Assembly (NCBI RefSeq): GCF_029869925.1
Contig: NZ_CP118605.1
Coordinates: 1,550,001 to 1,614,000, forward strand
DNA: 64,000 bases
Reading direction: 5' to 3'
Source: Microbulbifer bruguierae
Lineage (GTDB): Bacteria > Pseudomonadota > Gammaproteobacteria > Pseudomonadales > Cellvibrionaceae
Shown here piece by piece: positions 1-64,000 of this stretch. The stretch's first letter is position 1, and each line of letters starts with the position of its first letter. A model generated the notes under the pieces. It did not search any database. It was not told the DNA's origin and saw only the letters and a list, made by a program, of their open reading frames with translations. A program made the translations under genes and the position numbers.

Positions 1-377
1 GTCACGGTTTCGATGGCTTCCACGTCCATCACCGCCAATACAGGGTTACCCTCGATGTTCGGGTCGCGCAGCGCAACGCGCTTGGCGCCGGCGATCGCAG
101 AGGCATCCTCTACCATGTTGACGACGGGTACCGGCCAGAACAGGCCGTCGACAGTGTGCATGGACTCCGCCACGCTCAGGGTGTCCGCCAGGTTCATGTA
201 GCCTTTTAGCGGGTTAAAGTACCCGGCACCCAACATGACGGCATTGGCCGCCGCAGCGGAGCTCACAACGATGGACGGCAGGGACTCTGCCTCCTGTACC
301 AGCTGGCGATGGCGCTCACCGTCGGATACGAAACGGGGCTGCAATTCGGCACTGCCGTGTGGACGAACCAGGGACAT
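1..377 (-). CDS. sat: Sulfate adenylyltransferase (ATP sulfurylase), N-terminal part
   Basis: Reading leftward from an ATG at 377, the protein begins MSLVRPHGSAELQPRFV and continues with AANAVMLGAGYFNPLKGYMN and ALRDPNIEGNPVLAVMDVEA. This is the N-terminal PUA-like domain of the monomeric Sat type of ATP sulfurylase, which makes adenosine 5'-phosphosulfate from sulfate and ATP. It is not the CysD/CysN type. The frame stays open to the window edge, so only about 125 residues are visible and the catalytic domain lies outside. Sat can work in assimilation or in sulfur oxidation; the window does not decide which. It is divergent from the degS-like gene, with a 182-base shared upstream region. Confidence 0.88.
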   Translation of the reverse strand, partial: MSLVRPHGSAELQPRFVSDGERHRQLVQEAESLPSIVVSSAAAANAVMLGAGYFNPLKGYMNLADTLSVAESMHTVDGLFWPVPVVNMVEDASAIAGAKRVALRDPNIEGNPVLAVMDVEAIETV

Positions 378-529
378 AGATACTCCTGAGATTATTGGGC
401 AACGTAGCAAAATTTTGAGCAACACATTATACGGATTCCGCGACAGCGACCAAGTAGGCTTTTAACACGGCACCAAAATCGACATCCGGACGGATGGGGA
501 TACGAGGACCTATAGACACATAAAACACG

Positions 530-535
530 TATAAT
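530..535 (+). promoter_or_regulatory. Candidate -10 box (TATAAT) upstream of the DegS-like protease gene
   Basis: A perfect TATAAT lies 25 bases before the GTG start of the protease, followed by GCCCC. TAGACA at 513-518 is too close to serve as an ordinary -35. The start codon is preceded by AAGGAG at 549-553. Confidence 0.45.
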
Positions 536-559
536 GCCCCGCAAACCAAGGAGCTACTG

Positions 560-1696
560 GTGTCTCTACAACGCTTTCTGCAAGACTGGGCCATTCCGGC
601 CATCATCGGCCTGGCCGTAGCGATCGGGCTGCTACTAATGTTCCCGCATTTACGCGGCCAGAGCGACAAAACGGTCGGTATTCCGGACTTTCATGGTCCA
701 GCTTCCTATGCCCGCGCGGTCAACCTGGCAGCTCCGGCGGTAGTCAATGTGTTCAGTAAGCGGGCCGTCCGACAACACCCGCTGGCAACCCACCCGCTGT
801 TCCGGCATCTGTTCGATAACCTGTCCCAGCTTCAGCGCGAGCGCATGCATTCCAACCTGGGCTCGGGGGTCATTGTCGACAGCGCCGGCTACATACTGAC
901 GAATTACCACGTTATATCCGACGCAAATGAAATAGCGGTGCAGCTCCGCGACGGACGCGCAGCACAGGCTGAGCTCATCGGTTCTGAACCCGATTTTGAC
1001 CTGGCGGTACTCAAGATCGACCTTCCCAACCTGACAGCCATTACCGTGGGAGAGCCGGACAGGGCCCAGGTCGGCGATGTAGTACTGGCGATCGGCAACC
1101 CCTTCGGCGTCGGCCAGACAGTAACTCAGGGCATCGTCAGTGCCACCGGTCGCGACGTCAGCAGTGCCGGCATCGGCAGCCTGCTGCAGAACTTCCTTCA
1201 GACCGATGCCGCGGTAAATCCGGGCAACTCCGGGGGTGCCCTGGTGGATGCCCAGGGCCAGCTGCTGGGAATCAACACCTCGGTTCTGGACCAGAGCGGC
1301 TCCGCCGGCGGCATCAGCTTCGCTATCCCCGCCAACATTGCACTCAAGATCATGCAGGATATTATCGAGTTCGGACGCGTGGTTCCGGGGTGGCTGGGGA
1401 TAGAAGCTCAGGCGCTATCTCCGCGACTGGCCCGCTCCTTTAATCTGGCATCGACCAACGGTGTAATCATCACCACCGTTTACAATCAGGGCCCCGCCCA
1501 GCAGGCAGGATTGAAGCCGGGTGATGTGATTACCCATATCAATTCCGACCCCATCAATGATGGCAAGCATGGAGTCGCCGCTATGGCCGTGCTGAAACCT
1601 GGCGACGTTGTCACTATCACCTATGTGCGCAACGGCACCATACAGCAGACCCAGGCGACGGTATCGGAATCACCAAAGTCCGGTAGCAGGCGTTAG
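560..1696 (+). CDS. algW: DegS/AlgW-type periplasmic serine protease
   Basis: The 378-residue product has one N-terminal membrane anchor (about residues 10-30), a trypsin-like protease domain and one C-terminal PDZ domain (about 270-370), the layout of DegS/AlgW. The triad is visible: His117 in TNYHVIS, Asp147 in DFDLAVL and Ser224 in NPGNSGGAL. DegS-family proteases sense unfolded outer-membrane proteins through the PDZ domain and cleave the anti-sigma factor RseA/MucA to release sigma-E. The GTG start is chosen for the AAGGAG ribosome site 7 bases upstream. A degS-family gene beside hisD, hisG and murA is common in gammaproteobacteria, which supports orthology. A second, DegP-like protease lies at 53899-54969. 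The symbol follows Pseudomonas; degS would serve equally well. Confidence 0.9.
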   Translation: MSLQRFLQDWAIPAIIGLAVAIGLLLMFPHLRGQSDKTVGIPDFHGPASYARAVNLAAPAVVNVFSKRAVRQHPLATHPLFRHLFDNLSQLQRERMHSNLGSGVIVDSAGYILTNYHVISDANEIAVQLRDGRAAQAELIGSEPDFDLAVLKIDLPNLTAITVGEPDRAQVGDVVLAIGNPFGVGQTVTQGIVSATGRDVSSAGIGSLLQNFLQTDAAVNPGNSGGALVDAQGQLLGINTSVLDQSGSAGGISFAIPANIALKIMQDIIEFGRVVPGWLGIEAQALSPRLARSFNLASTNGVIITTVYNQGPAQQAGLKPGDVITHINSDPINDGKHGVAAMAVLKPGDVVTITYVRNGTIQQTQATVSESPKSGSRR

Positions 1697-1858
1697 CGAA
1701 AGCCTGGCCGGACCGGAGATCACAGCCACGGGATAACGAATACAGGCGGGACAGCCGATGCTGGAATCAGGGATAAAACAGATCCCGAACCCCAGATCGG
1801 CAGTGCAAGGAAATCTGGCAAAGAGAAATCTCGCCAAGAATAATATTGCACGAGTATA

Positions 1859-1891
1859 CCCGCCGCTGAAACTTGAGCGATTCAGCGCGGG
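1859..1891. terminator. Hairpin between convergent degS-like and hisD genes
   Basis: The arms CCCGCCGCTGAA and TTCAGCGCGGG pair over 11 bases with one bulge around a 10-base loop. It lies between two converging genes. There is no clean T-run on either side, so terminator function is likely from position but not proven. The rest of 1697-1858 shows no gene. Confidence 0.45.
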
Positions 1892-1906
1892 TACTTCAGG
1901 TTTACC

Positions 1907-3217
1907 TCAATCGGAAACCACCCGGTATTCCGCCGAGCGGGCATGGGCATCCAGCCCCTCCCCCCTTGCCAGCGTCGCCGCCACCCGCCCGAGCGTTTCC
2001 GCCCCCTGTGGCGAGCAATAAATTATGGAACTGCGCTTCTGGAAATCGTAGACCCCCAGCGGTGACGAAAATCGAGCCGTACCACTGGTGGGCAGCACAT
2101 GATTTGGACCCGCGCAGTAATCACCAAGCGCTTCGGCGGTATGTCGCCCGAGAAAAATCGCACCCGCGTTACGGATCAGCGGCAGATACTGCTCGGGCTC
2201 ATCCACAGAAACTTCCAGGTGCTCCGGGGCAACCCGGTTAGACACCTCAATGGCCTGCTGAATATCCCGCACCAGAACCAATGCGCCGCGATCAGCAAGA
2301 GAACGACTGGCGATGGCTTCGCGAGGCAATTCTCGCAACTGCTTTTGCAACGAATCTGCGACCGCATCCAGAAATTCAGCGTCCGGACTCAGCAGAATGG
2401 ACTGCGCCTGCTCATCATGCTCGGCCTGGGACAGCAGGTCCATGGCTATCCAGTCCGGATCGGTTTTACCGTCACAGATCACCAGAATTTCCGATGGGCC
2501 AGCAATCATATCGATCGCCACTTGTCCAAACACCGCGCGCTTGGCGGATGCCACAAATATATTGCCTGGACCCACGATCTTGTCGACTCTGGACACCGTT
2601 TCCGTACCATAAGCCAGTGCCGCCACAGCCTGGGCGCCACCAATGGTAAACACTTTGTCCACATCGGCGATGGCCGCCGCGGCGAGCACCAGATCGCTGA
2701 GATGGTCATCCGGTGACGGCACCACCATCAAAACCTCATCGACACCGGCTACCCGGGCCGGAATAGCATTCATCAACACCGACGAGGGATAGCTGGCTTT
2801 ACCGCCGGGCACATAGATACCCACCTTTTCCATCGGGGTAATCTGCTGTCCGAGAACGGTACCGTCGCTTTCCCGGTATTGCCAGGACGACTGCAACTGG
2901 TGCTTGTGATAATCCCGCACCCGCTGCGCCGCCACCTCCAGAGCTGCACGGCTCGCGGCGGGAATCCGCCCCAGAGCTGCCTGCAGCGCGGGCTTGTCGA
3001 GACAAAAACCGGCTGCACTTTGCAGCTGGCGGCGATCAAAGCGATTGGTGTACTCGATGACGGCGGCATCACCCCGCGCCCTCACCGCAGACAAAATTTC
3101 CGTCACCGCAGCTTCCACCTGCTGATCGGCAACTGATTCCCACGCCAGCAGCTGATCCAGCTGGCTGGAAAATTCGTCGTTGCCGGCATCCAAGCGGCGA
3201 ATAGAGAATTCAGTCAT
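1907..3217 (-). CDS. hisD: Histidinol dehydrogenase
   Basis: This 436-residue protein is full length for HisD, the zinc- and NAD-dependent enzyme that performs the last two oxidations of histidine synthesis (L-histidinol to L-histidine). Family segments seen include [58 protein letters not shown] and VAPEHLEV, which carry the metal and substrate ligands. It lies 7 bases downstream of hisG in the same direction, so the two are surely co-transcribed. The remaining his genes are not in this window, as expected for gammaproteobacteria in which hisG-hisD travel with murA. Confidence 0.97.
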
Positions 3218-3224
3218 AACGGCC

Positions 3225-3863
3225 TCAACCGGATTTACGCGCTTTTACTGCCGACGCCAGTTGCTCAATTAGCGCATTAATGGGGTCGTACTTCATTTTC
3301 ATCGACGCCTTGTTCACAATCAGGCGGCTGCTGATATCGGCAATATGCTCGCGCGCCTCCAGACCGTTGGCCCTGAGGGTATTACCGGTATCCACGATAT
3401 CGACAATCTCATCGGCCAGATCCATCAGCGGCGCCAACTCCATGGCGCCGTAGAGTTTGATGATATCCGCCTGGCGCCCCTGCGCTGCGTAGTAGCGCTT
3501 CGCGGACTGCACAAACTTGGTGGCCACCTTGATCCGCCCTTTAGGCAAAGCCGCCCCTTTAATACCGGCGGTCATCAGGCGGCAGCGGGCAATATTCAGG
3601 TCCAGGGGCTCGTAGAGATTGGAGTCGTCGTTCTCGAGCAGATTGTCTTTACCCGCAACACCCATATCCGCCGCACCGTGCTGTACGTAGGTGGGCACAT
3701 CGGAACCGCGCAGAATCAGTAGACGTACATTGTCCTGGTTGGTCGGAAAAATAAGCTTGCGGCTCTGGGCAATATCCTCAAGTGGCTCCAGGCCGGCCGC
3801 AGCCAGCAGCGGCAGCGTCTCCTTGAGAATACGCCCCTTGGTCAGGGCTATGGTGATTTGCAT
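3225..3863 (-). CDS. hisG: ATP phosphoribosyltransferase, short form
   Basis: HisG joins ATP and PRPP in the first, feedback-controlled step of histidine synthesis. I place the start at the ATG giving [20 protein letters not shown], which matches family N termini; the open frame continues 32 codons upstream but that part ([11 protein letters not shown]...) has no family character. The 212-residue length marks the short form, which lacks the C-terminal regulatory domain and needs the HisZ subunit; hisZ is not in this window. The PRPP-binding segment is [19 protein letters not shown] near residue 150. It sits between murA and hisD, the conserved order. Confidence 0.95.
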
Positions 3864-4004
3864 AATGATTATGATGATCTGAAAGGCCCGGCACTGACCG
3901 GGCGAAAGACCGCCACGCTCTACATACCCCCAAGCATGGCGATGAAAGTCCCTCGGCAACTAACGCGCTAATAACGCACCAAGGCAATTATATCGATTCG
4001 GCAC

Positions 4005-5306
<1,302 letters not shown>

Positions 5307-5313
5307 TCAGCGT

Positions 5314-5547
5314 TTACTGGCCTGCTTCTTCAGGTGTCAGGGTTTTCATCTGCACCGCGTGCAGGGTGCCATCGGCAATTTTTTCGGACAGTGCGCCATA
5401 AACCAGCTGCTGTTTTTTGAGGCGACTGAGACCACTGAAAGCTTCACTGATTACGGTTAGCTGTAGGTGGCTGCCTTCAAAAGCGACCTCTACCTGGCTA
5501 TCGGGGATTTGGCTCTCAATCAGAGCCTTGATTTGATCTGGTTGCAT
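5314..5547 (-). CDS. ibaG: BolA family protein IbaG
   Basis: This 77-residue protein has the BolA fold signature (VEVAFEGSHLQLTVISEAFSGLSRLKKQQLVYGAL split over residues 19-53). IbaG proteins pair with monothiol glutaredoxins in iron-sulfur handling and, in some species, in acid stress and envelope phenotypes. Its place directly before murA is conserved in gammaproteobacteria and separates it from other BolA paralogues. A good ribosome site (CCTCCTATG on the minus strand reads AGGAGG region in reverse as part of the leader) is not certain. The preceding gene is normally mlaB, which is missing here. Confidence 0.92.
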   Translation of the reverse strand: MQPDQIKALIESQIPDSQVEVAFEGSHLQLTVISEAFSGLSRLKKQQLVYGALSEKIADGTLHAVQMKTLTPEEAGQ

Positions 5548-5584
5548 AGGAGGGATGTACAGTCGGAGTTAAAATAGCGCGCAA

Positions 5585-5634
5585 GTGTACTGGAATACAC
5601 AAGGAGGCGCAGCTACACCACCGGCAGCTGCGCC
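5585..5634. repeat. Two small hairpins between mlaC and ibaG
   Basis: GGCGCAGCT (5606-5614) pairs perfectly with AGCTGCGCC (5626-5634) around an 11-base loop. Just to its left GTGTA (5585-5589) pairs with TACAC (5596-5600). No T-run follows on the minus strand, so this is more likely an intercistronic structure than a full terminator. No mlaB-like frame exists in this 109-base gap. Confidence 0.4.
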
Positions 5635-5656
5635 ACGTCATCAATCATCGTTCGCA

Positions 5657-6337
5657 TCAACGCGCTTCGTCAGCCACCTTATCCGCGGCCGACCAGCTGG
5701 CAATCACCTTGTCGATATCACCACCATTTGCCTGCATGGACTGGGAAAACTGACCGCGGAACGTCTTGCCGAGGTTTACCCCGTTCAGAATCACATTGAT
5801 CAGTTTCCATTGACCACTTCGATTGCGCACCAGGGTATAAGACACCTTGGTCAGCCCCTCACTGCTGCGCACTTCCTGCAGGACATTGACCCGGTTACCG
5901 CTTGGGGCAGAACCGGGATTTACGACTTTCACATCCATGCTGCCAAAAGTGGCAACGCCACGGGCGAAGGTAGCAACCAGGTCGCGGCGAAACGCGCTGG
6001 TGAATTTCGCCCGTTGCGCCGGGGTTGCCTGGCTGGCGTAATTCCCCATTACACCACGCGCAATAAAATCGAAATCCACAACAGGCTCCAATACCCGGTC
6101 CACCGCGGAGTAATAGCGCTGCGGGTTCGAGTTGAGATGTTGCCCCTCACTGCGAATCACCCCGAGAAGGTCGCCGGAAACGCCTTCGATCAAGGTGTAA
6201 GGGTTCTGGGCCGCTGCAACTGCAGGTGCCAGCAAACAGAGCATTATGATGGAAAACAGTGCGCTTACCTTGCGCGCGATTCCGTTAAAGCCGGGTTGGA
6301 TAACGCCGACCATGGTATTCAAAGTGAGTGCTCTCAC
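5657..6337 (-). CDS. mlaC: MlaC-type periplasmic phospholipid-binding protein
   Basis: The protein has a signal peptide ending AVAAAQ and then the MlaC/Ttg2D domain: VLEPVVDFDFIARGVMG, QRAKFTSAFRRDLVATFARG and KLINVILNGVNLGKTFRGQF. MlaC ferries phospholipid across the periplasm between the outer-membrane MlaA complex and the inner-membrane MlaFEDB ABC transporter. I prefer the GTG at 6337 (MRALTLNTMVGV, 226 residues) because GGGAG stands 7 bases before it; an ATG at 6313 is the alternative. Unusually, mlaF, mlaE, mlaD and mlaB are absent on both sides: the next gene upstream is the divergent kdsD and the next downstream is ibaG. The partner transporter must be encoded elsewhere or lost. Confidence 0.9.
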   Translation of the reverse strand: MRALTLNTMVGVIQPGFNGIARKVSALFSIIMLCLLAPAVAAAQNPYTLIEGVSGDLLGVIRSEGQHLNSNPQRYYSAVDRVLEPVVDFDFIARGVMGNYASQATPAQRAKFTSAFRRDLVATFARGVATFGSMDVKVVNPGSAPSGNRVNVLQEVRSSEGLTKVSYTLVRNRSGQWKLINVILNGVNLGKTFRGQFSQSMQANGGDIDKVIASWSAADKVADEAR

Positions 6338-6741
6338 AAAATATCTCCCATTGGCTATTGGTCCCTTGGATAGGCACAACGCAAAAAAGTGTCGCGGCAA
6401 CGCCGAAAAAATTACGCCCGCGGGTCCAAAGAGACCGGAAATCAGCTCAGTTCTACGCCGTGGCTGACAACAGCGGCGGCAAACTATACCATGGCGACGC
6501 CTCGGACAAGCGGCACTGGATCACTTTCCCCCAGCCGCACGCCACTTCATCCTCGCGCCTGACGCCCCCTAGCCATTGCTAAAAGGTTAGCACGTCAGAC
6601 TTATTCCAGACGCCGCCATTTCAGGCGCAGCTACAGAGGCTGCCAAGGGCGCGTTAGGGCAAATGCCGCGGCGGGAAGAGGGAGGCAGACTTCTCTAAAA
6701 TAAACCAAGTACTAACAAAACATACCCACGCGAGTGAGAGA
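6338..6741. other. Divergent intergenic region between mlaC and kdsD
   Basis: About 400 bases with no convincing gene on either strand. It must hold the divergent promoters. TAAAAT at 6696-6701 is a possible -10 for kdsD but I find no matching -35. In related genomes mlaF, mlaE and mlaD would occupy this place; I see no remnant of them. Confidence 0.5.
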
Positions 6742-7713
6742 ATGGCAAATGATCTGATCATCCGGGCCGGGCGCCGCACCGTTTCCATGGAAACCGCAGC
6801 GGTGGCCGCCCTGGAAGCGCGTATCGACGACAGTTTCCATCGGGCCTGCGAACTGATACTGGCCTGCCAGGGCCGCGTGATTGTTTCCGGCATGGGGAAA
6901 TCCGGGCATATCGGCCGCAAGATCGCCGCGACCCTCGCAAGCACCGGCACGCCGAGCTTTTTTGTGCACCCGGGCGAGGCCAGTCACGGCGATTTCGGTA
7001 TGATCACCCGCCAGGATATTGTGATTGCCATCTCCAATTCCGGCGCCTCCAATGAAGTCCTGACCTTGCTGCCACTGCTCAAGCGCCTGGGAATCCCCCT
7101 CATCAGCATGACCGGCAAGGCAGACTCCCCGCTGGCGCAGTCCGCCGACGTCAATCTGGATATCGCCGTGGACACCGAGGCCTGCCCTCTCAACCTGGCT
7201 CCAACTTCCTCCACCACGGTTACCCTTGTAATGGGCGACGCTCTCGCCGTGGCGCTGCTGGAGGCACGAGGCTTCACCGCCGAGGACTTCGCGTTTTCCC
7301 ACCCGGGCGGGGCCCTCGGACGCCAGCTATTACTGAAAGTCGAAGACGTGATGCACGCTGGGGAGGAGCTGCCCCAGGTAACCCCGGAAACCCCACTCTC
7401 CAAGGCACTGCTGGAAATGACCAGCAAAGGTTTCGGTATGACCACCGTGGTGGACAGTCAGGGGCAGCTGCTGGGGGTATTTACCGATGGTGACCTGCGC
7501 CGGGTTATCGACCACAAGGTAGAACTGGATAGCGCCACCATGGAGCAGGTGATGAGCCGTCGTCCGAAAACCGTCAGCGCCCACACCCTCGCTGCCGAGG
7601 CGCTGCGAATTATGGAAGACAACAAAATCACCGCACTGGTGGTGGAAGACGCGAAGCACCATCCGGTTGGCTTGCTGCATATGCACGACATACTCCGTGC
7701 CGGTGTAATCTGA
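6742..7713 (+). CDS. kdsD: D-arabinose 5-phosphate isomerase
   Basis: KdsD interconverts ribulose 5-phosphate and arabinose 5-phosphate, the first step towards Kdo of the LPS core. The 323-residue protein has an N-terminal SIS sugar-isomerase domain (GRVIVSGMGKSGHIGRKIAA near residue 50; ISNSGASNEVL near 97; SHPGGALGRQLL near 190) and two C-terminal CBS domains (VEDVMHAGEELP and MEQVMSRRPKTV). It heads a plus-strand run, kdsD-kdsC-lptC-lptA-lptB-rpoN, that matches the order in Pseudomonas and E. coli. GAGTGAGAG lies just before the ATG. Confidence 0.97.
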   Translation: MANDLIIRAGRRTVSMETAAVAALEARIDDSFHRACELILACQGRVIVSGMGKSGHIGRKIAATLASTGTPSFFVHPGEASHGDFGMITRQDIVIAISNSGASNEVLTLLPLLKRLGIPLISMTGKADSPLAQSADVNLDIAVDTEACPLNLAPTSSTTVTLVMGDALAVALLEARGFTAEDFAFSHPGGALGRQLLLKVEDVMHAGEELPQVTPETPLSKALLEMTSKGFGMTTVVDSQGQLLGVFTDGDLRRVIDHKVELDSATMEQVMSRRPKTVSAHTLAAEALRIMEDNKITALVVEDAKHHPVGLLHMHDILRAGVI

Positions 7714-7750
7714 ACGCCTGCACCTGAGATATAAATAGAAGGAACCGCTC

Positions 7751-8287
7751 TTGACCTCCCACGAAGACATCCAGCGCAAGCTGGCCCGCGTGCGCCACCT
7801 GATTCTCGATGTAGACGGCGTCCTCACGGACGGGCGCCTGTATTTCGACAACCACGGCAATGAACTGAAAACATTCCACACTCTGGACGGTCACGGTATC
7901 AAGATGTTGCAAAGTTCCGGTGTAGCCGTTGCAATCATCACCGGTCGCCGCAGCTCTCTGGTGGAAAAACGTGCACACGACCTAGGAATAACCCGCCTGA
8001 TCCAGGGACGCGAAGACAAATACAGCGCGTTTCTGGAACTGTTTAGTAACGAGCCATACGACCTGGAAAACATCGCCTATATGGGTGACGACTATCCTGA
8101 TCTGCAACTGATGACTCGGGTCGGCTGTCCGATTGCAGTACCTGACGCGGCACCGCCCGTGCTTGAGCGAGCCTTGTTTGTAACCGGGCGCCGCGGTGGC
8201 GAGGGTGCAGTAAGGGAAGTCTGCGATCGCATCATGCAGGCCCAGGGCACGTTTAATGCAGCCCTGGCACCCTATCTGGCCAAGTGA
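7751..8287 (+). CDS. kdsC: 3-deoxy-D-manno-octulosonate 8-phosphate phosphatase
   Basis: KdsC removes phosphate from Kdo 8-phosphate. The 178-residue protein is a C0-type HAD phosphatase without a cap: motif I is LDVDGVLTDG (near residues 17-26), motif II AIITGRRS and motif IV YMGDDYPDLQLM. Such small Kdo phosphatases work as tetramers. The start is TTG with AGAAGGAAC 7 bases upstream; no ATG is available nearby. It lies 37 bases after kdsD. A long inverted repeat follows its stop codon. Confidence 0.95.
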   Translation: MTSHEDIQRKLARVRHLILDVDGVLTDGRLYFDNHGNELKTFHTLDGHGIKMLQSSGVAVAIITGRRSSLVEKRAHDLGITRLIQGREDKYSAFLELFSNEPYDLENIAYMGDDYPDLQLMTRVGCPIAVPDAAPPVLERALFVTGRRGGEGAVREVCDRIMQAQGTFNAALAPYLAK

Positions 8288-8289
8288 GC

Positions 8290-8368
8290 ACCGCGAACAG
8301 CCGGCGGAATAACGGAGTTTTGGAACCTAACGGCCAGAGGGCAGACTAAACCGCCGGCTGTGCGGTTT
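8290..8368 (+). terminator. Long imperfect inverted repeat ending in TTTT between kdsC and lptC
   Basis: ACCGC-GA-ACAGCCGGCGG (8290-8307) pairs with CCGCCGGCTGT-GCGGT (8351-8366), giving 11 plus 5 pairs, and the right arm runs into TTTT. The loop is about 43 bases, long for an intrinsic terminator, so it may attenuate rather than stop transcription from kdsC into the lpt genes. Confidence 0.45.
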
Positions 8369-8402
8369 TCCCTCAACCTATCAACTGACACACGGATCGA
8401 GC

Positions 8403-8966
8403 ATGCGCACCTGGCTACCACTGGTTATTGTGGTCACCCTGATTTCTCTCTGGCTCTGGTTTACAGAAAGCCCATCCACAGAGCTGCTGGGGAAACGTCC
8501 AACCCAGCAGGACCACAACAAGGCCGCGGACCTGATCATCCGTGACGCCCGCACGCGCCACTACAATATCGAAGGCGACCTGGCCTACGAAGTTGACGCC
8601 GAACGCATCACCTTTTTCCAGTTTGCCCGCCGGGATCGAGCAGACCTCACCGAACCGCGCATGATGTTCTACCAGGGCGAAGACTCCAAATGGCGTACGG
8701 AATCCCAGACCGGGGTCGCCTACGACAACGGCCAGAAAGTGGTACTCTCCGGGAACGTCACAGTGGAAGAGCTGCCTCAACCCGGCATCACCCTGCACAC
8801 CCCGCGAATCGTGATCAAACCCCGGGAAGAATTCGCCGAGACCGACAAAGTTGTTACCATTACGGATGGTCCCAACCGCACCACCGGCAAGGGACTGCGC
8901 GCCGATCTCAAACAAGACAAGGTAGAAATTCTGTCTGATGTGGAAAGCAGCTATGAAACTCATTGA
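8403..8966 (+). CDS. lptC: LPS export ABC transporter periplasmic protein LptC
   Basis: A 187-residue bitopic inner-membrane protein. One N-terminal membrane helix (about residues 3-19) is followed by an LptC beta-jellyroll: RTRHYNIEGDLAYEVDAERI, MMFYQGEDSKWRTESQTGVA and GNVTVEEL. LptC takes LPS from the LptB2FG transporter and passes it to LptA. Identification rests on these segments and on its position between kdsC and lptA. The reading frame overlaps the start of lptA, which implies translational coupling. lptF and lptG are not in the window, as is usual. Confidence 0.93.
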   Translation: MRTWLPLVIVVTLISLWLWFTESPSTELLGKRPTQQDHNKAADLIIRDARTRHYNIEGDLAYEVDAERITFFQFARRDRADLTEPRMMFYQGEDSKWRTESQTGVAYDNGQKVVLSGNVTVEELPQPGITLHTPRIVIKPREEFAETDKVVTITDGPNRTTGKGLRADLKQDKVEILSDVESSYETH

Positions 8967-9510
8967 TTTGCCTCGCGCATTCGTCTCCCCGACCCTGCTC
9001 CGCACTCTTGGCGCCGCGACCCTGTACACAGCCCTGCTGGCAGCGGGTAATGCGCAGGCCCTGCCGAATGATCGCGAACAGCCAGTGAAGGTTTCCGCCG
9101 ACAAACTGGAAGCCAACCGCAGCAAAAACCTCTCCGTTTACAGCGGCAATGTCGTTATCACCCAGGGCTCACTGCAGATCCGTGCCGACCGCGTAGAGGT
9201 GCACGGCAGCGTCAAAGGCGAGATCAACAAGGTTATCGCCACCGGCACGCCGGCACACTTTCAGCAGCAGGTTGAAGAAAGCACCAACCCGGTCAAAGCC
9301 CGCGCCAAACGCATCGAATTTCAGGTAACCAATGATGCCCTGCAACTAACCGGCGAGGCCTTCGTGGACCGCGACGGTAACACCCTTTCCGCCGAGCGTA
9401 TCGATTACGATCTCAACAGCGAACAGATGCAGGCCCAGGGCCAATCAGAGAAGAAGCGCGTGGAAATGATCTGGAAACCGGAAGCCAAGCCGGCAGAGAA
9501 CAACCAGTAA
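8953..9510 (+). CDS. lptA: LPS transport periplasmic protein LptA
   Basis: LptA monomers stack into the periplasmic bridge that carries LPS to LptDE. After a signal peptide ending NAQA the mature protein shows the OstA-like fold: VSADKLEANRSKNLSVYSGN, VVITQGSLQIRADRVEVHG and VKARAKRIEFQVTNDALQ. I choose the ATG at 8953 (MKLIDLPRAFVS, 185 residues) because GGAAAG precedes it; an in-frame ATG at 8938 is possible. Either start lies inside the end of lptC. lptB follows. Confidence 0.94.
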   Translation: MKLIDLPRAFVSPTLLRTLGAATLYTALLAAGNAQALPNDREQPVKVSADKLEANRSKNLSVYSGNVVITQGSLQIRADRVEVHGSVKGEINKVIATGTPAHFQQQVEESTNPVKARAKRIEFQVTNDALQLTGEAFVDRDGNTLSAERIDYDLNSEQMQAQGQSEKKRVEMIWKPEAKPAENNQ

Positions 9511-9574
9511 CTCCGCCCCACATCAAGATTGAGAATAACCAGGCAGCGATACTGCCAAGATATCGGATTTGACT

Positions 9575-10300
9575 ATGCCGACGCTCAAAGCGTTACACCT
9601 CGCCAAGCAGTACAAAAAGCGCAAAGTTGTACACGATGTATCCGTCAGCGTCTCCAGTGGCCAGGTCGTCGGATTGCTGGGCCCCAACGGGGCTGGAAAA
9701 ACCACCTGCTTTTACATGATCGCCGGACTGGTGCAGGCGGATGCCGGACAGGTACTGATCGACCACGAAGACATTACCGGACTGTCCATGCACGGCCGCG
9801 CCCGCAAGGGAATCGGTTACCTGCCCCAGGAGGCGTCGGTATTCCGCCGCCTGTCGGTACAGGACAACATCCTGTCCATTCTGGAAACCCGCAAGGACCT
9901 GGACCGCAATCAGCGCAAGCAGCAGCTGGAAGCCCTGCTGGAAGAATTCCACATCACGCATATCCGCGAGAGCCTGGGCATGGCACTTTCCGGCGGTGAA
10001 CGCCGACGAGTGGAAATTGCCCGCGCACTGGCCACCAACCCGGCATTTGTATTGCTGGATGAACCCTTTGCCGGGGTGGACCCCATTTCCGTCAACGATA
10101 TCAAGCAGATCATCCGCCATCTGCGGGATCGCGGAATCGGTGTGCTGATCACCGATCACCATGTGCGCGAGACCCTGGACATCTGTGAAATTGCTTATAT
10201 CGTCAGCGAGGGCCATATCATCGCCGCAGGAGCCCCCACAGACGTCGCCGAAAACAAACAGGTAAAAGACGTCTATCTGGGACACGACTTCACTATCTGA
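9575..10300 (+). CDS. lptB: LPS export ABC transporter ATPase LptB
   Basis: The ATP-driving subunit of the LptB2FG LPS extractor. The 241-residue length equals that of E. coli LptB. Visible motifs are Walker [10 protein letters not shown] (near residue 37), signature [15 protein letters not shown] (near 138), Walker [14 protein letters not shown] (near 158) and the H-loop ITDHH. The open frame begins two codons earlier with TTG; the ATG giving [17 protein letters not shown] fits the family. rpoN follows after 244 bases, the conserved order. Confidence 0.97.
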
Positions 10301-10401
10301 GCGGATCCGAGTAGTTGCATCCACACTTCCCCGCTCCTATACAGATGTCTGTCACAATTCCGCACAACGACCCCCAACATTCCTCTCTGCTCACCAATTT
10401 T

Positions 10402-10430
10402 TCGGCACGCTTATTGCTTAACGTGCCGCT
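10402..10430 (+). promoter_or_regulatory. Putative sigma-54 promoter upstream of rpoN
   Basis: The segment CGGCACG-CTTA-TTGCTT has GG at 10404-10405 and GC at 10416-10417, the -24/-12 spacing of sigma-54 promoters (consensus TGGCACG-N4-TTGCW). Transcription would start near 10429, about 116 bases before rpoN. The same bases also form a hairpin, CGGCACG (10403-10409) with CGTGCCG (10422-10428). Whether it activates rpoN or represses it by sigma-54 occupancy cannot be read from sequence. Confidence 0.6.
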
Positions 10431-10544
10431 TGTGTTCCGTATGCCTCCGCGGTAGTCTGCAGCAAATGAGCTTTACGCCGCCGCTTCAAACCCAGAATTT
10501 GTCGCGGCGGATTCACGCCAGAATTTTCTGCCGGCACTACTCCT

Positions 10545-12011
10545 ATGAAGCAGTCACTCCAGTTAAAACTCGGCACTCAGCTGACGATGACGCCGCAGCT
10601 GCAACAGGCTATCCGCCTGCTGCAACTGTCGACCCTGGACCTGCAGCAGGAAATCCAGTCCGCACTGGACAGCAACCCGTTACTCGAAGCGGATTTTGAC
10701 GAGCACGCCGGCGAATCTCATCAGGAACAGAACACCCCCTCTCAGGAGGGAGCCCAGCGCGAAGACAGCGACGGCGCAGCTGACACAAAAAATGACGCCA
10801 GCGCTGACAGCGACTGGAATAGTGACATCCCTGACGACCTGCCGGTCGACACCCGCTGGGACGACATCTATACCAACAACAGCTACCAGGGCAACGAGGG
10901 CGAAGACTACGCCCTCGAGCAACGCAATGCCGCATCAGAAAGCCTGCAGGACAGCCTCCTCTGGCAACTCAACCTGACGCCGCTGACTGCCGAAGACAAG
11001 CACATTGGCGAAGCCCTGGTTGACGCTATCGCCCCTAACGGTTTTCTGGTTGCGGAGCTGGAAGAGATAGCCGTCGCAATTGGCGTGGATGTCGACGAAG
11101 TGCAGGCGGTACTGAAAACCATCCAGCAGTTTGAACCGGTGGGCTGTGGCGCCCGCGATCTGCGCGAGAGCCTGATGTTACAGCTGCGGCAACTGCCTGA
11201 GCAGACCCCCTGGCTGCCACAGGCGCTGATCGTAGTCGGCCAGCACCTGGACCTGCTGGGCAAGCGGGACTTCCGTCAGCTGAGCCGGCGCACCCGTCTC
11301 AGCGAAGCACAATTGGGCGAAGTCATGCGCCTGATTCAGACTCTCACCCCCTACCCCGGCGAAGCCTTTGGTGGCGAAGAGCCCCAGTACGTGGTTCCAG
11401 ACGTGATCGTGAGCCGCAAGCAACAGCGCTGGGTAGTGGAGCTGAACCCGGAAACCACCCCCAAACTGCGCATCAATGACGCCTATGCCTCCCTGATAAA
11501 GCGCGCAGACAACTCCACCGAAAACAACTACCTGCGCGATAACCTGCAGGAGGCGCGCTGGTTCCTGAAAAGCCTGCAGAGCCGGCACGAAACCCTGCTC
11601 AAGGTGGCAACCTGTATCGTCGAGAAACAACAGGGCTTTTTCGAACAGGGTCCGGAAGCCATGAAGCCGATGGTGCTGGCCAATATTGCCGAAACTATCG
11701 GCATGCACGAATCCACCATTTCCCGGGTAACCACCCAGAAGTACATGCTCACTCCCCGCGGGGTTTTCGAGCTCAAGTACTTCTTCTCCAGCCACGTGAG
11801 CACCGATTCTGGCGAGGATGCCTCGTCCACCGCCATCCGCGCCCTGATCCGCAAGCTCATTGACGGCGAGCAGCCGCGCAAGCCACTATCCGATAACAAG
11901 ATTACCCAGGAGCTAGACGCCCAGGGCATCAAGGTAGCCCGGCGCACCGTAGCCAAATATCGCGAGTCCATGGGAATCCCTTCGTCTAGCGAGCGCAAGC
12001 GACTGGTCTGA
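10545..12011 (+). CDS. rpoN: RNA polymerase sigma-54 factor
   Basis: A 488-residue sigma-54. Region I is the glutamine-rich [23 protein letters not shown] at the N terminus (split here by its leucines), which contacts activators. An acidic region II follows (about residues 60-120). The core-binding domain and helix-turn-helix follow, and the RpoN box ARRTVAKYR lies near residue 466, where it reads the -24 element. Sigma-54 needs AAA+ activators such as CbrB, encoded near the end of this window. Its neighbours hpf, ptsN, rapZ and ptsO form the classic rpoN cluster. The leader contains a sigma-54-type promoter. Confidence 0.97.
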
Positions 12012-12176
12012 CTGTAACAGTCAAAATATGGGCGCAGTAACCTCTCTTCGTACACTTTCTGGACAACCAATAGCCAGACATTGAGTGTATCCTTCCATTC
12101 TGGCGCACTTCCTAGTAGGGTGCCGCCCTGTGCGGGGGTGCAGCCAGTTTGTGCTGAACCCGATGAGGAGAAATCC

Positions 12177-12467
12177 ATGCCGACCAACATCAGTGGCCAC
12201 CACGTAGAAGTGACTCCGGCGATTCGCGATTACTGCCTGACCAAACTGGACAAACTCTCCCGCCACCACGACCTGATCACCAATACTGAGGTCATTCTTT
12301 CCGTCAGCAAACTGATCCAGAAAGCCGAAGCGCGGATTCACGTGAATGGCAAGGATGTGTATGCAGACTCGGAAGCGGACGATATGTATGCGGCGATTGA
12401 TGCGTTGACCGACAAACTCGACCGGCAACTGCTTAAACACAAAGAAAAGTTACGCAGTCACCGCTAG
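12177..12467 (+). CDS. hpf: Ribosome hibernation promoting factor, short type
   Basis: A 96-residue HPF/YfiA-family protein (HHVEVTPAIRDYCLTKLDKL; ADSEADDMYAAIDALTDKLD). Short HPF binds the 30S decoding site and, with RMF, helps form inactive 100S ribosomes in stationary phase. The frame is open from further upstream but the ATG at 12177 has GAGGAG 7 bases before it and gives the family N terminus. It lies between rpoN and ptsN, as in most gammaproteobacteria. Confidence 0.95.
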   Translation: MPTNISGHHVEVTPAIRDYCLTKLDKLSRHHDLITNTEVILSVSKLIQKAEARIHVNGKDVYADSEADDMYAAIDALTDKLDRQLLKHKEKLRSHR

Positions 12468-12495
12468 ACCGCTAGCGTTGGACCACCAGCAAGAT

Positions 12496-12957
12496 ATGAC
12501 ATTGGACGCACTACTCTCTCCCCGCCTGAGCCTTTGCCACCTGGCGGGGAGCAGCAAGAAAAAGCTGTTACTCAACATCGCCCAGGCGATTTCTGAACAA
12601 TACCCAGAACTGGATTCGGACACTGTGTTCAACCAGCTGGTAGCCCGGGAGCGCCTGGGCTCCACCGGCATCGGTGAGGGTGTCGCTATCCCCCACTGTC
12701 GCCTGCCCGGCTGTGAGCGCCCAATCGGCGTCCTCTGCACCACCTCTCCCGCAGTAGACTTTGACGCGATCGACCGCCAACCCGTAGACCTGCTGTTTGC
12801 GCTGCTGGTACCGGAAGGCGCGGATCAGGAACACCTCGACACCCTGGCGGAAATCGCCGCCCTGTTCAGTGACAGCCGGGTACGGGAAAAGCTGCGCGAG
12901 GCGACCACCAGCGACGAACTCTACGCACTGGCCATAAACAGCGCCGCCGCGGCATAA
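12496..12957 (+). CDS. ptsN: Nitrogen PTS enzyme IIA
   Basis: EIIA-Ntr, the output protein of the nitrogen phosphotransferase system, which controls potassium uptake, carbon/nitrogen balance and envelope functions by its phosphorylation state. The 153-residue protein shows GSTGIGEGVAIPHCRLPGC; His67 in IPHCR is the phosphorylated residue. A TTG six codons upstream could extend it, but MTLDALLSPRLS matches known N termini. The phosphate would come through ptsO in this cluster from PtsP, which is not in the window. Confidence 0.95.
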   Translation: MTLDALLSPRLSLCHLAGSSKKKLLLNIAQAISEQYPELDSDTVFNQLVARERLGSTGIGEGVAIPHCRLPGCERPIGVLCTTSPAVDFDAIDRQPVDLLFALLVPEGADQEHLDTLAEIAALFSDSRVREKLREATTSDELYALAINSAAAA

Positions 12958-13036
12958 TGCCTGCTGCCCATCCGGCGGCTCCTGCTCCGCCGGCACCCGG
13001 TCTATCCGCCGTTCAAACAGCAAGGAGCGTTGTGCA

Positions 13037-13897
13037 ATGCGATTGGTCATCATCAGCGGCCGCTCGGGGTCCGGAAAGAGTTCCGCCCTGCAACTGCTGG
13101 AAGACGTTGGCTTCAACTGTATCGACAACCTCCCCGCAAGCCTGCTACCCGAGCTGGTACGCCGGGTCACCGAGCAGCCGCCGCAAGAAAATCTCCAGCT
13201 CGCACTCGGCATCGACGCCCGCAACCTTTGGCACGATGTACGTCAGGCCCCGCGGGTAATCGGCGACCTGCGGGAAAGCGGTGTGGATTGCGACGTTATC
13301 TATCTGGACGCCCGCTCTCCCATTCTGGTTCAGCGCTTCAGTGAAACCCGCCGCAAACACCCCCTGAGCGACAGCCGCACCCACCTGCTGGAAGCGCTCA
13401 ATCACGAAAAAGAACTGCTCGCTCCTCTCGCCGCCATGGCCGACCTGGTCATCGACACCAGCAGTCTCAGCCTGCACCAGCTGCGCGACCAGATCAAAAC
13501 CCGGGTAGTCGGCAAAGACTCCCCGGGGATGGCAATCCTGTTCCAGTCCTTCGGTTTCAAACACGGGGTTCCGGTGGACGCAGACCTGGTGTTCGACCTG
13601 CGCTGTCTGCCCAACCCCTACTGGGTGGCAGAACTGCGCAACAAGACCGGGCTGGACCCGGAAGTGGCCGAATTCCTGCGCTCACACCAGGAAACCGAAG
13701 ACATGCAGCGGGATATCACGGTATTTCTGGAGCGCTGGCTGCCCTGCTACCAGCAGAGCAACCGCAGCTACACCTGTGTCGCCATCGGCTGCACCGGCGG
13801 CCGCCATCGCTCGGTCTACATGGTTGAGCAACTGGCGAAAAAATTTGCCAGCGAGTTTAAAAACATTCAGATACGTCACCGCGAGCAGCAGAAATAA
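13037..13897 (+). CDS. rapZ: RNase adapter protein RapZ
   Basis: A 286-residue protein with the N-terminal P-loop GRSGSGKS (residues 8-15) and the C-terminal RNA-binding part ending VAIGCTGGRHRSVYMVEQL. In E. coli RapZ binds the small RNA GlmZ, hands it to RNase E and so controls GlmS. Whether a GlmZ-like RNA exists in this organism is unknown; the conserved role may be sensing glucosamine 6-phosphate. AAGGAG at 13022-13027 supports the ATG. It sits between ptsN and ptsO as in other rpoN clusters. Confidence 0.95.
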   Translation: MRLVIISGRSGSGKSSALQLLEDVGFNCIDNLPASLLPELVRRVTEQPPQENLQLALGIDARNLWHDVRQAPRVIGDLRESGVDCDVIYLDARSPILVQRFSETRRKHPLSDSRTHLLEALNHEKELLAPLAAMADLVIDTSSLSLHQLRDQIKTRVVGKDSPGMAILFQSFGFKHGVPVDADLVFDLRCLPNPYWVAELRNKTGLDPEVAEFLRSHQETEDMQRDITVFLERWLPCYQQSNRSYTCVAIGCTGGRHRSVYMVEQLAKKFASEFKNIQIRHREQQK

Positions 13898-13933
13898 ACC
13901 TGCCTCTCGCACGCTAGACCCAAGAACAGCACC

Positions 13934-14203
13934 ATGCAGAAAAGCCGCATCACCATCATCAATAAACTGGGCCTCCACGCCCGCGCCGCCAGCAAATTCG
14001 CCCAGACCAGTGCCCGCTTTTCTTCCGAGGTCAAAGTCTACTGCGAAGGCAAGGCGGTGGACGGCAAGAGCGTGATGGCACTGATGCTCCTGGCCGCCGG
14101 CAAAGGGGTGGAACTGGAACTGGAGATCTGCGGACGCGATGAAGACTCCGCGCACGAGGCGATTTGTGCGTTGATCAATGATCGATTTGGCGAGGGTGAA
14201 TGA
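13934..14203 (+). CDS. ptsO: Phosphocarrier protein NPr
   Basis: An 89-residue HPr-family protein. His15 in LGLHARAASKF is the phosphorylation site; the region VDGKSVMALMLLAAGKG is the usual second conserved block around the HPr serine site. In this genetic context it is NPr, which passes phosphate from PtsP to PtsN. It closes the rpoN-hpf-ptsN-rapZ-ptsO series, 36 bases after rapZ. Confidence 0.95.
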   Translation: MQKSRITIINKLGLHARAASKFAQTSARFSSEVKVYCEGKAVDGKSVMALMLLAAGKGVELELEICGRDEDSAHEAICALINDRFGEGE

Positions 14204-14296
14204 CACTCCACCGATGAGTCTCCTGGCGGTACCGGCACCTTCGCATCCAACATCCCCAACTGTACGGCGGCAATATCCCTCCCCGCAGCCGCCCGC

Positions 14297-14302
14297 TATA
14301 AT
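14297..14302 (+). promoter_or_regulatory. Candidate -10 box upstream of mgtE
   Basis: TATAAT followed by GCC, 42 bases before the GTG start of mgtE, in the gap after ptsO. No clear -35 is seen. It suggests that mgtE is transcribed apart from the rpoN cluster. Confidence 0.4.
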
Positions 14303-14343
14303 GCCGGCACTTTCCGCCCCATCAGCAGTCAGCAGGAATCTCC

Positions 14344-15711
14344 GTGCCCAATCCCGTCAATGCCGACATCTCGTTCCGCGCGCAAAACCAGCTCAGTGAG
14401 CTGTACGCGGCGCTGGATAGCGGTACCGGGCGCGAGGTACAGCGGATGCTGGCTTCCCTGTCGCCGCAAAGTATCGCGCAACTGCTGGAGAGCTCACCGC
14501 CGCGCATCCGCCAGGTTCTGTGGAAACTGATCGACCGCGAGGTCGAAGGTGAAGTTCTGCAGGAACTCGCCGACGATGTAAAAGCCCAGATCCTCTCCAC
14601 CATGGACACCGAAGAAATGGTGGCCATCATGGAGGGACTGGACGCGGACGACGTGGCCGACATTCTCCAGCAACTGCCAGAGCGGGTAATGGCGGAAGTA
14701 CTCTCGGCCATGAGTGAGAGCGACCGCCAGCGCGTGGAAGGGGTACTCGCCTACGGCGAGGAAACTGCTGGCGGCCTGATGGATACGGACATCGTATCCG
14801 TGCGCCCAAACCTGACCCTGGACGTGGTACTGCGCTACCTGCGCCGCCATGAGCAACTGCCCGAATCCACCGACAATCTGTTCGTGGTCAACCGGCAGGA
14901 CAGGTTTATCGGCCTGCTGCCACTGACCAAGCTGCTCACTACCGATCCCTCGGTCACCGTGCGGGAAGTGATGGTCACCGACGTGGAGCCGATTCCCGCA
15001 GACCTGCCGGACAATGAGGTCGCGCAGCTGTTTGCCAAGTACGACTGGATTACCGCACCGGTGGTCGACGAGGACCGGCGTCTGCTCGGGCGTATCACCA
15101 TCGACGATGTGGTGGACGTAATCCGTGAAGACGCAGACCACTCGCTGATGAGCCTCGCCGGTCTGGATGAGGAGGAAGACACCTTCGCCCCGATCATTCG
15201 CACGGCCCCGCGGCGCGCGATCTGGCTGGGGATCAACCTGCTCACCGCACTACTGGCCTCCTGGGTCATCAACCTGTTCCAGGGCACTATCGATAAGGTA
15301 GTGGCGCTGGCCGTGTTGATGCCGATTGTTGCCAGTATGGGAGGCGTTGCCGGCAGCCAGACGCTGACCGTCGTGATCCGCGGCATGGCTCTGGGGCAGA
15401 TTGGACGCAGCAACCTGAGCTGGCTGCTGTCCCGGGAACTGGGCTCCGGCGCCCTCAACGCCATTCTGTGGTCCACGGTAATGGGAGGGATTGCGGCACT
15501 ATGGTTTGGGGATACCCGCATCGCCCTGATTATCATTGCTGCCATGGTGATCAACCTGATCACCGCCGCTCTCGCCGGCGCGATACTGCCGGTAGCCCTG
15601 CGGGCCCTGCGCATTGACCCGGCCCTGGCCGGGGGCGTGGCCCTGACCACGGTCACCGACGTGGTGGGTTTTATGTCATTTCTCGGCCTCGCGACCTGGA
15701 TTTTTGCCTGA
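14344..15711 (+). CDS. mgtE: Magnesium transporter MgtE
   Basis: The 455-residue protein has the MgtE layout: an acidic N domain (LESSPPRIRQVLWKLID; LDADDVADILQQLPE), two CBS domains (about residues 140-265) and a C-terminal membrane domain with five helices (IWLGINLLTALLASWVINLF; MPIVASMGGVAGSQTLTVV). The cytoplasmic N and CBS domains bind Mg2+ and close the channel when magnesium is plentiful. PIVASMGGVAGSQ contains the conserved pore region. The GTG start at 14344 follows CAGGAATCTCC. It is often found beside the rpoN/pts cluster in pseudomonads and relatives. Confidence 0.95.
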   Translation: MPNPVNADISFRAQNQLSELYAALDSGTGREVQRMLASLSPQSIAQLLESSPPRIRQVLWKLIDREVEGEVLQELADDVKAQILSTMDTEEMVAIMEGLDADDVADILQQLPERVMAEVLSAMSESDRQRVEGVLAYGEETAGGLMDTDIVSVRPNLTLDVVLRYLRRHEQLPESTDNLFVVNRQDRFIGLLPLTKLLTTDPSVTVREVMVTDVEPIPADLPDNEVAQLFAKYDWITAPVVDEDRRLLGRITIDDVVDVIREDADHSLMSLAGLDEEEDTFAPIIRTAPRRAIWLGINLLTALLASWVINLFQGTIDKVVALAVLMPIVASMGGVAGSQTLTVVIRGMALGQIGRSNLSWLLSRELGSGALNAILWSTVMGGIAALWFGDTRIALIIIAAMVINLITAALAGAILPVALRALRIDPALAGGVALTTVTDVVGFMSFLGLATWIFA

Positions 15712-15749
15712 CGCGGGCCAGACCAGCCATTCATTTTCAGAGACAGTAA

Positions 15750-16280
15750 ATGCAACACTCCGACGATTTCGAATCTTTTGACGATTTTGATGACGATCTG
15801 CCCAAGAGCAAAACCCGGGTCAAACAGGAAATGCATGATCTGCAGGACCTCGGCAAGCAGCTGACCGAACTCAGCGCGTCCAAACTGGCGGAAGTGCCGA
15901 TGGATCCGGACCTCGCCGAAGCCATCGCCACCATGCACCGGATCAAATCCCGCGAGGCCAAACGTCGCCAGCTGCAGTACATTGGCAAGCTGATGCGCAA
16001 GGCGGATGTGGAAGCGATTGAAGCGGTGTTGCAGAAACACAAGGAACAGGACCACCTGCACCTGCGTTTTGACCGCATGGCGGAAGAGTGGCGCGGCCGT
16101 CTAATAGAACAGGGCAAAGAAGCGCAAAGCGAATTTTTCGATGCCTATCCGGGGGCAGACCACCAGCAATTGCGCAACCTGATTCGCGAGTCCAACAAAG
16201 AGATCGCCACTAAGAAAGCACCGACAAACCAGCGCAAACTGTTCCGCTATTTGCGCGATTTTTTCATGCAGGAAAACTGA
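15750..16280 (+). CDS. darP: Ribosome biogenesis factor DarP (YjgA, DUF615)
   Basis: A 176-residue, highly charged protein with the DUF615 segments KSKTRVKQEMHDLQDLGKQL, MHRIKSREAKRRQLQYIGKL and HQQLRNLIRESNKEIATKK. DarP associates with late 50S precursors and promotes peptidyl-transferase centre maturation. An acidic N-terminal tail (SDDFESFDDFDDDLP) is normal for the family. Its last 34 bases overlap the convergent hydrolase gene. Confidence 0.93.
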   Translation: MQHSDDFESFDDFDDDLPKSKTRVKQEMHDLQDLGKQLTELSASKLAEVPMDPDLAEAIATMHRIKSREAKRRQLQYIGKLMRKADVEAIEAVLQKHKEQDHLHLRFDRMAEEWRGRLIEQGKEAQSEFFDAYPGADHQQLRNLIRESNKEIATKKAPTNQRKLFRYLRDFFMQEN

Positions 16281-16906
16281 CTGCCGGTTCTGCCTCCACC
16301 ACTCCCGAACACCTCCACCAGCTCAGCAACCACAATCCTGATGACCTCAGGATTCTGAGGCACCCAGCGGTGGAGGCTCACAGGTACCTGGTAGGTTTCG
16401 CCCAAAGGCAGGCGGGAGCTGGTGTGGGGCACAATGGTGGCATCGTAGGGTGTCCAGATGGATACCGGCGCAACGCCTTCCAGCATAGCGGCGTCCCGAT
16501 TCAGGTTGTGCAGAAATTCGCTGCCGATCCGCAGCTGTCGCCCGCCTTTATAGGGCAGCAGATGCGCCCACAAGCTACCAAAATGGGGACTGGAGAGGGC
16601 AATAAACTTGTGCACGTTGGCCGCGCCATTTAACCGCTGCAAATAGTAGCGCGCCACGATCCCCCCCATACTGAATCCCACCAGTGCGCAGGTCGCCCCT
16701 TTCGGTGTGACCGCTTCAACCAGGTCACCCAGCTGCACCGCCATCGGCTCCATCCCGTACCAGCCGCTGTTGGTCTTCAGTCTGATCGTGTGCGCTGAAA
16801 ATCCCGCCTGTTCCAGGGCTCGGTGCATCCGGAGCATCGAAAAACCCCGGTCGAAGATGCCGGGAATCAGGATGACAACCCGGCTCTTTGGTATTTTCGC
16901 AGCCAC
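16247..16906 (-). CDS. Lipase-like alpha/beta hydrolase
   Basis: A 219-residue cytoplasmic alpha/beta-hydrolase. The nucleophile elbow is LVGFSMGGIVARYYLQRL (G-F-S-M-G, serine near residue 98), and an oxyanion-region motif VVILIPGIFDRGFSM lies at the N terminus. FIALSSPHFGSLWAHLLPYK resembles lipases and PGAP1-like esterases. Asp in PYDATIVPH and His in LHRWVP are candidates for the rest of the triad. No signal peptide is present. The natural substrate is unknown. Its 3' end overlaps darP by 34 bases, convergently. Confidence 0.8.
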   Translation of the reverse strand: MAAKIPKSRVVILIPGIFDRGFSMLRMHRALEQAGFSAHTIRLKTNSGWYGMEPMAVQLGDLVEAVTPKGATCALVGFSMGGIVARYYLQRLNGAANVHKFIALSSPHFGSLWAHLLPYKGGRQLRIGSEFLHNLNRDAAMLEGVAPVSIWTPYDATIVPHTSSRLPLGETYQVPVSLHRWVPQNPEVIRIVVAELVEVFGSGGGRTGSQFSCMKKSRK

Positions 16907-16971
16907 CTTCCACCCGCCGGCCAGTTACTCTCAGCTACCCCATAAGATTAGCGGCAAGCGAAGTTTGCTGA

Positions 16972-17010
16972 AAACAAATCGGGCCCGGGGATTCAATCCG
17001 CGGGCCCGAT
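16972..17010 (-). terminator. Intrinsic terminator of the RND exporter gene
   Basis: ATCGGGCCCG (16978-16987) pairs perfectly with CGGGCCCGAT (17001-17010) around a 13-base loop. Read on the minus strand the hairpin is followed by TTGTTTTC, a reasonable T-rich tail, 64 bases past the stop codon of the exporter. Confidence 0.75.
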
Positions 17011-17073
17011 CTGTCCAACCGCTGCCGTGCAACGGTCAGAAGTCTGAGAGGAAGTGACGACCGACCTCTGCGA

Positions 17074-19740
17074 TCAACTGGTACAGACCTCAACCTCTGC
17101 TACCGGCTTCTTTTCCGGCAGGGCCACCTCCGCAGGTTTCGGCAGTGGCTTGGCCAGCACCAGCAGCAATGGCAGCAGGGTCAGCGAACCCAGCAGAGCC
17201 GCTGACATGGCCAGCGCCGTCAGCAGACCAAAATAAATGGAAGGCACAAACTTGGACAACGCAAGAATCGAGAATCCGGCAATGATGGTGATGGCGGTAT
17301 AGAACATCGCACGCCCGATAGTCGCGTGACTGCGGTGCATGGTGGCGATGTAATCACCGTCCTTGGCAAATTCCTCGCGGAAACGGTAGAGATAGTGGAT
17401 GGCATGATCCACCCCGATTCCAACGGTAATGGCCGCAATAGTGATGGTCATCATATCCAGGGGAATATTCGCCAGCCCCATACCACCCAGCACCACACAG
17501 GCCGCCAGCATATTCGGCACCAGCGCAATCACCGCCAGCGACAGAGAGCGGAACAGCACCAGGAACATTAACAGAATACCCGCAAACACCGCGCCCAATG
17601 TCAGGATCTGGGACTTGAACAGGCTCTGCAACATATTGTTGTAAAGCACCAGCATCCCGGTCTGGCGAACGTTTTCCGGTGCCAGCCCCATCTCGTTTTC
17701 CGCGTATGCGTAAATGCGCTGGATCAGTTCATCCCGACGCAGATCGGGATCCGTTTCCATCACCCGCATGGTAATACGGGCCTGATGCTGCTCCGGGGAC
17801 CAGTAGGGATGCACCAGTACCTGATTGATCTCTTCCGGCAGGCTTTGGCGGGCGATGGCCAGTTCGAAATCATTCAGACCGCCATCGTTCAGGTCCTGCG
17901 CCACCTTGTACAGGGTAGCCAGGGACTGCACCTTGCCGATCTCCGGCTGCGCCTCGAGAAAATCGTGCAACTGCTCGATCTGGTTCAGTCCGGCCACGGT
18001 GAACCAATAGGCATCCGCTTCCTGGCTTTCGCCACCGCCGGCAAACGGGTCATCGGTCGCGAACGGGTCTTCCGCGGCAAAGGGGTCGGCAACGTCTTCT
18101 CCGACGCTCTCGCTGTCGTATTCCCCTTGCAGCTCACCGGAATCATCGCCGGCCTGATCTGCTGACGGGCCACCGAAGTCGGCCCCAAAAGGATCCTCCT
18201 CCCCGGCAAATTCCGTCGCGGTGTCCTGCGGTTTATTCAGCACGATATCCAGGTTAATCGTGCCGCCCAGGCGCTGGTCGATCACCAGCATGCCCCGATA
18301 GATTTCGGTGGAATCGTCGAAGTAATCAATAAAACGGTTTTCAACTTTCAGGCGGGTAATACCCACAGCGCTGACAATTGCCGCAATGATCGCCACTCCC
18401 AGCACGATGCCCTTGTGGTTCTCCGCGAAGCGGGAAAAAACCTGGGTAAACGCATGGGAGTTGTCGTCGCCCTGGCCGCCATCGCGTTTTTTCAGCACCA
18501 TCAGACTGGCGGGCAAAATCAGGAACGACAGAATCAGAGCCAGGGTGACCCCCATGGTCATCATCCAGCCGAAGTCGATCACCGGGCGAATACCGCTTAC
18601 CACCAGCGAAATAAACGCGACCATGGTGGTAAGCCCGGTGTACAGACAGGGCTTGGCCATAAAGGTTACGGTGGCGGACGCCAGCTGGAATCGATCCCAT
18701 TCCGGATGCTCGGCGAAATACTCCCGGTAGCGCACCGCCAGATGAATGGTGATTGCCAGCGTGATGATCAGCAGCAGTGCCACGAAATTGGCGGAGATCA
18801 CCGTCATGCGCCAGTCCAGCCAGCTCAGTAGCCCCAGCATCATCACTGCGGTAGTGACACAGGTGATCAGTGGCAACAGCACCCAGCGCGGCTGGCGGAA
18901 GATCAGCAGCAGGGTGATGATGATAAACAGCAGAATACCCGCCCCAAACACCATCAGGTCGCTCTGGATAAACGCGATCATGTCGGACGTGACCATGGTC
19001 AGGCCGCCGAGAAACAGCTCCGCACGGTCATCGTAGTGCGCAAGAATGCCCCGTACTTCCTGTACCCGCAGGCGCGCGGCGTCTTCCTGGTTAGTGCGAT
19101 GCTGCAGGTACTCGGCAGTCACCGTTTCCAGGCGCTGGGCGTCTTGCGGGCTCAGGCCATTGCTATTGCGCTCGCGGCGCAGCGCGTCCCGCTCGCGCAC
19201 CAGATCCAAACCCTTTTTATCCAGCTCAAGATTGAGCATCATCGCTGTAGTCTCGCCATCGGGACTCAGGATCAGCTCTTTATAGATAGGGCTTGTGAGA
19301 AATTCCTGGCGCACCAGCTCTTTGTCCACCCCCGGTGATGACAGGGTGCGGATACCATCAGCAACATCGCTGATGGAAAGTTTCGGACTGTACAGCAGTG
19401 GGACATTCAGGATGGATTGCACCCCGGAGACACCGTCCACCATCGCCAGCTCATCCTGCAACCGGCGCAGGGTTGCCAGGGATTCATCGCTAAGCAGGTC
19501 ACCCTGGTTGTAGCGATAGGTCACCACCAGAAAATCGCCGGAATTGTAACGCTCGGAAATCTCGCGATAAAAATCCAGCGAATCGTCGGTTTCCAGGGTC
19601 AGGGAGTCCGCCGACGCGTCCAGTTTAAACCGCGGCAAGCCCGCGGCAGCAGCAATGGTCAGCAGTGCCACCAGTGCCAGGACGGTTTTCGGATGTCCGA
19701 GCACCAGTTTTTCGTACCAGGTCTTCAAGCCCAACAGCAT
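17074..19740 (-). CDS. RND/MMPL-family exporter
   Basis: An 888-residue membrane protein with the 12-helix plan of the RND superfamily: one N-terminal helix, a large periplasmic domain, five helices, then the same again. The branch is the MMPL-like, hydrophobe-exporter group rather than AcrB. AITVGIGVDHAIHYLYRFREE in the second half and the paired VALLLIITLAITIHLAVRYRE in the first half are typical helix-4 segments. Substrate is unknown; lipids, hopanoids and pigments are precedents. I use the ATG giving MLLGLKTWYEKLVLGH; a TTG at 19776 is possible. The second periplasmic domain carries an unusual acidic stretch with repeated DPFA units (DNA about 18010-18230). It lies downstream of ubiX and a SelW-like gene. 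Confidence 0.85.
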   Translation of the reverse strand: MLLGLKTWYEKLVLGHPKTVLALVALLTIAAAAGLPRFKLDASADSLTLETDDSLDFYREISERYNSGDFLVVTYRYNQGDLLSDESLATLRRLQDELAMVDGVSGVQSILNVPLLYSPKLSISDVADGIRTLSSPGVDKELVRQEFLTSPIYKELILSPDGETTAMMLNLELDKKGLDLVRERDALRRERNSNGLSPQDAQRLETVTAEYLQHRTNQEDAARLRVQEVRGILAHYDDRAELFLGGLTMVTSDMIAFIQSDLMVFGAGILLFIIITLLLIFRQPRWVLLPLITCVTTAVMMLGLLSWLDWRMTVISANFVALLLIITLAITIHLAVRYREYFAEHPEWDRFQLASATVTFMAKPCLYTGLTTMVAFISLVVSGIRPVIDFGWMMTMGVTLALILSFLILPASLMVLKKRDGGQGDDNSHAFTQVFSRFAENHKGIVLGVAIIAAIVSAVGITRLKVENRFIDYFDDSTEIYRGMLVIDQRLGGTINLDIVLNKPQDTATEFAGEEDPFGADFGGPSADQAGDDSGELQGEYDSESVGEDVADPFAAEDPFATDDPFAGGGESQEADAYWFTVAGLNQIEQLHDFLEAQPEIGKVQSLATLYKVAQDLNDGGLNDFELAIARQSLPEEINQVLVHPYWSPEQHQARITMRVMETDPDLRRDELIQRIYAYAENEMGLAPENVRQTGMLVLYNNMLQSLFKSQILTLGAVFAGILLMFLVLFRSLSLAVIALVPNMLAACVVLGGMGLANIPLDMMTITIAAITVGIGVDHAIHYLYRFREEFAKDGDYIATMHRSHATIGRAMFYTAITIIAGFSILALSKFVPSIYFGLLTALAMSAALLGSLTLLPLLLVLAKPLPKPAEVALPEKKPVAEVEVCTS

Positions 19741-19822
19741 AATGAGTTCGCTTATTTTCCGATGAAGATGGCGCAAACGGATCGCGCCCCATAATGAAAT
19801 TAAATTGTCCGTACCGGCCGGG

Positions 19823-20095
19823 CTATCTGTCTACGTGCCCCAGATCCCGTTCCGGGAACAGCAGATCACGCACTTTTTGCTTCAGCTCTTTGGGGCCGGG
19901 GAAACCGCCATCCCGCTTGCGCTCCCAGATCAGCTGGTCCCCCACTCTGATTTCAAACACCCCGCCACTGCCCGGTTTCAGAGCTACCTGCTCCAGGTCG
20001 TCGGCGAACGTATAAAGAAGCTCCTGGGCCATCCAGGTGGCGCGCAGCATCCAGTTGCACTGGACGCAGTAGTGGATGGTGACTGAATTATCCAT
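19823..20095 (-). CDS. SelT/SelW/SelH-family redox protein
   Basis: A 90-residue Rdx-type protein. Starting at the ATG giving MDNSVTIHYCVQCNWMLRA, it shows the thioredoxin-like CxxC (CVQC) in place of the CxxU of animal selenoproteins, and the family region PGSGGVFEIRVGDQLIWERK followed by GGFPGPKELKQKVRD. The fold and CxxC suggest a thiol redox role, but bacterial members have no established function. It lies between ubiX and the RND exporter on the same strand. Confidence 0.85.
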   Translation of the reverse strand: MDNSVTIHYCVQCNWMLRATWMAQELLYTFADDLEQVALKPGSGGVFEIRVGDQLIWERKRDGGFPGPKELKQKVRDLLFPERDLGHVDR

Positions 20096-20118
20096 AGAGT
20101 AAGAATCTGCGCTCGTAT

Positions 20119-20739
20119 TCAGCGCTGCCCCCATGGGGGCAGCAGGTTCTGTTCGATATCCAGCTGGCTCAGGATCCGCGCCACTACAAAGTCCACCAGA
20201 TCTTCCACGGAAGTGGGGTTCTGGTAAAAGCCCGGGCTCGCCGGCAGTATCACCGCGCCCATGCGCGTGAGCTTGAGCATGTTTTCCAGGTGGATCTCGG
20301 AATAAGGAGCCTCTCGCGGCACCAGAATCATCTGGCGTCGCTCTTTGAGTGCAACATCCGCCGCCCGTTCAATCAGATTGTTGGAGGCGCCACAGGCGAT
20401 GGCGGACAGGGTACCGCCACTGGCCGGACAGATCACCAGGCTGCTGGCGGCGCCGGTGCCGGACGCCACCGGCGAAAACCAGTCGCGCTTGCCAAACAGG
20501 GTCAGCTGCCCCGCTTGCGCACCGTAGTGCTCGCGCAGGAAGGACTCGGTGCCGGCATCGTCCTCCGGCAATTCCATCCCGGTTTCGGTGTTGATCACCA
20601 CCCGCGCCGCTTCGGACAATAGCAGCCACACCCGTACCTGCGCCGCCAGCAGGCACTGCAACAGGCGCAGGCCGTACTGGGCGCCGGACGCACCGGTAAT
20701 GGCCAGAGTGATGGTCTTGGGGAAGTTCGGCTCAGCCAA
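20119..20739 (-). CDS. ubiX: Flavin prenyltransferase UbiX
   Basis: UbiX attaches dimethylallyl phosphate to FMN, making the prenyl-FMN cofactor of the decarboxylase UbiD in ubiquinone synthesis. The diagnostic N terminus [20 protein letters not shown] binds FMN, and [21 protein letters not shown] and [19 protein letters not shown] (here MILVPREAP) are family segments. No ATG is available; I choose the TTG at 20739 ([13 protein letters not shown], 206 residues). GTG codons at 20820-20832 inside mpl are alternatives but would add a 27-31 residue tail unlike the family. It starts 31 bases after the mpl stop. Confidence 0.93.
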
Positions 20740-20770
20740 GGAGGTATCCGTATTCGCCCCGACAACGGGG

Positions 20771-22153
20771 CTATTTGCCGTATTTCTGCTCCAGGGCCTG
20801 TAGCAGGCGCTGGTGTACACCACCGAAGCCACCGTTGCTCATCACGATCACGTGACTTCCGGGGGCCGACAGTTCGAGGACGGATTCTACCGCAGCGTCG
20901 ATACTGTGGAGAACCTTCGCCGGCACAGTTGAATGGTGAACCACCTCATCCAGAGACCAGTTCATCCCCTCTGGTTGATACCAGAGCACCAGATCCGCCC
21001 CACTGCAGGCCCGCGCCAGTTGCCCCTGATGACGTCCCATACGCATGGTATTGGAACGCGGTTCAATCAGGGCGATAACCTTGTCGCTGCCGACCTTGGC
21101 GCGCAGGCCGTTCAGGGTGGTTTCAATCGCGGTGGGGTGGTGGGCAAAATCATCGTACAGACGGATGCCCTGCACCTCTCCCAGACATTCCATGCGCCGC
21201 TTGACCCCAGCGAACGCCGCCAGCGCTTCCGCCGCGGTTGCGGGCTCCACCCCTACATGACGCGCCGCGGCCATGGCGGCAAGACCGTTTCTCACGCTGT
21301 GCTGACCAGTCTGTTGCCACTGGACACGGGCAACATTGCCGCCCTCCAGCAGCACGTCAAAACTGCTGCCATCTGCCGCCACATTCACCGCACACCAGTC
21401 GCCGAGACGCACCCCGTCACCCTGCTCCAGATCGCAACGCTGTACCTGGCTCCAGCAGCCCTTTTCCAGCACCTGGGTCACCGCATCCTCGCGAGCCGCG
21501 ACAATCAGTCCGCTACCGGGGACCGTGCGCACAAGATGGTGGAATTGCTTCTGGATCGCCGCAAGATCGTCGAAGATGTCTGCGTGATCAAACTCCAGAT
21601 TGTTGATAATCAGGGTGCGCGGGCGATAGTGGACGAACTTGGAGCGCTTGTCGAAGAACGCCGTGTCGTACTCGTCGGCCTCCACCACGAAGAAGGGGGT
21701 GTTGCCCAAGCGGGCGGAGACATCAAAATTGTTCGGCACGCCACCAATCAGAAACCCCGGCTCCATCCCCGCGTATTCCAGGATCCACGCCAGCATGCTC
21801 GCCGTAGTGGTTTTTCCATGGGTACCGGAAACCGCCAGCACCCAGCGCCCGCCGAGAAAGTGGTCGCACAACCACTGGGCACCGGAGGTATAGGACAGGC
21901 CCTTTTCAAGTACCGCTTCCACTGCGGGGTTTCCACGGGACAGGGCGTTGCCGATGATCACCAGATCCGGCGCCGGCTCCAGCTGGGCCGGATCGTATCC
22001 CTCGGTCAGGGTGATCCCTGCGCGCTCCAGCTGGGTGCTCATGGGCGGGTACACATTGGCATCGGAACCGGTCACCTTGTGGCCTTCCGCCACCGCCAGC
22101 TGGGCCAGGCTGCCCATAAATGTGCCACAGATCCCTAAAATATGAATATGCAT
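20771..22153 (-). CDS. mpl: UDP-N-acetylmuramate:L-alanyl-gamma-D-glutamyl-meso-diaminopimelate ligase
   Basis: Mpl recycles murein tripeptide by ligating it to UDP-MurNAc. The 460-residue protein is a Mur ligase: N-terminal [21 protein letters not shown] nucleotide-binding fold, ATP P-loop [18 protein letters not shown] near residue 110, [20 protein letters not shown] and [20 protein letters not shown]. The opening [14 protein letters not shown] separates Mpl from MurC. It is transcribed towards ubiX. Confidence 0.96.
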
Positions 22154-22498
22154 GCCAGTTCTTTGCTCTCTCAGGTGGAAACAGGTGCCGGATGAGACCG
22201 CCTATTCACGCAATCATTCCCGCCATTTCCCGCGTTTCTCAGCGCAAAAGCCGCAGCGGCGCGGTTTTTGCTTTCGATAGTTGCAGCAATCGGGATTGCT
22301 ATCGCAAGCCCCATTTTTGGGGGCGCGCCAGCTTATCACGGCCATTTACAGTAGTAAGTGCCAAATGCCCGCAATTCCATGCAATTGCCATATGAATACA
22401 TTAGACTTCGCGCCGCGTGAGGCAGCCACCAGAAGCCGCCCACCGGCAACACGCGCAAGCGTGGCCTAAGACGAGAAACTTGCAGCCATAGGATAGAC
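22154..22498. other. Intergenic region between divergent mpl and pfp
   Basis: 345 bases with no gene. Small hairpins are visible: CGATAG (22274-22279) with CTATCG enclosing GCAATC/GATTGC, and GCCCC-ATTTTT-GGGGGC just right of it. The region must hold both promoters but no box is convincing. Confidence 0.4.
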
Positions 22499-23767
22499 AT
22501 GTCGAAGAAAAACGCTTTTTACGCGCAATCCGGCGGCGTCACCGCCGTCATTAACGCCTCCGCGTGCGGGCTTATTGAAACCGCCCGCCAGCACCCGGAC
22601 AAAATCGGCACTGTCTACGCTGGCCTCAACGGCATTGTCGGCGCCCTCAAGGAGGAGTTGATCGATGTCAGCCGGGAGAGCGACGAAACCATCGCCGCCC
22701 TGCGCCACACCCCCTCCGGCGCCTTCGGTTCCTGCCGCTACAAGCTGAAAAGCCTGGAGCAGAACCGCGCCGAGTACGAGCGTCTGATCGAAGTGTTCAA
22801 GGCCCACGACATCGGCTACTTCTTCTATAACGGCGGCGGCGACTCTGCCGATACCTGTCTCAAGATTTCCCAGCTGTCGGAAAAAATGGGCTATCCCATC
22901 CAGGCCATCCACATCCCGAAAACCGTGGATAACGACCTGCCCTTCACCGACAACTGTCCCGGCTTCGGTTCTGTGGCCAAATACGTCGCGGTCTCCACCA
23001 AGGAAGCGGCGCTGGACGTAGCCTCCATGTGCGCCACCTCGACCAAGGTATTCATCCTTGAGGTCATGGGCCGCCACGCGGGCTGGATTGCCGCCGCCGG
23101 CGCCCTCGCCCAGGAACAGGAAGGCGACGCGCCCCACATCATCCTGCTGCCGGAAGTGGCGTTCGACAAAGAGAAGTTCCTGAAAAAAGTGCAGGAAACC
23201 GTCGATACCGAGGGCTACTGTGTGATCGTCGCCTCCGAGGGTGCCCAATATGAAGACGGCACCTTCCTTGCCGACGCCGGCAGTGTCGACGCCTTCGGCC
23301 ACAAACAGCTGGGCGGTGTAGCGCCGACCCTGGCCAAAATGGTCAAGGACGAACTGGGCATGAAATACCACTGGGCCCTGGCCGACTACCTGCAACGCGC
23401 CGCCCGCCACATCGCTTCCGCCACCGACGTGGAGCAGGCGTACGCCGTGGGCAAGGCTGCGGTGGAAGCCGCGGTGGCAGGCAAAAACGCCATCATGCCC
23501 ACCATCGAGCGCATCGGTAAAACGACCGCCGACTACAGCTGGAGCATCGGCGAAGCCCCGCTTTCCGAAGTGGCCAATGTCGAGAAATTCATGCCAGAAG
23601 AGTTTATTTCCGAAGACGGTTTCGGCATCACCCAGGCCGGTCGCGAATATCTCGAACCGCTGATCCAGGGCGAAGACTATCCGCCTTACAAGAATGGCAT
23701 TCCTCAGTACGCACGCCTGAAAAAAGTGCTGGTGGAAAAGAAATTGAAAGAAGCCTTCAGCGTTTAA
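22499..23767 (+). CDS. pfp: Pyrophosphate-dependent phosphofructokinase
   Basis: A 422-residue phosphofructokinase of the PPi-type group II. Two discriminating residues point to PPi rather than ATP: the phosphate-binding loop reads YNGGGDSADT, with Asp where ATP enzymes have Gly in GGDGS, and the catalytic loop reads HIPKTVDNDLPFTD, with Lys after IP where ATP enzymes have Gly. Catalysis is by the Asp in VDND. Other family segments are QSGGVTAVINAS and EVMGRHAGWIAAAGAL. PPi enzymes work reversibly in glycolysis and gluconeogenesis. The gene stands alone with its own terminator. Confidence 0.92.
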   Translation: MSKKNAFYAQSGGVTAVINASACGLIETARQHPDKIGTVYAGLNGIVGALKEELIDVSRESDETIAALRHTPSGAFGSCRYKLKSLEQNRAEYERLIEVFKAHDIGYFFYNGGGDSADTCLKISQLSEKMGYPIQAIHIPKTVDNDLPFTDNCPGFGSVAKYVAVSTKEAALDVASMCATSTKVFILEVMGRHAGWIAAAGALAQEQEGDAPHIILLPEVAFDKEKFLKKVQETVDTEGYCVIVASEGAQYEDGTFLADAGSVDAFGHKQLGGVAPTLAKMVKDELGMKYHWALADYLQRAARHIASATDVEQAYAVGKAAVEAAVAGKNAIMPTIERIGKTTADYSWSIGEAPLSEVANVEKFMPEEFISEDGFGITQAGREYLEPLIQGEDYPPYKNGIPQYARLKKVLVEKKLKEAFSV

Positions 23768-23778
23768 CTTTCGTACCG

Positions 23779-23809
23779 CCGCCCGGGTTACCACTACCCG
23801 GGCGGTCTT
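23779..23809 (+). terminator. Hairpin downstream of pfp
   Basis: CCGCCCGGGT (23779-23788) pairs perfectly with ACCCGGGCGG (23796-23805) around a 7-base loop, followed by TCTTACC. The T-run is weak but the 10-pair GC stem 12 bases after the stop is a good terminator candidate. Confidence 0.65.
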
Positions 23810-23875
23810 ACCCCCCGCCCCTTCCCCCACCATTCAATCCTCGAACTGACGCACGTCATTCTGTCTTTGCGCTGT

Positions 23876-23881
23876 TATAAT
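23876..23881 (+). promoter_or_regulatory. Candidate -10 box upstream of the OafA-like acyltransferase
   Basis: TATAAT followed by CTCGCGCC, about 70 bases before the presumed start codon. No well-spaced -35 is evident. Confidence 0.4.
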
Positions 23882-23949
23882 CTCGCGCCATTCAGTCCGT
23901 GCCTGCAGAGGCCGGTTGGTTTTCGTATTTTCGGCGTTGAGTTGGCAGG

Positions 23950-26052
23950 TTGTCCGAGTTGAAGGTAGTAGAAGTTCGCGGGAGAGAGGGTTACCGCCCT
24001 GATATCGACGGCCTGCGGGCTCTGGCGGTAATGCCAGTAGTACTGGGTCACGCCGGTTTTCCGGGCTTTTCCGGTGGTTTTATCGGGGTCGATGTTTTTT
24101 TTGTTATTTCCGGTTTTCTGATCACCGGAATCCTGCTGCGGGAAATCTCCGCCGACGATTTTTCTGTGGCCCGGTTCTACGAGCGCCGCGCACGTCGTAT
24201 TCTCCCCGCCCTGTTCGCGATGATGCTGGCCTGTGTCGTCATGGGTTGGTTATTGATGCCGCCGGAAGCCCTGGGGGCTCTCGGCCGCTCGGTCATGGCC
24301 ACCATCCTGTTTCTCTCCAACGCCTGGTTTGCCCGCAGCACCGAGGATTATTTCGGTACCGACGCCGAGTGGGAGCCCCTGCTGCACACCTGGTCACTGT
24401 CGGTGGAAGAACAGTTCTATCTGGTATTTCCGCTGCTGCTGTGGCTTCTCGCCCGCCGGTCAAAGACATCCACGGTTAGCGGCGTCGCCATGGTGACCGG
24501 AGTATCTCTCCTGTTTTCAATCTGGCAAACCCGGGCGGATCCCACCGCCGCCTATTTCCTGACCCCCGCGCGAGTGTGGGAACTGGGTGCCGGCGCGCTA
24601 CTCGCCATGGGTGTGCTGCCCGGGGTGCGCCGGCGTGCGGTGGCAGAATGCATCAGCGTTACCGGTCTGCTGATGATTATTTTCGGGGTCATATTGTACG
24701 GTCCGCAGACGCCATTCCCCGGCGCCGCGGCGCTGCTGCCGGTGACCGGCGCCATTGCGCTGATCTGGTCCGGCAGCGTATCGAACAACCGGGTATCGCA
24801 GTTACTCGGCAGCCGGATACCCGTGGGTATCGGGCTGATTTCCTACTCTCTTTATCTATGGCACTGGCCGGTGCTGGTTGGCGCGCGCCTGCTGCAGGGC
24901 AGCAGCCACCTTGCGACTGCCGGTGCGCTGATTGCCGTAGCCATTTCCCTGGTGCTCGCCTGGATCAGCTGGAAATTTATCGAACAGCCGTTTCGCGGTG
25001 GGAGCAATGCCCGGGTATCGAAGCTGGTACTGGTACGACTTTCGGCATTTGGCGCGATACTATTTCTTGCCACCGGTAGTGCGATCAAGGCCTTCGACGG
25101 CTTTCCTGGCCGCCTGCCCGAGGCCCATCTTGCGGTCTACCAGCAGGCCTTTACCGGTATCGACCGTCAGGAACGCTGCATGAAGAGAACACCGGCGACA
25201 GAGCTGTGCAGCATCGGTAGTTTTCCGGACGGAAGCCAACAGTCCAGCAGCCTGTTCCTGTGGGGCGATTCCCATGCCGCAGCCTGGCTACCTGGATTTG
25301 ATCACCTGCTGGAAACCCATAAGTACACCGGAATGGCGGCACTCAAGTCTGGCTGCCCCCCACTGTTGGGCCTGCGCCGGCAGGACAAGTCCGCGTCCCA
25401 CCGCTGTGACCAGTTCAACGATCAGGTGCTGGCATTACTGCAGTCGCGGGAAGATTTGCCGGTTGTGGTACTGGCTGCACGCTGGGCCCTGGCGGTCGAG
25501 AAAACCCGCCCGGAAGGTGGCGAGGGTATGCAGCTGGCATCGGTAAAAAGCTTTACCGCTCCGATACCGGCATGGGCCGCCCAGGCGACGGACACTCACC
25601 GGGCCGCACTTGTGGCGCACCGACTGGACCAGACCGTTGCCGCCATCCGCGCAACCGGGCGAGAGGTTGTATTGATAAAAGGGGTGCCAGAAATCGGCCA
25701 CTCGGTCCCCGCGGACCTTGCCAAAGCAGCGTTTACCGAAACTGCCGTCAGCGAGGGACCGGCGGCAAGCCGGGTCGAGGCCCGACAACGACAGGCGGAT
25801 GAAATCATCGAGTTGATCGCCGAGCGCCACGGCGCCCACACCGTCAATCCGCGGCGGCTGATGTGCGACGATAACTGCCGCATCGCCATCAACAGCCAGC
25901 TGCTGTACCGCGACGACGACCACCTGACGGCGTTCGCCGCACGCCAGTTGCTGCCCGTTCTGGCGGACCAGGCTCCCCCCATAAAACAGCTGAACAATCG
26001 CCTTATCCTGTCTGAGACTGACAAACCCACCGGCCCACCACCCCGGGGCTGA
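23950..26052 (+). CDS. OafA/YrhL-type acyltransferase with C-terminal SGNH domain
   Basis: About 700 residues. The N-terminal half is an acyltransferase-3 membrane domain with about ten helices; its opening YRPDIDGLRALAVMPVVLGH carries the catalytic His and the R/K-x10-H type motif. After about residue 410 comes a periplasmic SGNH domain: LFLWGDSHAAAWLPGFD (nucleophile Ser in GDSHA) and a terminal DDDHLTAFAARQL with Asp and His. Such proteins O-acetylate surface polysaccharides. TTG at 23950 is the start of the open frame; a TTG at 23959 is better spaced from GGCAGG. No sugar-polymer genes adjoin it, so the target is unknown. Confidence 0.88.
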   Translation: MSELKVVEVRGREGYRPDIDGLRALAVMPVVLGHAGFPGFSGGFIGVDVFFVISGFLITGILLREISADDFSVARFYERRARRILPALFAMMLACVVMGWLLMPPEALGALGRSVMATILFLSNAWFARSTEDYFGTDAEWEPLLHTWSLSVEEQFYLVFPLLLWLLARRSKTSTVSGVAMVTGVSLLFSIWQTRADPTAAYFLTPARVWELGAGALLAMGVLPGVRRRAVAECISVTGLLMIIFGVILYGPQTPFPGAAALLPVTGAIALIWSGSVSNNRVSQLLGSRIPVGIGLISYSLYLWHWPVLVGARLLQGSSHLATAGALIAVAISLVLAWISWKFIEQPFRGGSNARVSKLVLVRLSAFGAILFLATGSAIKAFDGFPGRLPEAHLAVYQQAFTGIDRQERCMKRTPATELCSIGSFPDGSQQSSSLFLWGDSHAAAWLPGFDHLLETHKYTGMAALKSGCPPLLGLRRQDKSASHRCDQFNDQVLALLQSREDLPVVVLAARWALAVEKTRPEGGEGMQLASVKSFTAPIPAWAAQATDTHRAALVAHRLDQTVAAIRATGREVVLIKGVPEIGHSVPADLAKAAFTETAVSEGPAASRVEARQRQADEIIELIAERHGAHTVNPRRLMCDDNCRIAINSQLLYRDDDHLTAFAARQLLPVLADQAPPIKQLNNRLILSETDKPTGPPPRG

Positions 26053-26097
26053 TCGGTAACGCTCAGCCTCAATCCCGGGGCAAACCCTGGACAAAAA

Positions 26098-26131
26098 AAA
26101 GCCACTCAGGACCTGGGTCCGAAGTGGCTTT
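26098..26131. terminator. Bidirectional terminator between convergent genes
   Basis: AAAGCCACT (26098-26106) pairs perfectly with AGTGGCTTT (26123-26131), with an inner GGACC/GGTCC stem. An A-run of eight precedes it, so it has a U-tail when read on the minus strand, and a short T-run on the plus strand. It serves the acyltransferase and the RpiB-like gene. Confidence 0.85.
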
Positions 26132-26160
26132 CATTCCTGCCAGGCGGCGTAAATAGCAGC

Positions 26161-26799
26161 TCAGGAATCCAGTGCGGCGCGCACGAAGTCGGTCAGAGCC
26201 TGATCCTGGCTGTTTTCAAAGAAACAGGCCTGGAAGCGCTCACCACCCACAGCGGTTTTCACCAGTTCCGGATCGATCGCCTTGAGGCCGTCCAGATAAT
26301 TCTTCGCAGTGGCTTCCTTGATGTGGTTCAGGATGCCGGCGTTGGCCACCTGGGACTCCTTGCGCTCTGGCGGATAACCCTGACCTTTCACACCAGTGAA
26401 CGCTTTCTCGAACATATAACGGATGTTCAGCTCCGCGCCCCAGCCGAAGCCCTTGGCGAAAGGAATGGACAGTGCGTTGCCGTTGTTGATCTGGGCAAAC
26501 AGATAGGCGTCTGCCGGATCAATGCAGTAACCACAGGCGACGCCCGGGTAGGCATTCAGGGACATCAATGCGCCCTGACCGGTGCCACAGCCACTAACCA
26601 CGAAGTCTACGGCCTTGGCGTTCAGCAGCAGGCTGCCCATGATACCCAGGTGGATATAGGTGAGGCGGTGATCGTTGTCATCGCTCATACCGGTGTTGTA
26701 AACGGTATGCCCGAGTTCGCCGGCAACGTCCTGCAGCTCCTTCAGCACGACGGCATTTTTGGACGCCTGGCTGAATTCATTCATCAATGCAATTTTCAT
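26161..26799 (-). CDS. RpiB/LacAB-family sugar-phosphate isomerase
   Basis: A 212-residue protein starting MKIALMNEFSQASKNAVVLK, with GGGGAGAG just before the ATG. VVSGCGTGQGALMSLNAYPGV is the RpiB/LacA/LacB active-site segment with the catalytic Cys, and NNGNALSIPFAKGFGWGAEL is the anion-binding part. It is longer than RpiB (about 150) by a C-terminal extension of about 60 residues, which marks a subgroup with unassigned substrate. Pentose or hexose phosphate aldose-ketose isomerisation is the family chemistry. It is monocistronic, with a terminator behind it. Confidence 0.85.
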   Translation of the reverse strand: MKIALMNEFSQASKNAVVLKELQDVAGELGHTVYNTGMSDDNDHRLTYIHLGIMGSLLLNAKAVDFVVSGCGTGQGALMSLNAYPGVACGYCIDPADAYLFAQINNGNALSIPFAKGFGWGAELNIRYMFEKAFTGVKGQGYPPERKESQVANAGILNHIKEATAKNYLDGLKAIDPELVKTAVGGERFQACFFENSQDQALTDFVRAALDS

Positions 26800-26957
26800 G
26801 GCTCTCTCCCCTTGGCCCTCGCGGGCAGCGCTGGAATATGTGTCGGCACCGGCCCGTTCACTATCCGAACAAATCACGACCGATGCGGTGGATTTTCAGT
26901 CCGCGGATTATATGTGTTTGGCCGATTAATAAAAACCGGTCAGGCAGGTTTGATGGG

Positions 26958-27632
26958 TCAGCGGCTGGAAGAAGCGCGAAAGCCTGAGATCAGGCCCGCA
27001 AATGCGGCCACCGCCAGTACAAATAACAGCGGGAACCAGGGGGAATCAAGCACCTTGAGCGTAACACCGGAAACCACCAGCCACAGCACCGGTATCACGG
27101 CCACTACCCAGAGCAAAGGGCCCCGCACCGCCAGCAGCAGAACACCGACAGTAACCGCCGCAGTGGGATCAGGATGCAGACCGAAGACCTCCGCCTGACG
27201 CCAGCTGTGACCAATCACTGGTGCCAACAGGGGAAAACCGACCAATCCGCACAAGCTAATCAGCAGCCCGGACTGGGTAGCGGGGTCCAGCAGGGAGCGG
27301 GGCCGCGCCAGCCCACGGCCGCTGGCCGCCAGCAACGCCAACAGCGCGCCCTGTAGCAGCCAGGCCCAACAGAAATACCCCCCCGCCCAGTTGAGCCTGG
27401 TGTAGCGTTCACCGAAAAAAGCCAAACCCACCAGTACCCAGAGCGGTGCAAGCAGAGCCAGGGCAACCCGGTAGTGGCCCGTCAGTGCCATCACCAGTGC
27501 AGTAACGCCGGTACTGAGGGTCAACAGTTGCAGCGGCCAGAAACTTTCCCCCAGCTGCGCGAGCAGTCGAAAATACACATCGGCGGTAAAAGGAATGAAG
27601 TCCTGAATCTGGTAGCTGGCCCAATCGCTCAC
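26958..27632 (-). CDS. DUF6064-like membrane protein
   Basis: A 224-residue protein with about six hydrophobic helices. The N terminus IQDFIPFTADVYFRLLAQ and the first helices resemble DUF6064 proteins, which have no known function; this assignment is from memory of the family and is moderate. It is followed (upstream on this strand) by a Tat-exported aldo/keto reductase 10 bases away, so the two are probably co-transcribed with the next two genes. Confidence 0.7.
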   Translation of the reverse strand: MSDWASYQIQDFIPFTADVYFRLLAQLGESFWPLQLLTLSTGVTALVMALTGHYRVALALLAPLWVLVGLAFFGERYTRLNWAGGYFCWAWLLQGALLALLAASGRGLARPRSLLDPATQSGLLISLCGLVGFPLLAPVIGHSWRQAEVFGLHPDPTAAVTVGVLLLAVRGPLLWVVAVIPVLWLVVSGVTLKVLDSPWFPLLFVLAVAAFAGLISGFRASSSR

Positions 27633-27642
27633 AGTACGTCCC

Positions 27643-28602
27643 TCACAAAGACTGGATATACGCAGCCATGCGCTGTCGCCCCGCAGCGTCCGGTAGCGGA
27701 CCGGTGCCGGCCTGCATATTTTCGTTCATATGCGCCACTTGCGAAGTGGCCGGGATGGCACAGTTCAGCGCCGGATGGCTGACGATAAATTTCAGCAGAT
27801 AGTCTGCCCAGGTCCGGCAGGCGAGTTCCTTTTGCGCCCACTCCGGCACCGCCTCTCTGCGCTTGAGCCCTTTGATCAGGTTGCCGCCGTCGTAGGGGCG
27901 GTTGGCGATCACCGCAACGCCTTTTTCCCGCGCCAGTGGCAACAGTCGCGCCTCCACCTCCCGGTGGGTGATGTTGTAGGTGAGCTGGGCAAAATCCAGC
28001 GTCTCGCTGGCCAGGATTTGCTCGAACGCGTCATGGCGCCGGCCGTGGGAGGTGGTAATTCCCAGATAGCGAATGCTACCGGCGGCCTTCAACTCCCGCA
28101 GTACCGGCAGATGTTCGCGCCAGTCCTCCAGGTTGTGTACCTGCACCAGGTCAAACTTCGACAGTCCCCAGCGCTCCGCGAGACCGGCGATCTGCTCGCG
28201 GGCCGTGCCACCGGCAGGACTCCAGACTTTTTCCGCGGAAAACAGGGATTTCGGTGTGCCCAGCTGCTTCAGCGCATAGCCGAGCGTATCCGGCGCCGAT
28301 CCGTACATGGGCGATGAATCGATCAGGCCTCCACCGTGGGCAAAAAATGCTCTCACCACCTGGGTGCGCGCCTCCAGCAGCTGCGGGTCATTCCCCACAT
28401 TGAAGGTGCGCCAGGTGCCCATGCCGATCACCGGCAGCGGCTCGTCGCTGGCGGGAATCGGCTTGGTGAGCAAGTCGCCCTTTTGCAAGCTCCCCTGTTG
28501 CGCCGACACCGGCAGGGCCGAAAGCAACGGTAACCCCCAGGCGGTGATGACTCCGGCCTTAAGCAGTTTGAGAAACTTCCTGCGGGTAGGTTGATCTTGC
28601 AT
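27643..28602 (-). CDS. Tat-exported aldo/keto reductase
   Basis: A 319-residue protein. The N terminus TRRKFLKLLKAGVITAWGLP is a twin-arginine signal followed by PVSAQQ, so it should act in the periplasm. The aldo/keto reductase barrel follows with the tetrad visible: Asp in GGLIDSSPMYGSAP, Tyr in the same segment, Lys in AEKVWSP and His in LVQVHNLED. Export by Tat implies folding with bound NADPH or another cofactor inside the cell. Substrate unknown. It forms a tight minus-strand cluster with the membrane proteins on both sides and a flavin-dependent oxidoreductase. Confidence 0.88.
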   Translation of the reverse strand: MQDQPTRRKFLKLLKAGVITAWGLPLLSALPVSAQQGSLQKGDLLTKPIPASDEPLPVIGMGTWRTFNVGNDPQLLEARTQVVRAFFAHGGGLIDSSPMYGSAPDTLGYALKQLGTPKSLFSAEKVWSPAGGTAREQIAGLAERWGLSKFDLVQVHNLEDWREHLPVLRELKAAGSIRYLGITTSHGRRHDAFEQILASETLDFAQLTYNITHREVEARLLPLAREKGVAVIANRPYDGGNLIKGLKRREAVPEWAQKELACRTWADYLLKFIVSHPALNCAIPATSQVAHMNENMQAGTGPLPDAAGRQRMAAYIQSL

Positions 28603-28617
28603 GAGTGAATCCCTGTT

Positions 28618-29016
28618 TCAGTCCGTGGACCTGAACAGGCCCGGTTTCACCAGCGCGGTCACCAGTATCAAGATAAAACACACCAGCACGAACACCTTGT
28701 TGACGAACCAGTTGCCCCGCCACAGGGTCCATTCCGGGTCCCCGAGGAACACGACAAATTTACTGACGATAATGGCGATCTCGATCACCGACATGACAAT
28801 CGCCAGCCTGCGGGTATACCCCGGCTGCGCCAGCAGTGCCCAGCCCAACCACACATGGGCCAGCGGCCACAGATCCCAGTAAACATGGCTGTTCCACGGT
28901 TCGCCGGTAGCCAGGGCGAAGCCGATCGGAAACAGGTACTTGATAAACAGCGTCCAGGCCGCCAGGAAGAACAGGCAGTGAGCGAGAAACTGCAGCCAGT
29001 GACTGCGCTCAACCAC
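28618..29016 (-). CDS. Small four-helix membrane protein of unknown function
   Basis: 132 residues with about four membrane helices ([71 protein letters not shown]). I do not recognise a family. Its start overlaps the end of the LLM oxidoreductase gene by 8 bases, so it is translationally coupled, and it is 15 bases from the aldo/keto reductase. The context suggests a membrane partner of this redox cluster, but no function can be assigned. Confidence 0.75.
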
Positions 29017-30007
29017 CCAAACGCTCCCGCAGCACCGCTGCCGCCAGCTCGAAGGAGTGCAGTCGCGCGGCGTGATCGTAGATTGGCCCGGTCACGATCA
29101 ATTCCTCCACTCTGGTACGAGCCAGAAAGCGGTCGATCCACGCCGCCACCGATGCCGGCGTGCCCACGGCGGTTTCCGCCAGTGCCTGCGCCACTTGCAA
29201 ACGCTCCGATGGCGATGCCACAGACTCCGGATCATCCAGCGGCGGTTGCAGCTTTCCCGGCGTACCGCGACGCAGCGCCACAAACTGCTGTTCAATGGAA
29301 GTCATCAATCGCCGCGCTTGTTCGTCTGAATCCGCCGCGAATACGTTGATGGCTGCCGCCGCATAGGGTGCCTCGAGAAATGCCGAGGGCTGGAATTTCT
29401 GACGATAAAGATACAGGGCCTGATCCAACATCGCCGGTGCAAAATGGGAAGCGAAGGCAAACGGCAACCCCAGCGCCGCCGCCAGCTGGGCACTGTAGAG
29501 ACTGGAACCGAGCAGCCACACCGGCACCTTTGAACCCACCCCCGGCACCGCGCGCACCCGCTGCCCGGGTTTTTCCGGGGCGAAGTAATGCAGTAGCTCC
29601 TGCACATCATCCGCAAAATGGTCCGCCGCGTGCAGCGGATCCCGCCGCAGGGCGGTCATGGTGGCGCCGTCGGTACCCGGAGCGCGTCCCAGCCCGAGGT
29701 CGACCCGGTCCGGATATAGCGCCGCCAGTGTGCCGAACTGCTCGGCAATCACCAGCGGCGCGTGGTTCGGAAGCATCACCCCACCGGCCGCAACCCGGAT
29801 TTTTTCCGTACCGGCGGCGATATACCCCAGTGCCACGGACGTGGCGGCACTGGCCACGCCGATCATGTTGTGATGTTCCGCCATCCAGAAACGGTGGTAT
29901 CCCCAGGTCTCGGCATGCCGGGCCAGATCCAGGGAGTCCATCAACGCCTGGCGCGCGTCGCCCCGATCCGTAATCAGTGAAAGGTCGAGCAGGGAAAAGT
30001 TTCGCAT
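29009..30007 (-). CDS. LLM-class flavin-dependent oxidoreductase
   Basis: A 332-residue luciferase-like monooxygenase: [20 protein letters not shown] at the N terminus, [39 protein letters not shown] and [19 protein letters not shown] are the hallmark segments of the LuxA-like group seen in uncharacterised bacterial members. I use the ATG at 30007 because GAGG stands 6 bases before it; ATG at 30013 is also in frame. It would use FMNH2 and oxygen on an unknown substrate. It heads the minus-strand cluster with the membrane protein, the aldo/keto reductase and the DUF6064-like protein. Confidence 0.88.
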
Positions 30008-30202
30008 AAACATCCTCAGGGAAACGGTTGCCGAGCTCGCAAGCCGGATCACAAACTTCCTGGCCGGCGCTCAAACAAAGTAAAAATAACAGCCCAAAAC
30101 AGGCTCGCGATGACAAAGGTAGCGCGATAGCCCATTCGCGGGAACTGCGCAGGTCCCAGAGGTTCTCGCCACTGTGAGCTTCTGCTACCATCGCGCCCGC
30201 AA
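30008..30202. other. Upstream region with a possible membrane-protein remnant
   Basis: On the minus strand, bases 30049-30192 read as a 47-codon open stretch ending in TGA: ...FPRMGYRATFVIASLFWAVI then [11 protein letters not shown]. It looks like the last helix and tail of a transporter, but it has no start, and no gene continues it upstream. It may be a remnant or chance. Promoters for the two divergent transcripts must also lie here. Confidence 0.25.
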
Positions 30203-30286
30203 ACCTAAGGGGTGGCGTACGCCTGAGATGCTGTTGCACAGCGAACCCTTGAACCTGATCCGGTTAATACCGGCGTAGGAATAGGT
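30203..30286 (+). ncRNA. TPP riboswitch (THI element)
   Basis: The conserved core is complete: AAGGGGTGGCG, CTGAGATG, ACCCTTGAACCTGATC, GGTTAATACCGGCGTAGGA. P1 is formed by ACCTA (30203-30207) with TAGGT (30282-30286). Downstream, AGTGTG/CACACT (30291-30296 with 30303-30308) is followed by CCCCCCTTTT, a possible terminator. TCTCTT (30335-30340) can pair with AAGAGA (30353-30358) and hide the ribosome site of the receptor gene. So thiamine pyrophosphate should switch off the following four genes, by termination, by blocking translation, or both. Confidence 0.97.
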
Positions 30287-30365
30287 ACCCAGTGTGGGTT
30301 CTCACACTCCCCCCTTTTCACGTCGCACACCGGGTCTCTTTCCTATCGGATGAAGAGAGAGAGCC

Positions 30366-32498
30366 ATGAAGTCACACCCCAGAATAAACACCCTCGCCCG
30401 CTGTATCGGCCTCATCGCCACGGCCGGCGCGTCCATCGCCATGGCGGAGCCCGCTGCACTGGAAGAAGTGGTGGTCACCAGCCAGCTGCGCGAGCAAGCG
30501 CAACTCGACACCCCCACCAGTGTAAGCGTGCTGGACAGCGTGGCCATCGAAGCCCGCGGTGCGACCAATCTCGAGCAGCTGCTGAATCTGGCGCCGAATG
30601 TGAACTTCTCCAGCGGCGCCTCCCGCGGCCGCTTTGTGCAGATCCGCGGTATCGGCGAGCGCAGCCAGTTTATCGACCCGGTGAATCCCTCCGTGGGGCT
30701 GATTGTCGATGGCATCGACTTCACCGGCCTCGGTCTTGCCGCCAGCACCCTGGATATGGCACAGGTGGAGATCCTGCGCGGCCCCCAGGGCACGGTGTAC
30801 GGCGCCAATGCGCTGGCGGGGCTGATCAGCATGACCAGTAATGCGCCCACCACGGAGAACTATGCGCGAGTAGCCGCGGAGGCCGCCCAGTACGGCTCCC
30901 ACACCCTGTCCGCCGTTACCAGCGGCCCGCTGTCCGAGCAACTGGGCTACCGCTTCGCGGTGCAGAAGCAGCAGTCCGACGGCTATGTGCACAACCGCTA
31001 TCTCGGCCGTAAGGACACCAACAATATCGACGAGACCGTGGCCCGCGGCAAACTCCGCTATCAGGCGAGCGACGACCTGCAGCTGGACTTCACCCTGTAC
31101 TATCTGGACGCGGACAACGGTTACGACGCCTTCACCCTGGACAACTCCCGCAACACCCTGTCCGACCAGCCGGGCTGGGACCGCCAGGAAACCATCGCGG
31201 GCGCGGTGAGCGGACTCTGGACTGGCAACAACCTGTTTACCCTCAAATCCGTAGTGAGCGCCGCCAGCTCCGACACCGAATACGGTTACGACGAAGACTG
31301 GACCTACGTGGGCTTCCACCCCTGGGAATACAGCTCTACCGATAATTACCTGCGCGACCGTGACAACCTGAGTGTGGACCTGCGACTGGTCTCCACCGAA
31401 GAGAGCCGGCTGTTCGGCGGCAGCACCGGCTGGGTGGCCGGGGTTTATCTGCGCACCGAGGAAGAAACACTGGAGCGCAATGCCAGCTTTGCCAGCCAGT
31501 TCGATACTGACAATGCGGCCATTTATGGGCAGCTGAATACCGCCCTTGGCACGCGTTTTGAACTGATTACCGGCCTGCGTCTGGAGCAACGCCACGCGGA
31601 TTACAGCGACTCGCTCGCCGTTACCAGCGATACCAGCGAAGACCTATGGGGCGGCAACATCACCCTGCAGTTCAGCGCAAGCGACAACATCATGCTGTAC
31701 GGCACTCTTTCGCGCGGCTACAAGGCGGGCGGCGTTAACGGTCATATTATTTCCGCCTCGGAAAGTAACCCAGACATTGGCAGTGACACCTTCCTGTTCA
31801 ATACCGAAAGCATGCTGAACTACGAACTCGGGTTAAAAGGTAACTGGCTGGACAGCCGCCTGCAGGCTCAGGTCGCCGCGTTTTATCAGGACCGCAGCGA
31901 CGTGCAGGCCAAGCAGTCCATTTTCGATCCGGAGGACTTTTCCTTCGACGATTATCTGGCGAATGCCGCCGGCGGTCACAGCACCGGTATCGAAGCGGAA
32001 ATTAACTTCCAGGCCAGCGACGCGCTGCAACTGTTCGCCACCTTCGGCTGGCTGAATGCCGAATTCGAAGACTTTGTCAGCAGCACCCATGTCGATGGCC
32101 GCGATGACAACACCGGCGAAACGTCACCGGTTGACCTCAGCGGCCGCGACCTGGCCCACGCGCCCAATTTCCAGTACTTCACCGGTGCCGAATACGCACT
32201 GACGGACAACCTGACGGCGCGCATGGAACTGGAAGGCAAGGACGACTTCTACTTTTCCAACAGCCACAACGAAAAGTCCACCGCCTACGAGCTGGTCAAC
32301 GCGCGCCTGACCTACCGCGGTGACCGCTGGGATGTTTCCCTGTGGGGCAGAAACCTCACCAACGAGGTGGTCTACACCCGCGGGTTCTATTTCAGCAACC
32401 AGTTCGGTAACAATCCCGCCAACGGCTATGCGCCGGAGGCGTACTACCAGCTGGGCGAGCCTAGAATTGCCGGAGTCTCCGCCAGCTATACCTTTTAA
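30366..32498 (+). CDS. TonB-dependent outer-membrane receptor, thiamine uptake
   Basis: A 710-residue TonB-dependent receptor. Signal peptide ends SIAMA; the TonB-box-like LEEVVVTSQLREQ follows, then the plug (VSVLDSVAIEARGATNLEQL; VQIRGIGER; VEILRGPQGTVYGANALAGL) and a 22-strand barrel ending in YTF. Family sequence alone does not give the ligand, but it is the first gene after a TPP riboswitch and is followed by a thiamine-binding protein, a PnuT-like permease and a kinase. Thiamine or a derivative is therefore the inferred ligand, as for the outer-membrane receptors found with PnuT in Bacteroidetes. Confidence 0.92.
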   Translation: MKSHPRINTLARCIGLIATAGASIAMAEPAALEEVVVTSQLREQAQLDTPTSVSVLDSVAIEARGATNLEQLLNLAPNVNFSSGASRGRFVQIRGIGERSQFIDPVNPSVGLIVDGIDFTGLGLAASTLDMAQVEILRGPQGTVYGANALAGLISMTSNAPTTENYARVAAEAAQYGSHTLSAVTSGPLSEQLGYRFAVQKQQSDGYVHNRYLGRKDTNNIDETVARGKLRYQASDDLQLDFTLYYLDADNGYDAFTLDNSRNTLSDQPGWDRQETIAGAVSGLWTGNNLFTLKSVVSAASSDTEYGYDEDWTYVGFHPWEYSSTDNYLRDRDNLSVDLRLVSTEESRLFGGSTGWVAGVYLRTEEETLERNASFASQFDTDNAAIYGQLNTALGTRFELITGLRLEQRHADYSDSLAVTSDTSEDLWGGNITLQFSASDNIMLYGTLSRGYKAGGVNGHIISASESNPDIGSDTFLFNTESMLNYELGLKGNWLDSRLQAQVAAFYQDRSDVQAKQSIFDPEDFSFDDYLANAAGGHSTGIEAEINFQASDALQLFATFGWLNAEFEDFVSSTHVDGRDDNTGETSPVDLSGRDLAHAPNFQYFTGAEYALTDNLTARMELEGKDDFYFSNSHNEKSTAYELVNARLTYRGDRWDVSLWGRNLTNEVVYTRGFYFSNQFGNNPANGYAPEAYYQLGEPRIAGVSASYTF

Positions 32499-32511
32499 TC
32501 AGGAGTTCCCT

Positions 32512-32772
32512 ATGAAGCTCTCCGTCGAAATCAGCATGTACCCGTTAAAAGACGAGTACATTCCGGCGATCAAGGAATTTATCCAGCGCCTGAACACGCA
32601 CCCGCAACTGCAGGTCATCACCAACACCATGAGCACCCAGGTTTTCGGTGACTACGACCTGGTGATGGACACACTGAAAGCGGAGATGCGCAAAAGCCAC
32701 GAGCAGTTTGGGCGCGCGATATTCGTGTGCAAGTTTATCGATGGCGATCTGAGTCCCGCTGCCGATGCTTAG
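32512..32772 (+). CDS. YkoF-like thiamine-binding protein
   Basis: An 86-residue protein, MKLSVEISMYPLKDEYIPAI..., with TNTMSTQVFGDYDLVMDTL; this is the single-domain MTH1187/YkoF ferredoxin-like fold that binds thiamine or its pyrimidine moiety. AGGAG at 32501-32505 precedes the ATG. No signal peptide is present, so it acts in the cytoplasm, perhaps as a buffer or a partner of the permease. It overlaps the next gene by 8 bases. Confidence 0.85.
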   Translation: MKLSVEISMYPLKDEYIPAIKEFIQRLNTHPQLQVITNTMSTQVFGDYDLVMDTLKAEMRKSHEQFGRAIFVCKFIDGDLSPAADA

Positions 32773-33403
32773 TCCGGAAATTCGCGAAGCACTCGCCAAC
32801 GCGTATGCGGCCATGACCCTGTGGGAAGTGGCCGCCGTGGTGCTGGCGCTGGCCTACCTGCTGCTGGCGATGCGGGAAAATATCCTGTGCTGGTACGCGG
32901 CCTTCGCCAGCACCGCTATTTACCTGTTCCTGTTCTGGGATGTGAGCCTGGTGATGGAGTCGGCATTGCAGATTTTCTATCTGCTGATCGCGGTGTACGG
33001 CTGGTGGCAGTGGCGTAGTCGAAAAGGTGATGGCGAAACACTGCACATCCACCGCTGGTCCGGTGCCGCTCACCTCTGCGCCTTTGTCGCTGTCGGTGTA
33101 CTTACCCTGATATTCGGATATGTGCTGGATAACTACACCAGTGCCGCGCTGCCCTATCTGGATTCCTTCACCACCTGGGGCGCGGTGGTGACCACCTATA
33201 TGGTCACCCGCAAGGTGCTGGAAAACTGGCTTTACTGGATAGTGATCGATGGCGCCGCAATTTATCTGTACATCGACCGCGAGCTGTACCTGACGGCACT
33301 GCTGTTTGTGCTCTACGTGATTCTGGTGGTGATCGGCTTTTTCCAGTGGTACGCCCTGTACCGGCAACAGCAGGTTGAACCCGGGCAAGCGGTCGCCGCA
33401 TGA
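32765..33403 (+). CDS. pnuT: PnuT-type thiamine permease (PnuC family)
   Basis: A 212-residue PnuC-family membrane protein with about seven helices (VAAVVLALAYLLLAMRENIL; FWDVSLVMESALQIFYLLIA; WLYWIVIDGAAIYLYIDREL). The WRSR-type motif region is YGWWQWRSRK and the NW-YW substrate-binding region is LENWLYWIVID. PnuC carries nicotinamide riboside; PnuT carries thiamine by facilitated diffusion, trapped by phosphorylation. The riboswitch, the thiamine-binding protein before it and the kinase overlapping it by 4 bases (ATGA) all point to thiamine. Confidence 0.88.
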   Translation: MLSPEIREALANAYAAMTLWEVAAVVLALAYLLLAMRENILCWYAAFASTAIYLFLFWDVSLVMESALQIFYLLIAVYGWWQWRSRKGDGETLHIHRWSGAAHLCAFVAVGVLTLIFGYVLDNYTSAALPYLDSFTTWGAVVTTYMVTRKVLENWLYWIVIDGAAIYLYIDRELYLTALLFVLYVILVVIGFFQWYALYRQQQVEPGQAVAA

Positions 33404-34272
33404 GTGCGGAAGTGGAAAAACTTCTCGCCGACGAATGGCGGCGATGGAGCGACAGCCAGCCGCAACTGATTCGCCCGCTCAGCGGCGGGCTGACCAACCG
33501 CAGTTTTCTGCTGCAGGCCGGTGGTGACAAGCTGGTGCTGCGTATCAACGCGGGCAACTCCCGCGCACTGGATCTCGACCGAGCCGCAGAGGCGGACGCC
33601 CTGCGTCTTGCCAGTGCCCGCCACCTGTGCGCACCGCTGGTATATATCGACCCGGATCACCGTTACCTGCTGACCCGCTTTGTCGACGGTGTACCGATGG
33701 ATCTGAACCAGTCCGAGGCCCTTGCCCAAGTCGCGCAGTTGCTGCGGCAGATTCATCAGTTGCCGCCAATTTCCGCCCGACTGGATATCGCAGACAAGGC
33801 GAACCGCTACTGGCAGTCCATCGACAGGTCCGCCCGGTTCTTCCCGGCACTGTCGAAACTGCATGCGCGGATGGAGTCACTACTCCGGCGCACCAGCAAC
33901 CCGCAAACCTATCGACTGTGTCATAACGACCTGTTGCCGGAAAACCTCATTGTGGATAACGCCGGCCAGCTCCGCGCCATCGACTGGGAGTACGCCGCGC
34001 TCGGCGAGCCGTTTTTTGACCTGGCGACGGTGGCACAGGGGTATCGGCTGAATCAGCAACAGCAGCAGGGTCTGCTTGCGGCTTACCTGCAGCGCCCTGT
34101 CGAGGAGGCCGACCGGCACAAGCTGGCCCACTGGCAACGGATGTACCGCTATCTGTCGGCACTCTGGTATGCGGTGCAGGCCTCCAAATCCGCCCCCGAA
34201 TCCGCCAACCTATCCATGGGGGGAACGGCTCTGAGCGCAGAAATCACTGACCTGCTTGCGGCTTTTGAGTAA
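33400..34272 (+). CDS. ThiK-like thiamine kinase (APH family)
   Basis: A 290-residue kinase of the aminoglycoside/choline phosphotransferase fold. Catalytic loop LCHNDLLPENLIVDNAGQL (HxDxxxxN, near residue 174) and metal-binding Asp in AIDWEYAALGEPFFDLA (near 194) are intact; the N-terminal lobe has SGGLTNRSFLLQAGGDKLVL. In this operon it most likely phosphorylates imported thiamine, as ThiK does in E. coli, and so traps it. A second step to the diphosphate (ThiL) is not in the window. The start overlaps the permease stop. Confidence 0.85.
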   Translation: MSAEVEKLLADEWRRWSDSQPQLIRPLSGGLTNRSFLLQAGGDKLVLRINAGNSRALDLDRAAEADALRLASARHLCAPLVYIDPDHRYLLTRFVDGVPMDLNQSEALAQVAQLLRQIHQLPPISARLDIADKANRYWQSIDRSARFFPALSKLHARMESLLRRTSNPQTYRLCHNDLLPENLIVDNAGQLRAIDWEYAALGEPFFDLATVAQGYRLNQQQQQGLLAAYLQRPVEEADRHKLAHWQRMYRYLSALWYAVQASKSAPESANLSMGGTALSAEITDLLAAFE

Positions 34273-34315
34273 GCTAGCACCTCTTTTAGCCAGGTCATCA
34301 GAAGTATCCCCGCCC

Positions 34316-35551
34316 ATGTTCCTGACCCAAGAGATCACCCTTCACTTCTCCAGCCTCGTTATTCTGTTCGGCGGCACCACCGGTTTCACTCTGGCTCTGC
34401 CGCTGTTCATGGCCCCCTGGGGCAACCGCCGCGCAAACCGCTGCCTCGGCGCGCTGCTGGCGACCAGCAGCCTGTTGGCGCTGGCGTATGTACCGCACAC
34501 CGAAGTGGCGTCGCCGTCGGCAGCCTTCTTTGCCCTGTTTGCCCTGCAACTGCTTTTCGGCCCTCTGCTGTACTTCTATTGCCGTCTGTTGACGGAACCG
34601 GAGTTCCGCTGGCAACGACAGCACCTGTGGCACCTGCTGCCGGCTCTGGCCTCGGCACTGCTGTGGCAACTGCAGTTGGCGAGCGACGGCCTGCTGAACG
34701 CACCCTGTATCGGCGAAGCGGTGTGCACCACCAGCGAGACCATCCGCGCGCGCTTTATACACCGGGCAGCGGCGATGATTTCGTCAATCGCCTACTCCAT
34801 CTGGGTACTGCGCCTGTTGCGGCCCTACCAGCGCCGGGTGATGGAGAGCTATTCCACTATCGAGCCCGTGAACCTGAGCTGGCTGTGGGTGCTGAGCCAT
34901 ACCTGTCTGGTAATCACCGCAGTCTGTATCCTCCTGGAGATCTACAGCTGGCAGGCCCCCACCCGGGAATTGACCCCCGGACTGCTGCAGGCGCTGTTAC
35001 CGCTGATCATCAGTGTACTGCTCGGCGGGTTCGGCCTGCGCCAGCGCAATATCCGGCTGTCAGCGGAACGCCCTGTCGAACAGGAAGAAGAAAAAGAAGA
35101 AGAAGAGTCCGAGTCGGGGAACAGCGTAGCGACCCCCCCGGCTGATTCGATACCAGCCAACAGAAAGTCCGCTGTGCGCAACCTGAGCGAGAGTTCCGCA
35201 GAAGCCCTGTGGCGGCAGCTGCAGGTCACCATGCAACAGCGAAAGCCTTACCTGGAACCCGGCTTGAAGATCGCGCAGCTGGCAGAGTTACTGCAGGTTC
35301 CGCCGCACCACCTGTCGGAAACCATCAACGGCATTGCCGGCCAGTCGTTTTACGACTTTATCAACCAGTACCGGGTGGAAGAGGCCGCGCAGCTGTTGAC
35401 CGACCCGTCGAACACCCATCTGTCGGTCACCGATATCGGCCTGCAGGCCGGATTCAATTCCAATTCCACCTTTTTTTCGCAGTTCAAAAAGCGCCTTGGA
35501 GAGTCTCCCAGCCGCTACCGCAGCCGCCAACAGAAATCCGTAACCATCTGA
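34316..35551 (+). CDS. Membrane-anchored AraC-family transcriptional regulator
   Basis: A 411-residue protein with seven N-terminal membrane helices (about residues 10-235), a strongly acidic linker (EQEEEKEEEESESGNS, about 255-275) and a C-terminal AraC/HTH_18 DNA-binding domain (LAELLQVPPHHLSETINGI; VTDIGLQAGFNSNSTFFSQF; KKRLGESPSRYR). Such 7TM-AraC proteins are common in marine gammaproteobacteria beside TonB receptors and peptidases, where they sense an envelope or uptake signal. I use the ATG at 34316. It precedes a TonB receptor and an M20 peptidase, its probable targets. Confidence 0.88.
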   Translation: MFLTQEITLHFSSLVILFGGTTGFTLALPLFMAPWGNRRANRCLGALLATSSLLALAYVPHTEVASPSAAFFALFALQLLFGPLLYFYCRLLTEPEFRWQRQHLWHLLPALASALLWQLQLASDGLLNAPCIGEAVCTTSETIRARFIHRAAAMISSIAYSIWVLRLLRPYQRRVMESYSTIEPVNLSWLWVLSHTCLVITAVCILLEIYSWQAPTRELTPGLLQALLPLIISVLLGGFGLRQRNIRLSAERPVEQEEEKEEEESESGNSVATPPADSIPANRKSAVRNLSESSAEALWRQLQVTMQQRKPYLEPGLKIAQLAELLQVPPHHLSETINGIAGQSFYDFINQYRVEEAAQLLTDPSNTHLSVTDIGLQAGFNSNSTFFSQFKKRLGESPSRYRSRQQKSVTI

Positions 35552-35567
35552 TTTTAAATGAAAAATA

Positions 35568-35595
35568 AATCCGGATTCGCAAGTTCGGATTTTTT
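35568..35595 (+). terminator. Intrinsic terminator after the AraC-family gene
   Basis: AATCCG (35568-35573) pairs with CGGATT (35586-35591), followed by a run of Ts to 35595, 17 bases past the stop. The stem is short but the T-run is good. Confidence 0.65.
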
Positions 35596-35723
35596 CAGCA
35601 AACGAATCTCTCCGACTTTGCGAGGCCGGACGCCGCACTGGCACAGATCCGCTATAACCCTCGCGAGCCCCCGCACAGAACAATGCCCGGGCACCAAAAC
35701 AATAAATTCGTCAGGAGAACCCC

Positions 35724-37967
35724 ATGACTGCCCGCCGCCCTGCCAGAAACTTATCTCTGCCCCACGCCCTGGCCGCCGCCGTAACGGCAGCGATTACCGC
35801 CCAGGCGGCCCCCGTCGCGTTCGCCGCGGAACTGGAAGAAGTCACGGTCACCGCGCAGAAGCGCGCCGAACGCATCACCGAGGTCCCCATTGCCATCACC
35901 AATGTGGGGGCGGAAGCGATCAAGCAGACCGGTGTTCGCCAGGTGACTGAAGTTGCCCAGTTCGTACCCAACCTACATATCAGCTCTGGCACCGATTTCA
36001 CCACTTCGGTAAGCATGCGCGGTGTAGGCTCCAACAGCCGCAATATCGGCTTCGATACCCGCGTGGGGGTTTATCTGGATGGTGTCTATCTGGGGCAGTC
36101 CCCGGCGATCAACCAGGACCTGGTGGATCTGGAACGTATCGAAGTGCTGCGCGGCCCCCAGGGCACCCTGTTCGGCAAAAATACCGTCGCCGGCGCCATC
36201 AACCTGATCTCCCAGAAGCCCACGGATGAATTCTCCGGCAGTGTCAGCGCCGAGTACGGCAGCATGAACTCCCGCCAGTTGTCTGCCACCATCAACGCGC
36301 CACTGTCCGACAGCCTGTTCAGCAAGGTTTCCGTCAACCGCCAGCAGCGCGACGGCTACATCAAAAACCTCACCACCAACCACCTGCTTAACGAACAGGA
36401 CGGCAGCGCCTACCGCGCCCAGCTGATGTACGACGCCGGCGGCGCCTTCAATGCAATCCTGGCCGTGGACGGCATGCAGAGCGATCGCCTGTCCTCTACC
36501 GGTGAAGCTGTGACCGACACCTTCGGCAGCGCGCCGGACACCGCCGCGCCGGAAAAATACGAGGTGGCGATGGATGTGGACCCGTTTGAGGAGCGGGAGA
36601 TCCGCGGCGCTGCGCTGACCATGGATTGGAATCTGGCAAATGACTTCACCCTGCGCTCCATCACCGCATCCCGCACCACGGAGATGACCTACAACAACGA
36701 CACGGACTACTCTCCCTATCCACTGGTGGAAATCGACTATACCGACAGCTACGACCAGCTGACCCAGGAATTCCAGCTGGTGTCGCCGGGCGCGGACGAC
36801 TTCAACTATGTGGCGGGCCTCTACCTGTACCAGCAGGAGGCCGACAGCTATCGCCTGGTGACCTCGTCGGAAGTATTTGAAAACCTGCTGGAGGCACAAT
36901 ACGGCTTCCCCGGCCTGATCGATGCGGACAGCCCGGTGTCCACCACCGGGGTGGTGGACACCAGCAGCATCGCGGCCTATGTCAACGGCTCCTACCAGCT
37001 GAACGAAGACTGGAAGCTGGGCTTTGGCCTGCGCTATTCCGAAGAGCAGAAGGACGTGGACTGGGCCATCGACGGCCGTGGCGCGCCCCTGTTCCAGATC
37101 GCTACCGGTGCCGTAAATGACAAGCGTACCGACACCCACGTGTCCCCGACCGTCAGTATCAATTACGCCCTGGGCGAAGACGTAAACACCTACGCGAAAT
37201 ACAGCGGCGGCTTCAAAAGCGGCGGATTCAACCTCGACTTTGTCGCCGCCGGTGACCTCGCCGCGGGCATCGACTTCGACAAGGAAACAGTCGACGCATT
37301 TGAGATAGGCCTCAAGGGCACCGCGCTGTCCCGCCAGCTCAGCTACAATCTGGCGCTATTCCATTCGGTGTTCGAAAACTACCAGGTAAACCAGTTTGTG
37401 GACCTGGGTGACGGCGCCACATCCATTTCCATTCGCAATGCCGCAGAAGTGGAAACCTCCGGCCTGGAAGCGGAAGTCACCTGGCTTGCCAGCGAAAACT
37501 TAACCATCAATACCTCTCTGGGCTTGCTGAATGCGGAATTTGCCAGCTACCCCAACGCGGACGCCAACGGCAGTGACTTGTCCGGCAACAAACTGCCTAA
37601 CGCACCGGAGACCTCGTTCAATCTGAGCGGCCAGTACTATCTGCCGATCGACAGTATCAACGCCGACCTGTTGCTGCGCCTGGATTACATTTACCGCGGC
37701 AGTATGTACAACAGTGCGGATAATGAAACCGAGCGTACCCTGGCCACCGGCGATACCGTGCAGTTCGGCCAGGTGGACGCCTACCATCTGGTAAATGCGC
37801 GGGTTGGACTGGAAAGCCAGGCCGACACCTGGAATGCCGCGCTGTTTGTGCACAACCTCACCGATGAGGAATATCTGGTGGACACCAGCCGTGACTTCCT
37901 CGGCACCCTGGGCCATTTTTATGGACTGGAGCGCACCGCCGGGATCGAACTGGAATACCGTTTCTGA
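35724..37967 (+). CDS. TonB-dependent outer-membrane receptor
   Basis: A 747-residue TonB-dependent receptor of the CirA/FecA-like type common in Cellvibrionales and Sphingomonadales. Signal peptide ends VAFA; TonB box region LEEVTVTAQKRAERITEVP; plug segments VPIAITNVGAEAIKQTGVRQ, VSMRGVGSNSRN, VYLDGVYLG and IEVLRGPQGTLFGKNTVAGA; C terminus LEYRF. No siderophore or sugar genes adjoin it. With an AraC regulator before it and an M20 peptidase behind it, peptides or acyl-amino acids are possible substrates, but this is only context. Confidence 0.92.
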   Translation: MTARRPARNLSLPHALAAAVTAAITAQAAPVAFAAELEEVTVTAQKRAERITEVPIAITNVGAEAIKQTGVRQVTEVAQFVPNLHISSGTDFTTSVSMRGVGSNSRNIGFDTRVGVYLDGVYLGQSPAINQDLVDLERIEVLRGPQGTLFGKNTVAGAINLISQKPTDEFSGSVSAEYGSMNSRQLSATINAPLSDSLFSKVSVNRQQRDGYIKNLTTNHLLNEQDGSAYRAQLMYDAGGAFNAILAVDGMQSDRLSSTGEAVTDTFGSAPDTAAPEKYEVAMDVDPFEEREIRGAALTMDWNLANDFTLRSITASRTTEMTYNNDTDYSPYPLVEIDYTDSYDQLTQEFQLVSPGADDFNYVAGLYLYQQEADSYRLVTSSEVFENLLEAQYGFPGLIDADSPVSTTGVVDTSSIAAYVNGSYQLNEDWKLGFGLRYSEEQKDVDWAIDGRGAPLFQIATGAVNDKRTDTHVSPTVSINYALGEDVNTYAKYSGGFKSGGFNLDFVAAGDLAAGIDFDKETVDAFEIGLKGTALSRQLSYNLALFHSVFENYQVNQFVDLGDGATSISIRNAAEVETSGLEAEVTWLASENLTINTSLGLLNAEFASYPNADANGSDLSGNKLPNAPETSFNLSGQYYLPIDSINADLLLRLDYIYRGSMYNSADNETERTLATGDTVQFGQVDAYHLVNARVGLESQADTWNAALFVHNLTDEEYLVDTSRDFLGTLGHFYGLERTAGIELEYRF

Positions 37968-38071
37968 GGTATTCCGTCGCGCACGTTTGACACCATTCCA
38001 AAAGCAATGTCCATTCGGGCCCGCGCGGCGCTACCGCCGGGCCCGTCACACAACGATGCAAGACTTTGACC

Positions 38072-39565
38072 ATGCAAACCAAAATACTTAACCGATGCCT
38101 TGCCGGCGCCGGTCTGGCGGTGCTGCTACTCGCCTCCGTGATCGTAATCCGCACACTCAGTTTTACCGCGCCGACGGTAGCAGAGAGCGAGCCAGAACCC
38201 CTCGACCTCGACGCCAGCACCATTGCCATGCACCTGTCCGAGGCGATCCAGTTCCGCACCATCTCCTCACAACTGGAGCAGAGTGAAACCCAGCGGGAAT
38301 TCCACAATTTTATCGACTGGCTGGCGGCGACCTACCCGCAAGTCCACAGCGCGATGCCCCCGCAGAGGCTGGGCAAGCAGGACGGGCAGGCATTTTCACT
38401 GCTGTTCACCTGGCCGGGAAAAAATGCGCAATTGCCCGCGATTCTGCTCTCCGCGCACTACGATGTGGTGCCGGTAATTCCGGGAACGGAAGCCGAATGG
38501 CAACATCCTCCCTACGCGGGGAGCGTGGACGACACCCATATCTGGGGACGCGGCGCACTGGATGACAAGAGTGCAGCGATTGCCCTGATGGAAGCGGCCA
38601 CCGGCCTGCTCCAGCAGGGCTACCAGCCCGAGCGCACCGTCTATATCAGCCTCACCAGCGATGAGGAAACCGGGGGCGACCACGGCACCGCCGCGGTGGT
38701 GGAAAAGCTGCAAAGCGAAGGGGTACAGCTGGACTGGAGTCTGGACGAAGGCTCCTTCCTGCTGCACGGATTTATTCCCGGTGTGGATGCCCCGGTTGCC
38801 AGTATCAATGTGGCAGAAAAAGGGTATCTCACCGTAGACCTGGTGGCGCGGAGCCAGGGCGGTCACTCCTCCATGCCGCCGCCAGAAACCGCGGTGGACA
38901 TTCTCGCGCAAGCTCTGGTGCGGCTGAACCGGAATCCCCTGCCCGGTGGCCTCGAGGGATTGAGCCAAAAGTTGTTCGATGCCACCGCGCGCCATATGCC
39001 GTTTGAAAAACGCCTGATGTTCGCCAACCAGTGGCTGTTCGGCAGCGGTATCGAAGCAGTAATGGAAAAGCAGGGCAGTACCGCCGCCATGCTGCGTACC
39101 ACCACCGCACCGACCATGCTCTCCGCCAGCGTGAAGGAAAACGTGCTACCCATCACGGCCACCGCCACGGTGAACTTCCGCCTACACCCGCGGGACAGCA
39201 TCGATGATGTGCTGCAGCATGTGGAAACGGTCATCGACGACGAGCGTATCGACGTGGTGATGCGCACCGGGACTTCCGCCTCCCGGGTATCCAGTAATGA
39301 GGCTCCCGGTTTCCACCTGCTGGCAGAGACCAGCCGTGCAGTGTTCGGCCCGGTGATTACCGCTCCAGGACTGACCATCGCCGGTACCGACAGCCGCCGC
39401 TACGAGGAGGTTGCCGATAACAACTACCGCTTCAACCCGATGCTGGTCACCCGCGAAGACGTGCATGGATTCCACGGCACCAACGAGCGAATCAGTATCG
39501 ACAATATGGTGAAGGCGACAGGTTTCTATCAGGCTCTGATCCGCAATGCGAATTCAGAGCCGTAA
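38072..39565 (+). CDS. M20-family metallopeptidase (PM20D1-like), membrane-anchored
   Basis: A 497-residue M20 peptidase with one N-terminal hydrophobic segment (about residues 10-30), so periplasmic. The metal-binding sites are intact: LLSAHYDVVPVIPGTEAEW, DDTHIWGRGALDDKSAAIAL, SLTSDEETGGDHGTAA, SLDEGSFLL and the terminal TNERISIDNMVKATGFY. It resembles carboxypeptidase S / PM20D1 enzymes that hydrolyse dipeptides or N-acyl amino acids. The open frame begins with TTG two codons earlier; ATG at 38072 is preferred. It follows the TonB receptor by about 100 bases. Confidence 0.9.
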   Translation: MQTKILNRCLAGAGLAVLLLASVIVIRTLSFTAPTVAESEPEPLDLDASTIAMHLSEAIQFRTISSQLEQSETQREFHNFIDWLAATYPQVHSAMPPQRLGKQDGQAFSLLFTWPGKNAQLPAILLSAHYDVVPVIPGTEAEWQHPPYAGSVDDTHIWGRGALDDKSAAIALMEAATGLLQQGYQPERTVYISLTSDEETGGDHGTAAVVEKLQSEGVQLDWSLDEGSFLLHGFIPGVDAPVASINVAEKGYLTVDLVARSQGGHSSMPPPETAVDILAQALVRLNRNPLPGGLEGLSQKLFDATARHMPFEKRLMFANQWLFGSGIEAVMEKQGSTAAMLRTTTAPTMLSASVKENVLPITATATVNFRLHPRDSIDDVLQHVETVIDDERIDVVMRTGTSASRVSSNEAPGFHLLAETSRAVFGPVITAPGLTIAGTDSRRYEEVADNNYRFNPMLVTREDVHGFHGTNERISIDNMVKATGFYQALIRNANSEP

Positions 39566-39589
39566 TAATAGCCGCGATAAACGTATACA

Positions 39590-39633
39590 ACGGCATCCGC
39601 AATTTCGATATTAGCTTTTAGCGCGGATGCCGT
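39590..39633. repeat. Inverted repeat at the convergent junction of M20 peptidase and nuclease genes
   Basis: ACGGCATCCGC (39590-39600) and GCGGATGCCGT (39623-39633) are perfect 11-base complements around a 22-base loop. The right arm lies inside the last codons of the nuclease. Position suggests a terminator for both genes, but no T-run follows. Confidence 0.5.
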
Positions 39634-42257
39634 GCCTGCGCTGGTTTCGGGGGTCCCACTGTCACCTCCCGGGTGATGTCGGCAACGGCGCCGTGATTGT
39701 CGGTCACCGTCAGGGTAACGCTATAGCGGCCCAACTTCCGGTAACGGTGTCGGGGGTTGCGCTCGCTACTGACTACGCCATCGCCGAAATCCCAACGCCA
39801 GGAAACCAGCTCACCGTCCTCGTCGCTACTGGTATCCCTTAATATTACCCACGGCCCCCGCGCTCGACTGACAAACCCCGCCAACGGAGGCAGGTTGCCT
39901 GCCGTGAGGTCCAGCTCGACGATCATCGGATCATGATCCGATGCGCGATAGGGACCCGCGCCATAGAGCGACTGTATCTGCTGTTCACTTTTGAACTCGG
40001 TGTTGTAATCGAGCACCGGTGGTTCATCGGCGTTGATATGCCAGTCGCTGACACCGGTCACCAGGGGTAGCAGCGCGGTGTTTGCAAGAGCGTAATCCAG
40101 ATAACCGGATTCACCGCTGTATACGTAGGAGTGTGCGTTGCCGCCCATGAAATTTGCCAGTAAATCTGTGAAACCGAACTCTGCCAGGGTAGTGATCGGG
40201 TTTTCCTGTGCATAACTGTTGAGGTCTCCGAGTACCAGCACCCGCCCACTAGCACCCGGGTCAGCGTTCAGCCAGGCCGCCAGGGCATTCGCCGCATGGG
40301 TACGGACCTGGTTCCAGCAGCCCTGTCCATCGTCCTGGTCGTCATTCAGGCTGCCGTCGTTGGGGCAGCTGCCCTTGGACTTGAAGTGGTTGACCACTAC
40401 CGACAAAGACTCGCCCGTGGCAATTTCGGTGAATGCCTGCCTCAGTGGCGGGCGGTTGAGACTGGTGGCCTCGTCAAAAGGATAGGTTTCCAGAACCGTT
40501 GGATCACCGGACAGCTGTACTGTATCCGTGCGATAAACCAGCCCCACCGCGATCTGGTCTCCCCCCAGTGTTGCAAGGCCCGGATCGACATAGCCATAGA
40601 CGCTACTGCCCTGCGCCGCATTCAGTCCGCTCACCAAATCCGCAATTGCGCTGTCCTCTCCATAGCCGTCGTTTTCAATTTCCATCAGGCCGATGATATC
40701 GGCACCGCTTGCGCGAATTGCCGCGATGATTTTCTGGCGCTGGCGGACAAACTCTTCTGCGCTATCGGCACCGCGGCTGGTGGGAAAACCTCCGCCCAGC
40801 CCGTCGCCATTGAAATAATTCAGCACATTGAAACTCGCAACCCGCAGGCTGCCGGCGCCGGGCAATACCGGTGCTGATGTACGAGGATTGGTATCCACAA
40901 ATTCCGGAGTGACCACCGGATAAATACGGTAGGCACCAAAGCCGTAGCCGATCACACCGCGCAGATCTGCCACCGTGTTTCCGACGCGCAGGCTGCTATC
41001 GGCCGCGAGTGCCGGCGCGGGATAGGGAATGATTTCCGGATTCTGTATCGAAGAGGCGTCATCTAGTAATAACTGATTCAACCCGTTCTGTACCTGCTGC
41101 GCCAGAGCCGCAGCACCGGGCGCATTACTATGTGTAGGGACATAGCGGCGACCATTGGCCAGAACCACTTCCCCGTAACGCCCCAGATTCTGGGTGCCAT
41201 TCACGGTCAGGACGCCGCCAAAATGCACCAGCATACCCTCGACACTTTCAGGGGCTTCCGCGCTGGCGAACGGCAGTGCAAGCTCTGCCGGGGACACCGC
41301 GTTTCCAGTACCGCACACGCTGACCGAGTCCACATCGGCCAGCTCGGTCAAGTCGAAATACTCCTTCACCACGCCGCCCACTCGCACATGATCGCCGACG
41401 GCTACCGCAACACCGAAACCGTTGTCGTAGACGAACAGGCCTTCGGAGGTTGCCTCATTGCCGTCCTGATCCGTATCTTCCTCCTGCAGGAAAAAGCCGG
41501 CCAGACCACTGTCTTGATTCTGAAAGCTCGCCACCACAATCGCTTCCACCGGGTGGTAATTCCCCACCTCGGGGCTGGCGCCGCCACTGCCCTGAATACT
41601 GCTGATCAGGGTCGCCGGATCACCACAGACGCCAGCCACTGTTCCCGGAGTATCGCCTTCGTCACCGTCGTCGTCATCTCCTCCCGCAACACTGCCATTG
41701 TGCACGCCCAGGTTGCTGAAATCGTCCAGACCCAGACTGGTCCACTCCACTGCGGGATCAAACACACTACTGCCATCGGATCGCCCGCTGGCGATACTGG
41801 TATCGCGTATCAGGGTCTGATTCTGAGTCCCCAGGCTACTATCCCCCCACAGACTGCCGGGGTCGACGCCGATCTGGCCAATAACATCTTCGAAACCGGC
41901 TGGGCCAACCAAAGCCACAGCGTCATCACCATTGAAAAGTCCGCCACCGTAAAGTTGATCGGACACCGCGAGAATTTCATCACCGGCGCTGGAGTGGCCG
42001 AGGATAAAAATGCCTCCCGCTGCAAGATTGCCGCTCAACGTGATATTCGCGCCAGCGGATGTGGCGCCATTGAAAAAAACCTGAATGGAATAGCCATCGA
42101 GATCAACCGTGGCATTAGACGCATTGTAAATTTCCAGTGCCTTATTGTTACCGCTGCCTTCGATATATTCAGAAAACACCAGCTGAGCGTTGCTGGCGAC
42201 ACTGAATAAAGCGGACAAACAAAAAAGCGACAGAGACTCCCATGATTTATTTGGCAT
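39618..42257 (-). CDS. Secreted ExeM/NucH-type endonuclease with LTD and PKD domains
   Basis: An 879-residue exported protein. Signal peptide ends VASNA; a lamin-tail domain follows (LVFSEYIEGSGNNKALEIYN, about 25-190), then an OB-fold-like middle (AIVVASFQNQDSGLAGFFLQ), then an endonuclease/exonuclease/phosphatase domain (about 470-790) with SLRVASFNVLNYFNGD, IIGLMEIENDGYGEDSAIAD, VVVNHFKSKGSCPND, VLGDLNSYAQENP and ASDHDPMIVELDL. A C-terminal PKD domain (WRWDFGDGVVSSERNPRHRY) completes it. Extracellular DNases of this build feed on environmental DNA and shape biofilms in marine bacteria. It lies alone on the minus strand. Confidence 0.92.
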   Translation of the reverse strand: MPNKSWESLSLFCLSALFSVASNAQLVFSEYIEGSGNNKALEIYNASNATVDLDGYSIQVFFNGATSAGANITLSGNLAAGGIFILGHSSAGDEILAVSDQLYGGGLFNGDDAVALVGPAGFEDVIGQIGVDPGSLWGDSSLGTQNQTLIRDTSIASGRSDGSSVFDPAVEWTSLGLDDFSNLGVHNGSVAGGDDDDGDEGDTPGTVAGVCGDPATLISSIQGSGGASPEVGNYHPVEAIVVASFQNQDSGLAGFFLQEEDTDQDGNEATSEGLFVYDNGFGVAVAVGDHVRVGGVVKEYFDLTELADVDSVSVCGTGNAVSPAELALPFASAEAPESVEGMLVHFGGVLTVNGTQNLGRYGEVVLANGRRYVPTHSNAPGAAALAQQVQNGLNQLLLDDASSIQNPEIIPYPAPALAADSSLRVGNTVADLRGVIGYGFGAYRIYPVVTPEFVDTNPRTSAPVLPGAGSLRVASFNVLNYFNGDGLGGGFPTSRGADSAEEFVRQRQKIIAAIRASGADIIGLMEIENDGYGEDSAIADLVSGLNAAQGSSVYGYVDPGLATLGGDQIAVGLVYRTDTVQLSGDPTVLETYPFDEATSLNRPPLRQAFTEIATGESLSVVVNHFKSKGSCPNDGSLNDDQDDGQGCWNQVRTHAANALAAWLNADPGASGRVLVLGDLNSYAQENPITTLAEFGFTDLLANFMGGNAHSYVYSGESGYLDYALANTALLPLVTGVSDWHINADEPPVLDYNTEFKSEQQIQSLYGAGPYRASDHDPMIVELDLTAGNLPPLAGFVSRARGPWVILRDTSSDEDGELVSWRWDFGDGVVSSERNPRHRYRKLGRYSVTLTVTDNHGAVADITREVTVGPPKPAQARHPR

Positions 42258-42383
42258 TATTTTCTTCCTTGTAACCTGATCAGAATACGATGCAAAAAAC
42301 GTACTCAGCAGAGTGCATCAGGATGAATAAAATGCCGTTACAGCTGAATGAACAATACGGGAAAGAAATGTTGCATTCGCGGG
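42258..42383. other. Gap between nuclease gene and alcohol-dehydrogenase remnant
   Basis: 126 bases, AT-richer than the flanks, no gene. It should hold the promoter of the minus-strand nuclease; no box is clear enough to mark. Confidence 0.3.
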
Positions 42384-42601
42384 TCAGATTTCCCCACTCC
42401 AGGCACGAGCAAACAGCTCGCGGTATTCCCCCGAAAAAAACAGGACCAGATTGCCGCCTGCATATGGGTCCACTGCCGCCTTCTCTGCGAACATCCCTGC
42501 AAACTTTTCTCCGAATTTCTCTGCCGGTGCAACGTCGATGCCAATGTCGGCCAGGCTATGGGGAGCTCCAAGGTGGGTGCGCAGTTGCAACACCCTATTC
42601 C
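42384..42601 (-). pseudogene. C-terminal fragment of an iron-containing alcohol dehydrogenase
   Basis: On the minus strand this stretch reads VLQLRTHLGAPHSLADIGID, continues through VDPYAGGNLVLFFSGEYREL and ends FARAWSGEI-stop. It aligns over about 65 residues with the C terminus of the intact iron alcohol dehydrogenase at 44108 (VLLLRRELGIPHSLAEIGIG ... SAEDYWSIFLAACRGTL). The likeness is at about the same level as two paralogues, so this is not a recent duplicate. There is no start, and similarity begins within a few bases of the stop codon of the acyltransferase at 42602. The rest of the dehydrogenase is gone. It looks like the relic of a second dehydrogenase cut by the arrival of the acyltransferase or by a deletion. 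Confidence 0.75.
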
Positions 42602-43729
42602 TTACACCTTGGTAGAACCCGCAGTTACGGGACTGCCAGCAGCTCCAGCACCATAGTTCAGCTTGCCATTAAACAGCAGTGAAGCGATTTTAAACCTTTT
42701 CACCACGACGAAATGGAACAACATCCCTCCCAAGCAGGCACCGACTGCAGACAGCAGCATACGAGCATCCATTGGTATACCGATCTTTTGCAGGGCAAAC
42801 AACAGGAAAGCCACGATAATAAAATGGACAACATATACGGTGTAGGCTGACTGGGCCATTGCCCTGACAATCCAGAAATCTTTATCCAGGAAACGCGCGC
42901 CGAAAGCGCAGAAGAAAATGGATAACAGGATAGCCAGCAGATACTCGTAAATCGTGGCAAAAAACTCGAGAAAATGCAGTTCGACTCCGCGGCCCTGATA
43001 ATAATCAGTCAGCAGACTCAGCGCCACGGACCCACCAATACACACCAGCGCCACCAGCCCCCAGCGAATGTACCCACTATTGAACCTTTCATAGACATCC
43101 TGCCAAAGGAACATAAACACCCCCAAAAGAAAATATGGGAAGTGCTGAACAGAAATCAAAACAAACAAACCGATCACATGAATATAAGGTATTTCCCACA
43201 TAAAGCTCGGCAACAGAACTTTGTATGAGAGGGCACACACAAAAACAACTGTCGAAAAAAGGACTATCCGAGCGGCATTTTCAGGCATGAACCGCGAGAG
43301 CCAGGCAACGGACACTTTCGAAACATGCACGGTATAGTTCAAGACCAATGTATACGCCAACAGTGAAAACAGGAACCAGGCGTGATACATCCAGAACATT
43401 TTGAAATCCTTGCTGGAATCCGCCTCACTGTAATAAGTCGCCATCCATTCCGCCGTAAAAGGAGCCAACAGAATTACGCATACCAGTGCGGGAACTGTCA
43501 GCATTACCAACCGTCCTTTCAGAAAAGGCAAAGTCCCCTTACGCTCGATTACGGCCACTGAAAAGTATCCTGATATCAGAAAAAAACAGGCCATCCGAAA
43601 TGCACCGGAAGCATCCCGAACAAAGTCATAATCACCCGCACCTGCATCGGCGTGAGCCGAACGATAAAACACGCCAACAAACAGCGCGAACGCCCTGAGA
43701 AAATCCAAATGATATAGTCGACGGTCCAT
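42602..43729 (-). CDS. Acyltransferase-3 family membrane protein
   Basis: A 375-residue integral membrane protein with about ten helices. The N terminus MDRRLYHLDFLRAFALFVGV with a following FYRSAH gives the R-x-x-x-D-x-L-R-A and His features of acyltransferase-3 proteins (OpgC/OafA type), and GAFRMACFFLISGYFSVAVI is the typical SGYF/Y helix. I use the ATG at 43729, which has AAGGGGGTG before it. There is no SGNH domain. Base composition is visibly more AT-rich than the genes around it, and its end abuts the dehydrogenase fragment, so horizontal origin is plausible. The acylated substrate is unknown. Confidence 0.85.
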   Translation of the reverse strand: MDRRLYHLDFLRAFALFVGVFYRSAHADAGAGDYDFVRDASGAFRMACFFLISGYFSVAVIERKGTLPFLKGRLVMLTVPALVCVILLAPFTAEWMATYYSEADSSKDFKMFWMYHAWFLFSLLAYTLVLNYTVHVSKVSVAWLSRFMPENAARIVLFSTVVFVCALSYKVLLPSFMWEIPYIHVIGLFVLISVQHFPYFLLGVFMFLWQDVYERFNSGYIRWGLVALVCIGGSVALSLLTDYYQGRGVELHFLEFFATIYEYLLAILLSIFFCAFGARFLDKDFWIVRAMAQSAYTVYVVHFIIVAFLLFALQKIGIPMDARMLLSAVGACLGGMLFHFVVVKRFKIASLLFNGKLNYGAGAAGSPVTAGSTKV

Positions 43730-44107
43730 GCCCACCCCCTTTGGCTGCAGAATATAAAAAGTCCGTTGCAAATTTCAGGCCGTCGCTCTCGACCCTATTA
43801 CACGCTATGTTATTAAATTAATGGCGCATGCGGCCAATGGAACAGGCGGTTACGGAGAACAGATCCACCGAATATGGCACGAAATACTACACAATCATAA
43901 TCCCGTCACGGTGGAGAAGCCTTAAGGGATGCGCCTTTACGGTTCAGGAAGGGAAATCGGGCCTTACTGTCAGAATACCGTCAAAAGTCACTGAAACAAA
44001 TTAGTGCCTCGAACGCCAACAAATTTCAGAAAACTTCGGCAACTTCGATCCCCCGCTCGGTATCAGCGCCCGCGTCACTTCAGAGAGCTCCGCGTAAACC
44101 TTCCAAG
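43730..44107. other. Intergenic region between acyltransferase and iron alcohol dehydrogenase
   Basis: 378 bases with no gene on either strand. AT content is higher than average (for example ATGTTATTAAATTAATGG near 43806-43825). The promoter of the acyltransferase should be near 43740-43830. No repeat or remnant of a mobile element is recognisable. Confidence 0.4.
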
Positions 44108-45277
44108 TCACAGGGTCCCACGACAGGCGGCCAGGAAAATTGACCAGTAGTCTTCAGCAGAAAGCGGTAGCGGGTTACTCGTTGCAGACGGATCTGCCGC
44201 AGCCATCTGCGCAACCTGATCAGCATCCTCTTCGCCAATACCAATTTCCGCCAGTGAGTGGGGAATACCCAACTCCCGGCGCAGCAACAGCACCCATTCC
44301 AATACGCCGCTGAAGCCCGAGGCAGGCAACGCCAGATAGCGCGATAGCCGACTCATGGGCTCTTCGATAGCAGCCCGGTTCGCGGTCAGTACATAGGGCA
44401 TCAGAACCGCATTCAGCAGACCGTGGTGTTTGTCGTAACGGGCGCCGAGCGGATGGGCCAGCGCGTGCATCGCACCAAGCCCGCGTTGAAATGCAGTGGC
44501 ACCCATGCTGGAAGCCACCAGCATCTGCATACGCGCCTCCAGGTCCGAGCCGTCCGTCACCGCGCGAGGCAGGTACACATTGATCAGACGCATAGCTTCA
44601 AGCGCAATTCCCTCCGCCATGGGATGAAAATTTTTCGCACAGAAAGCCTCGAGGTTGTGCGACAGCGCATCCATACCGGTGGCGGCAGTGATTGGGGCGG
44701 GGAGCCCCAGGGTAAGCTCCGGGTCGAGCAATACGATTTCCGGGAGCATCTGTGGGTGAAAAATAATTTTTTTCAATTTGGCACGTTCATCGGTAATCAC
44801 TGACGAGCGCCCCACCTCCGAGCCGGTACCTGCGGTGGTGGGAATCGCAATAACCGGCATCATTCCGTGGGTATTCACTTTGAGGTAGTTGTCGCCGACA
44901 TCTTCAAACTCCCAGATGGGGTGGGTCTGCCCCACCATCAGTGCAATGGCCTTGCCCGCATCCAGTGCGGAGCCACCGCCCAGTGCAATAACCCCGTCGC
45001 AACCGTGGACCCTGAACGCGGCGACTCCGGCATGCACATTCGCGCCGGTGGGATTGCCCTTGATCTCGCTGAATACTGCGAGCGGCAAACCGGCCACCAG
45101 GCAGTCTTCGACAATCGACTGCACCATCGGCAGCGATACCAGACCGGGATCTGTCACCAGCAGCGGTGTCGCCATCCCCAGTTCCCGGCACAGCTGCGGC
45201 AATTCGGAAATTCGGCCGGCTCCCACGCGCATCGCCGTGGGGTAATTCCAGTGAGTGAAATAGGATTGGTCCGTCAT
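44108..45277 (-). CDS. Iron-containing alcohol dehydrogenase
   Basis: A 389-residue group III dehydrogenase. Nucleotide-binding GVIALGGGSALDAGKAIALM (near residue 95) and AIPTTAGTGSEVGRSSVITD are present. Metal-ligand segments TGMDALSHNLEAFCAKNFHP and MHALAHPLGARYDKHHGLLN supply the conserved histidines. The ATG lies 2 bases after the stop of the aldehyde dehydrogenase, so the two are co-translated. With the glutamine-synthetase-like enzyme upstream, its likely job is oxidising the hydroxyl of a gamma-glutamylated amino alcohol, but a free alcohol substrate is equally allowed by sequence. Confidence 0.92.
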   Translation of the reverse strand: MTDQSYFTHWNYPTAMRVGAGRISELPQLCRELGMATPLLVTDPGLVSLPMVQSIVEDCLVAGLPLAVFSEIKGNPTGANVHAGVAAFRVHGCDGVIALGGGSALDAGKAIALMVGQTHPIWEFEDVGDNYLKVNTHGMMPVIAIPTTAGTGSEVGRSSVITDERAKLKKIIFHPQMLPEIVLLDPELTLGLPAPITAATGMDALSHNLEAFCAKNFHPMAEGIALEAMRLINVYLPRAVTDGSDLEARMQMLVASSMGATAFQRGLGAMHALAHPLGARYDKHHGLLNAVLMPYVLTANRAAIEEPMSRLSRYLALPASGFSGVLEWVLLLRRELGIPHSLAEIGIGEEDADQVAQMAAADPSATSNPLPLSAEDYWSIFLAACRGTL

Positions 45278-45279
45278 GG

Positions 45280-46692
45280 TCAGGGCACGAGTTTGAAATG
45301 AAAGGATTTTGGCCGGGTCAGATGCTCGAAACCAACACCGGACAATGTGCAGCCGCGACCGGATTTTTTTATCCCGGTCCAGGCCAGCGCCGGGTCGAGA
45401 TAATCACAACGGTTTAAAAATACTGTGCCGGTCTGCAATTTATCCCCCAGGGCCAGTGCGGCCTCCGGGTCAGCGGAGTAGATTGCCGCAGTGAGTCCGT
45501 ATTCGCTGTCGTTCATCAGTGCCAATGCTTCCTTGTCGTCCGCCACCGACATTGCGCCCAATAACGGACCGAAGGATTCTTCATTCATTACACGCATATT
45601 GTGATTCACGTTGGTGAGCAACTGCGGGGCCATATAGGCGCTGCCGCGCCGGTCCAGTTCGAATTCGCCCCCATCAATATGAGGTTGAGCACCCTGTGCC
45701 ACCGCTTCATCGATCTGGTCGCGCACAAAATCAGCGGCGCTGGCCCGCACCAATGGGCCAAGGGTTGTACCCTCGTGGTCCGGAGGTCCCAGGCGGTATT
45801 GGCGGATCAGGGCCACTGCCCGTTGCACGAATTCATCGAACAGGGTGTGGTGCACATACAGCCGCTCGATACCACAACAGGACTGGCCAGAATTGAAAAA
45901 CGCACCGTCGACGATGGAGGCCACGGCATATTCCAGATCCGCATCTTCCCGCACATAGGCCGGGTCCTTGCCACCCAGCTCCAGGCCGAGGGAGACAAAG
46001 CGCCCCGCTGCTGCCGCTTCGATGGCCGCACCGCCGGCGACGGACCCGGTAAAAGCGATGTGCTGCACGCTGCCGTTGATAATGACCTGCTCTGCATCGC
46101 GGTGATCCAGATGCAGATACTGAAAAACCCCCTCGGGCAAACCGGCATCCCGGAAGGCTTCTGTCAGTCGCTCCGCGCACAATGGGGTCTGGGTCGAATG
46201 CTTGAGCAATACGCTGTTGCCCGCCAGGAGCGCCGGCACCACCGCATTGATGGCCGTGAGGTAGGGGTAATTCCACGGCGCTATGACAAATACTGTACCC
46301 AGCGGCTCGCGGCGGATAAACCGCTTGAACCCCACTTTTTCCGGCAGCGGAATATCACTCAGCGGGCCACCGGATAGCTCTGCCAGTTCCGCCATAGTCA
46401 GCGCGCGCTCGGCAAGGCCGTCAATCTCTCCACCGGCAAACGCGATGGGCCTCCCCATCTGCCAGCAGATTTCCCGGGCGAGATCAGCCTTCTTCTGCTG
46501 CAGGTGTTTGACCGCGGCACGCACCAGCGCTGCCCGCTCGCCAATAGGAACCTGTTTCCAACTCAACTGGGCACCCTGTGCACTGTTCAGGGCATTCTGG
46601 ATTTCGTATTCCGTAGCCAGCGGGCGCTCGACATACACACGGTCGTCGACCGGCGAAATACACTGAAGCTTTTGCATAATTTTTTGTGGCAT
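45280..46692 (-). CDS. NAD(P)-dependent aldehyde dehydrogenase
   Basis: A 470-residue aldehyde dehydrogenase. Visible motifs: FVIAPWNYPYLTAINAVVPA, FTGSVAGGAAIEAAAAG cofactor loop, LGLELGGKDPAYVREDADLE with the general-base Glu, and FFNSGQSCCGIERLYVHHTL with the catalytic Cys. Within the GS-ALDH-ADH operon it would oxidise the aldehyde made by the alcohol dehydrogenase, or a gamma-glutamylaminoaldehyde from a polyamine, as PuuC does. The first ATG (MPQKIMQKLQC) is used; the second, five codons on, is possible. Confidence 0.92.
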   Translation of the reverse strand: MPQKIMQKLQCISPVDDRVYVERPLATEYEIQNALNSAQGAQLSWKQVPIGERAALVRAAVKHLQQKKADLAREICWQMGRPIAFAGGEIDGLAERALTMAELAELSGGPLSDIPLPEKVGFKRFIRREPLGTVFVIAPWNYPYLTAINAVVPALLAGNSVLLKHSTQTPLCAERLTEAFRDAGLPEGVFQYLHLDHRDAEQVIINGSVQHIAFTGSVAGGAAIEAAAAGRFVSLGLELGGKDPAYVREDADLEYAVASIVDGAFFNSGQSCCGIERLYVHHTLFDEFVQRAVALIRQYRLGPPDHEGTTLGPLVRASAADFVRDQIDEAVAQGAQPHIDGGEFELDRRGSAYMAPQLLTNVNHNMRVMNEESFGPLLGAMSVADDKEALALMNDSEYGLTAAIYSADPEAALALGDKLQTGTVFLNRCDYLDPALAWTGIKKSGRGCTLSGVGFEHLTRPKSFHFKLVP

Positions 46693-46788
46693 CCTGCCTG
46701 TGTCACTGGAGCGCTGCGCCTGCCTGCCCTAGGAACAATATTTATTACACGAGGAGCAATAAATTTCCGTATTCGAACTTTTTTGCGA

Positions 46789-48243
46789 TCAGATGATTTC
46801 GAAATAACGCTGCAATTCCCAGTCGCCGATATGCTTGCGAAACTCTCGCTCCTCCCACTCGCGGCTTGCAGCAAAGTGCTCGACAAAGGCATCGCCAAAC
46901 AGGTCCTTTGCCGCCTCAGATTTTTTCAGGCGCTGGGCCGCATCCCACAGCGTTCGCGGCAGTGCCAGTTCGGGCGGATGTTCGCCGGCATAGGCGCTGC
47001 CAGTGACCATTGCGCCCGGTTCCCAGCCCTGCTCGATTCCGTAAATCCCTGAGCCCAGTGCAACGGCAAGAGCCAGATAGGGGTTGGCATCGGCGGCGCC
47101 CAGGCGGTACTCCTGGCGCTGGGACTTGTCACTGCCCGGAATTACCCGCAGCGCAGCGGTGCGATTTTCCACCCCCCAGGTCGCGTCGGTGGGCGCCCAG
47201 AAACCCGGAATCATGCGCCGGTAACTGTTCACCGTCGGCGCCACCATACTCAGCAACTCTGGCATCAGCCGCTGCTGTCCCGCCAGAAAATGACGCTGGA
47301 TCTCGCTCATACCGTGGGGTTTATCTTCGGCGTAAAAGGCGGATTTATTGTCAGCCTTGTTGCGCAGGGACAAATGGATATGCCCGCTCTGGCCCGGATA
47401 TTCGTTCGACCACTTGGCCATAAAGGTCGCCATCAGGCCCCGCCGCTGGGCGAGCACTTTGACAAAGGTCTTGAACAGGGCCGCCTTGTCTGCCGCGGCC
47501 TCGGCCTGGTCCACGGTAATCGCGGCTTCCAATACCCCTGGTCCGGTTTCCGTGTGTAGCCCTTCGATGGGGAAATCCATCCGCTGCGCCAGGTCGAGAA
47601 TCTCGTGGTAAATATCCGCATGTACCGAATTGCGGATCATCGAATAACCAAACCACCCCGGGGTGAAGGGCTTCAAATCCCGATAACCTTTGGCGCGGGC
47701 GGAGTCCGGGGTTTCATCGAACAGAAAGAACTCATACTCGAGTGCCGCATACGGGGCAAAGCCGGCCCGCTCACAACGCTCGATTACCCGTCGCAGCAAC
47801 GCCCGTGGGCAGACCTCTTCGGCAGCACCGCAAAACTCGGCCAGGAACAGCAGCATGCCATCTTCAAACGGCAGCTCCCGGCAGCTTTGCGGAAGAATGC
47901 GCACCGGCGCATCCGGGTAGCCGGTATGCCAGCCGGTATAGCGCGCGTTGTCGTACAGCTGATCCTGAACGTCCCAACCCAGCACCACGTCACAAAAGGC
48001 AAAACCGTGGTCGAGAGCGGAGAAAAACTTCTCGCGGCTCATGTATTTGCCGCGCATGACGCCGTCATTGTCGAACAACCCCACTTTCACATGGCTGAGC
48101 CCGCGGGCTTCCACGATTTGCCGGGCATCCGCTGCCGACGTTACCTGGCGAGGACTGATGGCAATACCGGCTGAGGGCAATGCAGGCGTAGAAGGAGAAA
48201 ATGGCGCCGGCGACGACGGCGGCACTTCGGTGGACTCGTCCAT
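46789..48243 (-). CDS. Glutamine synthetase family protein (gamma-glutamyl-amine ligase type)
   Basis: A 484-residue GS-fold ligase. After a low-complexity Pro/Ser/Ala tail (residues 3-30) come VKVGLFDNDGVMRGKYMSRE, ALEYEFFLFDETPD, EGLHTETGPGVLEAAITVDQ, MATFMAKWSNEYPGQSGHIH and ENRTAALRVIPG. The segments resemble PuuA and GlnA3/GlnA4-type enzymes that join glutamate to amines, not housekeeping GlnA; there is no adenylylation-site context typical of GlnA. Followed by aldehyde and alcohol dehydrogenases, it suggests an amine or amino-alcohol degradation route via gamma-glutamylation. No aminotransferase or gamma-glutamyl hydrolase is nearby. Confidence 0.88.
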   Translation of the reverse strand: MDESTEVPPSSPAPFSPSTPALPSAGIAISPRQVTSAADARQIVEARGLSHVKVGLFDNDGVMRGKYMSREKFFSALDHGFAFCDVVLGWDVQDQLYDNARYTGWHTGYPDAPVRILPQSCRELPFEDGMLLFLAEFCGAAEEVCPRALLRRVIERCERAGFAPYAALEYEFFLFDETPDSARAKGYRDLKPFTPGWFGYSMIRNSVHADIYHEILDLAQRMDFPIEGLHTETGPGVLEAAITVDQAEAAADKAALFKTFVKVLAQRRGLMATFMAKWSNEYPGQSGHIHLSLRNKADNKSAFYAEDKPHGMSEIQRHFLAGQQRLMPELLSMVAPTVNSYRRMIPGFWAPTDATWGVENRTAALRVIPGSDKSQRQEYRLGAADANPYLALAVALGSGIYGIEQGWEPGAMVTGSAYAGEHPPELALPRTLWDAAQRLKKSEAAKDLFGDAFVEHFAASREWEEREFRKHIGDWELQRYFEII

Positions 48244-48408
48244 GTGTGGGCTCCGTTATTGTGACCAACCCGTCGCACGCAAGTGCCGGGCGGAATCTTG
48301 CCTAAAGCATAGTCGAGAAAGGGCCCCCCAGTGGTGAGGCGGCAACCGGTGAAGTGGTGCGTTTTTCACCAAATTCGCTGGCGGCTATGTTAGCGCCCGC
48401 TCAGGGTA

Positions 48409-48414
48409 TATAAT
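48409..48414 (+). promoter_or_regulatory. Candidate -10 box of ppa
   Basis: TATAAT in GGGTATATAATCCGCCC, 46 bases before the ppa start. The region 17 bases upstream (TATGTT) is a poor -35. Confidence 0.5.
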
Positions 48415-48460
48415 CCGCCCTCCAGAATTTCAACCCACCATTCATCAGTCAGGAACAGCA

Positions 48461-48997
48461 ATGAGCTTCGACAAGGTTTCCCCGGGCAAAGACCTGCCCA
48501 ACGATATCAACGTAATCATCGAGATCCCGGCCAACCACGATCCGATCAAATACGAAGTCGACAAGGACGCAGACGCGGTATTCGTAGACCGTTTCGTAGC
48601 CACCCCGATGTTCTACCCGGCCAACTACGGTTACGTACCCCAAACCCTGTCTGAAGACGGCGACCCCCTGGATGTCTTGGTAGTAGCCCCCTACCCGGTT
48701 ATGGTTGGCTCCGTAATCCGCTCCCGCGTAATCGGCGTTCTGAACATGACCGATGAATCCGGTGTAGACGCCAAACTGCTGGCGGTACCGCACACCAAGC
48801 TGACCAAGCTGTACGACCACGTCAACGAAATCGGCGACCTGCCGGAACTGCTGATCAAACAGATCGAACACTACTTCGAAAACTACAAAGCCCTGGAAGC
48901 GGGCAAGTGGGTGAAGGTAGACGGCTGGGCCGACGCCGACGCTGCACGCAAAGAGGTTATGGCCTCCCGCGAGCGTTACCTGAAAGAAGAAGGCTGA
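48461..48997 (+). CDS. ppa: Inorganic pyrophosphatase
   Basis: A 178-residue family I soluble pyrophosphatase, close to E. coli Ppa (176). Active-site segments are seen: [56 protein letters not shown] (the DGDPxD metal site) and [14 protein letters not shown]. It splits pyrophosphate to drive biosynthesis, with Mg2+. A PPi-dependent phosphofructokinase in the same genome (22499-23767) competes for the same substrate. Codon choice looks like a highly expressed gene. A strong terminator follows. Confidence 0.97.
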
Positions 48998-49015
48998 TAG
49001 CCATTTTCTTCCCAG

Positions 49016-49042
49016 AAAAGCCGGCCCTGTGCCGGCTTTTTT
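49016..49042 (+). terminator. Intrinsic terminator of ppa
   Basis: AAAAGCCGGC (49016-49025) pairs perfectly with GCCGGCTTTT (49031-49040) around a 5-base loop and continues into TT, 19 bases past the stop. Textbook form. Confidence 0.95.
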
Positions 49043-49089
49043 GTGCCTGCTAAGATGCCAGCCGCCCCCCCCCTTCAGGAGATGAACCC

Positions 49090-49704
49090 ATGGCAATCAC
49101 GGAACCAGGCCCGGATGGCAAACCCCGCTGCGGCTGGTGCATAGCCACTGAGGAATATATTGCCTACCACGACAACGAGTGGGGGTTTCCGGTGGATGAT
49201 GACCGCAGGCTGTTCGAGAAACTGTGCCTGGAGGGTTTTCAGTCTGGCCTGAGCTGGCGAACCATTCTTGGAAAGCGGGAAAATTTCCGTAAAGCCTTCA
49301 AGAATTTTGATTTCAACAAAGTCGCACGTTTCATGGCTGAAGATGTGGAGCGCTTGCTGGGAGATGCAGGCATCGTGCGCCACCGGGGCAAGATCGAGGC
49401 AGTAATCAACAACGCCCGCTGCGCCAGAGAAATGGTCAAGCAGGAGGGATCACTTGCGGCCTATTTCTGGGGTTTCGAGCCGCAGGCGGAATCTCTGGCG
49501 GCACCGCAAACCCAATCCACCTCAGAAATTTCCGTTGCCATTTCAAAAGACCTGAAAAAAAAGGGCTGGAAATTTGTTGGCCCCACCACCGTGTACGCGT
49601 TTATGCAGGCAATGGGGCTGATTAACGATCACGCTATCGGCTGTCTAACCCGGCCCCTGGTGACTGCCGCGAGGCAACGGTTTACAAATCCGGCGGGCAA
49701 ATAG
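49090..49704 (+). CDS. tag: DNA-3-methyladenine glycosylase I
   Basis: A 204-residue Tag protein: RCGWCIATEEYIAYHDNEWG at the N terminus with zinc-binding Cys, FEKLCLEGFQSGLSWRTILG, and the C-terminal GWKFVGPTTVYAFMQAMGLI followed by NDHAIGC with the remaining zinc ligands. It excises 3-methyladenine from DNA. It is a helix-hairpin-helix-fold enzyme without the usual catalytic Asp. The ATG follows TTCAGGAGATGAACCC, giving a good ribosome site. It converges on the repeat protein with only 4 bases between them. Confidence 0.96.
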   Translation: MAITEPGPDGKPRCGWCIATEEYIAYHDNEWGFPVDDDRRLFEKLCLEGFQSGLSWRTILGKRENFRKAFKNFDFNKVARFMAEDVERLLGDAGIVRHRGKIEAVINNARCAREMVKQEGSLAAYFWGFEPQAESLAAPQTQSTSEISVAISKDLKKKGWKFVGPTTVYAFMQAMGLINDHAIGCLTRPLVTAARQRFTNPAGK

Positions 49705-49708
49705 CGTG

Positions 49709-50248
49709 TCAGTCCGGAAGCTTGAATGTAGCTATGCTATTGAGCTTCCAGTCCGGCACCTGGACGTCAACCGGTGACACAACTTCCCGCTCGGATTCCT
49801 GAACCAGATTACCACCTTCCGGTTGCAGGCTGAGATGGCTCACTTGCACCTGTACCGGCTCGACCTTTTGCCGTTCGTTGTCCTTGACCAGGTAGCCTTC
49901 CATCGGCGCCAGGGTCAGCTCCGATTCCCTTACCTTACCCTCTGCTTCAGCACGGGGTGCCGGCGGAGTTACAGGCGCTGATGCGACTTTTTCCGCCAAA
50001 GGCTGCCCTTCTTCGCCTTCCACTTTCATTGTCGACTGAGCGCCGAACTTGGCCAGCGTTGCCTGCAACTGCTCCGCCTGCGCTTTACCCAGGCCTTTCT
50101 TGAGTGCCAGCGGACGGCCACTGAACAGTTTTTCCAGTGTTTCAGGCCCGGCCTTGAACAAACGGGCAAAGTTGGCTTTTACATCGGCTGTGGTGTATCC
50201 GGGCTCCAGATCCCCCCGGAAAATCACGCTGTATGTAACGTCAGACAT
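49709..50248 (-). CDS. Uncharacterised two-part protein with C-terminal repeats
   Basis: A 179-residue protein, probably cytoplasmic. The N-terminal part (about 1-75; VTYSVIFRGDLEPGYTTADV, KLFSGRPLALKKGLGKAQAE) forms a small alpha/beta unit that I have no name for, although similar segments occur in other gammaproteobacterial proteins of unknown function. A Pro/Ala/Glu-rich linker follows. The C-terminal part holds two copies of a 29-residue unit: LAPMEGYLVKDNERQKVEPV... and LQPEGGNLVQESEREVVSPV... The ATG used gives MSDVTYSVIF; a TTG ten codons upstream is less likely. No function can be assigned. Confidence 0.75.
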   Translation of the reverse strand: MSDVTYSVIFRGDLEPGYTTADVKANFARLFKAGPETLEKLFSGRPLALKKGLGKAQAEQLQATLAKFGAQSTMKVEGEEGQPLAEKVASAPVTPPAPRAEAEGKVRESELTLAPMEGYLVKDNERQKVEPVQVQVSHLSLQPEGGNLVQESEREVVSPVDVQVPDWKLNSIATFKLPD

Positions 50249-50328
50249 GCAAGTAACTCCATCTCCTTGTGGCTGCAACAGTGGCAGGAACGGGTCTGTT
50301 TTTCTGTATGCGCATTATTCAACCGGAT

Positions 50329-51129
50329 TCAGTCTTCAGAATCCAGTGTCTGATCCATGGTATAGGCCGGTGCGGCAGCAGTCTTGGCTGCCACAACACG
50401 GGCCGGGACACCAGCCACAGTAGCGTGCGCTGGCACCTCAGCCAGTACCAGGCTGCCCGCGGCGATTTTTACTCCCTCTCCTATCTTCACCGGACCAAGT
50501 ACTTTGGCCCCTGCGCCGATCATCACCCCACGGCCAATTTTGGGATGGCGATCACCGCCGCCACTGCCACTGCCGCCCAGGGTTACCGAATGCAAAATGG
50601 AAACATCGTCCTCCACCACACAGGTTTCACCTACGACCAGCCCGGTGGCGTGATCAATCATGATGCCACTGCCAAAGCTGGCGGCGGGATGAATATCCAC
50701 GGCAAACTGCTCCGACACACGGCTCTGGAAGTAGAGCGCCAGGGTTTGCCGCCCGTTGCGCCACAGCCAATGGGCGATGCGATGGGATTGCAGGGCATGA
50801 AACCCCTTGAAGTACAGGAAGGGGGTCAGGTACTGATCACAGGCCGGATCACGGTCGTACCAGGCGCAAATATCTGCCTGCATACAGCGGGAAATACCCG
50901 GATCATCCGCCAGTGCCGATGCGATGACCTCCTGCAGAGCGGTCGCGGTCAGCGCCGGGTGATCCAGTACGGAGGCAAGCTGGTAGGCCAGCGCGCGATC
51001 CAGAGTGGCATGACGCAGAACAGTGTTGTGAAAATAACTGGCCAGCACCGGCTCCGAGGATGCCGCTACTGCCGCTTCTTCGCGCATGGCCGACCAGATA
51101 TCACGGTTTTTCAGTTCGCTGGCGTTGAT
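50329..51129 (-). CDS. cysE: Serine O-acetyltransferase, with non-canonical start
   Basis: CysE acetylates serine with acetyl-CoA in cysteine synthesis. The N-terminal helical domain (CDQYLTPFLYFKGFHALQSH) and the left-handed beta-helix (VDIHPAASFGSGIMIDHATG; GGDRHPKIGRGVMIGAGAKV) are complete. The first ordinary start is the ATG at 51087, but in-frame sequence before it still matches CysE: ELKNRDIWSAMREEA corresponds to the family N terminus. No ATG, GTG or TTG exists in that extension back to the previous gene. I mark an ATC at 51129, which has AAAGGA 9 bases upstream and gives 266 residues; CTG at 51114 is another option. A sequencing error is possible. Confidence 0.85.
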   Translation of the reverse strand: MNASELKNRDIWSAMREEAAVAASSEPVLASYFHNTVLRHATLDRALAYQLASVLDHPALTATALQEVIASALADDPGISRCMQADICAWYDRDPACDQYLTPFLYFKGFHALQSHRIAHWLWRNGRQTLALYFQSRVSEQFAVDIHPAASFGSGIMIDHATGLVVGETCVVEDDVSILHSVTLGGSGSGGGDRHPKIGRGVMIGAGAKVLGPVKIGEGVKIAAGSLVLAEVPAHATVAGVPARVVAAKTAAAPAYTMDQTLDSED

Positions 51130-51176
51130 AACTTTTGTTCCTTTGTCTGGCCATTCAAAGCGTTTCTCGCCACCTT

Positions 51177-51905
51177 CTACAACCGATCCATATTGATTGG
51201 GTAGGCTGATTCCGGCACCGCAATAAAGCGCGAAAAAATTTCATCCATCTGCCCGCACACGGTATCCGCCAGTGCCAGCTCACCCTCCCGCTGACACAAC
51301 TGCAGCAGTTCACGCAGCTCGTCTGCGCTCAGCAATTGCTGAAACTCCCTGGCCCGCGGCGCATAGCTCAGGTGCCACCGCTCCGGCGCCACCCCGCCGC
51401 GGTCCTCCCCGTAGGGGCGGAAAAGCCCGTAGCTACTGCCTGCCGCAATTCGCTCGTCCAGCCAGCAGTGAAAAGCACCAAATACGCCCTCGTCATCTAC
51501 CTCTTCCGGGGTCAACTGAACCTCGTATTCCGGATTGACGGCAGCGGCATCGATCACATCGAAATCCGTGCCCCAATGGTGGCGCGAGCCACCGGGCAGT
51601 GCGGACCAGCGCAATATAGCGAAAGCGACATCCTGTGGCGACATAGCAGTCACATCCAAAGGGTTACCGGTACTGTCAAAGACCGGGCGCCGGCCACAGG
51701 CTTTGGCATTCCAAATCATTTGCTGGCGCTCGAAGCTTCTGAAGCCGGACACCACTTTCGGTTCGAAGCCTGCTGCTCTGGCGTCCCGTCGCAACAGCTG
51801 AAATGCGGTCAGCGCTTCCGGGTGCATCAACTGCCCCGATACAGGCTCCAGAATTACGTGTGCATCACTGAGACCGAAAACGGTGTTGCGCAAAACGGAA
51901 TGCAT
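51177..51905 (-). CDS. M15-family D-Ala-D-Ala carboxypeptidase-like protein
   Basis: A 242-residue VanY/LdcB-type peptidase. Zinc-site motifs are intact: SGFRSFERQQMIW, GSRHHWGTDFDVID (SxHxxGxAxD type) and ERWHLSYAP (ExxH). These enzymes trim the peptide stems of peptidoglycan. Unusually, no signal peptide or membrane anchor precedes the domain: the N terminus is MHSVLRNTVFGLSDAHVILE. It may act on cytoplasmic muropeptides like LdcA-type recycling enzymes, or the real start may be missed. It is 47 bases upstream of the extended cysE frame. Confidence 0.88.
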   Translation of the reverse strand: MHSVLRNTVFGLSDAHVILEPVSGQLMHPEALTAFQLLRRDARAAGFEPKVVSGFRSFERQQMIWNAKACGRRPVFDSTGNPLDVTAMSPQDVAFAILRWSALPGGSRHHWGTDFDVIDAAAVNPEYEVQLTPEEVDDEGVFGAFHCWLDERIAAGSSYGLFRPYGEDRGGVAPERWHLSYAPRAREFQQLLSADELRELLQLCQREGELALADTVCGQMDEIFSRFIAVPESAYPINMDRL

Positions 51906-52404
51906 TTCTCAACCTCGAACCGACGAAAATCACTTCTGTGAAATTAATGGCATACTGCAAAAATCACAAATGCAGACTAGGCTTTTGCTGCAGGGGCAAC
52001 AAAGTAGCACGAAACTATCCCCCCACAGCGACAGATGAGTTAACGGTTCCGATGGCACTTTGACTCACTGCGCGGTGAACCGGACACCTTGTACGCAGGT
52101 GTTTGACCACTCGTTTCAGGGGTGAGCCGGTTTGGCCTTTTATTTTTTTGTGCTATGTTGGACGCCCGTTGAGGTGGACCCAGGATGGTGCACCATTTTC
52201 CAGTACAGTCACAGGCAATTCACGCACCGCTCACATCAATCCGGCGGTCTGAAACTCTGCCCGAGTTCCCCCGGGATTGCCGCGAGTGGAACAGCTGTTT
52301 CTGGCGATGCATAGCAACCGGTAGCCAGGACAACAAGTGATAACTGTTGTAGCGACCAGGCAACGACTACCAGGCGGCTACTAACAAGTCTCATTAGTTC
52401 AGGG
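51906..52404. other. Intergenic region without a supported gene
   Basis: About 500 bases between the divergent M15 peptidase and TfoX-C genes. A 60-codon frame at 52132-52314 exists but has no family likeness, an odd composition and no ribosome site, so I do not call it. Small inverted bits such as GTAGC/GCTAC near 52350-52380 are seen. No promoter is convincing. Confidence 0.4.
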
Positions 52405-52413
52405 ATGAAATTC

Positions 52414-52698
52414 ATGCACCCAAGTCAATCAGAGTTGTTACAACTGAAAAACCTGGGACTCGCCTCCGTAAATATCCTGCATTCCATTGGCATTCGCACC
52501 CTCGAAGATCTCCACCGCGTGGGCCCCGTAGAGGCTTTTGCCAGTATTCGCCGCCGTGGCATCAATGTATCCCGGGTTCTCCTCTACGCCCTGCAGGGCG
52601 CGCTGCTGGATGTTCACTGGAACGACCTGGATCCGGACCTGAAAGCCAGCCTGGTAACTGAAGTCGAGCAACGCCTCTCCCGCAAAGACAGCGCCTGA
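52414..52698 (+). CDS. TfoX C-terminal domain protein
   Basis: A 94-residue protein made only of a TfoX C-terminal (helix-hairpin-helix-like) domain: LLQLKNLGLASVNILHSIGI, TLEDLHRVGPVEAFASIRRR and LYALQGALLDVHWNDLDPDL. In full-length TfoX/Sxy this domain accompanies an N-terminal domain needed for competence gene control; stand-alone versions are common and uncharacterised. I prefer the second ATG (MHPSQSELL) since AGGG is 9 bases before it; the first ATG, at 52405, directly abuts AGGG. Confidence 0.85.
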   Translation: MHPSQSELLQLKNLGLASVNILHSIGIRTLEDLHRVGPVEAFASIRRRGINVSRVLLYALQGALLDVHWNDLDPDLKASLVTEVEQRLSRKDSA

Positions 52699-52819
52699 CC
52701 CTATACTCCTCCTGCGTACACGCGCCACTACTCGGACCGAGCCCCGGACACAGCGAGCTGACAGAATGTTGGCAGCTACGCTCCGCCTGTCGGCGGGCGC
52801 TGAATTCGTATTTACGGGA

Positions 52820-52847
52820 CTTGTAAAGCGAAGATTCCGCCCCTATT
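52820..52847 (+). promoter_or_regulatory. Putative sigma-32 heat-shock promoter of htpX
   Basis: CTTGTAA (52820-52826), a 13-base spacer, then CCCCTATT (52840-52847). This is close to the sigma-32 consensus CTTGAAA-N11-16-CCCCATNT. Transcription would start near 52854, about 75 bases before htpX, a known heat-shock gene. Confidence 0.7.
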
Positions 52848-52928
52848 TAAGCCTACAGATAACACCAGCAGCAGCTGGTGCCCACACAGTTCATGGACAA
52901 ATAACTTCCATCTTTCTGGAGAAGGCTG

Positions 52929-53816
52929 ATGTTGCGAATAGGGCTTTTTCTGCTGACCAACCTGGCGGTGATGCTGTTGGTCGGCATTATTTTCAACCTT
53001 CTGGGCATTCAGGGCATTCTCGATGCCAACGGTGTCAACCTGAACCTGCCCGGACTGCTGTTGATGTGTGCGATTTTCGGTATCGGCGGCGCCCTGATCT
53101 CGCTGCTGATGTCCAAAACCATCGCCCGTATGTCCACCCGCACCCAGATCATCGACCGGCCGCAGACCGCAGATGAGCGCTGGCTGGTGGAAACCGTGCG
53201 TGAACTGTCACAAAAGGCCGGTATCGGCATGCCGGACGTGGGCATTTTCCCTATGCCCCAGGCCAACGCCTTCGCCACCGGCTGGAATCGCAATAATGCT
53301 CTGGTCGCCGTCAGCGCCGGTCTGCTGCAACGCTTCAATCGCGACGAAGCCCGCGCGGTCATCGGCCACGAGATCGGCCACGTAGCCAATGGCGACATGG
53401 TCACCCTGGCGCTGATTCAGGGTGTAGTGAACACCTTTGTGATGTTCTTCGCCCGTCTGGTAGGCTTTTTTGTCGATCGGGTACTGCTGCGCAACGAACA
53501 GGGGCTCGGCATTGGCTATTACATCACCTCTATAGTGATGGACATGGTGTTTGGCGTGTTCGCGATGTTGGTAGTAGCCTGGTTCAGCCGCCGCCGCGAG
53601 TATCGCGCTGACGCCGCCGGCGCCCACCTCGCCAGCCCCAACGCCATGATCGCAGCTCTGGCACGGATCAAGGCGGAGTCAGAAGCCGGCCGCGAGGAGC
53701 CACTGCCGTCCAACATGAAGGCGTTCGGTATCTATGGCGGCAGTATGGCCGCTCTGCTGGCCAGCCACCCGCCTCTGGAAGACCGAATTCTGGCGCTGCA
53801 AAATTCTGCCCGTTGA
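52929..53816 (+). CDS. htpX: Heat-shock membrane zinc protease HtpX
   Basis: A 295-residue M48B protease. Two N-terminal helices (LFLLTNLAVMLLVGIIFNLL; LLLMCAIFGIGGALISLLM) and two central ones bracket the zinc motif AVIGHEIGHVANGDMVTLAL (HExxH near residue 143), with a third ligand in SRRREYRADAAGAHLA. HtpX works with FtsH in membrane protein quality control. GGAGAAGG precedes the ATG. A sigma-32-type promoter lies upstream. Confidence 0.97.
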   Translation: MLRIGLFLLTNLAVMLLVGIIFNLLGIQGILDANGVNLNLPGLLLMCAIFGIGGALISLLMSKTIARMSTRTQIIDRPQTADERWLVETVRELSQKAGIGMPDVGIFPMPQANAFATGWNRNNALVAVSAGLLQRFNRDEARAVIGHEIGHVANGDMVTLALIQGVVNTFVMFFARLVGFFVDRVLLRNEQGLGIGYYITSIVMDMVFGVFAMLVVAWFSRRREYRADAAGAHLASPNAMIAALARIKAESEAGREEPLPSNMKAFGIYGGSMAALLASHPPLEDRILALQNSAR

Positions 53817-53898
53817 TCTGTTTAATTTGGAGCTGCCCGCCGATGCGGGCGACTCCCAACGAGACAAGACTCTTTCGATCAGGAAACTGTCCATTGCC

Positions 53899-54969
53899 AT
53901 GTCACTAACCAACAACACCCTGCGAACGTTCCTCAGCGTTATTTTTATCCTCGCCGCCCTCGGCGCCAGTGCCGAAACCCGCACGCCACAATTCGCTACC
54001 GACGATGAGCAGAACACCATGCAGGTGTTCAATTTCGCCAGCCCGTCGGTGGTGTACGTCACCAATGAAACCCTGGTGCGCGATCGCTGGACCCTGCGCT
54101 TGCACACCGTACCCAAAGGCGCTGGCAGCGGTTTTATCTGGGACGATCAGGGGCATGTAGTCACAAACTTCCATGTCATCGAAGAAGCCCGCAAGATCAC
54201 CATTACCCTGCAGGACCGCAGCGAATGGCCGGCGCAGCTGGTAGGCACGGCGCCGGAGAAAGATCTCGCCGTATTGAAAATCGACGCCCCTCGCGCACTG
54301 CTGAAACCACTACTGCCCGGCAACTCTGCGGGGCTTGCGGTAGGCCGCAAGGTACTGGCAATCGGTAACCCCTTCGGCCTCGACACTACGCTCACCACCG
54401 GTGTCGTCAGCGCTCTGGGGCGGGAAATCGACGCCGCTGGTAACCGCACGATCCGCAATGTGATACAGACGGACGCGGCCATCAATCCCGGCAATTCAGG
54501 CGGCCCGCTGCTGGATTCCAGCGGGCGGCTGATTGGCGTGAATACGGCAATCTACAGCCCCAGCGGCGCCAGCGTGGGTATCGGTTTTGCCATTCCGGTA
54601 GACACCGTGAAAAAAATCGTTCCAGAGCTGATCGCCCACGGGCGTCTGGTGCGGCCGATTCTCGGTATTGAGTCTGCCCCGGACCAGTGGGCGAGCCGCT
54701 ATGACTTCAAGGGCGTTGCGGTACTGCGCACATCCCCGGGGCTTCCCGCGGAGCAGGCCGGATTGCGGGGTGTCTACCGCAGTGACCGCGGGGGCTGGCA
54801 GCTAGGGGATGTCATCGTCGGCATTGATGGCCAGGCCATCAACAATTACGACGACCTGATGAATGTGCTGGAAAACCACCGCCCCGGTGATCGCGTGGGC
54901 GTGGATTACCTGCGCGACGGGGAAGAATTCCGCACATCTGTTACTCTGGCCGCCCCTGAAACAAACTGA
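53899..54969 (+). CDS. DegP/DegQ-like periplasmic serine protease with one PDZ domain
   Basis: A 356-residue protein. Signal peptide ends GASA; the protease domain shows VVTNFHVIEEARKITI (His), EKDLAVLKIDAP (Asp) and DAAINPGNSGGPLLDSSGRL (Ser). A single PDZ domain follows (LRGVYRSDRGGWQLGDVIVG). Single-PDZ, cleaved-signal HtrA proteins of this build are also found in cyanobacteria and plant chloroplasts; here it is distinct from the DegS-like protein at 560-1696. The ATG giving MSLTNNTLRTFLSV is chosen because it starts a proper signal peptide. It lies directly after htpX, another quality-control protease. Confidence 0.9.
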   Translation: MSLTNNTLRTFLSVIFILAALGASAETRTPQFATDDEQNTMQVFNFASPSVVYVTNETLVRDRWTLRLHTVPKGAGSGFIWDDQGHVVTNFHVIEEARKITITLQDRSEWPAQLVGTAPEKDLAVLKIDAPRALLKPLLPGNSAGLAVGRKVLAIGNPFGLDTTLTTGVVSALGREIDAAGNRTIRNVIQTDAAINPGNSGGPLLDSSGRLIGVNTAIYSPSGASVGIGFAIPVDTVKKIVPELIAHGRLVRPILGIESAPDQWASRYDFKGVAVLRTSPGLPAEQAGLRGVYRSDRGGWQLGDVIVGIDGQAINNYDDLMNVLENHRPGDRVGVDYLRDGEEFRTSVTLAAPETN

Positions 54970-54976
54970 ATTTACC

Positions 54977-55321
54977 ATGCAAAAACACTTTCTCTGTGGC
55001 TATGAAGACCTCAACGAAGGCGACTCCAAGGGCTTTTCCCTGGGGGATAACAGCGCAGGCACGGACAATGTGTTTGCGGTGAAGAAAGATGGCGAAGTGT
55101 TCGCGTATAAAAATATCTGCCCGCACCGGGGTATCAATCTGGAATGGCAGCCGGATCAGTTTCTGGACTCGGAAAAAGCGCTGATCCAGTGCGCCTCCCA
55201 CGGCGCACTGTTTGAGATCAGCACCGGCGAATGCATCGCCGGGCCCTGCGCGGGTGATGCGCTGACGCCGGTGCCGGTGGAATACGCTCAGGATGGACTC
55301 TATGTGCTTCTGGCAGACTGA
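54977..55321 (+). CDS. Rieske 2Fe-2S ferredoxin-like protein
   Basis: A 114-residue single-domain Rieske protein. Both cluster-binding motifs are present: NICPHRGINLEWQ (CxH) and IQCASHGALFEISTGECIAG (CxxH). It is soluble and could serve as an electron carrier of a ring-hydroxylating oxygenase or as an assimilatory-type ferredoxin, but no oxygenase is near. The start codon is 7 bases after the stop of the protease gene, suggesting co-transcription without an obvious functional link. Confidence 0.9.
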   Translation: MQKHFLCGYEDLNEGDSKGFSLGDNSAGTDNVFAVKKDGEVFAYKNICPHRGINLEWQPDQFLDSEKALIQCASHGALFEISTGECIAGPCAGDALTPVPVEYAQDGLYVLLAD

Positions 55322-55435
55322 TTGCCGTGCCCTGTATCGGGCTCGCCGCCTTTGCCCAACCTACACGATTACAACCGGTCAAACGTTTACCAGCGAGCTT
55401 GATAAAGGCAGCGGGCACGACAAACGGTCATTGAA

Positions 55436-56137
55436 TCAACCTACAAAGGGAACAGGTTCGCTCAAGCGAATTTCCCCGGCACCCAGTTCCGCCCGGTATG
55501 CCACTATTTCCATACCTGCGGCGGTAGCCTGGGCAAGTGCCGCAGCATAAGCCGGATCTATTTCAGCGGCCGCTTCCACCGTCTCGATCTGCGAGTGCTG
55601 CACGCAGTACAACAACACCGCGCGCACACCGGATTCCGCGAGTTTCTGCAATTCCCGCAGATGCTTGGTACCGCGGGCACTGACCGCGTCTGGGAAGAGA
55701 CCGCGAGCCCCCTCGGCGAGGGTGACATTCTTCACTTCCACATAGCAGTCACCGGCATCGCCACTCAGCAGGAAGTCGATCCGGCTGTTTTCTTCGCCGT
55801 ATTTAACCTCCCGCCGCAGGCTATCGTACCCCTGCAGCTCCACCACAACTCCAGTGGTAATCGCCTCCTCCACCAGCTGATTGGCGCGGCTGGTATTCAC
55901 CCCGGCGAGGGCACCTTCCGGGGTAGTGGTGATTTCCAGAGTGTGGCGGTATTTGCGCTTGGGATTGCCGGAATCGGAAAACCAGCAGGGGGTATTTTCT
56001 TCCCAGCAGTTTTTCATTGAGCCGGTATTGGGACAGTGGATGGTTATAATTTCGCCAGACATCAGCTCGACATCCGCAAGAAAACGCTTGTAGCGACGGA
56101 GAAGTTTCCCCTGAGCCAGGGACGGGTCCAGTTTCAC
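55436..56137 (-). CDS. sfsA: Sugar fermentation stimulation protein homolog SfsA
   Basis: A 233-residue SfsA protein, full length: LLRRYKRFLADVELMSGEII, THCPNTGSMKNCWEENTPCW (here HCPNTGSMKNC), VNTSRANQLVEEAI, DFLLSGDAGDCYVEVKNVTL and LFPDAVSARGTKHLRELQKL. The fold joins an OB-like domain with a nuclease-like core; sequence-non-specific DNA binding is reported, but the physiological role is unclear. Adjacency to dksA is conserved in Pseudomonas and Enterobacteria. Confidence 0.96.
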   Translation of the reverse strand: MKLDPSLAQGKLLRRYKRFLADVELMSGEIITIHCPNTGSMKNCWEENTPCWFSDSGNPKRKYRHTLEITTTPEGALAGVNTSRANQLVEEAITTGVVVELQGYDSLRREVKYGEENSRIDFLLSGDAGDCYVEVKNVTLAEGARGLFPDAVSARGTKHLRELQKLAESGVRAVLLYCVQHSQIETVEAAAEIDPAYAAALAQATAAGMEIVAYRAELGAGEIRLSEPVPFVG

Positions 56138-56510
56138 GAAAGGTCCTGTAAAAGTCAGTTCTGAATGGATTGAACGCCATTCTGTATAAAAAGCGGCCGC
56201 CAGAATACACCAATCCAGTCATCCTTTGCCGGAGGATCCTCGCCAGCGCCGTTGCGGGACAACATTTTGTGGCGCAGATCAAAGAGATTTGATAGTTTCC
56301 TCGCCTTGGCCGCCGCGGCGGCCACAGGATACAGCCTGCGGTTGCTTAGGCTTTGTGCCGGAAAGCGGCCTGTCAGAGTGGGGCTGCTCTGCAGCGGAAG
56401 GGGAGAACCCGGTCCGCCCTGTAGGGAAAATGCCCAATCTCTGCAGACTGCTAGGCTTGAAATTGGTTGTAGTGCCCCGATAACACAGGGCCCGTATTAC
56501 GAGAGAGGCA
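56138..56510. other. sfsA-dksA intergenic region
   Basis: 373 bases without a gene. It contains the dksA promoter candidate at its right end and GC-rich dyads such as CCGCCGCGGCGG near 56310. Nothing else is recognised. Confidence 0.4.
56457..56484 (+). promoter_or_regulatory. Candidate sigma-70 promoter of dksA
   Basis: TTGAAA (56457-56462) and GATAAC (56479-56484) with a 16-base spacer, about 27 bases before the dksA start. The -35 is good, the -10 is moderate. Confidence 0.5.
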
Positions 56511-56954
56511 ATGACTATGCCCAATACTGCTGCGAAATCCGATTCTCTGCACGGCTTCGAGCCCTATCAGGAACAGAAGGGCGAGGAGTACATGAATGAG
56601 AAGCAGCAGGAGCATTTCCGCAATCTGCTGCTGGCCTGGAAGGCCGAACTGATGGCAGAGGTGGATCGCACCGTAACTCATATGAAGGACGAAGCTGCGA
56701 ACTTCCCCGATCCGGCGGATCGCGCCAGCCAGGAAGAAGAGTTCAGCCTGGAACTGCGCACCCGCGACCGGGAACGCAAGCTGATCAAGAAGATTGATGC
56801 GACCATCGAATTAATCGATCAGGACGACTACGGTTTCTGTGAAGCCTGCGGCGTCGAAATCGGCATCCGTCGTCTGGAAGCCCGCCCCACAGCAACCCTG
56901 TGTGTGGACTGCAAAACCCTTGCTGAGATCAAGGAAAAGCAGATTTCTGGCTGA
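56511..56954 (+). CDS. dksA: RNA polymerase-binding transcription factor DksA
   Basis: A 147-residue DksA. The coiled coil carries the tip DPADRASQEEEF with the two Asp residues needed for action in the polymerase secondary channel, and the zinc finger is CEACGVEIGIRRLEARPTAT followed by LCVDC, all four Cys present. DksA works with ppGpp in the stringent response. GAGAGAGGCA precedes the ATG; a second ATG two codons later is possible. gluQ follows, the order conserved across gammaproteobacteria. Confidence 0.97.
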   Translation: MTMPNTAAKSDSLHGFEPYQEQKGEEYMNEKQQEHFRNLLLAWKAELMAEVDRTVTHMKDEAANFPDPADRASQEEEFSLELRTRDRERKLIKKIDATIELIDQDDYGFCEACGVEIGIRRLEARPTATLCVDCKTLAEIKEKQISG

Positions 56955-57012
56955 TCGACGAATCTCCGGGCGGACCTGATACAGGGGCCGCCCGGAAACT
57001 ACCCCCTTTCCG

Positions 57013-57897
57013 ATGACTTCCCTCGCCCCTCCTGTGTCCGGAAAATATATCGGCCGCTTTGCACCCTCACCTACCGGACCGCTGCACTTCGGCTCCCTCG
57101 TCTGCGCCCTCGGCAGCTACCTGGACGCCAAAACGCACGGCGGCCACTGGTTGGTGCGCATGGAGGACCTCGACCCGCCGCGAGAAATGCCCGGGGCTGC
57201 CGAACGTATCCTACACACACTGGACTCCCACGGCCTTCACTCCCACGCGCCTGTTATCTGGCAAAGCCACCGACACCAGCATTACCAGGACGCGCTCGAA
57301 CGGCTCGCTGCACAAGGGCTGATTTACCCCTGTCAGTGCACCCGGGAGCAGATTCGCAAAGCTGGCGGCCACCGCCGGAAAAACTGCACCCCACACACAG
57401 CAAACAAAGAATTCGCCCAGCGGTTTCGCTGTGCGGGCGAACAGGAATCCTTCTCCGACCTGTGGCACGGGCTCCAGACCCACCCCATCACTGAGGACCC
57501 GATCCTGAAACGCAAGGACGGACTGTTTGCCTACCAGCTGGCGGTAGTCGTGGACGATATCGCGCAGGGCGTGAACCACGTGGTACGCGGCGCAGACCTG
57601 CTCGACTGTACCGGAGTGCAGCAACGGCTGTTTCGCGCACTCGGCTCCGAGCCGCCGCAATTTGGCCATTTGCCACTGGTAATGAATGAAGGCGGCCAAA
57701 AACTCAGCAAGCAAAATCAGGCCGCACCACTGGATGACACCCTGGCCTCCGGCAACCTGATCAGGGCACTGCAATTTCTCGGTTTCAAGCCACCGCTGGA
57801 ACTGGCACTGGAAACACCGCGACAGGTGTTGGCCTGGGCAATAGCCCGCTGGCAGCGACACCAGGTAGACATGCGTAACCGCCTGCTGGAGGATTGA
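57013..57897 (+). CDS. gluQ: Glutamyl-Q tRNA(Asp) synthetase
   Basis: A 294-residue GluRS paralogue without the anticodon-binding domain. FAPSPTGPLHFGSLVCALGS holds the HIGH-type motif and GGQKLSKQNQAAPL the KMSKS-type motif; CQCTREQIRKAGGHRRKNC carries zinc-ligand cysteines. GluQ charges glutamate onto the queuosine base of tRNA-Asp. Its place after dksA, with cbrX-cbrA following, is exactly that of Pseudomonas. Confidence 0.96.
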   Translation: MTSLAPPVSGKYIGRFAPSPTGPLHFGSLVCALGSYLDAKTHGGHWLVRMEDLDPPREMPGAAERILHTLDSHGLHSHAPVIWQSHRHQHYQDALERLAAQGLIYPCQCTREQIRKAGGHRRKNCTPHTANKEFAQRFRCAGEQESFSDLWHGLQTHPITEDPILKRKDGLFAYQLAVVVDDIAQGVNHVVRGADLLDCTGVQQRLFRALGSEPPQFGHLPLVMNEGGQKLSKQNQAAPLDDTLASGNLIRALQFLGFKPPLELALETPRQVLAWAIARWQRHQVDMRNRLLED

Positions 57898-58002
57898 AAC
57901 CCGCAGGTTGAATTGCCCCCCGGCACGGCTTTACCATTTTGCGCCAGTTTTTTGTTTCAATTATTTTCTGCCTCTGCCGCAGGACGACCCGACAGGTCTT
58001 AG

Positions 58003-58179
58003 ATGAGCAACCGTACCCTGTTAATCCTGCTGGTGCTTGTGGGCTATGTATTCAGCCCCACGGTATTCACCTGGATGATCAATCCCTCCGGCGCCTGGTA
58101 CCGGCCTTTTATCCTCTGGTTCGTCCTGATCCTGCTGGCGATCTTTATTCAGCGGAGGCGCAGTCCGGATGACCTTTGA
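58003..58179 (+). CDS. cbrX: CbrX-like 58-residue membrane protein
   Basis: An ATG at 58003 opens 58 codons: MSNRTLLILLVLVGYVFSPT, then VFTWMINPSGAWYRPFILWF, then VLILLAIFIQRRRSPDDL. Two hydrophobic helices are separated by a short loop, and the C terminus is basic. It ends in a TGA inside cbrA, overlapping it by 11 bases, so translation is coupled. Pseudomonas genomes have a small ORF, cbrX, in the same position and overlapping cbrA. Length, topology and context agree; sequence identity to cbrX has not been tested. Its role is unknown but it may control or assist CbrA production. Confidence 0.8.
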   Translation: MSNRTLLILLVLVGYVFSPTVFTWMINPSGAWYRPFILWFVLILLAIFIQRRRSPDDL

Positions 58180-61177
58180 GATTGCCCATATTGCGCTGAT
58201 CGGCGTCGCCTACATACTGGCGCTGTTTTTTGTCGCCTTCGCCACTTCCAAGGGTTGGCTGTCAAGCAAATGGGTACGCCATCCATTTTTTTATGTACTG
58301 TCGCTCGGAGTATCCCTGAGCGCCTGGACCTACTATGGGATCATCGATCTCGCATGGCAGCACGGCTACGGTGTGCTGGCCTATTACCTGGGCACCGGTG
58401 CCATGTTCCTGTTTGCGCCGGTCGCACTCGAGCCCCTCGCCCGCCTTGCCCAGCGCTACCAGCTCACATCCCCTGCAGACCTGCTGGTATTTCGCTACCA
58501 CAGCCGCGAGGCCGGCACCTTGGCAACCCTGTTTATGCTGCTGGGATTACTGCCACTAATCGCGTTGCAAATTCAGGCCGTAGCGGAGACGCTGGCACTG
58601 CTTTCCCGCGACAACGTCGCTGCGCTCGCACTACCGGAGAGCGGGGTTACCAGTAAAGACCTTATCGCGTTCTTTTACTGTGTGCTGCTGGCGCTGTTCA
58701 CCAGCACCTACGGTGCTACCAGTAAACGACAGGCAGGGCTTGCCAGCGCCATGGCTCTCGAATCCATGGTCAAACTGGTGGCGTTACTGGCTGTTGGCCT
58801 GTACTCCGTTTATGGCGTATTCGGTGGGATGGCTGGGCTCGACCAGTGGCTGTTGCAAAACAGTGACATGCAACAGTTGCTGTATTCACCGATTCGGCAG
58901 GGCTCATCCCACACCCTGCTGCTGGTGTTTATCGCCACCGCAGTGGCCATGCCCCACATTTTCTACCTGAGCATTGCCGAGCGCCCGGCTGCCCAGGGCT
59001 TGCGTACAGCAAGCTGGGGCTTTCCATTGTTTTTGCTGCTGATGGCGCTGCCAATCTTCCCGATCATGTGGGCGGGTTTTGCCCTGGATGTTACCGAGCC
59101 GGTGCAATACTTCACCCTGGCAGTACCCAGAGCCAGCGGCTCGGCACTACTCACCGTGCTGGCCTTTATCGGCGGACTTTCTGCGGCCACCGGCGCGCTA
59201 ATCATGATTACCCTGGCGCTCTCTACCATGGTCATGAATCACTGGCTGCTGCCCGGTACCCGCTGGCAATCCGACGACAATATGTACCGCCAATTGCTGT
59301 GGTTGCGCCGCGCTCTTGTGACCGCGCTGTTTCTCGCCGGCTTCGCGTTTTACCTGCTGCTGAACAACCGGCTGTCCCTGTCGGATCTCGCCATCATCGC
59401 GTTTATTGCCTCTCTTCAGTTCCTGCCCGGTATTTTTGCGGTGATTCACTGGCCCCGGGGCAACCGGCGCGGCTTTATTGGCGGGTTGCTGGCAGGCATG
59501 CTGATCTGGGCGGCAGGACTGCTGTTCCCGGCAATGGTGGGCAACAGTGGCATCGCCCTGCCCGGCGGCGATTTCCAGATTCCACTGGGCATGGAAATCT
59601 GGCCCCAGATCACCACCCTGTCTCTGTCGATGAATGTACTGCTGTTTGTATGCCTGTCGATTTTCACCTCGACATCCAGCCTGGAACGCTATGCTGCGGA
59701 CCTGTGTAGCGATGACTCCATCAGCCAGGCCCTGCGCCTGGAACTGGACGCCCAATCTGCCGCAGATTTCCGCCTGCGCCTGTCGGAAAGTCTCGGCGCC
59801 GCGACGGCCAGCCAGGAAGTGAGTCGCGCCCTGCGCCAGCTCAATCTGCCGGAAGACGAACGCAGGCCTTACGCGCTGCGGCAACTGAGGGACAAACTGG
59901 AAGCGAACCTGTCCGGTCTGCTGGGACGGGTGCTGGCGGGCCAGATCGTCGACCGCCACCTGCCCTTTGTGACCAGCGATCAGCCCGCCAACAAAGATAT
60001 CAACCTGATCGAAACCCGCCTCAGTCGCTACAAGAACCAGCTGACCGGGCTCGCGGCGGAACTCAACAACCTGCGCCTCTACCACCGACAGATGCTGGAA
60101 GAGCTGCCAATGGCCGCCTGCTCCCTGGGGCGCGATGGCGAATTGCTGCTGTGGAACTATGCCATGGCAGATCTCACCGGCATTGGCGCCAGTGAGGTAA
60201 TCGGCTCAAAACTGGAATACCTGCCAGAGCCCTGGCGCGGCCTGCTGACCGAGTTTGCCCACTCCGCCGACGGCAGTCGCTTCAAGCAACAGGTGGAAAT
60301 GGATGGCAACAGCCACTGGCTCAACCTGCACAAGACCCGCCTCAAGCAGCGCAGCGGCAAGAAATACGGCCGCGACCTTGTGCGGGACAACGGCAAAGAC
60401 AATCGCGGCGACGGTCAGATGCTGTTGGTGGAAGACATCACTGAAACCCAGATTCTGGAACAGGAATTGATGCACAGTGAGCGCCTGGCCTCCGTTGGGC
60501 GGCTCGCGGCAGGCGTGGCGCACGAAGTGGGCAACCCGGTTACCGGTATCGCCTGCCTGGCGCAAAACCTCCACTATGAATCCGACAATCCGGAAGTGCT
60601 GGATACGGCAGACCAGATTCTGAGCCAAACCCAGCGCATCAGTCGCATCGTGCACTCGCTGGTGAGTTTTTCCCACAGCGGCAGCCAGGACACCGAAAAA
60701 GCACCCGTAGACCTGCATGCCTGTGTAGAAGAAGCGATACAGCTGCTGTCACTTCAGCGCGACAAGACCCAGGTCACCTTTGCCAACCAGGTTCCAGGGG
60801 ACCTCTACGCGCTCGGTGACAACCAGCGTCTGATTCAGGTATTTATCAACCTGCTGAGCAACGCCCGCGACGCCAGTCCCGACGGGGGGCATATCCAGGC
60901 AGAAGGATATATCCGCAACGGTCTCGCCTGCGTGGCAGTCACGGATAACGGCCCCGGCATCTCAGCGGCGCACCGCGAGCGTATTCTTGAGCCCTTTTTT
61001 ACCACCAAGGAACCCGGCGAAGGCACTGGCCTTGGCCTGGCCATGGTGTACAGCATTGTGGAAGAGCACGGCGGGCAACTGGAGCTGGTCAGCCCGGCCC
61101 ATCCAGAAACGGGGCGCGGCGCACGCTTTATTGTGCAATTGCCACTGGAATCTCCACTGCCAAATTCCGGGCCATAA
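58169..61177 (+). CDS. cbrA: Sensor histidine kinase CbrA with SLC5 transporter domain
   Basis: A 1002-residue hybrid of transporter and kinase. Residues 1-500 form a sodium/solute symporter (SLC5) domain with about 13 helices; a STAC-type linker follows, then a PAS domain (about 640-750), a HisKA domain with His785 in AAGVAHEVGNPVTGI, and a HATPase with NLLSNARDASPDGG, DNGPGIS and GEGTGLGLAMVYS. In Pseudomonas CbrA couples histidine transport and carbon/nitrogen status to phosphorylation of CbrB. AGCGGAGGC precedes the ATG within cbrX. cbrB follows after 140 bases. Confidence 0.95.
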   Translation: MTFEIAHIALIGVAYILALFFVAFATSKGWLSSKWVRHPFFYVLSLGVSLSAWTYYGIIDLAWQHGYGVLAYYLGTGAMFLFAPVALEPLARLAQRYQLTSPADLLVFRYHSREAGTLATLFMLLGLLPLIALQIQAVAETLALLSRDNVAALALPESGVTSKDLIAFFYCVLLALFTSTYGATSKRQAGLASAMALESMVKLVALLAVGLYSVYGVFGGMAGLDQWLLQNSDMQQLLYSPIRQGSSHTLLLVFIATAVAMPHIFYLSIAERPAAQGLRTASWGFPLFLLLMALPIFPIMWAGFALDVTEPVQYFTLAVPRASGSALLTVLAFIGGLSAATGALIMITLALSTMVMNHWLLPGTRWQSDDNMYRQLLWLRRALVTALFLAGFAFYLLLNNRLSLSDLAIIAFIASLQFLPGIFAVIHWPRGNRRGFIGGLLAGMLIWAAGLLFPAMVGNSGIALPGGDFQIPLGMEIWPQITTLSLSMNVLLFVCLSIFTSTSSLERYAADLCSDDSISQALRLELDAQSAADFRLRLSESLGAATASQEVSRALRQLNLPEDERRPYALRQLRDKLEANLSGLLGRVLAGQIVDRHLPFVTSDQPANKDINLIETRLSRYKNQLTGLAAELNNLRLYHRQMLEELPMAACSLGRDGELLLWNYAMADLTGIGASEVIGSKLEYLPEPWRGLLTEFAHSADGSRFKQQVEMDGNSHWLNLHKTRLKQRSGKKYGRDLVRDNGKDNRGDGQMLLVEDITETQILEQELMHSERLASVGRLAAGVAHEVGNPVTGIACLAQNLHYESDNPEVLDTADQILSQTQRISRIVHSLVSFSHSGSQDTEKAPVDLHACVEEAIQLLSLQRDKTQVTFANQVPGDLYALGDNQRLIQVFINLLSNARDASPDGGHIQAEGYIRNGLACVAVTDNGPGISAAHRERILEPFFTTKEPGEGTGLGLAMVYSIVEEHGGQLELVSPAHPETGRGARFIVQLPLESPLPNSGP

Positions 61178-61317
61178 ACAGTTAATACTGCCCGAGCGTT
61201 ACCCGCAAACATGGAAGTTGGGCAATTTTTGCGCGCAATCGGGGAATTGGGTTGCATCGAAACGCCTGACAGGTAAAACTTAGCTCCCCCTGAACACTTT
61301 GTAACCAGGCGTAACGT

Positions 61318-62712
61318 ATGAGCCACATCCTGATCGTAGAAGATGAAGCCATTATCCGCACTGCGCTTCGCAAGCTGCTGGAGAGGCATCGCTACAAGGT
61401 CAGTGAAGCTGGCTCCGTGCGCGAGGCGACCACCAAGTACCGTCTGGCCGACATGGATCTGATCATTTCAGACCTGCGCTTGCCCGGCGCTCCGGGCACC
61501 GACCTGCTGAAACTGGCGGGCGATGTGCCTGTACTGATCATGACCAGTTATGCCAGCCTGCGCTCCGCGGTGGACTCCATGCGTATGGGCGCCGCAGATT
61601 ACATCGCCAAACCCTTCGACCACGACGAAATGCTGGCCACCGTGCGCCGGGTCATCGGCAAGGCGGAACAGCACCGGGCCGCCGGTGCCGCAGCGGCAGC
61701 CAACAAAAGCGGGGGCCGCGCCATCGCCGGTATGATCGGCGACAGCCCGGTGATGCGTGACCTCTACTCCCGCATCCACAAAGTGGCACCCACCGACGCT
61801 ACGGTACTGGTACACGGCGAAACGGGTACCGGTAAAGAATTGGTGGCACGCGCCATCCACGAAGAAAGCCAGCGCACCGGCAAACCTCTGATATCCGTCA
61901 ACTGCGCGGCGATTCCGGAAACTCTGATCGAAGCCGAACTGTTCGGCCACGAAAAAGGCGCCTTCACCGGCGCCCAGACCGCCCGTGAAGGACTGGTCGC
62001 CGCCGCGGACGGCGGCACCCTGTTCCTCGACGAGATTGGTGAGCTACCCCTGGAAGCCCAGGCCCGGTTGCTGAGGGTGCTACAGGAAGGTGAGGTCCGC
62101 CCTATCGGCGCCATTGAATCCCGCAAGGTCAACGTGCGCCTGGTCGCTGCAACACACCGAAACCTCCGCCAGCTGGCGGCGGAGCGCAAGTTCCGGGAAG
62201 ACCTTTACTACCGTATCAACGTGGTACAGATGAGCCTCCCGCCACTGCGGGAGCGTGGTAAAGATGTCCTTGCGATCGCCGAGGCCTTACTGGAAAAGTT
62301 CTGCGCCAAGATCAACCGCCCAACCTTGAAGTTGTCTCCGGAAGCTATCCAGGCTGTTACCACCTACACTTGGCCCGGTAACGTGCGCGAGCTGGAGAAC
62401 GCCATCCAGCGCGCGGTGATCCTGACTGAAGATAGTGCCGAGATCGATCACCACACCCTCGACATTGACCTGGACCTGGTACCCATCGACGAAGCGGACC
62501 CGGAGCGCCGTCCCCGAGCCAGCCTGCATGAAGACCCCCGGGAGGACCTCTCTCTGGAAGACTACTTCGCCCGTTTTGTACTCGAGCATCAGGAAACCAT
62601 GAGCGAAACCGAGCTGGCCAAGAAGCTGGGGGTAAGCCGCAAATGCCTGTGGGAGCGCCGACAGAAACTCGGTATCCCGCGTAAAAAGGCCAAGCGTGTC
62701 GTCGAAGCCTGA
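61318..62712 (+). CDS. cbrB: NtrC-family response regulator CbrB
   Basis: A 464-residue sigma-54 activator. The receiver domain has the phospho-acceptor Asp52 in LIISDLRLPG. The AAA+ domain carries Walker A GETGTGKE (near 167), the sigma-54-contacting loop KGAFTGAQT (near 213), Walker B GGTLFLDEIGELPL, and arginine-finger region YRINVVQMSLPPLRERGKD (shortened here). A Fis-type helix-turn-helix ends it (ETELAKKLGVSRKCLWERRQ). It should work with RpoN on promoters such as the one at 63014. A strong terminator follows. Confidence 0.95.
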   Translation: MSHILIVEDEAIIRTALRKLLERHRYKVSEAGSVREATTKYRLADMDLIISDLRLPGAPGTDLLKLAGDVPVLIMTSYASLRSAVDSMRMGAADYIAKPFDHDEMLATVRRVIGKAEQHRAAGAAAAANKSGGRAIAGMIGDSPVMRDLYSRIHKVAPTDATVLVHGETGTGKELVARAIHEESQRTGKPLISVNCAAIPETLIEAELFGHEKGAFTGAQTAREGLVAAADGGTLFLDEIGELPLEAQARLLRVLQEGEVRPIGAIESRKVNVRLVAATHRNLRQLAAERKFREDLYYRINVVQMSLPPLRERGKDVLAIAEALLEKFCAKINRPTLKLSPEAIQAVTTYTWPGNVRELENAIQRAVILTEDSAEIDHHTLDIDLDLVPIDEADPERRPRASLHEDPREDLSLEDYFARFVLEHQETMSETELAKKLGVSRKCLWERRQKLGIPRKKAKRVVEA

Positions 62713-62747
62713 TAACACGTCGCACAAAGCCCACCACAGTTACACAG

Positions 62748-62781
62748 AAAGCCCGGCCAGCAACCACTGCCCGGGCTTTTT
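62748..62781 (+). terminator. Intrinsic terminator of cbrB
   Basis: AAAGCCCGG (62748-62756) pairs perfectly with CCGGGCTTT (62771-62779), followed by TT, 35 bases past the stop. It separates the cbrAB transcript from the RNA gene downstream. Confidence 0.9.
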
Positions 62782-62832
62782 ACTGTGCCCAAAACACCTT
62801 CCATGCAGAGGATTGTCGCTAAATTTTACGCC

Positions 62833-62936
62833 TGTTACCTGCCGCTACCGAGGGAACAGCGGAGAACGGAAATTGGTAACAAGTGAAAGTGTTACCCCCT
62901 CTCACACCCGAGTAACAACCACCTCACCATGCGTAA
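62833..62936 (+). promoter_or_regulatory. Candidate CbrB upstream activating sites
   Basis: Five half-sites of the type TGTTAC/GTAAC lie here: TGTTACC (62833-62839), GGTAACA (62875-62881), TGTTACC (62890-62896), GTAACA (62912-62917) and GTAAC (62932-62936). The second and third form a perfect dyad with an 8-base spacer; the third and fourth form TGTTAC-N16-GTAACA. They lie about 100-205 bases before the predicted RNA start, the usual range for an NtrC-type activator. Sites of this TGTTAC/GTAACA kind are known for CbrB at crcZ in Pseudomonas. Confidence 0.75.
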
Positions 62937-63011
62937 CGGAAAACTGTATTTTCGTGGCGGAAAAAAGTTCCTTAAAATCTTAACTTATTGATTTATAAGG
63001 ATTTTATAAAG

Positions 63012-63030
63012 TTGGCACGCTATCTGCTTT
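63012..63030 (+). promoter_or_regulatory. Sigma-54 promoter of the CrcZ-like RNA
   Basis: TTGGCACG-CTAT-CTGCTTT: GG at 63014-63015 and GC at 63026-63027, near-perfect to TTGGCACG-N4-TTGCW. Transcription should start near 63039. It is flanked by very AT-rich DNA upstream (62975-63010), suited to bending. Confidence 0.9.
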
Positions 63031-63038
63031 AACTAGCT

Positions 63039-63420
63039 CAAACAACGATAACAGCCAAGAATAAAAATAAATGACTGTTTAAGCCCTAATAACAACTGAC
63101 AATAAGTGGGCGTGAAACAATAAGAATAATGATGGGAAGATCGACAATAAAAGCCAAAGTGATCGATTCCGGAGCAAATTCGAACAATAAAAATAATAAG
63201 GTTCGAAATAACAATAAAAATAAACAAAAAGTAATAACAAACAACAATAAAAATAAACAATAAGAATAAAGCGCTATAACAAAAACAATAATTTTTTGTA
63301 GAAGACAACAAAAATAACGACAAGTACGTGACAAACTGACTGATTGTGCCTGGGAGAGGGTTTGCTGAAAAGCAAATTGATAGCGCAAGGAAGCCGCTGC
63401 CTTCATCGAATAACAATAAC
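63039..63420 (+). ncRNA. crcZ: CrcZ-like Hfq/Crc-sequestering small RNA
   Basis: After the sigma-54 promoter comes about 380 bases without a gene but crowded with A-rich motifs of the AAnAAnAA kind, such as AACAATAA, AATAACAATAAAAATAAACA and GACAACAAAAATAACGACAA. I count at least nine runs, near 63061, 63089, 63115, 63145, 63183, 63206-63269, 63278, 63305 and 63409. In Pseudomonas, CrcZ lies between cbrB and pcnB, is made from a CbrB/RpoN promoter, and titrates Hfq-Crc through such motifs to lift catabolite repression. Position, promoter and motif content all match; length is close to the 407 nt of P. aeruginosa CrcZ. The 3' end is a guess: a TTTGCT-GAAA-AGCAAA hairpin at 63361-63376 lacks a T-run. 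Confidence 0.85.
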
Positions 63421-63618
63421 TCCCTTCTTTTCCGTGTCTGATGATGCACACATGTTTGCTGGGCCCCGCAGGAAGCGGGACCGGCAGCTGTGCATTGCGC
63501 TGTGTGTGTTAGAATCCGCCCACAATAGTCCGGAACAGCGCCATACCAGCGCCAATTTCCCGGAGTAACCGTACAGCCGCCCATCGACGAACGGGCCGCG
63601 GATAACACAGTAAGGCGT
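63421..63618. other. Leader region before pcnB
   Basis: About 200 bases. A hairpin GGCCCCGC-AGGAA-GCGGGACC (63462-63482, one mismatch) could end the small RNA or belong to the pcnB leader. TTAGAAT at 63508-63514 is a weak -10. The CrcZ-like transcript may read into pcnB. Confidence 0.4.
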
Positions 63619-64000
63619 ATGTTCAATTCCCTGATCAGCAGCATCAAACGCTGGCACAGTAAATCGAAAACCACCGAAGACACCCCCAAATCCGATAAAG
63701 CCCGCGCAAGCAAGGCCGAACGCGGCCAGAGTAAACCAGTGCGCAAGCGCGCTTCCTCGAGCAAACAACCCCAACGCCCCGAAACCACTCGGGTCGTCGT
63801 CCCCCGCAGCGACCACACTCTCTCCCGCCGGGATATCAGCCGCGCCGCGTTGACGGTAATGAAGCGCCTGCAGGAAGCCGGTTTCGAGGCATTTATCGTC
63901 GGCGGCAGTGTCCGCGACCTGCTGCTGGGAGGCCACCCGAAGGACTTCGATGTCGCCACTGATGCCACACCGGAACAGGCCAAACAACTGTTTCGCGGCG
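63619..64000 (+). CDS. pcnB: Poly(A) polymerase I, N-terminal part
   Basis: An open frame from ATG 63619 to the window edge, 127 codons. After a basic, Ser/Lys-rich tail (residues 5-60) the class II nucleotidyltransferase domain begins: [20 protein letters not shown], then [20 protein letters not shown], the GGxxRD and DFD motifs of PcnB. The enzyme adds 3' A-tails to RNA and so marks it for decay. Position after cbrB and crcZ matches Pseudomonas. The C-terminal part is outside. Confidence 0.95.

Follow-up and report, generated by a model that had tools for sequence, protein, structure and literature searches.

A predicted CrcZ-type RNA gene between cbrB and pcnB outside Pseudomonas

Downstream of cbrB in Microbulbifer bruguierae we find a tract that, with a probability of about 0.86, encodes a CrcZ orthologue operating through the whole Hfq/Crc-titration mechanism. 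We describe the DNA elements of this locus and their spacing, its conservation, its partner genes and the part of the RNA structure that related genomes document. From these we infer that the tract is transcribed, that its RNA binds Hfq and Crc, and that it affects target mRNAs. When preferred carbon runs short, CbrA would signal to CbrB, which would bind the sites F1-R1-R2; IHF probably bends the DNA, and the sigma-54 polymerase would start at about 63039. The resulting CrcZ-type RNA would pull Hfq and Crc away from the start regions of catabolic mRNAs, and carbon catabolite repression would thereby be relieved. The RNA is predicted to need CbrB and RpoN for its expression when carbon sources are poor, and to bind, together with Crc, to the distal face of Hfq. 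A CrcZ-type RNA outside Pseudomonas had been proposed in an earlier reading of the letters alone (the sequence-only reading), and gene order, promoter anatomy, conserved partner genes and wide conservation support that proposal.

The locus between cbrB and pcnB

The window, by which we mean the whole stretch of 64,000 nucleotides that was analysed, carries cbrA, cbrB and pcnB at its end, all on the plus strand (Table 1). A 906-base intergenic region separates cbrB from pcnB. Directly downstream of cbrB, in the position of CrcZ, lies the non-coding A-rich tract that had been noticed between the two genes. A single plus-strand frame of at least 60 aa overlaps 63057-63420; it starts with TTG and extends from 63344 to 63568. 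The gene at 63619 we take to be pcnB from its position, from general recall and from matches of its start in relatives. The Cellvibrionales-type character attributed to the window agrees with its host, as NCBI places Microbulbifer in the Cellvibrionales, family Microbulbiferaceae.

CbrA of the window is 49-51 % identical to the listed Pseudomonas-type proteins (family f20) and 82-92 % identical to its counterparts in six other genomes of the same genus. CbrB shares 63 % identity with that of P. putida, the C-terminal DNA-binding part being nearly identical and SRKCLWERRQ identical, and 94 % with M. agarilyticus CbrB. A frame of 58 codons overlaps the start of cbrA; its length and its offset (-165 to +11 relative to cbrA) are identical to those at the P. 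putida locus L138. The Cellvibrio locus L132 has a comparable frame, but this one stops before cbrA. The 58-codon frame fits cbrX, which a passage of PMC8871633 describes as a small frame overlapping the start of CbrA. The gene order cbrX-cbrA-cbrB-tract-pcnB is that of P. putida L138.

Table 1 Features of the cbrA-pcnB locus, in window coordinates
Feature	Position	Strand	Remarks
cbrX-like small frame	58003..58179	+	58 codons; overlaps cbrA start
cbrA, SLC5-type sensor kinase	58169..61177	+	1002 aa
cbrB, sigma-54-dependent response regulator	61318..62712	+	464 aa
CbrB-type activator site F1-R1-R2	62890..62937	+	TGTTAC-N16-GTAACA-N15-GTAAC
IHF-like site	62981..62993	-	32 bp upstream of the -24 element
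sigma-54 promoter, -24/-12	63013..63028	+	TGGCACGCTATCTGCT; 1 mismatch to TGGCAC-N5-TTGCW
CrcZ-type RNA, predicted start and candidate extent	63039..63420	+	
Hairpin 1, A-block in loop	63050..63079	+	both-side changes in 3/5 pairs
Hairpin 2, A-block in loop	63083..63111	+	pairs invariant
Hairpin 3, A-rich loop	63139..63164	+	both-side changes in 1/4 pairs; 3 invariant
Hairpin 4, A-block in loop	63179..63207	+	both-side changes in 4/7 pairs
Nearly invariant structured 3' domain with ACTGANT	~63330..63405	+	
TAGAAT, candidate -10 of pcnB's own promoter	63510..63515	+	kept in eight aligned Microbulbifer rows
pcnB (poly(A) polymerase), start only	63619..63999	+	runs off the window

Promoter and activator sites

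The sigma-54 promoter was rightly called near-perfect, since TGGCACGCTATCTGCT departs from the consensus at a single position. Taken alone, such an element proves little because matches of this kind are not rare in the window: with at most two mismatches there are 39, against 43.4 expected in shuffles. It is significant through its context, not by itself. From its position, transcription is predicted to start near 63039. A simple scan returned no sigma-70 promoter.

Upstream of this element stands a CbrB-type activator site that is unique in the window and in the 4.48-Mb genome, with no match in the reversed control. A passage of PMC8871633 gives the CbrB consensus as TGTTAC-N12-14-GTAACA-N15-19-GTAACA, and one of PMC6296734 allows 12-16 between the subsites and describes IHF as located between the CbrB and sigma-54 sites; the first spacer here, at 16, lies beyond the former range and inside the latter. 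The distance between F1 and the -24 element is 123 bp both here and at P. putida L138, and it is 123 or 124 bp in 34 of 40 Pseudomonas-group promoters. The F1-R1-R2 sites and the sigma-54 promoter are thus both present, at the Pseudomonas distance. The inner spacers, 16 and 15 here, are 14 and 16 at that P. putida locus.

Both P. putida L138 and P. otitidis L142 share the offset of the IHF-like site, which was matched with the usual IHF consensus. Because the match is patchy among promoters (17/58 in the order sample, 10/40 in the Pseudomonas group and 6/21 at other named loci; for the samples see below), this site is weaker evidence.

In a comparison across promoters that omitted most Pseudomonas loci, these being counted in the set of 40 promoters, the F1-to--24 distances group around 103, 112, 123, 133 and 143 bp. 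Such values approximate whole helical turns. When 28 family-classes, drawn from 59 of 84 promoters, were tested, equally good periodicity arose in 42 of 5000 random sets, and we regard helical phasing of the activator-promoter distance as suggestive only.

An array of A-rich motifs

The motif AAnAAnAA occurs 60 times in the window, against 17.6 expected (the largest of 100 shuffles held 40). Of these matches, 31 fall in 63057-63420, every one on the plus strand and none on the minus strand. The same interval contains 11 blocks of at least two AAN units followed by AA, the Hfq motifs expected of a CrcZ; "at least nine" such runs had been claimed. The cbrB-stop-to-conserved-pcnB region has a G+C content of 46 %, as would suit A-blocks that are no more than functionless AT-rich spacer. 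Shuffling of that same region, however, leaves 1.8 motifs instead of 31. The spacer explanation is already contradicted by these motif counts, by the strand asymmetry of 31 to 0 inside the tract and by the conservation and covariation of the tract described below, and we give it next to no credence.

Block counts were made over the 138 regions that have a sigma-54 element and at least three blocks, a set that holds some genomes twice (e.g. L052/L130, L054/L131 and L085/L176). They range from 5 to 7 in 40 Pseudomonas-type regions, from 5 to 14 in eight Microbulbifer regions and from 3 to 21 in 90 others. This copy has about twice the Pseudomonas block number, and a passage of PMC4063720 likewise counts six A-rich stretches in the 407-nt CrcZ of P. 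aeruginosa against the 11 blocks here. The impression that the array is denser than in Pseudomonas thus stands for this copy, but does not extend to Microbulbifer generally, judging from the range of its eight regions.

RNA structure and 3' end

Of 48 Microbulbifer genomes, 47 match the stretch 62880-63420; the one that does not is 80 % complete. DNA similarity gave one match in our own genome and hence no second CrcZ copy. We aligned 20 of 30 Microbulbifer loci, the most similar ones, and found that 8 of 20 proposed pairs had changed on both sides, against 3.2 in shuffles, none of 500 being as high. The both-side changes of hairpin 1 all come from one of the 20 sequences; in hairpin 4, 73.4 % of cells are paired. 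When the partner was slid by 1-3 columns, pairing fell from 89.5 % to 24-44 %, a comparison that favours the proposed structure because this structure was read from the window's own sequence. Further pair types showed no excess over shuffles (354/500). As the covariation term of the RNAalifold consensus is small (-0.56 kcal/mol), we rely on the counted pairs; single-strand folding was non-decisive (z = -1.79).

Inside the invariant 3' domain, TGGGAGAGGGTTTGCT at 63351-63366 fits the GG-N10-GC frame of sigma-54 promoters and is followed by an A-block. This element probably belongs to the RNA structure.

The 3' end bears on an alternative in which the tract serves chiefly as an extended 5' leader of pcnB; transcription driven by CbrB would then continue into pcnB, and Hfq on the A-blocks would act in cis. 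In favour of this alternative, a canonical terminator is absent in 28 of the 29 Microbulbifer loci (out of 30) in which the scan anchor is present, the remaining one equalling the 1/29 of shuffled controls, and each of the eight aligned Microbulbifer regions has pcnB next. By a simple scan, one terminator-like site was found, on the minus strand only. In the order sample, however, a strong terminator closes the tract in four of the five remaining genera of the Cellvibrio family (L050, L051, L053 and L054, e.g. ACGGGAAAGC..GCTTTCCCGT-TTT; L052 is without one). Moreover, the TAGAAT element is conserved close upstream of pcnB, with a TAGAAT-type match in 24 of 29 Microbulbifer loci, and in G031, from an Endozoicomonas-type family, a similar element (L002) lies on another contig than cbrA. 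We consider the leader explanation improbable and retain the reading as a CrcZ RNA gene. A stricter terminator script was positive in only 23 of 40 Pseudomonas-type regions.

Comparison with known RNAs

The Rfam CrcZ model (RF01675) scored 18.3 bits on the tract, in fragments, and thus fell below its gathering threshold of 95; a search of our own genome with it gave no match at E <= 0.001. Among 38 relatives, one passed the threshold and 12 matched at E <= 0.001. We rejected the model as the deciding test: with 1/38 relatives passing, it looks too narrow to be decisive.

A low Rfam match would also be expected of an Hfq RNA sponge that arose independently beside cbrB and merely resembles CrcZ. 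This origin is very unlikely, given that the place of the tract, the activator-promoter distance and the neighbouring cbrX are all as in Pseudomonas and that most sampled families have the tract. The ACTGANT core speaks against it as well: 39 of the 40 Pseudomonas-type regions have it, as do all eight from Microbulbifer, although only 33 of 90 others do (10.8 expected).

As a probable orthologue of CrcZ, the element shares with its Pseudomonas counterpart the cbrB-pcnB position, the CbrB-type sites with a sigma-54 promoter at equal distance, the repeated A-rich Hfq motifs and the ACTGANT core, and differs in its activator inner spacers, the lack of a canonical terminator and the sub-threshold Rfam score. 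CrcY and CrcX of Pseudomonas and Azotobacter are presented in a passage of PMC8871633 as CbrB-activated RNAs that bind Hfq-Crc. Unlike these, the Microbulbifer element is, by DNA similarity, single-copy in its genome; Dasania (L177) and Bacterioplanes (L176) apparently carry two copies in tandem at the cbrB locus. The sRNA99 of Acinetobacter baumannii was likened by its authors to CrcZ for its A-rich motifs and its behaviour on Hfq; it has three motifs, and the passage concerned states no link to CbrAB (PMC12802169).

Partner proteins and possible targets

Without hfq the CrcZ reading would fall; the genome has one hfq. Its product keeps Y25, G29, I30, K31 and Q33, which we take to be the distal-face residues. 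Y25 is named as such in a passage of PMC4063720. A single rpoN is present in the genome and lies inside the window, with its DNA-binding domain at 11526-12002.

A crc gene, which the sequence-only reading had advised looking for in the same genome, is present. The Crc orthologue (255 aa, L013:1381-2148) adjoins pyrE in divergent orientation and scores 259.2 bits to P. aeruginosa Crc (4jg3) but no more than 28.8 to the exonuclease III of E. coli (1ako). The genome encodes an exonuclease III separately. The Crc orthologue has QD, GNWG and SSH in place of the catalytic residues of active enzymes, at what are presumably the catalytic positions. NCBIfam, which gave no specific name to CbrA, CbrB or Crc, labels it exodeoxyribonuclease III (TIGR00633). 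At the contact positions listed in a passage of PMC6422490, the protein keeps R138, K139, R140 and R141, as befits a Crc, and carries the changes E142->D, K155->R, M156->A, E193->R, R196->K, R229->K and R230->N. According to the same passage, P. aeruginosa Crc is inactive as R140E, and repression is abolished by E193R and restored by R230E. Since E193 and R230 are coupled there, the pairing of R at position 193 with N at position 230 may, by analogy, be compensatory.

Crc matches at E <= 1e-60 occur in 53 of 58 relatives. At E <= 1e-30, matches are also found in 11 of 15 genomes beyond the order, which are without the RNA beside cbrB; the Crc partner is thus non-diagnostic for the switch because Crc-like proteins occur without the RNA.

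With respect to possible targets, AAnAAnAA is found at -35 to +3 of 37 among 626 predicted genes in sense direction, compared to 4 antisense and 14.8 in shuffles. Control stretches gave 11/622 (25 bases long) and 10/621 further upstream and 6/634 inside genes. The count was made over the window together with 800 kb of the genome, and gene starts were called by a simple script. The enrichment is compatible with an Hfq-Crc regulon and may reflect ordinary A-rich ribosome sites.

Distribution in the order and beyond

CbrA is found (E <= 1e-100) in 212 of 293 genomes from the order in the GTDB sense, representing 90 of 118 genera. The order sample comprises 80 downstream regions, mostly one per genus, from these 212 genomes. 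It was drawn from the listed better cbrA matches, down to about E = 1e-241, with weaker-match genomes outside the sample. Including the window, 78 of 81 regions were counted, as L073, L081 and L099 end at contig ends. The search for an A-rich RNA between cbrB and pcnB across relatives, suggested earlier, proved productive: a strand-specific A-rich tract is present in 73 of 78 regions and in 26 of 28 families, within a sample biased to better cbrA matches. A sigma-54 element precedes a block in 67 of the 78 regions, 49 of which have CbrB-type sites too; reverse-strand controls of the tract tests gave 2 and 1 of 78. L094 was scored negative by its ratio (9 motifs to 3) despite having promoter and motifs. 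The in-order family f35 (L288, G058), fetched later, is without the tract and shows no pcnB match in the stretch.

A second set consisted of named loci, the best 80 of 596, of which 73 were counted; L163, L170, L186, L193, L194, L197 and L200 were too short or ran off. Tract and promoter are present in 70/73, and the sites as well in 61/73. The Pseudomonas group accounts for 40 of the 73, and outside of it tract and promoter are found in 30 of 33. Named genera with the locus include Microbulbifer, Cellvibrio, Gilvimarinus, Marinobacter, Motiliproteus and Amphritea, and further named holders are Spongiibacter, Zhongshania, Dasania, Bacterioplanes, Pseudohongiella and OM182. The three misses in this set are two Endozoicomonas and one Parendozoicomonas.

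In a sample of the class, cbrA occurs in 20 of 185 genomes, 17 of them beyond the order. Sixteen of these 17 were fetched, and 15 regions were readable, L293 being without a readable cbrB; L280 has only 736 readable bases. None of the 15 readable regions contains the A-rich tract, though cbrA and cbrB are present, and L280-L292 and L294-L296, a series that includes the in-order L288, show no pcnB match within the stretch fetched. As these cbrA-cbrB regions are without the tract, CbrAB seems older than the RNA, whose origin probably lies at the base of the order or close to it.

Published passages draw a narrower picture. CbrAB is called exclusive to Pseudomonadaceae in passages of PMC8871633 and PMC6296734, and the former, a 2022 review, describes the order cbrA-cbrB-crcZ only in Pseudomonas and Azotobacter. 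A passage of PMC7918813 has symporter-type sensor kinases widespread among bacteria, with CbrA/CbrB named only for the same two genera. Measured against the passages of PMC8871633 and PMC6296734, the earlier suggestion that the switch is older and wider than reported is supported, and the CbrAB-CrcZ switch most likely predates the Pseudomonadaceae. In the open-licence literature we found no paper on CrcZ in Marinobacter or Oceanospirillales, on CbrA/CbrB in Cellvibrio or on Crc-Hfq carbon catabolite repression in Halomonas, earlier reports elsewhere being possible; broader searches there gave nothing on the point among the matches listed.

We offer a fuller history tentatively, with the odds rather against it. 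The switch would be ancestral to the broad order in the GTDB sense, CbrAB being older and the RNA having been added once beside pcnB. Motif number and tandem copies would then have tuned titration, with spacing kept near helical turns, and the terminator would have disappeared in Microbulbifer, where transcription driven by CbrB may consequently raise poly(A) polymerase as well. The recurrence of the locus, with its sigma-54 promoter and its array of Hfq motifs, in the genera named above would make carbon repression by Hfq-Crc titration a general trait of a large, mostly marine bacterial group, many of whose members are polysaccharide degraders. The natural series of motif number (3-21 blocks) and copy number would allow a test of how titration strength is set.

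Further observations

All five loci of family f43 (L071, L090, L092, L095 and L102) have A-blocks, and the script found no sigma-54 element preceding them. The sequences of L071, L090 and L102 do show GTTAC/GTAAC elements together with a TTGCA resembling a -12 element, but no GG at -24. G103, of the same family, gave no Crc match at E <= 1e-30. At L055 (G040, family f17), pcnB closely follows cbrA-cbrB without a tract, and a search of this genome for Crc was negative at E <= 1e-30; RNA and Crc partner are missing together.

Viewing of the sequences showed two to three sigma-54 elements each in L176 and L177, followed by A-blocks between cbrB and pcnB; such multiple units are apparent tandem crcZ copies. 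By script only, multiple promoters were also listed for L056, L058, L063, L070, L083, L086, L096 and L097. This list is too long, since in the window the script takes the element at 63351 for a second promoter. A cbrAB-crcZ locus of Pseudomonas type is found in L143, whose record bears the title Pantoea sp. Ap-967; the source is probably a Pseudomonas under a wrong label. Elsewhere in the window, a TPP riboswitch is located at 30198-30298 (76.7 bits).
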